Positions 1 through 37,529 of a stretch of DNA of 37,529 nt are shown piece after piece. A model generated the notes under the pieces. That model searched no databases. It was not told where the DNA came from and saw only the letters and a program-made list of their open reading frames with translations. The DNA comes from Anaerolineae bacterium CG2_30_57_67. GTDB taxonomy: Bacteria; Chloroflexota; Anaerolineae; Anaerolineales; Villigracilaceae. Numbering within the stretch: position 1 is the first letter of the stretch; the number at the start of each line of letters is the position of its first letter. The stretch lies in the NCBI GenBank assembly GCA_001872455.1, contig MNXJ01000061.1, forward strand, positions 1 to 37,529, given 5' to 3'. A program made the translations under genes and the position numbers.

Positions 1-1
1 A

Positions 2-24
2 CGCAAATCGCAGATTTGCGCCAC
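2..24. repeat. Palindromic hairpin, left copy (cut by window edge)
   Basis: Arms CGCAAATC and GATTTGCG are separated by 3 nt and followed by CCAC. The same hairpin, complete with 13-bp arms, is at 31211-31239, so this looks like one end of a dispersed palindromic element whose left GTGG lies outside the window. Here it is followed by no clear T-run on the plus strand. Confidence 0.7.
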
Positions 25-75
25 CGTTGGCTGCCCATTTTGCCAATCTTTTGGACGGGTTCTTATCTGTTCAGT

Positions 76-171
76 GCCTATCAAACGGCTCTAAAATTTC
101 AGTTTTCCGGTTTCTGCGGCGCAACCGCGACATATATATCGCGCCACTGGTTCTTGCTGCGTAACATCAGT
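76..171 (+). repeat. Dispersed 96-bp intergenic repeat, copy 1
   Basis: This stretch matches 9901-9997 in the same orientation at roughly 85% identity with one single-base indel (aligned by eye). Both copies begin GCCTATCAAACGG and end GCGTAACATCAGT. Both contain the palindrome seen elsewhere in the window, here in the decayed form CGCGACATATATATCGCG at 126-143. The rest of positions 1-348 has no convincing gene: the reading frame through it (16-267) covers the repeat and has no recognisable domain. A second palindrome-like stretch with GGAGAC and GAGTCC modules follows at about 225-262. Confidence 0.8.
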
Positions 172-306
172 CAATTAAGTTTGTGCTTTTGGCGCGCCGC
201 GCCTTCGGCTTTGCAGATAACGTCGGGAGACGTTAGAGTCCACGAGTCCCCGTTGGACTTTTCTTAACGTTTCTTCCCACCGATGCGCTTTTCCAGGTGG
301 GACAGG

Positions 307-312
307 TATAAT
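307..312 (+). promoter_or_regulatory. Probable -10 box for the thioredoxin gene
   Basis: A perfect TATAAT lies 37 nt before the chosen thioredoxin ATG. No good -35 hexamer is visible 16-18 bp upstream. An AAAGGAG Shine-Dalgarno at 336-342 lies between it and the ATG, so this would be a conventional leadered transcript. Confidence 0.5.
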
Positions 313-348
313 CCTGGCATTCATATCGTTCAGTTAAAGGAGTTTTTC

Positions 349-678
349 ATGTCTCAACCCGTTCATGTTACCGATCAGGAATTTCAGGAAAAGGTACTAA
401 ATTCATCCACCCCGGTTGTGGTGGATTTTTGGGCGCCCTGGTGCGGCCCGTGTAAAATGATTGCCCCCGTGTTGGAAGAAATTGCCCGCGAGCAAGCGGA
501 CAAGGTAATCGTCGCTAAAATCAACACCGACGAGAATCCCGATTGGGCGGTGAAATATGGCGTCATGGGCATTCCCACTTTGCTTTTCATCAAAGATGGC
601 AAAGAAGTTGGTCGTCATGTTGGCATGGCTGCGACGGTAGTGCTTAAAAACAAGGTGCAGGCGCTGATTGATGGCTAG
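349..678 (+). CDS. trxA: Thioredoxin
   Basis: A 109-residue protein that reduces disulfides on cytoplasmic proteins and is itself reduced by thioredoxin reductase. The WCGPC active site is at residues 31-35 in the usual FWAPWCGPCK context, and the cis-proline turn GIPTLLF follows around residue 75. Length and both motifs match standard bacterial thioredoxin. The frame extends 22 codons upstream to 283, but the ATG at 349 is preceded by AAAGGAG at a 6-nt spacing and gives the normal N-terminus, so I use it. The gene is monocistronic: it has its own TATAAT box and a strong terminator right after the stop. No thioredoxin reductase is in the window. Confidence 0.97.
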   Translation: MSQPVHVTDQEFQEKVLNSSTPVVVDFWAPWCGPCKMIAPVLEEIAREQADKVIVAKINTDENPDWAVKYGVMGIPTLLFIKDGKEVGRHVGMAATVVLKNKVQALIDG

Positions 679-713
679 CCAATCGCGGCTATTTTTTCAT
701 CTTGTTGCCACTG

Positions 714-742
714 AGCGCCGGTTGTTTACCGGCGCTTTTTTT
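714..742 (+). terminator. Rho-independent terminator after thioredoxin
   Basis: Perfect 8-bp stem AGCGCCGG/CCGGCGCT with a 7-nt loop, followed by a run of seven T. Confidence 0.9.
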
Positions 743-771
743 GCGCAAAATAGCTGGCTGGTCAAATCGGA

Positions 772-777
772 TATAAT
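772..777 (+). promoter_or_regulatory. -10 box placed for a leaderless mRNA
   Basis: TATAAT ends 6 nt before the ATG at 784, so the expected transcription start is the A of the start codon itself. No Shine-Dalgarno fits between them. No clear -35 hexamer is seen. Confidence 0.6.
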
Positions 778-783
778 CTTCTC

Positions 784-2157
784 ATGTTTAACCGTCTTTC
801 CAAGCCCGCCCGCGCTTTGCTAATCATCCTCGCCACGCTGGTCTTGTTGGCGCTGGCTTATAAAATTCCTTTCATAAATGACCGGCTGGCCTGGCGCGTG
901 GACGATGTGCGCACCAAAATCATTTACTTTTTCCGCCCGCCCAGCGCGGCAGTTTTCGTGCCAGAGCAACAGGCGCAGATTGACCGGATTGTGACCGCCA
1001 CGCTGTTGGCGCTACGCACGCCCTCGTCCACGCCAACGCTGACAGCCACCCCGGTGCCCGTCGGGCCGAGCGCCACGCCGACCCTCAGCCCGACGCCCCT
1101 GCCCGCCTCCGTCACCCTGCCGGGCGTCAAATATATCAGCCAGGCGGGCGGCTACAATCTGTGCGGCCCGTCGAATTTGACAATGGCGCTCAAGTTTTGG
1201 CAGTGGCCCGGCACGCGTGATGAAATTTTGTGGGCGATTAAGCCGGGCGTCAATGACCCCAAGTTGGAATTTTGGAAGCGCGGCCAGTCTGACCGTAACG
1301 TGATGCCCTACGAAATGGCGGATTTTGTCAACAACAACATCGATTTGCGCGCTGTCTGGCGTTATGGCGGAAACGCAAAACTGCTCAAAAACTTTGTCGC
1401 CGCCGGTTACCCGATGCTGATTGAAAAAGGCGAATTTCAGACCGATTATTCTGGCAAAGTAAGTTGGATGGGGCATTACCAATTCATCACCGGCTACAGT
1501 GACGCCGAACGTTATTTTTTGGTGCAGGATACGCTCGAAAAAGTTGGCCCGAATACCAAAGTGGATTATGACCAGTTGGAAAACGAGTGGCGCGCGTTCA
1601 ATTATTTGTTCATGGTCATCTATCCCGCCGGGCGCGAAGATCAGGTCAATACCCTGCTCGGCAGTTGGCGCGATGAAACCTGGGCCAATCAACATGCGCT
1701 GACCGTTGCCAACGAAGATGTCAAAACCCAAAGCGGGCTGGATTTGTATTTTGCCTGGTTTAACAAAGGCACCAGCCATGTGCAGCTACTGGAATATTTC
1801 GATGCGGCCAGCGCCTACGACCAGGCTTTTCTGCTTTACCCCGACCTGCCGCTGGAAAAAGACAAACTGCCCTACCGCATGTTGTGGTATCAAACCGGGC
1901 CCTACAAAGCCTATTTTTACAGCGCGCGCTATCAGGATGTGATTGACCTGGCGGATGTGACCCTTTACCAGACCATCAGCGACCCGACCCTCGAAGAGAG
2001 CCTGTACTGGCGCGGCATGGCCGAACAGGCCGCCGGCAACACCGCCGCCGCCCTGGCCGATTTTCAGGCCGCCAACCACATCAACCCGCGCATGTCCGCC
2101 ATCATTCAGGCGCTGCAATCGCTGGGCGCTGTCCCCGAAACCCCGCTGCACCCATAA
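784..2157 (+). CDS. Membrane-anchored C39-like cysteine peptidase with TPR tail
   Basis: 457 residues. One N-terminal membrane segment (about 11-29) is followed by a Thr/Pro/Ser-rich linker (about 79-112), then a papain-like C39_2 peptidase domain. The likely catalytic residues are Cys127 in NLCGPSNLTMAL, His231 in GHYQFITGY and Asp249 in YFLVQDT. The C-terminal part (from about 300) is helical with at least one clear TPR-like repeat near 407-436 (YWRGMAEQAAGNTAAALADF). The protein is probably anchored in the cytoplasmic membrane with the peptidase outside. Substrate is unknown: C39 relatives cleave double-glycine leaders, but no ABC exporter or leader peptide is adjacent. The -10 box directly before ATG predicts a leaderless transcript. 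Confidence 0.85.
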   Translation: MFNRLSKPARALLIILATLVLLALAYKIPFINDRLAWRVDDVRTKIIYFFRPPSAAVFVPEQQAQIDRIVTATLLALRTPSSTPTLTATPVPVGPSATPTLSPTPLPASVTLPGVKYISQAGGYNLCGPSNLTMALKFWQWPGTRDEILWAIKPGVNDPKLEFWKRGQSDRNVMPYEMADFVNNNIDLRAVWRYGGNAKLLKNFVAAGYPMLIEKGEFQTDYSGKVSWMGHYQFITGYSDAERYFLVQDTLEKVGPNTKVDYDQLENEWRAFNYLFMVIYPAGREDQVNTLLGSWRDETWANQHALTVANEDVKTQSGLDLYFAWFNKGTSHVQLLEYFDAASAYDQAFLLYPDLPLEKDKLPYRMLWYQTGPYKAYFYSARYQDVIDLADVTLYQTISDPTLEESLYWRGMAEQAAGNTAAALADFQAANHINPRMSAIIQALQSLGAVPETPLHP

Positions 2158-2304
2158 AAACCATCCCCTTCATCCCCTCCATCCTGTGACTTCTAAAAAC
2201 CATCCCTTCATCCCCTCCATCCTGTGACTTCTAAAAGCCATCCCCTTCATCCCCTCCATCCTGTGACTTCTAAAAACCATCCCTTCATCCCCTCCATCCT
2301 GTGA
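2156..2304. repeat. Tandem repeat, four units of 38-39 bp
   Basis: Units are at 2156-2194 (39 bp), 2195-2232 (38), 2233-2271 (39) and 2272-2304 (33, partial). They alternate CATCCCCTTC and CATCCCTTC, so the array looks like a 77-bp dimer that was itself duplicated. It begins inside the stop codon of the peptidase gene and ends 7 bp before the next ATG. It contains no spacers and is not a CRISPR. Confidence 0.95.
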
Positions 2305-2311
2305 ATCTCCC

Positions 2312-3529
2312 ATGAAACTTCTCCATTTTGCCGACGCCCACATTGACATGGCGAATTTTGGCCGCCATGACCCGCAAACCGGCTTGCCCGTGCGCGTGCT
2401 CGACTTTCTCAAATCGCTGGATACCATCGTCGAGACGGCAATTGCCGAAAAAGTAGATCTGGTCATTTTCGCCGGGGACGCCTACAAAGACCGTTCGCCC
2501 GCCCCAACCTTTCAGCGCGAGTGGGGGCGGCGCATCATGCGCCTTTCGCAGGCGGGAATCCCTACCATTTTGCTGGTCGGCAATCACGATGTCTCCCCCT
2601 CCATCGGGCGCGCCCACACCCTACAGGAATTTGACACCCTGGCCGTGCCAAACGTTCACGTCATCGCCCGCCCAACCCTGCTCGGCCCGGCAGAATTGGG
2701 CATCCCGGCGCAAGTCATCGGCCTGCCCTGGGTTTCCCGCTCCGGCCTGCTGGCCGCCCTGACCGATGACGAAAACGTGGAAGTTTTTGCCGAAATCGAA
2801 ACCATCCTCAGCGACCAACTGCGTGAATTTATCGCGCAGGCCGACCCCGCCCTGCCGCTCATTCTCACCGCGCACGCCTCGGTGCAGGGCGCAACCTTTG
2901 GCGGCGAGCGCATGGTCATGCTCGGCAACGACCTGGTGCTTTCGGGCGAGATGGTCAAAAATCCGCGCCTCGATTACGTCGCCCTCGGTCACATTCACAA
3001 GCCGCAAAACCTGAATGAGGGTCAACACCCGCCGGTGATTTATCCCGGCTCGATTGAACGGGTGGATTTTGGCGAGGCGCGCGACGAGAAATTTTTTATC
3101 GTCGCCGAGGTTGCTCCCGGGCAAACGGCGGTGGACTGGCGCCGCCTGAACGTGCGCCCGTTTGTGGATTGTTTCCTGCGCCTGGAAAACGCCGAAAACA
3201 TCACCGCCCGCCTGCTTGATTCCCTGCCGCCCGCCGACCAATTGAGCGGGGCGATTGTCCGGCTGGTGATCGAATATCCGCGCGAACTGGAGACCCTGAT
3301 TGACGAAGCCGCCCTGCGCGAACACGCCCAAGCCGCGCTCGAATTTCAACTCGTCAAACGCCCGCAGGTGGACGCCCGCGCGCGCCTCGCCAACAGCGAA
3401 AACATTACCAGCCTGACGCCGCTCGAACTGCTGAATTTGTACTGGGCCTCCGCCCACACCGCCCCAGTTGAAGCCGCTTCCTTGCAAACGCTGGCCGAGA
3501 GCATTTTTTTCAGCGGCGAAGAGTCCTAA
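2312..3529 (+). CDS. sbcD: SbcD/Mre11-type DNA exonuclease subunit
   Basis: 405-residue calcineurin-like metallophosphoesterase of the SbcD/Mre11 family, which with an SbcC/Rad50 ATPase processes double-strand breaks and hairpin DNA. All metal-binding motifs are present: DAH at 8-10, GD at 55-56, GNHD at 90-93, a TAHAS histidine and a LGHIHKP motif. Length matches SbcD. No sbcC follows; the next gene is an unrelated deacetylase, so the ATPase partner must be elsewhere, or this is a stand-alone YhaO-like member. The ATG has no Shine-Dalgarno, because the repeat array runs to within a few bases of it. The family assignment is firm; the symbol is a best guess. Confidence 0.85.
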   Translation: MKLLHFADAHIDMANFGRHDPQTGLPVRVLDFLKSLDTIVETAIAEKVDLVIFAGDAYKDRSPAPTFQREWGRRIMRLSQAGIPTILLVGNHDVSPSIGRAHTLQEFDTLAVPNVHVIARPTLLGPAELGIPAQVIGLPWVSRSGLLAALTDDENVEVFAEIETILSDQLREFIAQADPALPLILTAHASVQGATFGGERMVMLGNDLVLSGEMVKNPRLDYVALGHIHKPQNLNEGQHPPVIYPGSIERVDFGEARDEKFFIVAEVAPGQTAVDWRRLNVRPFVDCFLRLENAENITARLLDSLPPADQLSGAIVRLVIEYPRELETLIDEAALREHAQAALEFQLVKRPQVDARARLANSENITSLTPLELLNLYWASAHTAPVEAASLQTLAESIFFSGEES

Positions 3530-3546
3530 ATTATCACGGAACTGCT

Positions 3547-4320
3547 ATGCTCTCCACACAAAATCCGGCTATCCTTCGCTCCATGCGATGGATTTACCTT
3601 TCCCCTCATTTTGATGATGCCGTCCTCTCTTGTGGCGGGTTAATTTGGGAACAAACCCATACCGGTATTCCCGTCGAAATCTGGACAATTTGCGCAGGCG
3701 ACCCGCCGCCTGGCGCTCTTTCTGCTCAGGCCACTGACCTGCACGCCAAATGGAACAGCGGTTCTCCGCTTGAAACCGTACGCCTGCGCCGCTCCGAAGA
3801 CCAAAACGCCGCTCGCCGCGTGGGCGCTGCCACCTTGCACCTGCCCGTACCCGATTGTATCTACCGCCGCTCACAAACTGGCACACTCTACTATCCCGAA
3901 AAAGTCTTTCTCGAACAACATCCGCGTGAGCAAGCACTTACCGAGCAAGTGACCGCCCTGCTGGCTGAGCGCCTTACCCGGCACGACACCGTTGTCTGCC
4001 CGCTGACGATTGGCGGACACGTTGATCACCGCATCGTGCGCGCTGCCGCCGAAAAACTGGAACGCCCGCTCTGGTACTATGCTGATGTTCCCTACGTTCT
4101 CAATCACCCCGAAGAATTGCCCAATGCAACCAAAGGCCTGGCTCCCAAAATATTCTTCTCCTCCCGTCAGGGAACCAACGCCTGGCAGGAATCTATTCTC
4201 ACCTATGCTTCCCAACTCTCCGGCTTGTTTGCGGATGAGTCGGAGATGCGCCAAAAAATTCAAGAATATCGCCAAACCAACGACGGAATTTTGCTGTGGG
4301 AAGCGGAAATAAATTCTTGA
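3547..4320 (+). CDS. PIG-L family (LmbE-like) deacetylase
   Basis: 257 residues. PIG-L enzymes are zinc-dependent de-N-acetylases acting on N-acetylglucosaminyl conjugates such as glycolipids, mycothiol/bacillithiol precursors and antibiotics. The zinc site is visible as SPHFDDAVLSCGG (His21, Asp23, Asp24) and GGHVDH (His158, His161). Length is typical. The start at 3547 is 17 nt after the sbcD stop; a second ATG at 3583 would start right before the motif, and neither has a strong ribosome-binding site. The substrate cannot be told from context. Confidence 0.85.
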   Translation: MLSTQNPAILRSMRWIYLSPHFDDAVLSCGGLIWEQTHTGIPVEIWTICAGDPPPGALSAQATDLHAKWNSGSPLETVRLRRSEDQNAARRVGAATLHLPVPDCIYRRSQTGTLYYPEKVFLEQHPREQALTEQVTALLAERLTRHDTVVCPLTIGGHVDHRIVRAAAEKLERPLWYYADVPYVLNHPEELPNATKGLAPKIFFSSRQGTNAWQESILTYASQLSGLFADESEMRQKIQEYRQTNDGILLWEAEINS

Positions 4321-4344
4321 TTTCAGGCGGAAACCGTGATATAT

Positions 4345-4374
4345 TTGTCACTCTTTCTACAAACTTCGTGTAAT
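4345..4374 (+). promoter_or_regulatory. Probable greA promoter
   Basis: TTGTCA (4345-4350), an 18-bp spacer, then TGTAAT (4369-4374). The predicted transcription start is about 4381, the first base of the hairpin that follows. Confidence 0.55.
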
Positions 4375-4380
4375 TTACTC

Positions 4381-4406
4381 GTTGCATCCCGAAATTGGGA
4401 TGCAAC
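4381..4406 (+). promoter_or_regulatory. Perfect inverted repeat at the 5' end of the greA leader
   Basis: GTTGCATCCC and GGGATGCAAC, 10 bp each, are separated by 6 nt. The stem would form at the very 5' end of the greA mRNA if the promoter call is right. It is not followed by a T-run, so it is more likely an mRNA-stabilising hairpin or an operator than a terminator. Confidence 0.7.
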
Positions 4407-4430
4407 ATATCTTATTAGACAGGGAACGTT

Positions 4431-4895
4431 ATGCCCGCTACTTATTTAACCAAAGAGGGATACCAGAAGATTCAGGACGAACTTGAAAACTTGCGTACTG
4501 CCAAGCGCCAGGAAGTTGCCGACCGTCTGCATGAAGCCATGGAAGGCGGAGAGCTGATTGAGAACGCCGAATACGAAGCCGCCAAGAATGAACAGGCTTT
4601 TGTCGAAGGCCGCATTCAAGAGCTGGAAATGATTTTGGCCGCCGCGCATATCATTGACGACAAGCCGACCGACCCCAATACCGTGCAGGTGGGCGATACC
4701 GTCAGCATCCAACCCGAAGACGGCCAGCCAGAAAATTACACCATCGTCGGCGCCGCCGAAGCCGACCCGCGCGCGGGAAAAATTTCCAACGAGTCGCCGC
4801 TTGGGCGCGCCCTGCTCAATCACCGCCCCGGCGATGTCATCCACGTGGATGCCCCGGGCGGCGCGTTCAAAGTCACCCTGCTCAAAACCACCTGA
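4431..4895 (+). CDS. greA: Transcription elongation factor GreA
   Basis: 154 residues, full length. GreA enters the RNA polymerase secondary channel and stimulates cleavage of backtracked transcripts. The N-terminal coiled coil carries the tip motif GGELIENAEYEAAKNEQ, where the acidic residues that hold the catalytic magnesium are conserved as glutamates. The C-terminal FKBP-like domain follows with ISNESPLGRALLNHRPGDVI. AGGGAA precedes the ATG. The gene has its own promoter, a hairpin leader and a strong terminator. The order greA-lysS is common in bacteria. Confidence 0.97.
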   Translation: MPATYLTKEGYQKIQDELENLRTAKRQEVADRLHEAMEGGELIENAEYEAAKNEQAFVEGRIQELEMILAAAHIIDDKPTDPNTVQVGDTVSIQPEDGQPENYTIVGAAEADPRAGKISNESPLGRALLNHRPGDVIHVDAPGGAFKVTLLKTT

Positions 4896-4923
4896 GACTG
4901 GGGCAGTCCACACTTTTAAAATC

Positions 4924-4971
4924 AAGCCCCGCGCAACCCTTTTTCCTCGGGGTTTTGCGCGGGGCTTTTTT
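4924..4971 (+). terminator. Rho-independent terminator after greA
   Basis: Long stem with arms AAGCCCCGCGCAA and TTGCGCGGGGCTT, a T/C-rich loop and a terminal run of T. Confidence 0.9.
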
Positions 4972-5027
4972 ACAAAAAACTCATTCACCTTCATTATTCT
5001 ACATTTTTCATTTCCACAAGGATTTTC

Positions 5028-6569
5028 ATGGCTGACTATACTTCCCTCGAACAGATTCGCCTGCAGAAAATCGCCGACTTGCGCGCCGCGGGTGTTGAAC
5101 CCTACCCCACCCGCGCCGAACGTACCCACACCAGCGCCCAGGCCGTCGCCGCCCTTGACGCCGTCGCCAAAGACAGCCAGGTGACGGAGCAAATCAGCGC
5201 CACGCTGGCGGGACGCATCCGCGCCACCCGCCCGATGGGCAAATTGACCTTTGCCCACATCGAAGACGGCGCCGGAAAAATCCAACTTTTTCTGCGTGTG
5301 AACGAACTCGGCCCCGAAAAAATGGAATTCTTCAGCAAATTCTTTGACATCGGCGATTTTATTCAGGCCTCCGGTACGCTGATGCGCACCAAAACCGGCG
5401 AAGCTACCCTGCTGGTGCGCGAGTATAAAATGCTCGCCAAAGCCGTCTCCCCGCTGCCAGCCGCCAAAGACGAAACCCTCGAAGACGGCAGCGTCGTCCG
5501 CCACGCCGCGCTCGAAGACCCGGAACTGCGCGCCCGTCGGCGCTACGCCGACCTGGCCGTCAACCCCCACATCCGCGAAAACTTCCGCAAACGCGCCGCC
5601 ATCACCAAAGCCATCCGCGCCTTCCTCGACGCCAACGACTTTCTTGAAGTCGAAACGCCCATTCTTCAGCCGCTCTACGGCGGCGCGGCGGCGCGCCCCT
5701 TTACCACCCACCACAACGAACTCAACCAGGATATGTACCTGCGCATTTCGTTTGAACTCTACCTCAAACGACTGCTGGTCGGCAACCTGGAGCGCGTTTA
5801 CGAAATTGGCCGCGACTTCCGCAACGAAGGCGTTTCCTTTAAACACAACCCCGAATTTACCCAGCTCGAATTCTATGCCGCCTACTTCGACTACCAGAAA
5901 GTGATGGAACTGACCGAAGCCATGATTGGCTACGTCTGCGACACCGTTTTCGGCACGCGCGAATTCGCCTTCGACAAAGACGAAAACACCCACTACGAAC
6001 TGGATTTTTCCGCCCCCTGGCAGCGCATCGAAATGCGTCAGGGAATTCTCGCCACGAGCGGCATTGACATCGCCGAACACCCCACCGCCGAATCTTTGTT
6101 CCAGGCCATCGTCACCCGCCACCCCGACAAAAAACCCGACCCGCACATCACGCGCGGCAAGCTAATTGACTTCCTGCTTGGTGAATTTCTCGAACCGACC
6201 CTCATCCAGCCGACATTTCTCTACGACTACCCGCGCGACATCTCCCCGCTCGCCAAACCCAAACCCGGCGACCCGCTGACCGTCGAGCGCTTCGAGGGCT
6301 ACGTCGCCGGTTTTGAACTGTGCAACGCCTTCACCGAATTAAACGACCCGCTCGACCAGGAACAGCGCTTCCTCGACATGCAAAGTGATTACCGCGATGA
6401 CGAAGAAGAAAAAAACCCGCTCGACGAAGACTACCTGCGCGCCATGCGCTACGGTATGCCGCCCAACGGCGGCTTCGGCATGGGCATGGAACGCCTGACC
6501 ATGCTGCTCACCAACAACCGCACCATCCGTGAAGTGATGCTCTTTCCCGCCCTGCGCAAGGAAGATTAA
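5028..6569 (+). CDS. lysS: Lysyl-tRNA synthetase, class II
   Basis: 513 residues. It charges tRNA-Lys. The N-terminal OB-fold anticodon-binding domain (about 55-160, containing RPMGKLTFAHIEDG) is followed by the class II catalytic core. Motif 2 is FRNEGVSFKHNPEFTQLEFY from about residue 264 and motif 3 is GFGMGMERL from about 482. The usual GLGIGIDRL is replaced by GFGMGMERL, and STRHNPEFT is SFKHNPEFT; both are conservative changes. AAGGA precedes the ATG. The PhzF-like gene follows 20 bp after the stop and is probably cotranscribed. Confidence 0.96.
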   Translation: MADYTSLEQIRLQKIADLRAAGVEPYPTRAERTHTSAQAVAALDAVAKDSQVTEQISATLAGRIRATRPMGKLTFAHIEDGAGKIQLFLRVNELGPEKMEFFSKFFDIGDFIQASGTLMRTKTGEATLLVREYKMLAKAVSPLPAAKDETLEDGSVVRHAALEDPELRARRRYADLAVNPHIRENFRKRAAITKAIRAFLDANDFLEVETPILQPLYGGAAARPFTTHHNELNQDMYLRISFELYLKRLLVGNLERVYEIGRDFRNEGVSFKHNPEFTQLEFYAAYFDYQKVMELTEAMIGYVCDTVFGTREFAFDKDENTHYELDFSAPWQRIEMRQGILATSGIDIAEHPTAESLFQAIVTRHPDKKPDPHITRGKLIDFLLGEFLEPTLIQPTFLYDYPRDISPLAKPKPGDPLTVERFEGYVAGFELCNAFTELNDPLDQEQRFLDMQSDYRDDEEEKNPLDEDYLRAMRYGMPPNGGFGMGMERLTMLLTNNRTIREVMLFPALRKED

Positions 6570-6589
6570 ACCAGCCCAGCGCCCAACCT

Positions 6590-7477
6590 ATGCCCGGCCC
6601 CTACCCCTTTTTTCAGGTGGACGTTTTCACCGAAAGCCCGCTCTGCGGGAACCCCTGCGCCGTCGTCCTCGACTGCGCCGACCTGCCGGACGCCACCTTG
6701 CTGGCGCTTGCCCGCGAAATGAATCTGAGCGAAACCGCCTTCGTCTGGGCGCAGGCCGACGGACGCTTCCGCGCCCGCTACTTTACCCCCGCCGAAGAAA
6801 TTCCGCTGGCCGGGCACCCCACCCTGGCCGCCGTTTTTGCGCTGGTGGAAAGCGGACGGCTGAAAGTTGATTCCTACCTCAAAATGCCGTTGAACCTGCG
6901 CGACGGCCCAATTGACGTGGAAATTTTTGCACGCGGCGGCATCGTCGAGCGCGTGGTGATGAGCCAGCGCAAACCGCAATTTTTGCGCACCTACCCCGCC
7001 GACGACGTGCTGCCCGCCTTCGGCCTCTCGCCCGCCGACCTGCTGCCAGGCGCATCGCTTCAAACCGTCAGCACCGGCACGCCGCAGCTGATGATTCCGC
7101 TGCGCGGGCTGAAATCCCTGCGCCGGGCCGCGCTCGACATCCCAAAATATAAATTGCTTCATCAGCGCGGCGATTTCTTCGACGCCCATCTGTTCTGCCT
7201 AGGCGGCGTGGAACACGGTGATACCTTCGCCCGCCACTTTGACCTGCCCCCCGACACGCTCGAAGACCCGTTCACCGGCTCGGCCACCGGCGGCATGGCC
7301 GCCTATCTGTGGCGCTACGGCCTGCTGACCTCGCCTAAATTTTCAGCGGAGCAGGGCCACTGGATGAATCATCCCGGCATCGCCACCGTCGAAATTATCG
7401 GCGCGCGTGATGACATTCAAATGGTCAAAATTGGCGGCGCGGCGGTTGTTGTGTTGCGCGGCGAATTAATGCTGTAA
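6590..7477 (+). CDS. PhzF family isomerase/epimerase-like protein
   Basis: 295 residues with the duplicated diaminopimelate-epimerase-like fold of the PhzF family. PhzF itself isomerises trans-2,3-dihydro-3-hydroxyanthranilate in phenazine synthesis, but most family members have unknown substrates. The family acid is Glu48 in NLSETAFVW. The N-terminal VDVFTESPLCGNPCAVV and C-terminal DPFTGSATGGMAAYLW blocks are typical. No phenazine genes are nearby, so a phenazine role is unlikely. The gene lies 20 bp behind lysS with no visible Shine-Dalgarno, suggesting translation from a shared transcript. Confidence 0.85.
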   Translation: MPGPYPFFQVDVFTESPLCGNPCAVVLDCADLPDATLLALAREMNLSETAFVWAQADGRFRARYFTPAEEIPLAGHPTLAAVFALVESGRLKVDSYLKMPLNLRDGPIDVEIFARGGIVERVVMSQRKPQFLRTYPADDVLPAFGLSPADLLPGASLQTVSTGTPQLMIPLRGLKSLRRAALDIPKYKLLHQRGDFFDAHLFCLGGVEHGDTFARHFDLPPDTLEDPFTGSATGGMAAYLWRYGLLTSPKFSAEQGHWMNHPGIATVEIIGARDDIQMVKIGGAAVVVLRGELML

Positions 7478-7516
7478 AATGAGCCATCCAGCCTTTCTCA
7501 TTTTCTAGGAGCCAAC

Positions 7517-8014
7517 ATGTCTTCCTCAACCACTTGTTCTGCCTGCGGTACCTCCGTTGAACTGCCCGCCGAAACCTGCCCCGCCTGCGGCTCCGCGCTT
7601 TCAGCGGCTGCCACGCTGATTGGTTCGGCCCCACGCTTCAATAGCAGCACCGAAGCAATGGATGAAGTCAAACGCCTGCTGCGCGCCGGAAACAAAGTTG
7701 AAGCGGTAAAGACCCATCGCGAGTATTTCGGCCTCGAACTGAAAGATGCCAGCGACGCGGTGGAGGCGATTGAAGCGGATTTGCGCCCGGTGGAGGTTTC
7801 TGCTCCACTGGCAGATGACCAGCCCCCGGCCTTTGCTCGCCCTGATTCCGCCGCGCAGACGGTTTCTGTTGAACCGGTTGCGCCTGCGCCTGCAAAACCC
7901 GCCTGGCAAAAGTGGGCGCTTGGATGTGGTATTGCGCTGATTGTTTTTTGCTGTTTATGCGTCATCTTGCCAACAATTGTGCTGATAATCTTTAGCGGTG
8001 GTAGCCAAGGGTAG
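7517..8014 (+). CDS. Zinc-ribbon / L7/L12-like / membrane-anchored small protein
   Basis: 165 residues with an unusual domain order. A double-CxxC zinc ribbon (Cys7, Cys10, Cys21, Cys24) comes first. A segment at 47-86 resembles part of the ribosomal L7/L12 C-terminal domain (GNKVEAVKTHREYFGLELKD, compare E. coli [20 protein letters not shown]). An Ala/Pro-rich linker follows, then one C-terminal membrane helix (about 133-159). AGGAG lies ahead of the ATG. Function is unknown. The L12-like part could bind a protein partner, and the protein would face the cytoplasm as a tail-anchored protein. It sits just upstream of rplS, which has its own promoter. Confidence 0.8.
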   Translation: MSSSTTCSACGTSVELPAETCPACGSALSAAATLIGSAPRFNSSTEAMDEVKRLLRAGNKVEAVKTHREYFGLELKDASDAVEAIEADLRPVEVSAPLADDQPPAFARPDSAAQTVSVEPVAPAPAKPAWQKWALGCGIALIVFCCLCVILPTIVLIIFSGGSQG

Positions 8015-8066
8015 CGGGTTTCGCCTGAATTTGATAAATTTTACGGCAATGTTTTTGAAATTTTCG

Positions 8067-8075
8067 TGCTATAAT
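8067..8075 (+). promoter_or_regulatory. Extended -10 promoter of rplS
   Basis: TGCTATAAT is a perfect extended -10 element. The predicted start is near 8082, giving a leader of about 57 nt with AAGGAA before the ATG. Confidence 0.6.
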
Positions 8076-8138
8076 CTGGCTTCGCGTTAATTCGGCTGCT
8101 GTGAAGCAGTATTCCAACTTCGTAAGGAAATAAAAATT

Positions 8139-8492
8139 ATGACTGACCTTTTGAAGGCTGTTGAAGCCCCCGCCAACCCCAACATCCCCGACTTGCGCCC
8201 CGGCGACGCGGTTTCGGTGCATGTCCGTATTAAAGAAGGTGACCGTGAACGTATTCAGGAGTTCAAAGGCACCGTCATCCGCCTGCGAAGTGGCAACGGC
8301 GGTCAGAATGGTAACTTTACCGTGCGCCGGATTGCATCCAATGGCGTAGGCGTTGAACGCACTTTCCTATTGCGCTCGCCGCGTATTGACAGGGTTGTGG
8401 TGGAACGTCACTCGCAGGTTCGCCGCGCCCAACTGTACTTCATGCGCGGCCTTTCTGGTAAGTCGGCTCGCCTGAAGCAGAAGTTTAACTAG
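8139..8492 (+). CDS. rplS: 50S ribosomal protein L19
   Basis: 117 residues, the usual L19 length, located at the 30S-50S interface. Family blocks are clear: [25 protein letters not shown], the glycine-rich [14 protein letters not shown] and the C-terminal GKSARLK. In most bacteria rplS lies in an rpsP-rimM-trmD-rplS operon; here it stands alone with its own extended -10 promoter and terminator. AAGGAA lies about 10 nt before the ATG. Confidence 0.97.
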
Positions 8493-8509
8493 CTTTTTGT
8501 GCTTACAGA

Positions 8510-8544
8510 AAGACACCCCGCCGTCGTGACAGGGTGTCTTTTTT
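8510..8544 (+). terminator. Rho-independent terminator after rplS
   Basis: Stem AAGACACCC/GGGTGTCTT with a 13-nt loop and a T-run. It lies between the convergent ends of rplS and the sirtuin gene. Confidence 0.88.
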
Positions 8545-8568
8545 GTTTTCTCTTTTGCGAGCGTGGTT

Positions 8569-9300
8569 TTAGTTCAGCGCGCGCGAAAGTTGTGGCAGAA
8601 TTTTGCCGGAACTGCCCTGAAAGAAGAAATCGGCGCTGGGAGTCAGAGGCGTTGGTTCGGCATTGATTTCCACGATAACGGCACCGCGCTCCTTGGCGGC
8701 AAACGCCAGCGAAGCGGCAGGCTGCACCAGTCCGGATGTTCCGATGGAGAAGAATGCCTGGCAGTGGCGGGCGGCCTCGATCGCGGCGGAAAGCGCCTGG
8801 GCTGGGAGCGTCTCGCCAAACCAGACCACGTCTGGGCGCAGCAGGCCGCCGCAGTGCGGGCAGGGCGGCACATCATCGCCTGAATCAGCCCACTTTTCTA
8901 AAAAAAAATCACATTTTGAACAACGCGCGCGGGTGATGTTGCCGTGCAATTCAATCACACTTTGGCTTCCGGCGCGCTGGTGGAGACCGTCTACATTTTG
9001 GGTGATGAGCGTGAAGGCTGGAAAACGATTTTCGATTTCGGCCAGGGCGATATGACCAGCATTTGGCAAAACTTCTCCGGCTTTCAGGCGGCGCATGGCG
9101 TAAAATTCCCATACCAGACGCGGATTTCGGTCGAAGGCTTCGGGGGTCGCCAGATCTTCGGGACGGTATTGCGCCCACAGTCCTTCTTGTGCGTCGCGGA
9201 AGGTGCGCAAGCCAGATTCTTGCGAGACGCCTGCGCCGGTAAGCACGGCGACGCGGGTTGCGGCGTGCAGATAGCTGATAAGTTCTGTTGGAAAGTCCAT
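8569..9300 (-). CDS. cobB: Sirtuin NAD-dependent protein deacylase
   Basis: 243 residues. Sirtuins remove acyl groups from lysine using NAD+. Visible are the NAD-binding GAGVSQESGLRTFRD (22-36), TQNVDGLHQRAG (100-111), the catalytic His119 in ELHGN, and a structural zinc site of Cys127, Cys130, Cys147, Cys150. Tyr67 and Arg70 form the YxxR motif of class III sirtuins (SIRT5, CobB), which recognise succinyl and malonyl lysine, so a desuccinylase activity is plausible. The start at 9300 is chosen because a TACAAT -10 box on the minus strand ends 6 nt before it; the frame runs 12 codons further up without domain content. Transcription is divergent from the thioesterase. Confidence 0.93.
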   Translation of the reverse strand: MDFPTELISYLHAATRVAVLTGAGVSQESGLRTFRDAQEGLWAQYRPEDLATPEAFDRNPRLVWEFYAMRRLKAGEVLPNAGHIALAEIENRFPAFTLITQNVDGLHQRAGSQSVIELHGNITRARCSKCDFFLEKWADSGDDVPPCPHCGGLLRPDVVWFGETLPAQALSAAIEAARHCQAFFSIGTSGLVQPAASLAFAAKERGAVIVEINAEPTPLTPSADFFFQGSSGKILPQLSRALN

Positions 9301-9306
9301 GGTTCT

Positions 9307-9316
9307 ATTGTACAAT
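9307..9316. promoter_or_regulatory. Shared palindromic -10 box for two divergent genes
   Basis: ATTGTACAAT contains TACAAT on both strands. On the minus strand it puts the transcription start at the A of the sirtuin ATG (leaderless). On the plus strand, TTGGAA at 9288-9293 with a 17-bp spacer makes a fair promoter for the thioesterase, with a leader of about 13 nt that begins beside its GGAG site. The two promoters overlap and should not be occupied at the same time. Confidence 0.6.
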
Positions 9317-9335
9317 ATCTGCCGGAGAATGAACA

Positions 9336-9791
9336 ATGTATCAAATACCTGAGCATGGCGATTGTTTTGTTTGCGGTACGGCCAATCCCAAGAGCATTGG
9401 GCTGACTTGGTTTCTGGAAGATAATAACGAAATTTATGCCGAGTTTACCTTTGATTTGTCGCATCAAGGCCCGCCCGGCCACGTTCACGGCGGTGCTTCG
9501 GCGGCGGTGCTGGATGAGGCCATGGGTGCGGTTGTCTGGCGTTCCGGCTTGCAGGTAGTGGCAGCGCGGCTGGAGGTGGATTATAAAAAACCGCTTCCGC
9601 TGGGGCAAAAAATAGTCGTCCGGGCGCGAATCAGCGAAAAGCAGGCGCGCAAAGTATTTGCGACTGCCGAAATTTTGCTGGAAGATGGTCGTGTGGCGGT
9701 AGCAGGCAAGGGAATTTATGTGCCTGCACCGTATTTGTTTTCGCAAAGTAAATTTTTGGCGGCCAAACCAACAAAAAAAGTAGGTAATTGA
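9336..9791 (+). CDS. PaaI-type hotdog thioesterase
   Basis: 151 residues of the hotdog fold, probably hydrolysing an acyl-CoA. The active-site block is HVHGGASAAVLDEAMG (49-63), with His51, Gly52, Gly53 and Asp60/Glu61. An N-terminal CxxC (Cys10, Cys13: GDCFVCGTANP) is common in this subgroup of uncharacterised members. GGAG lies 8 nt before the ATG. It is transcribed divergently from the sirtuin, and a link between acyl-CoA level and lysine deacylation is possible but only an inference. The C-terminal tail from about residue 130 looks unconserved and runs into repeat-rich sequence. Confidence 0.85.
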   Translation: MYQIPEHGDCFVCGTANPKSIGLTWFLEDNNEIYAEFTFDLSHQGPPGHVHGGASAAVLDEAMGAVVWRSGLQVVAARLEVDYKKPLPLGQKIVVRARISEKQARKVFATAEILLEDGRVAVAGKGIYVPAPYLFSQSKFLAAKPTKKVGN

Positions 9792-9900
9792 TCCTGGAAA
9801 CCAAGGCCAGCAAGGGTCTCAAAGTTTTTGTTGACATCATCGATCGGGGTTTGCCAAACCGGAAGGTTGCGGGCGATTTCGGACAAAACATGCACCTGAG
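9792..9900. other. Unassigned intergenic stretch
   Basis: About 110 bp between the thioesterase stop and the dispersed repeat. The minus strand is open through it into the repeat (frame 9716-9958), but I recognise no domain and see no ribosome-binding site, so I treat it as non-coding or as a decayed gene. Confidence 0.4.
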
Positions 9901-9997
9901 GCCTATCAAACGGCTCTAAAAATGCGCTTCTCCGCTTTCTGTGGCGCAACCGCGACATAAATGTCGCGCTACATCGTTCTTGCTGCGTAACATCAGT
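9901..9997 (+). repeat. Dispersed 96-bp intergenic repeat, copy 2
   Basis: Same-orientation partner of 76-171. It contains an intact CGCGACATAAATGTCGCG palindrome at 9951-9968. The left duplication of the MITE-like element follows directly. Confidence 0.8.
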
Positions 9998-10108
9998 TAT
10001 TTAATCCAATACTGTTTAGTTAGCGGTTTCGGAGTCCAACGTCTCCCAGCGTTGGCGCCAAAATCTGGAGACTTTGGACTCCTTATCTAAACCGTATTGC
10101 TATTTAAT
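9998..10108. mobile_element. MITE-like palindromic element with 8-bp target duplication
   Basis: The 95-bp body (10006-10100) is bounded by TATTTAAT at 9998-10005 and again at 10101-10108. Its terminal inverted repeats are CCAATACTGTTTAG and, on the other strand, GCAATACGGTTTAG (12 of 14 match). Nested inside are GGAGTCC/GGACTCC (10031-10037 and 10076-10082) and GTCTCC/GGAGAC (10041-10046 and 10067-10072), so the whole body can fold into one long hairpin. No open frame is present, so it would have to be moved by a transposase in trans. Confidence 0.7.
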
Positions 10109-10117
10109 CCGCATTAA

Positions 10118-10669
10118 TTAGGGCTCAATCTGCCCAACGCTCTGACCGTTGACCCATACGCTATACGTTCCGCTTGGAAAACTGCCCAGCGCAACATTGG
10201 CCCGAAATTCTTTCAGCATTTGCACGCACATCATTTTGGGATTGGTGACAGAATAGACGGTAATTTGAATGCGGTTTTGAGCATCAGGCGTTTCGATTCG
10301 CACACGCAGGGCGTGGCAGGGTGTTGGCAGAGAACCTGTCAGCGAGAGAATAAATTGTGGCGGATAGGTTTCCAGCGTCAGCACTTCCATTTGTTGTAGA
10401 TATACCTGCCCGACCATCAGGTCTTTGTCGCTGAGCAACGGGATATAGCTATTTTCTGCCAGCGGTGTGATCGTCACCGGCGCTGGAGTGACGCTATCTG
10501 CGGGCGCCAGTGTTGCCCCAACGGCAGGAATCGTCGTGCTGACGGTCATTCCTATCAGCGTTGCTGCCGGGGCAATCGGGGTTTCCTGCGCGGCGGGCGC
10601 AGACGTCTGTGGGGCGCAGGCAGTCAGGATGAAAGCGCAAATCAGTAAAAAACGCATTGTTTTTGGCAT
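10118..10669 (-). CDS. Lipoprotein of unknown function
   Basis: 183 residues. A signal peptide ends in the lipobox LTAC, predicting cleavage before a lipid-modified cysteine, so the protein should be anchored on the outer face of the membrane. An Ala/Thr/Pro-rich linker follows (to about residue 90). A C-terminal domain of about 100 residues looks like a beta-sandwich, with a TPCHALRV cysteine and a KMMCVQM cysteine that could pair. It ends in GTYSVWVNGQSVG. I do not recognise a named family. The start at 10669 is chosen over one 4 codons upstream because GGAGG lies 6 nt before it. It stands alone. Confidence 0.75.
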   Translation of the reverse strand: MPKTMRFLLICAFILTACAPQTSAPAAQETPIAPAATLIGMTVSTTIPAVGATLAPADSVTPAPVTITPLAENSYIPLLSDKDLMVGQVYLQQMEVLTLETYPPQFILSLTGSLPTPCHALRVRIETPDAQNRIQITVYSVTNPKMMCVQMLKEFRANVALGSFPSGTYSVWVNGQSVGQIEP

Positions 10670-10753
10670 TGTAGCCTCCATTTTATGCTTGGACGTGTTT
10701 GGTTTGCGATTGGTTCCCTGCGCCAGGCGGAATGGGGCACTTTTCCCAAAATG

Positions 10754-10785
10754 AAACTGCGCCGGTCTTTTGACCGGCGCAGTTT
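10754..10785 (-). terminator. Rho-independent terminator after the DUF1385 gene
   Basis: Perfect 14-bp stem AAACTGCGCCGGTC/GACCGGCGCAGTTT with a 4-nt loop. On the minus strand it is followed by a T-rich tract. Confidence 0.85.
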
Positions 10786-10801
10786 TGTGTGTAGCTGGGC
10801 G

Positions 10802-11707
10802 TTAGTTGTTGGCTGCTTCTTCTGCCGCGCGCATCGCCTGAAAGGCGCGGATGCCAACTTCCAGAATTTTCAAATCAGGTTCACGGGTGGTCAGGCTTTG
10901 CAGGGCCAGGTTGGGCGCAATCAGCGCGCGCACCCAGGCCTGGTCGAGGTGATTCGCCGTCCAGCGGATGTATTCCAGCGCGACACCTGCCAAAATCGGG
11001 ATGAGCAAAATCCGCCCGAAAATCTGCCAGAGTGCCGGCAGCGGATGCAGAAAGCTGAACGCAATCACCGAGAGCAGCACCAGCGTCAGCAGGAAGGATG
11101 TGCCGCAGCGCGGATGTTCCAGCGGGAATTTCGCCACGTTTTCCGGGGTCAATTCCACGCCGGCCTCGTAGGCGTTGATGGTTTTGTGCTCCGCGCCGTG
11201 ATATTGAAAGACGCGCCGGATGTCGTCCATTTGGCCGATGCCCCAAATGTAGCCAATGACCAACAGCAGGCGCACAACGCCCTCAATCACAGCTGAAAGC
11301 CAGATTGACGTGGATGCGGCCTCGGCGCCGAGGCTTCCCATCAGCCACACAGCCAGCCTGGAGAGGCCGTAGGGCGCCAGGAAGAACAAACCCACGGCAA
11401 AGGCCATCGAGAAGGCCAGCGTGCCGTACAGCGCCGCGCCTTCCAGTTTTTCGTCCTCGCCGCTTTGGGTGTTGGCCGAAATCGTCAGCGCCTTCATTCC
11501 CAGGCCGAGCGCGTCCCACAGCAAAATGACGCCGCGCAGAAAGGGGATTTTGGTGATGGCCGATTGGTACAGCCCGCTAAGTTTTTCGGTGTGGACGACG
11601 ATTTCGCCGTTGGGCGCGCGCATGGCAATCGCCAGCGCTTTTTGGCCGCGCATCAGCACGCCCTCAATCAGCGCCTGGCCGCCGTAGGTGATGATTTTAT
11701 CTTCCAT
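10802..11707 (-). CDS. DUF1385 membrane protein (YqhQ-like)
   Basis: 301 residues, the usual size of this family, whose function is not established. The N-terminal signature YGGQALIEGVLMRG is intact. About four to five hydrophobic segments follow, and the polar block YHGAEHKTINAYEAG with EHPRCGTSFL in between carries conserved His, Glu and Cys residues that look like a metal or active site. The gene ends 16 bp before its terminator. It follows the M20 peptidase gene by about 30 bp on the same strand, so they may be cotranscribed. Confidence 0.88.
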   Translation of the reverse strand: MEDKIITYGGQALIEGVLMRGQKALAIAMRAPNGEIVVHTEKLSGLYQSAITKIPFLRGVILLWDALGLGMKALTISANTQSGEDEKLEGAALYGTLAFSMAFAVGLFFLAPYGLSRLAVWLMGSLGAEAASTSIWLSAVIEGVVRLLLVIGYIWGIGQMDDIRRVFQYHGAEHKTINAYEAGVELTPENVAKFPLEHPRCGTSFLLTLVLLSVIAFSFLHPLPALWQIFGRILLIPILAGVALEYIRWTANHLDQAWVRALIAPNLALQSLTTREPDLKILEVGIRAFQAMRAAEEAANN

Positions 11708-11737
11708 GAAGTCTTTCGGGATGAAGGGGATGGCGGT

Positions 11738-13105
11738 TCATAAGTTGAAGAAGAAGTGAATCAGCGCCTCGGTGCCTTTGGTCCACGTTGGCAGGTGAAT
11801 TTTCTCGTTGGGCGCGTGCAGGTTGTCGTCCGGCAGGCCGAAACCCGTCAGCACCGATTGAATGCCCAGGATGGTTTGCATCTCGCCCACCACCGGGATG
11901 GAGCCGCCTTCGCGCTTATACAGCACCGGCGCGTCCCAGATGGTTTCCAGCGCCTTTGCCAGCGCGCGCACGCCCGGCAAATCCAACTCGCTGATGGAGG
12001 CTGGTGCGCCGGAGAATTTGGTCAACTCCCAGCGGATGGTCTTCGGCGCGCGCGCCTGCAGGTAGGCCAGCATTTGCTGGTAGACGGCTTCCGGGTCTTG
12101 GTCTGGCACCAGGCGGCAGGAGATTTTTGCCATGGCAAAAGCCGGTAAAACGGTTTTCTGTCCCTGGCCGGTGAAACCGGAAATCATGCCGTTCACATCC
12201 AATGTCGGGCGGGCGCTGGCCTGCTCGACCGGTAAAAAGCCCGCCTCGCCGTGCAGTTCGGGCGCGCCGGTTTGTTGCTTGTAGAATTCGGCGGTTGTCG
12301 GCAGGCGCAAAAAGTTTTCGTGTTCTTCGGCGGTCAGCGGGCGCACGCTGTCATAAAAACCGGGCAGGCTGATGCGTCCGTCCGCGTCGTGCATTCCGGC
12401 AATCAACTCGGCCAGGGCAATCGCCGGGTTTTGCACCACGCCGCCAAAAACGCCGCTGTGCAGGTCGTGGTCGGGGCCGTAGACGCGCAGTTCAAAGTAG
12501 GCCAATCCGCGCAGGCCGTAGGTGATGGTCGGGTACTGCGCCCCAATCATGCCCGAATCCGGGTTGAGGCAGAAATCGGCTTTCAGCAGGTCTTTGTGCG
12601 CCGCCATCCATTTTGCCAGCGAAGGCGAGCCAATTTCTTCCTCGCCTTCAATCATAAATTTGACATTGACGGGCAGGCGGCTGGTTTTGACAATCGCTTC
12701 AATGGCGTGCAGCGAGGCCATCACCTGGCCTTTCATATCCGACGTACCGCGCGCGTACAGGTTTTCACCGCGCACGGTCGGCTCAAACGGGCCGGTTTTC
12801 CACAATTCCAGCGGGTCCACCGGCTGCACGTCGTAGTGACCGTAAATCAGCACCGTGGTTTTGCCGGGCGCGCCCAGCCATTCGCCGTAGACGACCGGGT
12901 GACCATCGGTGGGCATCACTTGCACTTTTTCGATGCCGAGCGCCCGCAGTTTGGCGGCCACCCAATCGGCGGTGGTTTGCATATCGGGTTTGTGTTCCGC
13001 GTCCGAAGAGACGGACGGAATCGAGACGATGGCTTTCAACTCATCCAAGAATTCAGATTGGTGCTGGCGGGCGTATTCCACCGCTGTCTTGCGTGTATCG
13101 GTCAT
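11738..13105 (-). CDS. M20 family dipeptidase
   Basis: 455 residues, length and motifs of the M20 dipeptidase group (CNDP-like). The enzyme is a cytoplasmic di-zinc hydrolase that splits dipeptides. The metal ligands are visible in order: YGHYDVQP, the bridging Asp in RGTSDMKGQ, the catalytic Glu pair in EGEEEIGSP and NPDSG. The lid/dimerisation domain sits in the middle. The start at 13105 has GGAGG 5 nt upstream and is preferred to one 4 codons earlier. It is the third gene of an operon behind a peptide-type binding protein and a small unknown protein, which supports a role in using imported peptides. Confidence 0.93.
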   Translation of the reverse strand: MTDTRKTAVEYARQHQSEFLDELKAIVSIPSVSSDAEHKPDMQTTADWVAAKLRALGIEKVQVMPTDGHPVVYGEWLGAPGKTTVLIYGHYDVQPVDPLELWKTGPFEPTVRGENLYARGTSDMKGQVMASLHAIEAIVKTSRLPVNVKFMIEGEEEIGSPSLAKWMAAHKDLLKADFCLNPDSGMIGAQYPTITYGLRGLAYFELRVYGPDHDLHSGVFGGVVQNPAIALAELIAGMHDADGRISLPGFYDSVRPLTAEEHENFLRLPTTAEFYKQQTGAPELHGEAGFLPVEQASARPTLDVNGMISGFTGQGQKTVLPAFAMAKISCRLVPDQDPEAVYQQMLAYLQARAPKTIRWELTKFSGAPASISELDLPGVRALAKALETIWDAPVLYKREGGSIPVVGEMQTILGIQSVLTGFGLPDDNLHAPNEKIHLPTWTKGTEALIHFFFNL

Positions 13106-13121
13106 GGGAACCTCCAAAAAG

Positions 13122-13625
13122 TTAGGGTTTGAGGGAGCCGTACAAAAACCAAAAATCGGGTTGCGGGAAGGCGGCTGTCAGCGGCGCTTCCCAAATGAAA
13201 TTTCCGGGGTAAAAAAAGCGTTTCAAACGCGCATCCAGCGCAGCGATTTCGGGGTTTTCGCCGTCCAGTAATTGCAGGATGACTCGTCCGCGCACTTCGC
13301 CGGTGTAAGCGGCATTTTCGCGGCTGGCAGATTCCTCGCATTCGGCCAGGAAAGCCGACCAAAGCCGCAGCCTGTTGGCTGTTTCCTGCCGGGTTTTCTT
13401 TTCCCAGGCGCTGCGCCACTGCCCGGTCAGCGCCTCCAGTTTTCGGCGGGTCACCGCCGCCGAATCGGGTTGGCTGACGCTCAAGCGCGTCAGCGCCAGC
13501 AAGGCCGCTCCCGGCGTCAGGCGCGTCAGCGCTCCGCCCAACGGCCAGTACAACTCGCCTGAAAGCAAATATTCTTTCAGCTGCGGCAGGGCCTCGTTCA
13601 GAAAAATTTCATCCGCATTTGTCAT
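13122..13625 (-). CDS. Conserved-looking protein of unknown function
   Basis: 167 residues, no signal peptide or membrane segment, rich in Ala, Leu and Arg and probably mostly helical, ending with aromatic motifs (FFYPGNFIWEAP, PDFWFLYGSLKP). I do not recognise the family. It starts 3 bp after the binding-protein stop codon and ends 16 bp before the M20 gene, so all three are almost certainly one operon. Confidence 0.75.
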   Translation of the reverse strand: MTNADEIFLNEALPQLKEYLLSGELYWPLGGALTRLTPGAALLALTRLSVSQPDSAAVTRRKLEALTGQWRSAWEKKTRQETANRLRLWSAFLAECEESASRENAAYTGEVRGRVILQLLDGENPEIAALDARLKRFFYPGNFIWEAPLTAAFPQPDFWFLYGSLKP

Positions 13626-13628
13626 GGC

Positions 13629-15299
13629 TTATTGTACCGCGCCGCGTTTGGTGACCAGATGCCAGGCCGGGAAGGTGAGAAAGCGGTCGCTGGTGTCGAA
13701 GAGTGGCGGAACTTGGACGCCCAGTACTTGTTGGTCGACGGCGTAGGAATAAACCGGGTAGTAGAGCGGCAGGGCGGGCAGTTCCTGCGAAAAAATGACC
13801 TGAAAATTGCGGTAGAGGCGGGCGCGGGCTTCCAGGTCGCTGGTGGTGCGCGCCTGTTCCAGATATTCGCTGGCGGCGCGGTTGTCCCATTGCGCGTAGT
13901 TTTGCCCGTTGATGGCCTCGGATTGATGCCAGAAGGGGTAGGGGTCGGGGTCGGGGGTGCGCGCCAGGGTGATATCTACCAGCGCGGCCTGGTAGCTGCG
14001 GTTTTTCAGGCGGTCGTTGACGAGTTGGTCGTAGGGCAGGGCTTGCAGGGTGACTTCCACGCCCAACTGCGCCCAGTTTTGTTGAATGGTTTGCGCGAGC
14101 GCGGTATGCAGGGCGTCGTCGGGGTGGAGCAGGGTGAATTGTAAAAGTTTGCCGTCTTTGTCGGCGCGGGTGCTGCCTCCACTGGCGGGAATTTGATAAC
14201 TGTTGGCTTTGAGCAGGCTGAGCGCGGCTTCGGGGTCGTAGTCCAGGTGTTCGAGGTTGTCGTAGTAGGCCCAGGTGTTAGGAAAGATTGGCCCGTCGGC
14301 CAGGATGGCTTGCCCGAACAAAAATTGGTTGACCATGTAGGAGCGGTTGATGCCCATCAGCAGGGCGCGGCGCAATTTGGCATCTTGCAGGAAGGGTACT
14401 TCGGGGTTGTTCAGGTTGAGCAGTACCAGGCTCAGTTCGGGCAGGCGCCCGCTGTACACCGAAAGGTTGGGTTCGGCCAGCGCCTGATTGAGCACGTCGA
14501 GGGTTACCTCGCTGACGCCCAGGACTTCCCCGGCGCGGTAGGCGGCCAGGGCGGCCTGGGAGCTGGAGTAGTAGCGAAAAACGACCTGGTCTATGTAGGG
14601 CTTGCCGCCGTAGTAATTTTCGTTGGCGGCTAATTCGACGCCGGTAGCTTGCCCATTTTCCACAATCAGCCGTTGAAAGCGGTAGGGGCCGCTGCCGATG
14701 GGTGACAGGTTGAAGGTGGCGGCGGGTAATTGTTCGGCGGTTGTCCCTTCCAGCAGGTGTTTGGGTAAAACGCCGAAGGTCAGATAATCCAAAAATGGGG
14801 CAAATGGTTCGGGTAGGACAAATTGCAGGGTCTTGTCATTCAGCCGCTTGATTTGAATTTGCTTCCACATCTCGCGCACGTCGGCGGGGTAGAAGGACGC
14901 ATCGCTTTTGATGAGTTCGATGGTGAAAAGCACGTCATCGCTCAATACGGGCGCGCCGTCGTGCCAGGTGGCGTTGGGGCGGATGGAGACGTTGTAGATG
15001 GTGCCATCCTGCGAGACGCCCCACGAATCAGCCAGGTCGGGCGTGGGTTTGCCGTTGGCGTCGAAGCGTATCAGGCTGCTGAAAATTAATCGGTTGATGT
15101 CGCGGTCGGCGGAATTGGTCGAATCTAACAGCGGGTTGAGGCGGCTGAGTGCGCCGACCAGCCCTTCAGAGTAGACTCCCCCGCTTGCGGCTTGCGGCGC
15201 AAAAACCTGGGTTGTCTCTGGGCTTTGGGTGAGGAGCAGCGCACTCACCACCAACAAAGTGAAGGCGACAAGCAGAAATTGCCAGCGTAATTTTTTCAT
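13629..15299 (-). CDS. Family 5 (peptide-type) solute-binding protein
   Basis: 556 residues of the DppA/OppA-like family of extracellular binding proteins for ABC importers. Family blocks include DRDINRLIFSSLIRFD, ADSWGVSQDGTIYNVSIRPNATWHDGAPV near the N-terminus, and the C-terminal LPALPLYYP. A hydrophobic N-terminal segment (about 8-23) has no lipobox cysteine, so the protein is either cleaved by signal peptidase I or held by that helix. No permease or ATPase genes are adjacent. The start at 15299 gives the MKKLRWQFLL signal; 17 more codons upstream would run through a hairpin. There is no Shine-Dalgarno, and a hairpin plus T-run ends directly before the ATG. Confidence 0.88.
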   Translation of the reverse strand: MKKLRWQFLLVAFTLLVVSALLLTQSPETTQVFAPQAASGGVYSEGLVGALSRLNPLLDSTNSADRDINRLIFSSLIRFDANGKPTPDLADSWGVSQDGTIYNVSIRPNATWHDGAPVLSDDVLFTIELIKSDASFYPADVREMWKQIQIKRLNDKTLQFVLPEPFAPFLDYLTFGVLPKHLLEGTTAEQLPAATFNLSPIGSGPYRFQRLIVENGQATGVELAANENYYGGKPYIDQVVFRYYSSSQAALAAYRAGEVLGVSEVTLDVLNQALAEPNLSVYSGRLPELSLVLLNLNNPEVPFLQDAKLRRALLMGINRSYMVNQFLFGQAILADGPIFPNTWAYYDNLEHLDYDPEAALSLLKANSYQIPASGGSTRADKDGKLLQFTLLHPDDALHTALAQTIQQNWAQLGVEVTLQALPYDQLVNDRLKNRSYQAALVDITLARTPDPDPYPFWHQSEAINGQNYAQWDNRAASEYLEQARTTSDLEARARLYRNFQVIFSQELPALPLYYPVYSYAVDQQVLGVQVPPLFDTSDRFLTFPAWHLVTKRGAVQ

Positions 15300-15301
15300 A
15301 A

Positions 15302-15372
15302 AATGCAAAAAAGAAAGGCCGCTCCCCAAAACCGGCCAAAAATGGCCCATTGCTGGAGGGCAACCTTTCTTT
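15302..15372 (-). promoter_or_regulatory. Hairpin and T-run directly before the solute-binding protein start
   Basis: On the minus strand AAAGAAAGG (15372-15364) can pair with CCTTTCTTT (15318-15310), with further pairing inside and a small GGCC/GGCC hairpin in the loop. The stem runs straight into six T and then the ATG at 15299. It looks like a terminator for the upstream secG transcript that also controls read-through into the operon. Confidence 0.55.
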
Positions 15373-15389
15373 CAGGGGCAAAAGTCAGA

Positions 15390-15614
15390 TTAGCGGCCCA
15401 GAAAGAGCGCAATAATCGCCAGCGAGAAGAAGAGAATACTCAGCGCAATGGTCATGCGGAAGAGAACTTTCTCGATGCCGCGCCGGGCGGTGAAGACAGC
15501 GCCGCTATCGGCGCCGGTAAGCCCGCCGAGCCCCGCGCCCTTGCTTTGTAAGATGACGCCAGTAATCAGCGCAAGCGAAGTGAGAATCAGGCCAATTTCA
15601 ATGTAGATTTTCAT
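15390..15614 (-). CDS. secG: Preprotein translocase subunit SecG
   Basis: 74 residues, normal SecG size. SecG is a two-helix accessory subunit of the SecYEG channel. Two membrane helices (about 2-20 and 50-72) flank the conserved QSKGAGLGGLTG loop. AAGGA lies 6 nt before the ATG at 15614; the frame extends 11 codons upstream without homology. It has its own strong promoter. Confidence 0.93.
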   Translation of the reverse strand: MKIYIEIGLILTSLALITGVILQSKGAGLGGLTGADSGAVFTARRGIEKVLFRMTIALSILFFSLAIIALFLGR

Positions 15615-15651
15615 GCTTATCCTTTTCGTTTCTTTTAAATTTAACATGCCT

Positions 15652-15681
15652 ATTATAATGTGACTTGGAAGAAATCGTCAA
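15652..15681 (-). promoter_or_regulatory. secG promoter
   Basis: On the minus strand TTGACG (15681-15676), an 18-bp spacer, then TATAAT (15657-15652). The overlapping plus-strand TATAAT (15654-15659) could serve rightward transcription. Confidence 0.65.
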
Positions 15682-15684
15682 CTG

Positions 15685-15796
15685 GGCTTTGGCTGGTGAT
15701 TACCCACATCTTGCTCCACCCTGCAAAGCGACATATATGTCGCTTTTGTCCACAGGACAAAAATTGGCGGCTTGTGGGTAATCACCAGGGCTTTGG
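15685..15796. mobile_element. MITE-like element with perfect 16-bp inverted ends
   Basis: The 96-bp body (15693-15788) begins CTGGTGATTACCCACA and ends with its exact reverse complement. GGCTTTGG flanks it on both sides (15685-15692 and 15789-15796), an 8-bp target duplication. Inside are the palindrome AGCGACATATATGTCGCT (15727-15744) and a hairpin TTTTGTCC/GGACAAAA (15744-15762 region). No coding frame is present. A half copy of the right side is at 36918-36978. Confidence 0.85.
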
Positions 15797-15805
15797 ATAA
15801 AATTT

Positions 15806-16870
15806 ATGCGCGAAATTATCGTTAATCTGCACATGCACACCCGCTATTCTGACGGCACTGGCTTGCACGCCGATTTGGCGCAAGCCGCGCTGGATGCGGG
15901 CGTGGAAGTGATTCTCGTCACTGACCATAACGTTCTCGCCCGCTGTTTTGAAGGTTATACCCGCCGTGAACGGAAAACCGTCCTACTTTTGGTGGGCGAA
16001 GAAGTTCACGACCAGGCGCGCCAGCCGCAAAAAAATCACCTGCTGGTTTTTAATGCCCCCCGCGAAATGGCGACTTTTGCCCACGACCCGCAAACATTGA
16101 TTGATGCTGTGCGGCGTGAGGGCGGTCTGGCCTTTTTGGCGCATCCCACCGACCAGGCCTGCCCGTCAATCAAGGAAACCGCCATCAATTGGGTGCTGGA
16201 TGACGCTCAAAATTTCACGGGCATTGAACTGTGGAACGGCCTGAGCGAATTTAAAACTGTCAGTCCGACCCGCCTGCACGCTTATTTTCATGCTTTCTTT
16301 CCGCAGTGGATTGCCACCGGCCCCGACCCGCTTTTGCTTGCGCGCTGGGATGCGCTCCTGGCCGCCGGGCGCAAAGTGGCCGCGATTGGCGGCTCTGATG
16401 CTCATGCCTTGCATGTCAGCGCCGGGCCGCTGCGCCGTGAAATTTTTCCGTACGCCTGGCATTTTCGCACCATCAACACGCACCTGCTTGTCCCTGATGA
16501 AGCGTTTTGTGGCGATTTGGAGATGGACCGCGCCGCCATATACGAAGCTCTGGGGCGCGGACGCGGATTCGTGGGCTATGACCTGCCCGCCCCTACGCGC
16601 GGATTCCGCTTTTCGGCGCATGGGCGCGACATGCAGGCGCAAATGGGCGACGAAATAAGCGTCGAAGGTGGGGTGACGCTTCAGGCTTTGCTCCCCGGCC
16701 CGGCGCTGGGACGTTTGCTGAAGGATGGCAGAGTCATTCGTCAATGGCGCACGCGTGAGGCGATGTCGCAGGTAATCAGCGAACCGGGCGCGTACCGCGT
16801 AGAAGCCTACATCCACTATCTTGGCAAACAGCGCGGTTGGATTTTTAGCAATCCGATTTATCTGCGTTGA
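15806..16870 (+). CDS. PHP-domain metallo-phosphoesterase-like protein
   Basis: 354 residues. The N-terminal PHP domain has the expected metal ligands in NLHMHTRYSDGTG (HxH), VTDHN, GEEVH, LAHP and GGSDAHA. PHP proteins hydrolyse phosphoesters of nucleotides, histidinol phosphate and related small molecules; members with a C-terminal beta-sandwich, as this one appears to have (about 265-354, RFSAHGRDMQAQMGDEISVEGG), are mostly uncharacterised. No Shine-Dalgarno is evident. The right end of the MITE-like element lies only 9 bp upstream, so the insertion probably reshaped its promoter. Confidence 0.85.
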   Translation: MREIIVNLHMHTRYSDGTGLHADLAQAALDAGVEVILVTDHNVLARCFEGYTRRERKTVLLLVGEEVHDQARQPQKNHLLVFNAPREMATFAHDPQTLIDAVRREGGLAFLAHPTDQACPSIKETAINWVLDDAQNFTGIELWNGLSEFKTVSPTRLHAYFHAFFPQWIATGPDPLLLARWDALLAAGRKVAAIGGSDAHALHVSAGPLRREIFPYAWHFRTINTHLLVPDEAFCGDLEMDRAAIYEALGRGRGFVGYDLPAPTRGFRFSAHGRDMQAQMGDEISVEGGVTLQALLPGPALGRLLKDGRVIRQWRTREAMSQVISEPGAYRVEAYIHYLGKQRGWIFSNPIYLR

Positions 16871-16878
16871 TGGGCGGG

Positions 16879-16884
16879 TATAAT
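16879..16884 (+). promoter_or_regulatory. Probable -10 box of the thiolase-hbd operon
   Basis: TATAAT placed 56 nt before the thiolase ATG; a weak -35 only. AAAAGGAGG precedes the ATG. Confidence 0.5.
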
Positions 16885-16940
16885 CGTGCTGGTTGTTTCA
16901 TTTCATCAAGTGAAGTGCACCCAATTCAAAAGGAGGCGTT

Positions 16941-18143
16941 ATGTCCAAAGAACTCGAACCTGTTATCTTGTCTGCCGCGCGCACACCCATCGCCAAATTT
17001 CAGGGCGCGTTGAGCGCCCTGAGCGCCCCCAGCCTGGGGGCGGTTGCGATTAAAGCGGCTGTACAGCGCGCTAATTTGCCCGACCCCGCCGAAATTGACG
17101 AGGTGCTGATGGGCAACGTGATTCAAGCAGGGCTGGGGCAGGCCCCTGCCCGCCAGGCGTCCATTTTTGCCGGTCTGCCTGCCAGCGTGGGCGCAACGAC
17201 TTTCAACAAAGTTTGCGGCTCTGGCATGAAGGCGGCCATGTTTGCGGCGCAGGCCATTCGCGCCGGGGATGGCAGTCTGTTTGTGGCGGGCGGCATGGAG
17301 TCGATGACGCGCGCGCCGTTTCTTGTGCCAGGGCGCACCGGCGAATTGCGCTATGGGCATGTCGAAATGAAGGATTCACTTGTTCTCGACGGGTTGTGGG
17401 ACCCCTTTGAAGATTGGGGCATGGGCAATGCCGCCGATTTCATCGCTGATGAATTTGAAGTAACGCGCGAAGCCATGGATAAATTTTCACTATCCAGCCA
17501 TCAAAAGGCAATTGCGGCAATTGATTCGGGCGCGTTTAGGGCCGAAATCGCGCCGGTGGAAGTGCCGGGGCGCAAAGGCGCCGTGACCATTTTCGATACG
17601 GATGAAGGCCCGCGCCGCGACGCCAGCCTGGAAGCGCTCGCCAAACTAAAACCGGCCTTCAATCCACAGGGCAAAGTCACTGCCGGGAACTCTTCCACGC
17701 TGAATGACGGCGCGGCGGCGCTGGTAATTGCCAGCCAGGCCTACGCTGAATCGCGCGGCCTCGCGCCCCTTGCGCGGATTGCAGGCTACGCCCAGGCGGC
17801 AGTTGAGCCGAAGTATCTTTTCGGCGCGCCCGCGTTTGCCATCCCGCGCGCCTTACAAAAAGCCGGTTGGAAATTGACGGATGTAGATTTGTTCGAGGTT
17901 AACGAAGCCTTTGCGGCGCAAGCGCTTGCCAACGGGTACGCTCTGCGCGCCCAGGGCTGGGATTGGACCAAGGTCAATGTCAACGGCGGCGGCATCTCGC
18001 TCGGCCATCCGCTTGGCGCAAGCGGCGCGCGCATTGTGACGACGTTACTCTATGCGCTTAAGGCGCGTGGTCTCAAGCGCGGCATGGCCTCGCTCTGCCT
18101 GGGCGGCGGCGAAGCGGTGGCGATGGCAGTGGAGTTATTATGA
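16941..18143 (+). CDS. Acetyl-CoA acetyltransferase (thiolase)
   Basis: 400 residues of the thiolase II family. The enzyme condenses two acetyl-CoA or splits 3-ketoacyl-CoA. Catalytic residues are in place: Cys92 ([10 protein letters not shown]), His356 ([14 protein letters not shown]) and Cys386 (SLCLGGGEA). The start has AAAAGGAGG about 5 nt upstream. Its last four bases overlap the hbd start (ATGA), so the two are translationally coupled and form a two-step acetoacetyl-CoA/3-hydroxybutyryl-CoA module. Direction, synthesis or oxidation, cannot be told from sequence. Confidence 0.95.
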
Positions 18144-18979
18144 AAAATATCTTTGTGATTGGCGCCGGGACGATGGGAAACGGCATCGCGCAAGTCGCCG
18201 CTACCAGCGGGTACAACGTCGTTTGCGCAGATGTCTTCCCGGCGGCGCTGGAGAAGGCCAAAGCCACGATTAAAAAATCAGTTGCGAAACTCCACGAAAA
18301 GGGTAGTTTGAGCGCGGAACAAGTCGAAATGGCGGGGAGAATCCGCTTTCAGTCCGATTACGCGGGCATGGAAGCGGCGGATTTGGTGATTGAAGCCGCT
18401 ACCGAAAACCCTGAACTGAAACTCAAGATTTTCCGCGAGATGGATGAAAAAGCCCGCCCCGGAGCGATTTTGGCGAGCAATACATCGTCCATCTCCATTA
18501 CAAAAATTGCAGCGGTCACCAAACGCCCTGAAAACGTTATCGGGATGCACTTCATGAATCCGGTGCCGCTGATGAAACTCGTGGAGGTGATTCGCGGCCT
18601 GGCGACCACGGACGAGACGACGGCGACAATTCTGGAAGCCTGCCGCACAATGGGTAAGGAACCCTGGGAAGCCAACGATTCACCCGGCTTTATTTCCAAC
18701 CGCATCCTTTGCCCGATGATTAACGAGGCGGTTTTTGCGCTTTCTGAGGGCGTGGGCACGCCTGAAGCGATTGACGCGGTGATGAAGTTGGGCATGAATC
18801 ACCCGATGGGGCCGCTGACCCTGGCCGACTTGATTGGTCTGGATGTGGTGTTGTATGTGATGGAAGTGCTTCAGCGCGACTTGGGTGACGACAAATACCG
18901 CCCCGCGCCGCTTCTACGCAAAATGGTGGACGCGGGTTGGCTGGGACGCAAGAGCGGCAGAGGCTTTTATCAGTATTGA
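18140..18979 (+). CDS. hbd: 3-hydroxyacyl-CoA (3-hydroxybutyryl-CoA) dehydrogenase
   Basis: 279 residues. NAD(P)-dependent interconversion of acetoacetyl-CoA and 3-hydroxybutyryl-CoA. The Rossmann motif GAGTMG is at 8-13; the catalytic region [17 protein letters not shown] and the C-terminal domain ([32 protein letters not shown]) are complete. Length matches stand-alone Hbd rather than FadB fusions. It overlaps the thiolase stop by 4 bp. Convergent metF begins (at its stop) 5 bp later, with no terminator in between. Confidence 0.95.
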
Positions 18980-18984
18980 TGAAG

Positions 18985-19860
18985 TCAGCGTGTGGTAACT
19001 GCCAGCGCCTCATAAATGCGCAGGGTTGGCTTTGAGCGGTTGAGGGTGTAAAAGTGGATTCCGGCCACGTTGCGGTCGTACAGGTCGAAGGCCTGTTGGG
19101 TGGCCCAGTAAACGCCGACGCGCTCGACGGCTTCGTCACTTTCGGCGCGGAGAACGGCGCGTAGCAGTTTGGCGGGGATGCGCGCGCCGAGCGCTAGGTC
19201 GGCCATGCGCGTTAATCCGTGCCGGGTGGTGACCGGCATCAGCCCGGCGATGATCGGTATGGTAATCCCGACAATTTCACAGCGTTCGCAGAAGTCGAAA
19301 TAGTCACGGTTGTCGAAAAACAATTGTGTGCAAATGTAATCGGCTCCGGCGTCCACTTTGGCCTTCAGGTAGTCCATTTCCTTCAGGCGGTTAGGCGTTT
19401 CGGGGTGGCCTTCGGGAAAACCGGCCACGCCAACGCCGAGCGATGGAAAATATTTTTTGATGAAGGCCACCATTTCGGCGGCGTGCTGAAAGCCGTCGGC
19501 GGCGGGGGTGTAATCGGGCTGATTCCTGGGCGGGTCGCCGCGCAGCACCATCACGTTGCGGATGCCGCTATTGACGTAGGTTTCCAGCAGGTGATAAATT
19601 TCGTTGCGGCTGGCGCCGACTGCCGTCAGGTGGGCGACTACCGTCAGATGGGTTTCTTTTTGCAGGCGAATGACCACCTCGCTGGTCAGGCGGTGCGCCG
19701 AACCGCCCGCGCCATAGGTTACGCTGACGTAGGACGGGTTGAGCGGGGTGAGTTCCTGGATTGATTCAAACAGCGTTTGCGCTGCCTCTGTGGTTTTGGG
19801 CGGAAAAAATTCAAAACTAAAGTGCGTGCCTGGTTGTTTCAAAATTTCGGCAATGTGCAT
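18985..19860 (-). CDS. metF: 5,10-methylenetetrahydrofolate reductase
   Basis: 291 residues, the usual MetF size. It reduces methylene-tetrahydrofolate to methyl-tetrahydrofolate for methionine synthesis or, in acetogenic metabolism, the Wood-Ljungdahl methyl branch. FAD-dependent TIM barrel with FSFEFFPPKT at the N-terminus, YVSVTYGAGGS, MVLRGDPP, and DAGADYICTQLFFD followed by the PIIAGLMPVTT block. GGAGAAAG precedes the ATG. A minus-strand TATAAT at 19926-19931 is the probable -10. No MetV partner or acetyl-CoA synthase is nearby, so the methionine role is the default. Confidence 0.95.
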   Translation of the reverse strand: MHIAEILKQPGTHFSFEFFPPKTTEAAQTLFESIQELTPLNPSYVSVTYGAGGSAHRLTSEVVIRLQKETHLTVVAHLTAVGASRNEIYHLLETYVNSGIRNVMVLRGDPPRNQPDYTPAADGFQHAAEMVAFIKKYFPSLGVGVAGFPEGHPETPNRLKEMDYLKAKVDAGADYICTQLFFDNRDYFDFCERCEIVGITIPIIAGLMPVTTRHGLTRMADLALGARIPAKLLRAVLRAESDEAVERVGVYWATQQAFDLYDRNVAGIHFYTLNRSKPTLRIYEALAVTTR

Positions 19861-19925
19861 GTGCGGCTTTCTCCAGTAAAATAACCTGACCCGGACGAGC
19901 CGGGAAGGTCGGGCAAGAAGGCGAA

Positions 19926-19961
19926 ATTATACTGCCGAATCTGTACCAGAGCGCGTATAAT
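19926..19961. promoter_or_regulatory. Divergent -10 boxes for metF and the GMC gene
   Basis: Minus-strand TATAAT at 19931-19926 faces metF; plus-strand TATAAT at 19956-19961 faces the GMC oxidoreductase gene. The -35 regions of both are weak. Confidence 0.45.
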
Positions 19962-19968
19962 TTCCCGA

Positions 19969-20081
19969 AGTGTGCACGCAAATGCTGTCAGGGCGCAGTG
20001 GACGGAGTGCAAAATCTCCTGATTTTGCTCGAAAGTCGGGAGACTTTCGACTCCATCTCCAACATGATTTGCGTGGACACT
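19969..20081. repeat. Nested palindromic intergenic element
   Basis: Outer arms at 19969-19983 and 20067-20081 match over 15 bp with one mismatch (AGTGTGCACGCAAAT on the left). Inside are two perfect hairpins, GCAAAATC/GATTTTGC (20009-20028) and CGAAAGTC/GACTTTCG (20030-20049). A clean flanking duplication is not seen, unlike the two MITE-like elements. Confidence 0.7.
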
Positions 20082-20103
20082 CCCAAAATTCTGCTGGTTT
20101 GTG

Positions 20104-20121
20104 CGCGACATCAATGTCGCG
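20104..20121. repeat. Palindrome GCGACATcaATGTCGC, intergenic copy
   Basis: CGCGACATCAATGTCGCG, a member of the six-copy palindrome family. It ends 18 bp before the GMC start codon, inside its leader and just before the GGAGG site. Confidence 0.8.
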
Positions 20122-20139
20122 TTTTCTTCTGGAGGCTTT

Positions 20140-21717
20140 ATGCAATCCACTTACGATTACGTCATTATTGGTTCTGGCTTTGGCGGTTCGGTTTCGGCCT
20201 TGCGCCTGGCCGAAAAAGGCTACTCGGTGCTGGTGCTGGAGAAAGGCAAACGCTTCCGCGACGAAGATTTTGCCAAGACCAACTGGCAATACTGGAAATA
20301 CGTCTGGCTGCCGGCTCTGCGCGCCTTTGGCATTTTGCAAATCAGCATCATCAAGGGCGCGATGGTGCTGCACGGCGCGGGCGTTGGCGGCGGCAGTTTG
20401 GGCTACGCCAACGTGCTGGAAGTTCCCACCGAGGCGACTTTCGCCACCCCGACCTGGAACACGCCCCTCCCCTGGGGCGAGGCGCTGCGTCCGCACTATG
20501 AAACCGCCCGGCGCATGTTGGGCGTCGCCCGCAACCCCAAACTCTGGCCCGCCGATAATGTTTTGCACCAGATGTCAGCCGAGATGGGCATGGAGTCCAC
20601 CTTCCGCGCCACCGATGTCGGCGCCTATTTTGGCGAGGCGGGCAAAACCGTCCCCGACCCATATTTTGGCGGTGAAGGGCCGGAGCGCGCCGGCTGTCAG
20701 CACTGCGGCGGATGTATGGTCGGCTGCCGCCACAACGCCAAAAACACCTTGCCCAAAAACTACCTCTACTTTGCTGAAAAATTGGGCGTGGAAATCCGCC
20801 CCGAAGCGCAAGTGACCGATGTTCAGCCGCTGGCCGCAGGCGGGTACAGAGTCACCTATCAGCGTTCGACCAGCCTGCTTAAGCAAAACCAAATCGTGCA
20901 GGCCAAAAACGTCATCTTTTCCGCCGGGGTGATGGGAACCATGCGCCTGCTGCTACAGCTGCGCGATGTCAAAAAATCCCTACCGAAACTCTCCCCGCGC
21001 CTGGGCGACGTTGTCCGCACCAACTCCGAAGCCCTGCTCGGCGCCGTCGCCCGCCCCGAAGCCATCAACTACTCGCAGGGCGTCGCCATCTCGTCCATCT
21101 TCAACATGGACGAAATCACCCGCGTCGAACCGGTGCGCTACCCCGACGGCTCTTCGCTGATGCGTTTTCTCGCCACCCCGCTGATTGATGCGGATGTTCC
21201 CGTGCTGGTGCGCGTGCTGCGCTTCCTCGGCTGGACGCTGACCCACCCGCTCGATTTTTCCCGCGCCATGTTCTTGCCGGGTTGGGCGCGCAAAGTCACC
21301 ATTTTGCTGGTCATGCAGCACGCCGACAACCGCATGAGATTCCGCAGCGGGCGCAGCGTCTTCACTCTTTTTCGCACCGGCCTGGTGGCTGAAAAAGAAC
21401 CCGGCTACGAAATCAGTGCCCAGGTGCGCGGCTCGCACCAATTCACCCGCGATTTTGCCCGCCGCACCGACAGCGTCGCCCTCGGCTCGATTGGCGAAAA
21501 CCTGCTCGGCCTGCCCACCACCGCCCACATTTTGGGCGGCGCGCCCATCGGCCAAACCGCTGCCGACGGCCTGGTGGACGAGAATTTCCAAATTCATAAC
21601 TACCCCGGCCTGTACGTCATTGACGGCGCCATCATGCCCGCCAACCCCGGCGTCAATCCCTCACTCACCATCACCGCCCTGGCCGAATACGCCATGAGCA
21701 AAATCGCGCCCAAATGA
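20140..21717 (+). CDS. GMC oxidoreductase with a Cys-rich insert (cholesterol-oxidase-like)
   Basis: 525 residues. FAD-dependent alcohol/sterol oxidoreductase: FAD motif GSGFGG at 11-16, and the C-terminal GMC block GLYVIDGAIMPANPGVNPSLTITALAE. Cys186, Cys189, Cys192 and Cys196 (CQHCGGCMVGC), followed by AKNTLPKNYLYFAEKLG, form the Cys-cluster known from the ChoD-like branch; the spacing resembles a ferredoxin cluster, but bound iron-sulfur is not shown here. The start at 20140 is preceded by TGGAGG; an upstream ATG at 20101 would translate through the palindrome. Its stop overlaps the start of the broken HAD gene (ATGA), so they were once coupled. Substrate is unknown. Confidence 0.88.
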   Translation: MQSTYDYVIIGSGFGGSVSALRLAEKGYSVLVLEKGKRFRDEDFAKTNWQYWKYVWLPALRAFGILQISIIKGAMVLHGAGVGGGSLGYANVLEVPTEATFATPTWNTPLPWGEALRPHYETARRMLGVARNPKLWPADNVLHQMSAEMGMESTFRATDVGAYFGEAGKTVPDPYFGGEGPERAGCQHCGGCMVGCRHNAKNTLPKNYLYFAEKLGVEIRPEAQVTDVQPLAAGGYRVTYQRSTSLLKQNQIVQAKNVIFSAGVMGTMRLLLQLRDVKKSLPKLSPRLGDVVRTNSEALLGAVARPEAINYSQGVAISSIFNMDEITRVEPVRYPDGSSLMRFLATPLIDADVPVLVRVLRFLGWTLTHPLDFSRAMFLPGWARKVTILLVMQHADNRMRFRSGRSVFTLFRTGLVAEKEPGYEISAQVRGSHQFTRDFARRTDSVALGSIGENLLGLPTTAHILGGAPIGQTAADGLVDENFQIHNYPGLYVIDGAIMPANPGVNPSLTITALAEYAMSKIAPK

Positions 21718-21752
21718 AATACACCACCCTGCTTTTTGACGCCGACGACACC
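21714..21752 (+). pseudogene. HAD-family hydrolase gene, truncated after 13 codons
   Basis: The frame opens MKYTTLLFDADDT, the typical N-terminus of a YjjG-like HAD phosphatase whose two aspartates form the catalytic DxD motif, and then turns into unrelated sequence from about 21753. It overlaps the GMC stop by 4 bp, so an intact coupled gene once followed. The rest of the gene is not in the window. Confidence 0.75.
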
Positions 21753-21801
21753 TGCGCTACGGGTACACGTGCTTCGCTGAAGTGCGCTTGCAATGACATG
21801 A

Positions 21802-21963
21802 CACATTTACTTAAATCTGTCCGTTTCCCGTTATCTTGGGCATTCTTCGCTACAGGTAACGCTGGAAATTTACGCCCACCTGATTCCGGGCGGTTTCGAT
21901 GATGTCGTCAAAGCCATAAAATCCCTGTCTCTGGGCCGCGAGAGCAAGGCGGCAACGGCTTGA
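21802..21963 (+). pseudogene. Tyrosine recombinase (integrase) C-terminal remnant
   Basis: 53 codons without a start, reading VSRYLGHSSLQVTLEIYAHL and then a short tail to a TGA. This is the end of the catalytic domain of a phage/island-type tyrosine recombinase: the LGH histidine and the nucleophile tyrosine in EIYAHL are both visible. A stop codon lies just upstream, and the rest of the catalytic domain is missing. It lies about 145 bp from the 3' end of tRNA-Arg, the usual neighbourhood of an integrase at a tRNA attachment site. Confidence 0.85.
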
Positions 21964-22077
21964 AAGAATTCCTGGCCTTGCGAAAGGATCAAGGAGAAGG
22001 CTTCAGATGGCTCAAAACAAGTTGCACCGATAACTTCAAGATTAGATTTCAAGCCTATTCTGACCCCCATATATGGG
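21964..22077. other. Residual sequence between integrase remnant and tRNA hairpin
   Basis: About 110 bp of AT-richer sequence with no gene. It ends with the small palindrome CCCATATATGGG at 22066-22077. It is probably leftover island sequence, but I can name nothing in it. Confidence 0.4.
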
Positions 22078-22078
22078 A

Positions 22079-22102
22079 TGTGGCGGCCATCCAGCCGCCA
22101 CA
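22079..22102. terminator. Hairpin beside the 3' end of tRNA-Arg
   Basis: TGTGGCGGC and GCCGCCACA, 9 bp each, with a 6-nt loop. It begins 6 nt past the tRNA 3' end on the minus strand and is followed by TTTT only on the plus strand, so it could stop either the tRNA transcript or rightward read-through. Confidence 0.5.
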
Positions 22103-22107
22103 TTTTG

Positions 22108-22180
22108 TGCCCCAGGCAGGAATCGAACCCGCAACCTACTGATCCGAAGTCAGGCGCTCTATCCATTGAGCTACTGAGGC
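22108..22180 (-). tRNA. tRNA-Arg, anticodon TCG
   Basis: 73 nt on the minus strand. The acceptor stem is GCCTCAG with CTGGGGC (one G-U pair), the D stem GCTC/GAGC, the anticodon loop CTTCGGA giving anticodon TCG (reads CGA and other CGN codons), and the T arm GCGGG-TTCGATT-CCTGC. The top pair of the anticodon stem (27-43) is a C-U mismatch. CCA is not encoded. A degraded integrase lies downstream of its 3' end. Confidence 0.95.
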
Positions 22181-22285
22181 GCGGCCAAGATTATACCAAA
22201 GGCAGCGATACATTACGCATCCGTATTATCAGCGCCAGAAAAGCGACGACAAATGAAGAAAAGGTAATCACCAGAGAATTCCATA

Positions 22286-22314
22286 TTGACACGCGGCGCG
22301 GAGGATGTTATTAT
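22286..22314 (+). promoter_or_regulatory. Sigma-70-type promoter of the GntR/oxidoreductase operon
   Basis: Perfect TTGACA (22286-22291), a 17-bp spacer and TATTAT (22309-22314), with an extended TG at -15/-14. It is the best-matching promoter in the window. Confidence 0.85.
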
Positions 22315-22341
22315 TGCTATGAATAATCCGATTAATTGATT

Positions 22342-22356
22342 TGATAGGATTTATCA
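22342..22356 (+). promoter_or_regulatory. Candidate operator over the regulator's ribosome-binding site
   Basis: TGATA-N5-TATCA, a perfect inverted repeat of 5-bp arms, ends 1 nt before the ATG and contains the AGGAT ribosome-binding site. It lies about 21 nt downstream of the predicted transcription start, a position suited to autorepression. Confidence 0.45.
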
Positions 22357-22357
22357 C

Positions 22358-23038
22358 ATGTTACGAGAACGCATCCCCGACTCCCTTTCCGAATTTGTCC
22401 GCTACCTGGCCGCGCACCCCGAGGCCGAGGCCAGCCTGCCCGCGCTGACAGAACTCAGCCAGGAATTGGGCATTTCGGTGGCTGGTTTGCGCGAACAGTT
22501 GGAAGTGGCGCGCGCGCTGGGGCTGGTGGATGTGCGCCCGCGCACCGGCATCAAGCGCCTGCCGTACACCTTTTTACCGGCGGTGCGTCTCAGCCTGGGC
22601 TACGCCATGGCGCTCGACCCCAATCAGTTTCAGGCCTTCGCCGATTTGCGCAAACACGTCGAGATGGCGTACTGGCACGAGGCGGCGGCCAAACTGACAG
22701 ACGAAGACCGCTCCCAGTTAAAGTCACTGCTGCAGAAAGCCTGGAGCAAACTCGACGGGCGGCCCGTTCAAATTCCGCACGAAGAACACAAACAATTGCA
22801 CTTGCTGATTTACAGCCGCCTCGAAAATTCCTTCGTCAGCGGCATTTTGGAAGCCTACTGGGATGCTTACGAAGCGATTGGCCTGAATGTTTTCACCGAC
22901 TACAACCATTTACGCGGCGTCTGGCAGTATCACCAGCAGATGGTGGACGCCATTTGCTCTGGCGATTTTGACGCCGGATACCGGGCGCTGATTGAACATG
23001 CCGACATGCTGGGCGACATGCTTGACCAGACCAAATAA
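22358..23038 (+). CDS. GntR-family (FCD-type) transcriptional regulator
   Basis: 226 residues. An N-terminal winged helix (about 25-70, LTELSQELGISVAGLREQLEVARALGLVDVRPRTG) is joined to an all-helical FCD ligand-binding domain (about 85-220) with metal-type histidines (LRKHVEMAYWHE, EEHKQLHLLIY, EYxxALIEHAD-like GYRALIEHADML). FCD regulators sense organic acids. It is the first gene before the 2-oxoacid:ferredoxin oxidoreductase pair, 33 bp ahead on the same strand, so it probably regulates this operon in response to a 2-oxoacid or product. Its promoter is a near-consensus extended -10 type. Confidence 0.9.
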   Translation: MLRERIPDSLSEFVRYLAAHPEAEASLPALTELSQELGISVAGLREQLEVARALGLVDVRPRTGIKRLPYTFLPAVRLSLGYAMALDPNQFQAFADLRKHVEMAYWHEAAAKLTDEDRSQLKSLLQKAWSKLDGRPVQIPHEEHKQLHLLIYSRLENSFVSGILEAYWDAYEAIGLNVFTDYNHLRGVWQYHQQMVDAICSGDFDAGYRALIEHADMLGDMLDQTK

Positions 23039-23071
23039 ACGTTTATTCTATTTCTCTCGCCGAGGAGACCT

Positions 23072-24862
23072 ATGACAGACCGCATTGTGAACGACTTTTC
23101 CATCACCGTAGGCACGGTCAACGGCTCTGGAAGTTCCACCGCCAACAACACCATCCTGCGCGCCATCTTCAAGATGGGCATCCCGGTTTCGGGCAAGAAC
23201 CTGTTTCCATCGAACATTCAGGGCCTGCCCACCTGGTACACCATCCGCGTCAACAAAGATGGCTTCACCGCCCGCCGCGATGAACGCGAAATCGTCATCG
23301 CCATCAACCCCGCTTCGTTTGAAAAAGATGTCGCCAGCCTGGTGCCGGGCGGCGTTTTGTTCTACGAAGATTCCATCAAAGCCCCCATCACGCGCGAGGA
23401 CATCACCGTTTACCCGATGCCCATCAAGCAAATCGTGCGCTCCGACCCGAATGTGCCCTCCAACCTGCGCGACCTGGTCGGCAACATGGTTTACGTCGGC
23501 ATTCTGGCGCAGATGATTGGCATGGATTTGGAAACCATCCGCGCCGCGCTGACCTTCCACTTCAAGGGCAAAGCCAAACCGGTCGAATTAAACTTCAACG
23601 CCGCCAGCGCTGGCGCCGAATGGGCCAAAGCCAACCTGGAGAAGAAAGACCCCTACTACCTGAAAGCGATGAGCGCCACCAACGGCATGATCATGGCTGA
23701 CGGCAACACCGCCGCCGCCCTGGGCGCCATCTATGGCGGCGTGCAATACGTCGGCTGGTACCCCATCACCCCCGCCACCAGCCTGGCCGAAACGCTGAAC
23801 GAATATCTGCCCAAATTGCGCAAAGATGAAAACGGCAAAGCCACCTACGCCATCATCCAAACCGAAGACGAACTGGCCGCAATTGGCTCGTGCGTCGGCG
23901 CGGGCTGGGCGGGCCTGCGCGCCATGACCTCCACTTCCGGCCCTGGCCTGAGCCTGATGACCGAATTCGCCGGCATGGCCTACTTCGCCGAAGTTCCGCT
24001 CGTCGTCTGGGACATTGTCCGCATGGGGCCCAGCACTGGCCTGCCAACCCGCACATCGCAGGGCGACCTATCCTTTGTCGCCAACATGGGACACGGCGAC
24101 ACCGACGCGCTGATGCTCTTGCCCGGCTCCGTCAACGAGTGCTTCCAGTTTGGCTGGCAGGCATTTGACATTGCCGAACGCCTGCAAGCGCCCGTCTTCG
24201 TCATGAGCGATCTGGATTTCGGCATGAACCAGTGGATGACGACCCCGTTTGAATACCCCGACCGCCCGATGGATCGCGGCAAAGTGCTGTGGGAGCAAGA
24301 CCTGGAAAAATCCGACGGCAAATGGGGACGCTACCTGGACGTGGACGGTGACGGCATCCCCTACCGCACCCTGCCCGGCAACCGTCACCCGGCCAGTTCT
24401 TACTTCACGCGCGGCACCGGCCACGACGAATACGCCAAATACAGCGAAGAACCGCAAGTCTGGATTCGCATGATGGCGCGTTTGAAGAAAAAATACGAAA
24501 CCGCCAAACAGTACCTGCCCAAGCCGGTGATTGACGGGAGCGGGAGCAAAGTAGGCATCATCGCCTTCGGCTCCACTGAGCCAGCCGTGCGCGAAGCCCG
24601 CGCTCTGCTGGCCGAAAAAGGCATCCAGACCGACTTCCTGAGGCTGCGCGCCATTCCATTTGCGCCCGAAGTAACAGATTTCATCAGCGCCCACGAGACG
24701 GTCTATGTGGTCGAGATGAACCGCGACGCCCAACTGCACCAAATGCTGACACTGAAGCACGTCCCGCAAGCCAGCAAATTGACGGCCATCGCCTTCAACG
24801 ACGGTCTGCCGCCCACCGCCCAATGGATTTTCAACGACATCCTCGCCAAGGAGGAAAAATAA
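23072..24862 (+). CDS. korA: 2-oxoacid:ferredoxin oxidoreductase, fused gamma-alpha subunit
   Basis: 596 residues. Together with the beta subunit it oxidatively decarboxylates a 2-oxoacid to an acyl-CoA, reducing ferredoxin. The gamma domain comes first (about 1-185, TVNGSGSSTANNTILRAIF), then the alpha domain with YPITPATSLAE from Tyr230, TEDELAAIGSCVGAGWAG and STSGPGLSLMTEFAG. This gamma-alpha fusion is the KorA arrangement usual for 2-oxoglutarate enzymes, but pyruvate or branched-chain substrates cannot be excluded. GAGGAG precedes the ATG. The beta gene starts 1 bp after its stop. Confidence 0.92.
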   Translation: MTDRIVNDFSITVGTVNGSGSSTANNTILRAIFKMGIPVSGKNLFPSNIQGLPTWYTIRVNKDGFTARRDEREIVIAINPASFEKDVASLVPGGVLFYEDSIKAPITREDITVYPMPIKQIVRSDPNVPSNLRDLVGNMVYVGILAQMIGMDLETIRAALTFHFKGKAKPVELNFNAASAGAEWAKANLEKKDPYYLKAMSATNGMIMADGNTAAALGAIYGGVQYVGWYPITPATSLAETLNEYLPKLRKDENGKATYAIIQTEDELAAIGSCVGAGWAGLRAMTSTSGPGLSLMTEFAGMAYFAEVPLVVWDIVRMGPSTGLPTRTSQGDLSFVANMGHGDTDALMLLPGSVNECFQFGWQAFDIAERLQAPVFVMSDLDFGMNQWMTTPFEYPDRPMDRGKVLWEQDLEKSDGKWGRYLDVDGDGIPYRTLPGNRHPASSYFTRGTGHDEYAKYSEEPQVWIRMMARLKKKYETAKQYLPKPVIDGSGSKVGIIAFGSTEPAVREARALLAEKGIQTDFLRLRAIPFAPEVTDFISAHETVYVVEMNRDAQLHQMLTLKHVPQASKLTAIAFNDGLPPTAQWIFNDILAKEEK

Positions 24863-24863
24863 C

Positions 24864-25919
24864 ATGGCACAACCTCTTCCCGTCGCCGGAGCCAACGTTC
24901 AGGTGAACCTGACCGGCCTTTCCCGTAACGATTATCGCGGTGCGCCCAGCACACTCTGCCAGGGCTGCGGCCACAATTCCATCGCCAGCCAAATCATCGC
25001 CGCCTGCTACGACATGAACATCGTGCCAGAAAATGTCGTCAAATTTTCAGGCATTGGTTGTTCCAGCAAAAGCCCAACCTACTTTCTGGGGCGCTCGTTT
25101 GGCTTCAACAGCCTGCACGGACGCATGCCCTCCATCGCAACCGGCGCGCTCTTCGCTGACCGGACGGTCAAAGGCATCAGCGTTTCCGGTGACGGCGACA
25201 GCGCCAACATCGGCATCGGGCAATTCAAGCACATGATGCGCCGCAACGCCAATATGCTCTACATCATCGAAAACAACGGCGTCTACGGTCTGACGAAGGG
25301 CCAGTTCTCCGCCACCGCCGACATCGGGCTGACCCTCAAGAAACAAGGCACCAACGAATACACGCCGATTGATATTTGTGAAGAAGCCCTGATTGCCAAC
25401 GCCTCCTTCGTGGCGCGCTCCTTCGCCGGCAACCCCAAACAGGTGAAAGAACTGCTCAAAGCCGCGCTGTCGCACAAAGGCATCGCCGTCATTGACATCA
25501 TCAGCCCGTGCGTCACCTTCAACAACCAGGATGATCACCTGCACTCCTACGCCTGGGGCAAAGACCATGAGCAACCCCTGCAGGAAATCTCTTACGTTCC
25601 GCCGCGCGAAGAAATCATGCTGCAGGCCGACATGCAGGACGGCGACATTGTGGAAGTTGCCCTGCACGACGGCTCACTCATCCGGCTGAAGGCGATTGAC
25701 CCCGGCTACGACGCCACCAGCAAACTGGCCGCGCTGACCATGCTGGAAAAAGCGCGCGAAGAAAACCTGCTCGTCACCGGCCTGATTTACATTGACGAGA
25801 AAAAGCCCGACATGATTGCCATGCACGACCTGAGCGACCGCCCACTCAACCGCATGACCGAAAGCGACCTGCGCCCCGCGCGGGAAACCATCGCCAAAAT
25901 CAACGACCTGATGTTCTAA
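24864..25919 (+). CDS. korB: 2-oxoacid:ferredoxin oxidoreductase, beta subunit
   Basis: 351 residues. It holds thiamine diphosphate and one 4Fe-4S cluster. Cluster cysteines are Cys32 and Cys35 (CQGCGHNS), Cys66 (GIGCSSKS) and the Cys in ISPCVTFN near 214. The thiamine-diphosphate/Mg motif is GDGDSANIGIGQF from Gly109 with ENNGVYGLTKGQ. GGAGGAAAAA from the end of korA serves as its ribosome-binding site, and the start lies 1 bp past that stop. No delta-type ferredoxin subunit is present, as expected of two-subunit KorAB enzymes. Confidence 0.95.
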   Translation: MAQPLPVAGANVQVNLTGLSRNDYRGAPSTLCQGCGHNSIASQIIAACYDMNIVPENVVKFSGIGCSSKSPTYFLGRSFGFNSLHGRMPSIATGALFADRTVKGISVSGDGDSANIGIGQFKHMMRRNANMLYIIENNGVYGLTKGQFSATADIGLTLKKQGTNEYTPIDICEEALIANASFVARSFAGNPKQVKELLKAALSHKGIAVIDIISPCVTFNNQDDHLHSYAWGKDHEQPLQEISYVPPREEIMLQADMQDGDIVEVALHDGSLIRLKAIDPGYDATSKLAALTMLEKAREENLLVTGLIYIDEKKPDMIAMHDLSDRPLNRMTESDLRPARETIAKINDLMF

Positions 25920-25934
25920 CCACCGTCTTCCCTG

Positions 25935-25962
25935 GCCCCTCTCCCGCGAGAGGGGCTTTTTT
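25935..25962 (+). terminator. Rho-independent terminator after korB
   Basis: GCCCCTCTC and GAGAGGGGC with a 4-nt loop, followed by six T. Confidence 0.92.
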
Positions 25963-25993
25963 ATTCCCTGTAAGGCAGCCTGCCATCCATCCC

Positions 25994-26011
25994 CGCGACA
26001 TAAATGTCGCG
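25994..26011. repeat. Palindrome GCGACATaaATGTCGC, intergenic copy
   Basis: CGCGACATAAATGTCGCG, identical to the copy at 9951-9968 and also followed by CTACA. It lies between the korB terminator and the arfB promoter region. Confidence 0.85.
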
Positions 26012-26033
26012 CTACAGTCATTTCAAAATCCGA

Positions 26034-26039
26034 TATACT
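26034..26039 (+). promoter_or_regulatory. -10 box of arfB, leaderless placement
   Basis: TATACT ends 7 nt before the ATG at 26047, so the expected start is 1 nt before the ATG. There is no Shine-Dalgarno. The -35 region is weak. Confidence 0.5.
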
Positions 26040-26046
26040 TGCGCCC

Positions 26047-26472
26047 ATGCTAGAAATCACCCCCAATTTTTCCCTGCCCAATGAAGAACTGCGCTTCGAC
26101 TACGTCCGCGCCAGCGGGCCGGGCGGGCAAAATGTGAACAAAATTTCCAGCGCGGCGCAACTGCGCTTCGATGTCGCCAACTCGCCCAGCCTGACGCCCG
26201 AAGTCCGGGCGCGGCTGATGCGTCTGGCCGGCAACCGGCTGACAGCCGAAGGGATTCTGATCATCGAAGCGCGGCGCTACCGCACGCAGGAACAAAACCG
26301 CTTCGACGCCGAACAGCGTCTGGCGGCGCTGCTCCAAAAAGCGTTGGAAACGCCCAAAATCCGCCGCCCCACCCGCCCGGGGAAAACCGCCAGCGCCGCG
26401 CGCGTTGCGGACAAAAAACAGCGCGGCGCCGTCAAAAAAATTCGCCGCTACAACCCGGAGGAATGGGAATGA
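26047..26472 (+). CDS. arfB: Alternative ribosome-rescue peptidyl-tRNA hydrolase (ArfB/YaeJ)
   Basis: 141 residues. It releases peptides from ribosomes stalled without a stop codon. The catalytic GGQ is at 26-28 in SGPGGQNVNKISSAAQLRF, and a Lys/Arg-rich C-terminal tail (about 108-138, KIRRPTRPGK and KKQRGAVKKIRR) is the part known to enter the empty mRNA channel. Length fits ArfB, not a full release factor. Its stop overlaps the transporter start (ATGA). The leaderless-type -10 box just before ATG is notable for a rescue factor. Confidence 0.92.
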   Translation: MLEITPNFSLPNEELRFDYVRASGPGGQNVNKISSAAQLRFDVANSPSLTPEVRARLMRLAGNRLTAEGILIIEARRYRTQEQNRFDAEQRLAALLQKALETPKIRRPTRPGKTASAARVADKKQRGAVKKIRRYNPEEWE

Positions 26473-27335
26473 AAAATAGCGCCGCCCTGCTCGCCGGGCT
26501 GAGCGCCGCCGCCATTTGGGGCGGCATGTACGTCGTCAGCAAAGTCGTGCTGGAGGTCGTGCCGCCCTTCGCCCTGCTGACCAGCCGCCTGATTTTGGGA
26601 TTTCTGACGCTCTGGCTGGTTCTCGCCTGGCGCAAAAGCGCCCCGCTGACGGCGCGCCAGTTTTGGCCGCTCTTCGGCGTTGGCTTCATCGGCTACGGCA
26701 TTTCGCTCGGCTTTCAATTCATCGGCACCAAACTTTCCACCGCCGCCAACGGGTCACTGGTCACTTCGGCCACGCCCGCGCTGGTACTGCCCTTCGCTGC
26801 GCTTTTGCTCGGCGAAAAAATCACCCCCCGGCGCGGGCTGGCGATTTTGGTCGCCAGCCTGGGCGTGCTGGCGGTGATTGACCCGCGCACTGCTGATTTT
26901 TCCTCTGCGCTCTTTTTGGGGAATCTCAGCCTGTTGGGCGCGGCGCTGACCTGGGCGCTCTACTCGGTGCTGGTGCGAAAAGTTTCGCCGGGCATTGACC
27001 TGGTGCTGGCAACCGCCATTTTTCTGCTGGGCGGCCTACCGCTGACAATTCCCGCCGGGCTGTGGGAAATTTCCACACAGGGCCTCGGCGTCATCACACC
27101 GGGCATCCTCGGCGGAATTTTGTTTTTGGGCATCATCGCCACTGCGCTGGCAATGTTCCTGTGGAATTACGCCTTCGCCCACCTGACGGCTTCCGCCGCC
27201 TCGCTGACGTTTTTCGCCCAGCCGCTGGTTGGCAGTTTGCTCGGCTGGTTTTTCCTCGGCGAAAAAATCACCCCGCTCTTTTTATTGGGCGGGGTGTTGA
27301 TTGGGGTCGGGATTGTTATCAGCGCGGGGGAATGA
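26469..27335 (+). CDS. EamA/DMT-superfamily transporter
   Basis: 288 residues with about ten membrane helices in two EamA repeats, the second starting near residue 150 (LSLLGAALTWALYSVLVRK). Members export amino acids and related metabolites; substrate is not predictable. The start at 26469 has GGAGG 7 nt upstream and overlaps the arfB stop by 4 bp, whereas the ATG at 26463 is too close to it. The stop codon directly abuts the stop codon of convergent pyk with no base between. Confidence 0.9.
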   Translation: MKNSAALLAGLSAAAIWGGMYVVSKVVLEVVPPFALLTSRLILGFLTLWLVLAWRKSAPLTARQFWPLFGVGFIGYGISLGFQFIGTKLSTAANGSLVTSATPALVLPFAALLLGEKITPRRGLAILVASLGVLAVIDPRTADFSSALFLGNLSLLGAALTWALYSVLVRKVSPGIDLVLATAIFLLGGLPLTIPAGLWEISTQGLGVITPGILGGILFLGIIATALAMFLWNYAFAHLTASAASLTFFAQPLVGSLLGWFFLGEKITPLFLLGGVLIGVGIVISAGE

Positions 27336-28775
27336 TTACATCTTCTCGCCCACGTTGTGTAAAAGCGCCATGTTCGGCGTGTGCATGGTATTGACCGGGA
27401 ACCCGCTGATGATGACCACCTGCTGGCCGGGTTTAACCCAGCCGGTCGCGGTCAATTTGCTGTCGGCCTGATTGACCTTCTCGCGCAAGGTCGAAGACAT
27501 CGGCACCAGGTGCGGGAAAACGCCCCAGTAGAGCGAAAGCCGTCCGTAGGTCTGCGCCACCGGCGTAAACGCCAAAATCGGCACACGCGGACGCGCCTTC
27601 GACATCAGCAGCGCGGTGCGCCCGCTTTGCGTAAAGACGGCCACAGCCGCCACGTTCAAATCGTGCGCCAGTTCGCGCGCGGCGCGCGTCATCGAGGCGG
27701 CGTCGTCGTGAGTAGAGGCGTTGGGCGTGCTGGAATGGCCCCATTCGTCAGAATTGGCTTCGGCCTGGCGCACGATGCGATCCATCATCTCGACCGCCTC
27801 GACGGGATACGCGCCGCTGGCGGTTTCGCCCGAAAGCATGACGGCATCGGTGCCATCGAAAATTGCGTTGGCGACATCCGAGGCTTCGGCGCGGGTCGGC
27901 AGGGGGTTAATAATCATCGAATCGAGCATTTGGGTGGCGGTAATGACCATTTTCCCGTGCAGGTTGGCCTGGCGGATGATGCGTTTTTGTTCGGTCGGCA
28001 CGCGCTCTGGCGACATTTCCACGCCCAGGTCGCCGCGCGCCACCATCACCCCGTCGGCGGCGTTGAGAATTTCTTCCAGGTTGGTCAGCGCTTCGGGCTT
28101 TTCCAGTTTGGCAATCACCGGCGGGCGCACGCCCAATTCGTCCAGGTCTTCCATCGCCTGGCGCACGGTCAAAATATCTTCCGCTGAGCGCACGAACGAG
28201 ATGGCAACAAAATCTACGCTTTGCGAAAGCCCAAAAGCCAGGTCGGCGCGGTCTTTTTCGGTGAAGCCGGGGATGGTTAATTTTGTGCCCGGCAGGTTGA
28301 TGCCTTTGTGGGAGGAAAGCTTTCCGCCGACGATGACTTTCGCAGTCAGATTCCACTCGTGAAAATCTTCGACCTGCAGGGCGAGGTGGCCGTCATCGAG
28401 CAGGATGCGGTTGCCGGGGGCGACTGCGCTGAAGATTTCGGAAAAAGCCACCGGCAGGAGCGGGTCGCCGTTTTCGGGCGGGCGATGCCCCTCGGCGAAG
28501 AGCGTCACCCGCTCGCCCACTGAAAGTTCCAGCGCCGGGTCAAGCGTTCCCACCCGAATTTTCGGCCCTTGTAAATCCTGCAAAATTCCGACTGCCACGC
28601 CCAGTTTTTCAGCAATGCGGCGAATGGTGGCGATGCGCTCGGCGTGTTCGGCGTGCGTGCCGTGCGAAAAGTTCAGCCGGGCGACGTTCATTCCCGCGCG
28701 AATCAGTTTTTCCAGGGTGGCTTCATCCTGGCAGGATGGGCCGATGGTGGCGACAATTTTTGCGCGACGTTCCAT
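27336..28775 (-). CDS. pyk: Pyruvate kinase
   Basis: 479 residues. Converts phosphoenolpyruvate and ADP to pyruvate and ATP. The N-terminal RAKIVATIGPSC, the substrate block NFSHGTHAEH, the K+/Mg2+ site MVARGDLGVEM and the C-terminal regulatory domain (QSGRTALLMSKARPRVPILAFTP) are complete. It has the normal length without an extra PEP-utilising domain. It is the last gene of an operon with alanine dehydrogenase and the CoA-transferase, starting 6 bp after the latter's stop with only a weak ribosome-binding site. Confidence 0.96.
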   Translation of the reverse strand: MERRAKIVATIGPSCQDEATLEKLIRAGMNVARLNFSHGTHAEHAERIATIRRIAEKLGVAVGILQDLQGPKIRVGTLDPALELSVGERVTLFAEGHRPPENGDPLLPVAFSEIFSAVAPGNRILLDDGHLALQVEDFHEWNLTAKVIVGGKLSSHKGINLPGTKLTIPGFTEKDRADLAFGLSQSVDFVAISFVRSAEDILTVRQAMEDLDELGVRPPVIAKLEKPEALTNLEEILNAADGVMVARGDLGVEMSPERVPTEQKRIIRQANLHGKMVITATQMLDSMIINPLPTRAEASDVANAIFDGTDAVMLSGETASGAYPVEAVEMMDRIVRQAEANSDEWGHSSTPNASTHDDAASMTRAARELAHDLNVAAVAVFTQSGRTALLMSKARPRVPILAFTPVAQTYGRLSLYWGVFPHLVPMSSTLREKVNQADSKLTATGWVKPGQQVVIISGFPVNTMHTPNMALLHNVGEKM

Positions 28776-28781
28776 AATTAC

Positions 28782-30092
28782 CTACACGTAATTCAATTCT
28801 CCCGCTTTGCGGGTTAATTCCTGGCGAAAATCGGGGTGAGCAATCCCAATCAGCGCCTGGGCGCGCTGGCGGATGGTTTTGCCGTACAGGTCGGCCACGC
28901 CGTATTCGGTGACGATGTAGCGCACATGGTTGCGGCTGGTGACGACGCCCGCGCCGGGTTTGAGCATGGCGGCAATTTTGCTGACCATTGTGCCATCGCG
29001 CAATGTGGAGACGCTGGGCATGGCGATGATGGGGACGCCGCCCTTGGAGCGCGACGCGCCGTAAATGAAGTCGAGTTGGCCGCCCACGCCAGAGTAGAGT
29101 TTGGGGCCGATGCTGTCGGCGCACACCTGGCCGGTCAGGTCAATTTCGATGGCCGAGTTGATGGCGACCATGCGGTCGTTTTGGGCAATCACAAACGGGT
29201 CGTTGATGTATTCGGTGCGATGCAGCTCAATCAACGGGTTATCGTCCACCCAATCGTAGAGGCGCTGGCTGCCCAAAATAAACCCGGCGACGATTTTTCC
29301 GGTGTGCAGGGTTTTGCGGGCGTTGGTCAGCACTCCGGCTTCCACCAGGTCAATCACGCCATCGGCAAACAATTCGGAATGGACGCCCAAATCTTTTTTG
29401 TGGAAGAGATATTTCAGCACGGCGTCGGGAATGGCACCAATGCCCATTTGCATAGTCGCGCCGTCAGGGATTAAATCGGCGATGAATCCGGCGATTTTCT
29501 CCACCACCTCGGGGTCGCCTTCCTCCGACATGTTCATTTCTGCAATCGGATAGTTGACCGGGACGATGTGCGTCAGGCGGCTGACGTGAATGAACGAGTC
29601 GCCGAGGGTGCGCGGCATCTGTTCATTGACTTCGGCGATGATGACTTTGGCCGATTCGGCTGCCGTTTTGGTCAGGCCAACTTCCAAGCCGAGTGAGCAA
29701 AAGCCATGCTCATCAGGCGGGGAAACGTGAATCATGGCAACATCCAGCGGTAAAATGCCATTTTTAAAAAGCAGGGGAAATTCTGAAAGCAGAACGGGGG
29801 TGAAATCTGCCGCGCCAGTTTGAACCGCCTTGCGGACGTTGGCGCTGATGAACATGGTGTTGACGCGCAGGTGGCCTTCCATCTCCGGTGAAACGTAATC
29901 AGCGGGGCCAATCGTCAGCGCCTGGCAGATTTCGACATTTTCCAGCTGGGGAGCGCGGCGTACCAGCGCCGCCAACAGGTTTTTTGGCACCGAGACGTTG
30001 CCCGTCAGAAAAATGCGGTGGTGTGACTGAATCACTTCCACCGCTTCGTCGGCAGTTCTCACGCGCGACTGATAAATGCTTTGCCACGACAT
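28782..30092 (-). CDS. Acetyl-CoA hydrolase/CoA-transferase family protein
   Basis: 436 residues. The family includes 4-hydroxybutyrate CoA-transferase and acetyl-CoA hydrolase/succinyl-CoA:acetate CoA-transferase. The catalytic glutamate, which forms the glutamyl-CoA intermediate, is in GVHSELFADGVIDL; MQMGIGAIPDAVL and the C-terminal GGQLDFIYGASRSKGG and YIVTEYGVADLYGKTI are typical. GGAGGAA lies inside the 3' end of the alanine dehydrogenase gene, and the start follows that stop by 2 bp. With ald and pyk as neighbours a role in ending amino-acid fermentation with acetate or another acid is reasonable; the exact acyl group is unknown. Confidence 0.9.
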   Translation of the reverse strand: MSWQSIYQSRVRTADEAVEVIQSHHRIFLTGNVSVPKNLLAALVRRAPQLENVEICQALTIGPADYVSPEMEGHLRVNTMFISANVRKAVQTGAADFTPVLLSEFPLLFKNGILPLDVAMIHVSPPDEHGFCSLGLEVGLTKTAAESAKVIIAEVNEQMPRTLGDSFIHVSRLTHIVPVNYPIAEMNMSEEGDPEVVEKIAGFIADLIPDGATMQMGIGAIPDAVLKYLFHKKDLGVHSELFADGVIDLVEAGVLTNARKTLHTGKIVAGFILGSQRLYDWVDDNPLIELHRTEYINDPFVIAQNDRMVAINSAIEIDLTGQVCADSIGPKLYSGVGGQLDFIYGASRSKGGVPIIAMPSVSTLRDGTMVSKIAAMLKPGAGVVTSRNHVRYIVTEYGVADLYGKTIRQRAQALIGIAHPDFRQELTRKAGELNYV

Positions 30093-30094
30093 GG

Positions 30095-31183
30095 CTATTC
30101 TTCCTCCTGCGCGGCCCAGCGTTGCAGGTTGCGCATTTCGCCGGCGTGGGTATTGACGGCAATCGCCAAAGCCGGGTTGGATTCGATTGCCGCAGCCGCG
30201 CCAGAATCAGCCACTTCGATGATGTAAGGCATGGCAGCGTTGACAAAAGCGTGCGTCGCCGTGCGGGCAACCACACCCGGCACATTCGGCACGCAGTAGT
30301 GCATGATGCCTTCTTCGATGTATGTCGGGTGGTCGTGCGTGGTTGGGCGCGAGGTTTCAAATGAACCGCCCTGATCAATCGAAAGGTCAATCACCAGAGA
30401 ACGCTGCTTCATATCTTTCAGGGTTTCGCGCGGCACGACAATCGGTGAGCGCTCACCGGGAACCAACACCGCGCCCACCACCACATCTGCAAAAGCGCAG
30501 GCGCGGTCAATGTTGCGGCGGGTGGACATCATCGTCACCACCTGCGGGAAGCGTTCGTGAATGCGCTGAAGCGCGTCCATGCTTTTGTCCAACACGGTGA
30601 CATGCGCGCCCATCCCCAAAAAGGCTATCGCCGCGCACGTACCGGAAGTGCCGCCGCCAATAATGACGATTTCGGCAGGCGGAACGCCCGCCACGCCGCC
30701 CAGCAGAATACCCTTGCCGCCCCAATTATTTTGCAGCAAGCGAGCGGCGATTTGCGCCGCCATCAGACCGCCAATCTGGCTGAGGGCGCGCAGCACCGGC
30801 ATCGAGCCGTCGGCCAGGCGAATTTGCTCGTAGGCGATAGCGGTAATTTTGTTCGCCAGCAGCGAATCAATTCGGTCCTGGCGGGTGGAGGCCAGATGCA
30901 GCAGCCCCATCAGCGCCGCACCCTGATTCAGCCACTCGATTTCGTCCTGCATCGGACGAGTCACTTTCAATAGCAAATCGGCGCGGCCAAAAACTTCGTG
31001 CGGTGAATACACCAGATGCGCTCCCGCCCGTTCAAATTCCTGGTCAGAAAATCCAGCGCCCAACCCGGCCTCGTGCTCGACAAAAACGGTATGCCCGCGC
31101 TGAACCAGCATCTCCACCCCGGCGGGCGACAGGCCAACGCGGTACTCAAACGGGCGACGTTCTTTCGGAATGCCGATGTTCAT
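30095..31183 (-). CDS. ald: Alanine dehydrogenase
   Basis: 362 residues. NAD-dependent interconversion of alanine with pyruvate and ammonia. N-terminal MNIGIPKERRPFEYRVGLSP, substrate residues in LLKVTRP and LLHLAST (Lys and His), and the Rossmann block VIIGGGTSGTCAAIAFLGMGA are clear. The C-terminal THAFVNAAMPYI fits Ald. A 13-residue stretch (NNWGGKGILLGGV near 152-164) matches the longer loop of bacterial Ald enzymes. GGAGG is 5-6 nt from the ATG. A terminator-like hairpin sits just upstream (31211-31239). Confidence 0.95.
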   Translation of the reverse strand: MNIGIPKERRPFEYRVGLSPAGVEMLVQRGHTVFVEHEAGLGAGFSDQEFERAGAHLVYSPHEVFGRADLLLKVTRPMQDEIEWLNQGAALMGLLHLASTRQDRIDSLLANKITAIAYEQIRLADGSMPVLRALSQIGGLMAAQIAARLLQNNWGGKGILLGGVAGVPPAEIVIIGGGTSGTCAAIAFLGMGAHVTVLDKSMDALQRIHERFPQVVTMMSTRRNIDRACAFADVVVGAVLVPGERSPIVVPRETLKDMKQRSLVIDLSIDQGGSFETSRPTTHDHPTYIEEGIMHYCVPNVPGVVARTATHAFVNAAMPYIIEVADSGAAAAIESNPALAIAVNTHAGEMRNLQRWAAQEEE

Positions 31184-31210
31184 GGAACCTCCAGGTCAAA
31201 AAAAACAAAA

Positions 31211-31239
31211 TCGTGGCGCAAATCTAGGATTTGCGCCAC
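31211..31239 (-). terminator. Palindromic hairpin between the aminotransferase and ald genes
   Basis: Perfect 13-bp arms CGTGGCGCAAATC and GATTTGCGCCACG with a 3-nt loop. On the minus strand it is followed by a T-rich tract with eight T, so it fits a terminator of the ornithine aminotransferase transcript. It ends about 28 nt before the ald start codon. The same hairpin occurs at the left edge of the window. Confidence 0.8.
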
Positions 31240-31252
31240 GGAGAAAACAGGG

Positions 31253-32455
31253 TCAATCCATCTGCAAAACTGTGCGGATGATGGAAACCGCCCAGTCAAT
31301 CGTGTCTTTGTCAATCACCAGCGGCGGCGCAAAACGGATGACGTTGTCGTGCGTCTCTTTGGCGAGAATGCCGCGCTTTTGCAGTTCCACGCAGAAACGG
31401 CGCGCGCCACCCGCTTCGGGCTTGAGTTCCAGGCCGATGAACAGGCCGCGTCCGCGCACTTCTTTGACGTGTTTGCTGGGGATTTCCTGCAGCTGCTCGA
31501 GGAAATACGCGCCCAGTTCGGCAGAGCGTTCGGCGAGTTTCTCGTCGCGCAGGACGGCCAGCGCCGCGCGGCCAATCGCCGCCGCCAGCGGGTTGCCGCC
31601 GAAGGTGGAGCCGTGCTCGCCGGGGGTGAAGAGATTCATCAGCGCCGAATCGGCCAGGACGGCAGAAATTGGGTAAAAGCCGCCGGAAAGCGCCTTGCCA
31701 ATCGTCACCATATCCGGGCGGACGCCTTCGTGCTGGCTGGCAAAGGTTTTGCCGGTGCGGCACAAGCCGGTCTGAATTTCATCGGCAATCAGCAACACGT
31801 TGTTCTTTTTGCAGATTTCGGCCACTTTTTTGAGGTAGCCAGCCGGGGGAATGACGACGCCCGCCTCGCCCTGAATCGGCTCCAGCATGACGGCGGCCGT
31901 ATTCGGCGTGATGGCTTTCGCCACCGCCTCGGCGTCGCCGTAAGGCACGGTGACAAAGCCCGGCGTGAAGGGGCCAAAATCATCGCGATAGTGCGGTTCG
32001 GTGCTGAAGGAGATGACGGTGGTGGTGCGCCCGTGGAAGTTGCCGGTGGCGGTGATGATTTCGGCCTGGTGGCGCGGAATGCGTTTGACGGTGTAGGCCC
32101 ATTTGCGCGCCAGTTTGACGGCGGTTTCCACCGCTTCGGCGCCGGAGTTCATCGGGATGGACATTTCGTAGCCGGTGAATTCGGCCAGTTCTTTGTAGAA
32201 GAGCGGCAGCTGGTCGTTGCGGAAGGCGCGCGAGGTGAGCGTGACTTTTTTGGCCTGTTCAATCATGGCGGCGAGAATGCGCGGGTGGACGTGTCCCTGA
32301 TTGACGGCGGAGTAGGCGGAGAGACAGTCGAGGTATTTTTTGCCGTCCACGTCGTAGACCCAGACGCCTTCGGCTTTTTCGATGACGACATCCAGCGGAT
32401 GGTAGTTGTGCGCGCCGTATTTTTCTTCCATTTCAATATAATCGTTGGTTTTCAT
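31253..32455 (-). CDS. rocD: Ornithine--oxo-acid aminotransferase
   Basis: 400 residues. Pyridoxal-phosphate enzyme of the class III aminotransferases that converts ornithine and a 2-oxoacid to glutamate semialdehyde and an amino acid. The N-terminal EKYGAHNYHPLDVVI and the block LDCLSAYSAVNQGHVHP distinguish RocD from acetylornithine aminotransferases. The pyridoxal lysine is in MVTIGKALSGGFYP, with ADEIQTGLCRTGK before it. The preceding gene is ornithine carbamoyltransferase, suggesting arginine/ornithine turnover. The ATG has only a weak GGAA upstream, within reach of an octamer tandem repeat. Confidence 0.94.
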   Translation of the reverse strand: MKTNDYIEMEEKYGAHNYHPLDVVIEKAEGVWVYDVDGKKYLDCLSAYSAVNQGHVHPRILAAMIEQAKKVTLTSRAFRNDQLPLFYKELAEFTGYEMSIPMNSGAEAVETAVKLARKWAYTVKRIPRHQAEIITATGNFHGRTTTVISFSTEPHYRDDFGPFTPGFVTVPYGDAEAVAKAITPNTAAVMLEPIQGEAGVVIPPAGYLKKVAEICKKNNVLLIADEIQTGLCRTGKTFASQHEGVRPDMVTIGKALSGGFYPISAVLADSALMNLFTPGEHGSTFGGNPLAAAIGRAALAVLRDEKLAERSAELGAYFLEQLQEIPSKHVKEVRGRGLFIGLELKPEAGGARRFCVELQKRGILAKETHDNVIRFAPPLVIDKDTIDWAVSIIRTVLQMD

Positions 32456-32474
32456 GGCTTTTTTCCTGTTTTTC

Positions 32475-32570
32475 AGTTGTTCGGTTATTCGGTTGTGCGG
32501 TTGTGCGGTTTTTCAGTTATTCGGTTTTCCGGTTGTGCGGTTTTCCGGTTGTGCGGTTTTCCGGTTATTC
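32475..32570. repeat. Octanucleotide tandem repeat, 12 units
   Basis: Twelve consecutive 8-bp units of consensus RGTTNTNC; the commonest variants are GGTTGTGC, GGTTTTCC and GGTTATTC. Units alternate in part of the array (GGTTTTCC, GGTTGTGC repeated), showing duplication of a 16-bp pair. It fills most of the gap between the aminotransferase and carbamoyltransferase genes. Confidence 0.95.
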
Positions 32571-32592
32571 ATCATTCTTCATTCATCATTCC

Positions 32593-33516
32593 CTACGCCA
32601 CTTCAAACAGGCGCGCGAGAATGGCTTTTTGGGCGTGCAGGCGGTTGTGCGCCTGCGGGAAGATGGCCGAATGCGGCCCGTCGGCGACTTCGTCGGTCAG
32701 CTCGTGGTTGCGGTGCGCGGGCAGGCAGTGCATCACAATCACGTCTTTGTCGGCTTCACTGACCAGTTTGGCGTTGACCTGGTAGGGCGGGAAAACTACC
32801 TCGCGTTTTGCGGTTTCTTCTTCCTGGCCCATGCTGGTCCAGGTGTCGGTGTAAATGACGTGCGCGTTTTTGACGGCTTGATGCGGGTCGCTCAGGTAGC
32901 TGATTTTTGCGCCGCTGGCTTGGGCCAGTTTCGCGCCGATTGCCTGCGCCGCCTGAGGCATTCCGTAGCCTTCGGGGTTGGCGATGGTGAAATTTCCGCC
33001 CAGCATGGTAACAATGTGCATCAGCGAGACGGCGACATTGTTGCCGTCGCCAACATAGGTGACGTTCAGCCCCTTCATAGCGCCAAATTTTTCGATAATC
33101 GTCTGGGCGTCGGCCATCGCCTGGCAGGGATGCGAATAATCGCTGAGGCCGTTGATGACCGGAATGGAAGACCACTTCGCCAGCTCAACCACGTGCTGAT
33201 GCTCAAAAACGCGCGCCATGATGGCCTGGACGTAGCCGGAAAGCACGCGCGAAATATCGGCAATTGCTTCGCGTTTGCCCAAACCAATTTCATTGGGGGA
33301 AAGGTAGAGCGCGTCGCCGCCCATGTGACGCATCGCCATGTCAAACGAGACGCGTGTGCGCAGGCTGGGTTTCTGGAAAATCAGGGCAAGGACTTTCCCC
33401 TTGAAGAGGGGCTTGTTGCCGCCAGCAAAGTATTCCTGCTTGAGGCGGATGGCAAGGTCGAGGATGTCCTGAATTTCGGCGGGGGAATAATCGGACACAT
33501 CGAGGAAGTGTTTCAT
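32593..33516 (-). CDS. argF: Ornithine carbamoyltransferase
   Basis: 307 residues, normal length. Exchanges ornithine plus carbamoyl phosphate with citrulline plus phosphate. The carbamoyl-phosphate loop reads SLRTR (51-55) where STRTR is most common, a variant known in the family. HPCQ near 127, the ornithine-binding DTWTSMGQEE and the carboxy-terminal HCLPAHR are complete, which excludes aspartate carbamoyltransferase. AAGGAGA precedes the ATG. Whether it works in arginine synthesis or degradation is open; the adjacent rocD favours turnover of ornithine. Confidence 0.95.
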   Translation of the reverse strand: MKHFLDVSDYSPAEIQDILDLAIRLKQEYFAGGNKPLFKGKVLALIFQKPSLRTRVSFDMAMRHMGGDALYLSPNEIGLGKREAIADISRVLSGYVQAIMARVFEHQHVVELAKWSSIPVINGLSDYSHPCQAMADAQTIIEKFGAMKGLNVTYVGDGNNVAVSLMHIVTMLGGNFTIANPEGYGMPQAAQAIGAKLAQASGAKISYLSDPHQAVKNAHVIYTDTWTSMGQEEETAKREVVFPPYQVNAKLVSEADKDVIVMHCLPAHRNHELTDEVADGPHSAIFPQAHNRLHAQKAILARLFEVA

Positions 33517-33612
33517 ATAGATTCTCCTTGGAAATAGGATTTTTCGCCCCGAGCGCCGCGCAGTCGAGAGGCTGGTTCATGTGCGAAACGGGCGGTTGCC
33601 GCTGCGAGGCAA

Positions 33613-33621
33613 ATTTTATCA
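33613..33621 (-). promoter_or_regulatory. Probable argF promoter
   Basis: On the minus strand TGATAAAAT, an extended -10 (TG-N-TAAAAT), gives a leader of about 90 nt before argF. The -35 region is not clear. Confidence 0.4.
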
Positions 33622-33653
33622 CGGAAGATACAGCGCAGCGGCTCAGCGAGTAA

Positions 33654-34556
33654 TCACCTGTTTTCTCTAAATTTTTTCCAGTACCGGTACATGCCATCCG
33701 CGCTCATGCCAAGCGGATTTGCCAGCAGGTAGGCCTGGCGCACATCAGCAGGGAGCGCCATTTCGTCGGCTTGAACTTCCATCCAGGCCAGAAATTGGGC
33801 ACGCAGTTCTTCAACAGGCGGGTCGGCCAACATGGCGCTCTCCAGCCAGGCGTTAACGGCATCCAGCGCCCGCAAAATGGCCGAAAAATGCCAGTCAGCA
33901 TCATCAAAAATGCCGAAATGCGTCGGCGCAACGCGGCAAATATTCAGCGTTTGCAGGCGCTCAATTGTGGCGCGCCACTTCTCAAGGTTCAGTTCGGGCG
34001 GCACAAATGGCAGACGCAAATACGAATAGGATGAAATCCGCACCCCGCCGACATCACCGGTAAAGCACAAATCGTCAAGTTGGTAGGCGATGTGATGTTC
34101 CGCGTGCCCGGGGGTATGGAAAGCCGTCAGCCGAAAGTCGCCCACATCCACCTGCTCGGCATCCTGCAAAATCATCAGTTTTTCCTGCGGCACGGAAAGA
34201 AAATCGCCCCACAGCGTTTGCATCCGGTCACCGTAAATGCGCGTGGCGCTGGCAATCAGCTTTTCTGGGTTGAGCAGGTGCGGCGCGCCCACCGGATGAA
34301 CAAAAACTTGTGCGCCCTGGCGCGCCATAAAACCTGCCGCCCCGGCATGGTCGAGGTGAATATGCGTCAGAAAGACATGGGTAATATCGGTCAGGGCATA
34401 ACCGTGCGCCGCCAGCGCCGCCGTCAGCGCGGGGAGGGTTGCGCCCGCACCGCATTCAACCAGCGCCGCGCCGTGGTGGTGCGGCAAAAGATAGCAGGCA
34501 ATCGAATCAGCGTGGCCCTGAAATTGCAAATCCAGTGGAAGAACGCGAGTAGCCAT
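33654..34556 (-). CDS. Metallo-beta-lactamase-fold hydrolase
   Basis: 300 residues. The di-metal motif HIHLDH is complete (His65, His67, Asp69, His70 in LTHIHLDHAG), followed by FHTPGHAEHHIAYQ and the FTGDVGG ligand aspartate. The C-terminal third is helical and looks like the extra domain of glyoxalase-II-like members. Substrate is unknown. AAAGGA precedes the ATG. It stands between the DUF58 and argF genes with a 75-bp gap upstream, so it may be read from the moxR transcript. Confidence 0.9.
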   Translation of the reverse strand: MATRVLPLDLQFQGHADSIACYLLPHHHGAALVECGAGATLPALTAALAAHGYALTDITHVFLTHIHLDHAGAAGFMARQGAQVFVHPVGAPHLLNPEKLIASATRIYGDRMQTLWGDFLSVPQEKLMILQDAEQVDVGDFRLTAFHTPGHAEHHIAYQLDDLCFTGDVGGVRISSYSYLRLPFVPPELNLEKWRATIERLQTLNICRVAPTHFGIFDDADWHFSAILRALDAVNAWLESAMLADPPVEELRAQFLAWMEVQADEMALPADVRQAYLLANPLGMSADGMYRYWKKFRENR

Positions 34557-34631
34557 GAGAATCCTTTCTTGTTCGTGGTGGCGTCAGAAAAATATCAGCG
34601 CCAGGCCAAAAAATATTAGCAACCAGCCAAA

Positions 34632-35894
34632 TCATGGCGTAAAATGCGCCAACGCTTCGGTCAAATTATCGCCGCGCGAAATTTTGCACGCGGTCACACC
34701 GCGCGCCAGCAGTTTCGCGTAAATCGCTTCGCCGCCAGACGAACCACCAAACGTTTCAGCCATTAGATGAAGAACAAGCGGATGTTGTCCACGCCGCAAC
34801 AGCGTTTCAGCGGCGAGAAGCAGGCTCTCATCCGCGCAGGCGGTGATGAGTACCACGCTGGAGCCGGGCGGAATTTGCGCCGACTGCGCCTCCACCAGGC
34901 TGACAAGCGGCAGGCGGCCCTCGCCGCGCACAAAGGCCAGGGTTTCGAGAATTTTCCCCTCCTGGCGTTCACTGCGCTCGGCGCGGATGACGGTAAAAAC
35001 CGGGGCTTCGGTCACAAATCCGACCGCACGGCGTTGGCGGGTGAATAGATGCGTCAGCGACGCCGCTAAACTGACAGCGTATTCCAACGTAGCGGGCGGC
35101 AAGGAAAGCTCCGGGCGCCGGGTGAACATCCAATCCTGCCAAATTTTCGGGGAATTATCGGCGATTTCAGCCTGCCAGCGCGCCTGAGCATCCAGTATCA
35201 GCCAGATTTCGGCCTGCGGGTCCTGCTCAAATTCCTTCACCATCAGTTTGCCGCGCCGCGCCGTGCTGGGCCAGTGAATGCGCTTGAGCGGGTCGCCGGG
35301 GGCGTATTCGCGCAGGCCGGAGGCGTGCGGCGTAATTTCGGCGGCCTTTTGACGACGGGCGCGCCCACCGGGGAGTATCCCGGCCGGGGAAGGGAAATCG
35401 CCCACCGGCAGAATCAGCGGCAAAACGAGAAGTGAATCGACGGCGGGGAGCATCCGCCGGACGGTGAACAACCCAAACGGATCGCCGGACGCGAGGCGAG
35501 TCGGCCCAAGCGGGTAAGCGCCTCGACGAGTGAGCCAGGTTCGAGCCAGGTAGGTGCGCTTTTGTCGTCCGCCCAGACCCGTCAGCAGGCGCGAACCCGC
35601 CGCTTGTGGCAGAGTCGATTCGTTGCACACTTCCAGCCACAGGCGCGGCAGGCGGCTGGGGTTATCAATCTCGAAGGTTTCTTCAAAAATATCACCCACC
35701 GATGCCCGCAAAGTGCGCGCGCGCCGCTGAAGACCAACACCGCGCAGAGAAAGCCAGGTCCACAACCAGGATGACGCCAACACCAACAGAGCCAGGTACG
35801 CCAGACGTGAGTAAAGCGGCGCGCCGGTGAAGGCCATGCCGAGGGCACCAATCAGAAGCAGGAGCAGGACAAGCGTTCGGGCAGAGTTGGGCAT
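34632..35894 (-). CDS. DUF58 domain protein
   Basis: 420 residues. Two N-terminal membrane helices (about 7-45) are followed by a beta-rich region and the conserved DUF58 block LREYAPGDPLKRIHWPSTARRG near 205-226; the C-terminal half has a von Willebrand-like fold. DUF58 proteins accompany MoxR ATPases, and the start lies 2 bp after the moxR stop. A transglutaminase gene, which often comes third in such operons, is not found here. Confidence 0.92.
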   Translation of the reverse strand: MPNSARTLVLLLLLIGALGMAFTGAPLYSRLAYLALLVLASSWLWTWLSLRGVGLQRRARTLRASVGDIFEETFEIDNPSRLPRLWLEVCNESTLPQAAGSRLLTGLGGRQKRTYLARTWLTRRGAYPLGPTRLASGDPFGLFTVRRMLPAVDSLLVLPLILPVGDFPSPAGILPGGRARRQKAAEITPHASGLREYAPGDPLKRIHWPSTARRGKLMVKEFEQDPQAEIWLILDAQARWQAEIADNSPKIWQDWMFTRRPELSLPPATLEYAVSLAASLTHLFTRQRRAVGFVTEAPVFTVIRAERSERQEGKILETLAFVRGEGRLPLVSLVEAQSAQIPPGSSVVLITACADESLLLAAETLLRRGQHPLVLHLMAETFGGSSGGEAIYAKLLARGVTACKISRGDNLTEALAHFTP

Positions 35895-35896
35895 AT

Positions 35897-36850
35897 TCAG
35901 ACGGTATAAGTTCCGCCCGGCGCGGGCACGGCCAACAAGGTTTCTTGCACCAATTTTTCAGCGCTGATTTCACGCAGGCGGGCGGCGGGATTGACGATGA
36001 TGCGGTGCGCCAGGATAGGCGCAGCCAGGGCTTTGACATCGTCAGGCAGGGCATGGTCGCGCCCAAGCAGGGCAGCGCGCGCCTGTACAGCGCGAAAAAG
36101 CGCCAGTGAGCCGCGCGGCGAGGCGCCCAGATAGATTTCGGCGTTTTGGCGCGTGCGCTGAACAATTTCAACGATGTAGCGCTGCAGGATGACGGCGACG
36201 TAAATGTTTCGGACGGCTTGAGCGGCTTGCAGGACTTCTTCGGCGCTGAAAATGGGCTGGAGACTCTCGATGGGGTGCTGGAGTTGCTGGTCTTGTAGAA
36301 TGCGGATTTCATCGCTGGTGGATGGGTAGCCCATGCGCAGGCGCAGAAGGAAACGGTCGAGCTGGGCTTCTGGCAGCGGAAAGGTGCCTTCATATTCAAT
36401 TGGATTCTGCGTGGCAAGCACCATGAAGGGACGCGGGAGCGGATAGGTGACGCCATCCACCGTCACCTGGCGTTCTTCCATGGCCTCGAGCAGGGCGGCC
36501 TGCGTTTTGGGCGTAGCGCGGTTGATTTCATCCGTAAGGATGACCTGTCCAAAGATGGGGCCAGGGCGAAATTCAAACTTGCGGGTTTCCTGGTTGAAGA
36601 TGGAGGTACCGGTCACATCACTGGGGAGCATATCCGGGGTAAATTGCAGGCGGTTAAAAGTGCAACCGAGCGATTTTGCCAGGGCGCGCGCAAGCACGGT
36701 TTTCCCCACGCCCGGCACATCTTCGATAAGAACATGTCCCTGGCAAAGCAGGCCGATGGTGATGAGTTCAATGGCATTGCGTTTGCCAATGATGACTTTT
36801 TCCAGGCTGGCGAAAAAGGTTTCGCCAAATTTTTGCAGGTCAATGGGCAT
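35897..36850 (-). CDS. moxR: MoxR-family AAA+ ATPase
   Basis: 317 residues. MoxR ATPases act as chaperones that mature metal-containing or cell-envelope complexes. Walker A is EDVPGVGKT (43-51, Lys50), Walker [25 protein letters not shown] near 105, the sensor 1 region is [13 protein letters not shown], and the C-terminal lid domain is present. AAAGGAAT precedes the ATG. Its promoter lies 28 nt further upstream, and it is followed by the DUF58 gene in the same operon. Confidence 0.94.
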
Positions 36851-36877
36851 GGGAAATTCCTTTCGTCAGGCGGTTTG

Positions 36878-36906
36878 ATTGTACGTGAGAATGAAAGTGG
36901 ACGCAA
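36878..36906 (-). promoter_or_regulatory. moxR promoter
   Basis: On the minus strand TTGCGT (36906-36901), a 17-bp spacer, then TACAAT (36883-36878). Confidence 0.55.
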
Positions 36907-36917
36907 TATGCCAATGA

Positions 36918-36978
36918 CTGGTGATTACCCACAAGTCACCAATTTTCGTCCTGCGGACAAAAGCGACATAAATGTCGC
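36918..36978. repeat. Half copy of the MITE-like element
   Basis: Begins CTGGTGATTACCCACA and follows the reverse complement of 15728-15788 through the GTCC/GGAC hairpin to the palindrome GCGACATAAATGTCGC (36963-36978), then diverges. The other half and its inverted end are missing. The rest of 36979-37250 shows no gene; it holds short direct repeats such as CGCAACTCGCATCTCGCATC-like sequence. Confidence 0.75.
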
Positions 36979-37251
36979 GCTGCGTTGTGCGATTTTACAC
37001 TCGCACCTGACACACATCTGCCCTGGCGGGCGTGCTGGAGGCGGAAGGTTAAGCGAGCGCCTGATGGCTGAGGTAGACATTCGGCTGAAGAAAGCGCTGG
37101 CATTGCGATGAAATTCCCCATCCTGAGGCGAGGCAGTGGTATCCTCGTCAGATACCCATTCACATAATTTAGGTAGATACGTACACAGGCACACGTAGAC
37201 ACGGAAAATCGCAACTCGCATCTCGCATCCGATCTTCATCCTTCATCTTTC

Positions 37252-37529
37252 GGTAGTGGTCAAGTAGCAAGTGATGCTTTGGCAAGATTGTAGCGGACGA
37301 CATACAGTCGAGTAACCAATTCATGGTAGATATCGGATTTTGAAAACGATAAAGTCTTGCGTACATAGCGAGCATTCGATTGCCGCAATGTATTGTTCCA
37401 ACGTTCCATGTGACTGGTCTCTCCAGTTTCTTTGCCAACACTCCGATGGGTTTCTTTTGGAAAAACTTTTTCGTAGGCATCCCAAAAATCACTAAAAGTG
37501 TAGCAGGCTTTATACTCATCAGGAATCAA
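37252..37529 (-). mobile_element. Partial IS1-type insertion sequence (right part, continues past the window)
   Basis: Only one end is inside the window. The probable outer end is near 37252 (GGTAGTGGTCAAGTAGC), just beyond the transposase stop; the second end is not visible, so its inverted repeat cannot be confirmed. Confidence 0.6.
37260..37529 (-). CDS. IS1-family transposase, C-terminal part
   Basis: 89 residues, cut by the window edge, so the N-terminus and any insA/insB frameshift are outside. The IS1 InsB-type block THRSVGKETGETSHMERWNN followed by TLRQSNARYVRKTLSFSKS is clear. The C-terminus looks complete. No passenger genes are visible. Confidence 0.9.
   Translation of the reverse strand: MIPDEYKACYTFSDFWDAYEKVFPKETHRSVGKETGETSHMERWNNTLRQSNARYVRKTLSFSKSDIYHELVTRLYVVRYNLAKASLAT

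Follow-up and report, generated by a model that had tools for sequence, protein, structure and literature searches.

A MITE and an IS with the same ends tend to lie in a fixed register upstream of sigma-70-like promoters in Anaerolineae and related genomes

The 96-bp element that separates secG from a PHP-domain gene in Anaerolineae bacterium CG2_30_57_67 is a real MITE, with dozens of copies in the genome and an empty site in relatives. Copies of this MITE, as well as those of an IS bearing the same ends, tend to lie in a fixed register upstream of sigma-70-like promoters. We consider it very probable that the MITE originates from an IS with a Tn5-like transposase, that it was mobilised in trans, and that it was inserted by a cut 3 bp upstream of the -35 hexamer, the promoter being kept. 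In what follows, the window is the whole stretch of 37,529 nucleotides analysed, corresponding to contig 69 of the 87 contigs that make up this 2.99-Mb genome.

Results

A MITE upstream of the secG promoter

The features of the locus, together with those of a second region of the window, are compiled in Table 1. The initial annotation had described the element, from its letters, as delimited by perfect 16-bp inverted ends, and these proved exact in both coordinates and letters. Likewise, the 8-bp duplication GGCTTTGG was recovered on both sides (8/8 match), and the sequence bore out the 9 bp lying between the second repeat and the ATG of the PHP gene. The element was also said to have a non-coding 96-bp body with two hairpins; the hairpins and the non-coding character hold, but the 96 bp include the ends. 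The end-to-end stem and the two inner palindromes reach -50.8 kcal/mol (z -6.05), and none of 200 shuffles was as stable. The ORFs of at least 40 aa that touch the element measure just 46-48 aa, and an Rfam scan of the window yielded one match, a tRNA, and none at the element.

Table 1. Coordinates of the MITE copies, promoter elements and neighbouring genes in the window
Feature	Position	Strand	Basis
MITE copy, 96 bp, non-coding	15693..15788	.	sequence and copies
Left terminal inverted repeat CTGGTGATTACCCACA, ATCT-type inner end	15693..15708	+	
Right terminal inverted repeat, perfect (reverse complement), AAGC-type inner end	15773..15788	-	
8-bp target-site duplication, copy 1, secG side	15685..15692	.	
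8-bp target-site duplication, copy 2, PHP side	15789..15796	.	
Internal palindrome AAGCGACATATATGTCGCTT	about 15726..15745	.	
Internal hairpin TTTTGTCC-ACA-GGACAAAA	about 15744..15762	.	
secG, gene behind the tagged promoter	15390..15647	-	ORF; Pfam SecG E 1.4e-11
-10 hexamer TATAAT of secG promoter, spacer 18	15652..15657	-	
-35 hexamer TTGACG of secG promoter	15676..15681	-	
3-bp gap, duplication to -35 hexamer	15682..15684	-	
PHP-domain gene, other side of the element	15806..16870	+	ORF; Pfam PHP E 2e-8
Promoter-like TTGCGT-17-TACAAT, upstream of ORF 35897-36850	36878..36906	-	
Second MITE copy, truncated, single intact end 36918-36933	36918..36978	.	
IS1-family transposase C-terminal fragment, runs off the contig edge	37260..37529	-	DDE_Tnp_IS1 E 5.8e-9

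The element lies upstream of the secG -35 box, which is left intact. A scan of positions 15560-15860 for sigma-70-like promoters found a single one, directed toward secG, versus 0.8 expected in shuffles, and no terminator was found in the same interval. The proposal that the element supplies or disrupts the promoter of the PHP gene is thus unsupported as written, as the sole promoter found there points to secG. The element stands 17 bp before the PHP ATG and might affect this gene. By eye, positions 15797-15805 offer the PHP gene no clear ribosome-binding site, and two congeners have GAGG before the ATG.

The locus was searched in 60 relatives and matched in 53 of them (54/61 including the genome itself); the loci of 19 relatives were kept, and 16 of these showed where the PHP gene begins. 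The empty site that the initial annotation had suggested looking for is present, all 16 displayed loci being devoid of the element as judged by eye. Furthermore, secG is the neighbour in 14 of these 16, and GTCAA, the reverse of the -35 box, occurs at the window's position in 12 of the 14 (by eye). No variation was seen in ATTATAAT, AAATCGTCAAC or the -10 hexamer TATAAT among four aligned sequences. Since relatives without the element keep the promoter, the latter predates the insertion, through which a single GGCTTTGG was turned into two.

In the second region of Table 1, the TTG of the promoter-like site lies 11 bp outward of the truncated copy; this site was left out of the promoter count because its -35 hexamer matches at just 3/6 positions.

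Copies in the genome and in the family

Allowing up to 2 mismatches, the 16-bp end matched 76 times in the genome, as opposed to 0 times for its reversed, uncomplemented control. By blastn, the 112-bp stretch (element plus duplications) gave 86 matches, a figure that includes partial, reverse-strand and palindrome self-matches. Some of the 76 end matches probably occur by chance inside genes (e.g. L097 and L115, by eye). Indeed, in both L097 (G000:C68) and L119 (G002:C57), which belong to two species, the end falls by eye inside an apparent ABC-ATPase gene (LVITHYQ), and these two matches should leave the copy counts because they are coding. With these other copies, the duplications, the empty sites and an IS having the same ends in a relative, the description of the sequence as a non-autonomous transposed element is supported; neither of the two outcomes that the initial annotation had named as refuting it (a lack of further copies, or of an empty site) was observed.

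The copies come in forms of 67, 96-97, 123 and 163 bp, in addition to other lengths, with common outer parts and differing interiors, and some of them adjoin. The differing interiors suggest that the middle has been exchanged or that small elements are nested. Forms with other interiors were seen at L072 and L095 (G000:C32 and C67), L063 and L110; the 163-bp form contains long palindromes, while those of 227 and 245 bp have a common inner stretch related to AATACTGTTTA.

With at most 1 mismatch, the end occurs 46 times in this genome versus 0, 1, 3 and 0 times in four congeners, which implies either recent multiplication in this lineage or loss in the others. At the same stringency it was found in 45 of 150 genomes of the family, this one included, with 64 matches in G011, 29 in G156, 20 in G130 and 9 in G157.

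Target-site duplications and a fixed promoter register

Outward from the MITE ends, TTGACA followed by TATAAT was conspicuous at one distance. Promoters were scored as at least 9/12 hexamer matches with a TTG start, the offset being read outward from the end. A promoter was thereby placed at offset 10/11 in 18 of the 76 ends of this genome, every other offset having 0-2 and shuffled flanks giving a mean of 0.5 (maximum 4), and in 27 of 116 ends from other genomes, where each other offset gave 0-1. The offset and -10 counts exclude ends with less than 80 bp of flank as well as duplicate flanks, and the pairing counts exclude pairs near a locus edge; chance matches inside genes were kept, and dilute the counts.

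When paired copies from other genomes were compared with a re-pairing control, an 8-bp duplication (at most 1 mismatch) was apparent in 13 of 37 (0.42 expected) and a 7-bp duplication in 13 of 37 (0.36 expected). The corresponding figures for this genome were 1/25 for 8 bp (0.04 expected) and 5/25 for 7 bp (0.26 expected). With both ends paired, the existence of two offsets is accounted for by duplications being 7 or 8 bp long, the offset tracking duplication length (7 bp, offset 10; 8 bp, offset 11; 10 bp, offset 13).

In total, 73 paired elements were available (62 MITE-sized and 11 IS), of which 34 have a recognisable duplication, measuring 7 bp in 19, 8 bp in 14 and 10 bp in one. A TTG begins exactly 3 bp beyond the duplication, on one side only, in 30 of these 34, each other distance from 0 to 39 giving 0-3. 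As for the exceptions, L155 and L159 break this 3-bp rule, whereas L181 and L190 narrowly miss it; L190 has TTC, and L181, scored as a failure, would obey with an 8-bp duplication including one mismatch. L159 (G136) and L205 (G130) are probably a single insertion site counted twice as orthologues. The 3-bp gap is the same at every duplication length, so that the cut on the side of the promoter seems to be fixed. Measured upstream from the -35 hexamer, the duplication is reached after 3 bp and extends over another 7-8 bp (6-10 across all cases). The promoter goes with no single type of end, TTG occurring at 10/11 in 30/76 AAG-type, 40/81 ATC-type and 16/51 other ends.

The promoter threshold at offset 10/11 was passed by just 10 of 25 paired elements of this genome and 20 of 37 from others. 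The promoter scorer gave 18/23 concordant cases, and the simpler TTG count was substituted afterwards; it was chosen after looking, some misses of the scorer being one-base artefacts.

Promoter or TTG

A -10 hexamer (at least 5/6 matches, spacer 16-18) follows 60% of the 86 TTG sites at offset 10/11, compared with 2.3% of the 968 TTG at other positions of these flanks, whether or not in genes. For TTGAC sites, a good -10 was found in 71% of 38 in register versus 14% of 71 elsewhere, and the base preceding TTG is C in 44/86 sites in register versus 168/968 elsewhere. As some 40% of in-register TTG sites have no good -10, TTG may outweigh the promoter. On the other hand, the -10 excess taken with the preceding C leaves both a transposase contact to (C)TTG and help from the polymerase viable, and not exclusive of each other. 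In our judgement, an intact TTG in 30/34 exceeds what would be expected of promoters in general.

The partner IS and its predicted transposase fold

A transposase gene with the same ends, which the initial annotation had recommended seeking, is present in a relative, but none of that type was found in the MITE-bearing genome itself. In G100, a member of the family, two perfect ends identical to those of the MITE enclose a stretch of 1,432 bp in which there is a 458-aa ORF; the IS at L247 measures 1,453 bp and has one ORF. Relatives of the 458-aa transposase occur in 7 of the 150 family genomes, G100 included, several as fragments only, and a search of the MITE-bearing genome for such a relative found none, so that we infer mobilisation from the shared ends. 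A scan of named genomes produced 15 IS loci, distributed among bins of Anaerolineae and other Chloroflexota, Litorilinea, Herpetosiphonaceae, a Rubrobacter bin and a Sumerlaeota bin; for mobile DNA such bin labels may be wrong.

A Pfam scan of the 458-aa protein gave no match, and NCBIfam gave weak matches only, two of them to IS4 models. For the family member at L168, NCBIfam IS4 models scored 6.9e-6 and 3.6e-5 and NF041680 2.5e-8, all far below cut-offs; Pfam DDE_Tnp_1 passes in one of three members (L265 passing, L264 falling just below, L168 giving none). Compared by sequence with the PDB, the transposase had 0 matches at E up to 1. A structural model was built from 11 sequences (pLDDT 72.9, pTM 0.77), and the top six PDB matches of the predicted fold are Tn5 transposase or its inhibitor form, with a Foldseek E of 9e-14 (4e-3 for the first other protein) and a VIA-align Z of 28 (rmsd 5.5, 382 aligned), piggyBac reaching 13. 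The partner transposase is predicted to adopt a Tn5-like fold. W349-R352-E356-Q363 are invariant in the 11-sequence alignment, and a DDE triad would be consistent with D225, E356 and D133, the last of these being nearly invariant. The NCBIfam matches comprised no Mutator, ISKra4 or ISLre2 model, and the fold lists, where Tn5 was far ahead, no Mutator transposase, an absence that is no proof against a Mutator-type enzyme.

Two other candidates were rejected as partner. One is the IS1-type fragment of the window: the MITE ends match exactly the G100 IS, the transposase of which has a predicted Tn5-like fold and no Pfam match, and the fragment is IS1. The other is a Tn5-like IS of the same genome (Pfam Tnp_DNA_bind, three contig ends), whose ends, CTGTCTATTACCCACATCT and CTATCTATTACCCATAAGT, have 3 and 5 differences from the MITE over their first 16 positions; the four of its ends that were read (L087, L105, L144, L145) do not follow the TTG rule. 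This IS is collapsed at contig ends, being found at the ends of G000:C47 and C86 and at the starts of C74, C78, C40 and C41 (L087, L105, L144, L145, L149, L150); as two of its ends lie in MITE sequence and have a common 9-10-bp repeat, contigs 47 and 86 probably join.

The register in further elements

The prediction that at least 70% of copies obey the 3-bp rule, along with the TTG count, was fixed before the copies of genome G156 were retrieved, one copy without clear duplication being already known. Six of seven G156 copies obeyed, and TTG was at 10/11 in 9 of 30 ends. In IS relatives from Thermus, the rule was followed by 4 of 5 copies with a duplication (6, 7, 8 and 10 bp; by eye), two of the five having a common left flank (L271, and L276 at 25844) and hence not being fully independent; a sixth copy, without duplication, was left out.

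Among the 11 IS copies with both ends, offset 11-13 is occupied by a promoter-like site in five, and one more has TTG at 10 (by eye), while five, including the perfect-ended G100 copy, have neither a promoter-like site nor TTG (L255, L256, L257, L258, L266). Two of the 11 have a clear duplication, and both obey the rule. The remaining four of the 15 IS loci (L261, L262, L268, L269) have fewer than two usable ends and fall outside the 11, which do comprise L267 (819 bp), truncated inside.

Two loci are worth recording separately. At L260, in a Litorilinea aerophila bin, an IS that lacks a duplication is flanked on each side by an in-register promoter-like site, an arrangement such as recombination between two insertions would leave. 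At L121/L254 (G003, of the same genus), what appears to be an internally deleted relative of the IS carries both end types about 390 bp apart, and lies by eye 11 bp upstream of a promoter-like site before a tRNA-like sequence; it is a possible step from IS to MITE.

Discussion

Proposed mechanism and rival explanations

In the mechanism that we propose, the MITE would derive from an IS that shares its ends and encodes a Tn5-like transposase, and would once have been mobilised in trans by that IS. The transposase would cut the target bond located 3 bp upstream of the -35 hexamer, at sites where TTG would be nearly obligatory, C favoured just before it and a -10 hexamer often found 16-18 bp on, and the TTG may be read by the transposase itself. 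The other strand would be cut 7-8 bp further upstream (rarely 10; 6-10 in the Thermus relatives), the transposon ends joined to the target, and the bases between the cuts duplicated by gap repair. From the way in which duplications arise, it follows that the near cut is fixed and the far cut variable. Because the duplicated bases again adjoin the promoter, the -35 and -10 hexamers and the bases immediately above the former are unchanged, and the promoter should therefore stay usable. The stretch just above the -35 hexamer is the site of the proximal alpha-CTD contact. Such an insertion would be nearly harmless, which would help explain the high copy numbers, and part of the register could reflect the survival of harmless insertions.

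It is nevertheless improbable that insertion was near-random and that selection, by keeping copies that spared genes and promoters, concentrated what was left in promoter regions. Insertions that fall between genes and do no harm should persist more readily, and TTG without a -10 also occurs; survival alone, however, predicts a broad spread, in contrast to the single register seen (30/34 at 3 bp, others 0-3), which moves with duplication length and is ignored in the same genome by the different Tn5-like IS at L087, L105, L144 and L145. The fixed promoter spacing and the strong palindromes would also suit a promoter-linked regulatory element (an operator or an sRNA module) situated upstream of -35 boxes, with no transposon involved. 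We hold this to be very unlikely, in view of (i) target duplications well above control and empty sites in relatives, (ii) adjacent copies, and 67/97/123/163-bp forms combining common outer parts with different interiors, (iii) the IS having the same ends plus a transposase, and (iv) orthologous genes which, in the displayed relatives, stand without the element at the locus. An inverted repeat arisen by chance, or an error of assembly, found no support and may be dismissed with near certainty given the 76 end matches against 0 in the control and the occurrence of the end in 45/150 genomes.

A different question is what sets the register. It might be the RNA polymerase holoenzyme, the transpososome docking on the polymerase and cutting above its -35 contacts, which would be a version of the main explanation and not exclusive of it. 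The -10 hexamers found at the right spacing far above background, and the combination of a weaker -35 with TATAAT at L184 and L214, speak in its favour. Yet TTG is nearly invariant (30/34) and C favoured before it, which we judge to be more than a footprint alone predicts, and TTG sites without a good -10 exist (L223, L264); docking on the polymerase is a possibility that we regard as rather unlikely.

Comparison with known systems

One near comparison is with Tn5/IS50, which the partner IS resembles in its predicted transposase fold, its size (1,432 and 1,453 bp) and its one ORF. According to the accessible text of the IS4 family review, the IS50 subgroup spans 1350-1550 bp, with a single-ORF transposase, direct repeats of 8-9 bp and the end consensus CW------Y---CA-A--W-, which the partner-IS ends (CTGGTGATTACCCACAAGT / ...CACATCT) fit at 7/7 of the positions stated there. 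Duplications in the MITE/IS set are mostly 7-8 bp, as against 8-9 bp in the subgroup. The signature differs too, W-R-E-Q replacing the Y-(2)-R-(3)-E-(6)-K (YREK) of the subgroup, for which reason the partner IS is not classed as an IS50 member. The strict TTG register has no counterpart in the accessible part of the review, whose main text is without the word 'promoter'. The review does report 'spectacular apparent insertion specificity' for some IS4-subgroup elements, and since its Figure 3 presents target-site consensuses, the register may already have been recorded for some IS4-type element.

The Thermus IS (WP_008630830 type; T. aquaticus and T. parvatiensis plasmids) has a transposase 28% identical to that of the partner IS and ends CAGGACTTTACCCACATCT, and has the duplication-plus-3 rule in common with the MITE/IS set. 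Unlike the partner IS, it carries the canonical Y-R-E-K motif (by eye), and some of its targets are without a clear -10 (e.g. L270).

Insertion at a fixed distance upstream of sigma-70/A promoters is a likeness to TnGBS, ISLre2 and ISKra4. TnGBS/ISLre2 (p-MULT 3) insert 15-17 bp from the -35 of sigma-A promoters, and 13 elements of the ISKra4 group (p-MULT 4) are also promoter-upstream, all of these being Mutator-type with duplications of 8-9 bp; MITEs are not mentioned in the accessible text of that study (PMC3942029). The MITE/IS set differs by its distance of 10-11 bp and by its predicted Tn5-like fold.

In being short and non-coding, with inverted ends, duplications, many copies and ends shared with an IS, the element agrees with bacterial MITEs in general; to our knowledge, none of these has been described as inserting at a single distance from promoters. 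In the accessible text of the literature covered (including PMC3942029, PMC2266710, PMC10433421 and PMC9208149, most subscription papers and ISfinder lying outside this scope), a fixed promoter register was not found reported for any MITE or any element of Tn5/IS4 type. Overall, promoter-upstream insertion is known from Mutator-type elements, and what looks new is a Tn5-fold family inserting at 10-11 bp.

Biological meaning

Tn5, one of the transposases that are best understood and most used, has a loose target preference. On balance, we favour the view that promoter-directed integration has arisen independently in a family with the predicted Tn5 fold that does not belong to the Mutator group. 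This family would recognise the -35 hexamer or the bound polymerase, cut 3 bp upstream and leave the far cut variable. The IS and its MITEs would accordingly mark promoters in Chloroflexota, Actinobacteriota and Deinococcota (the latter two judged from single bins and plasmids), and would be to bacteria what the promoter-docked integration of Ty3-type elements is elsewhere. That the near cut is fixed and the stagger variable is a specific mechanistic clue. If this view is true, it would provide a second, unrelated route to promoter-safe integration beside the Mutator-type one, as well as a tractable system for studying how a DDE transpososome reads a promoter, and the copies would naturally tag, to the exact base, the sigma-70 promoters of uncultured lineages.
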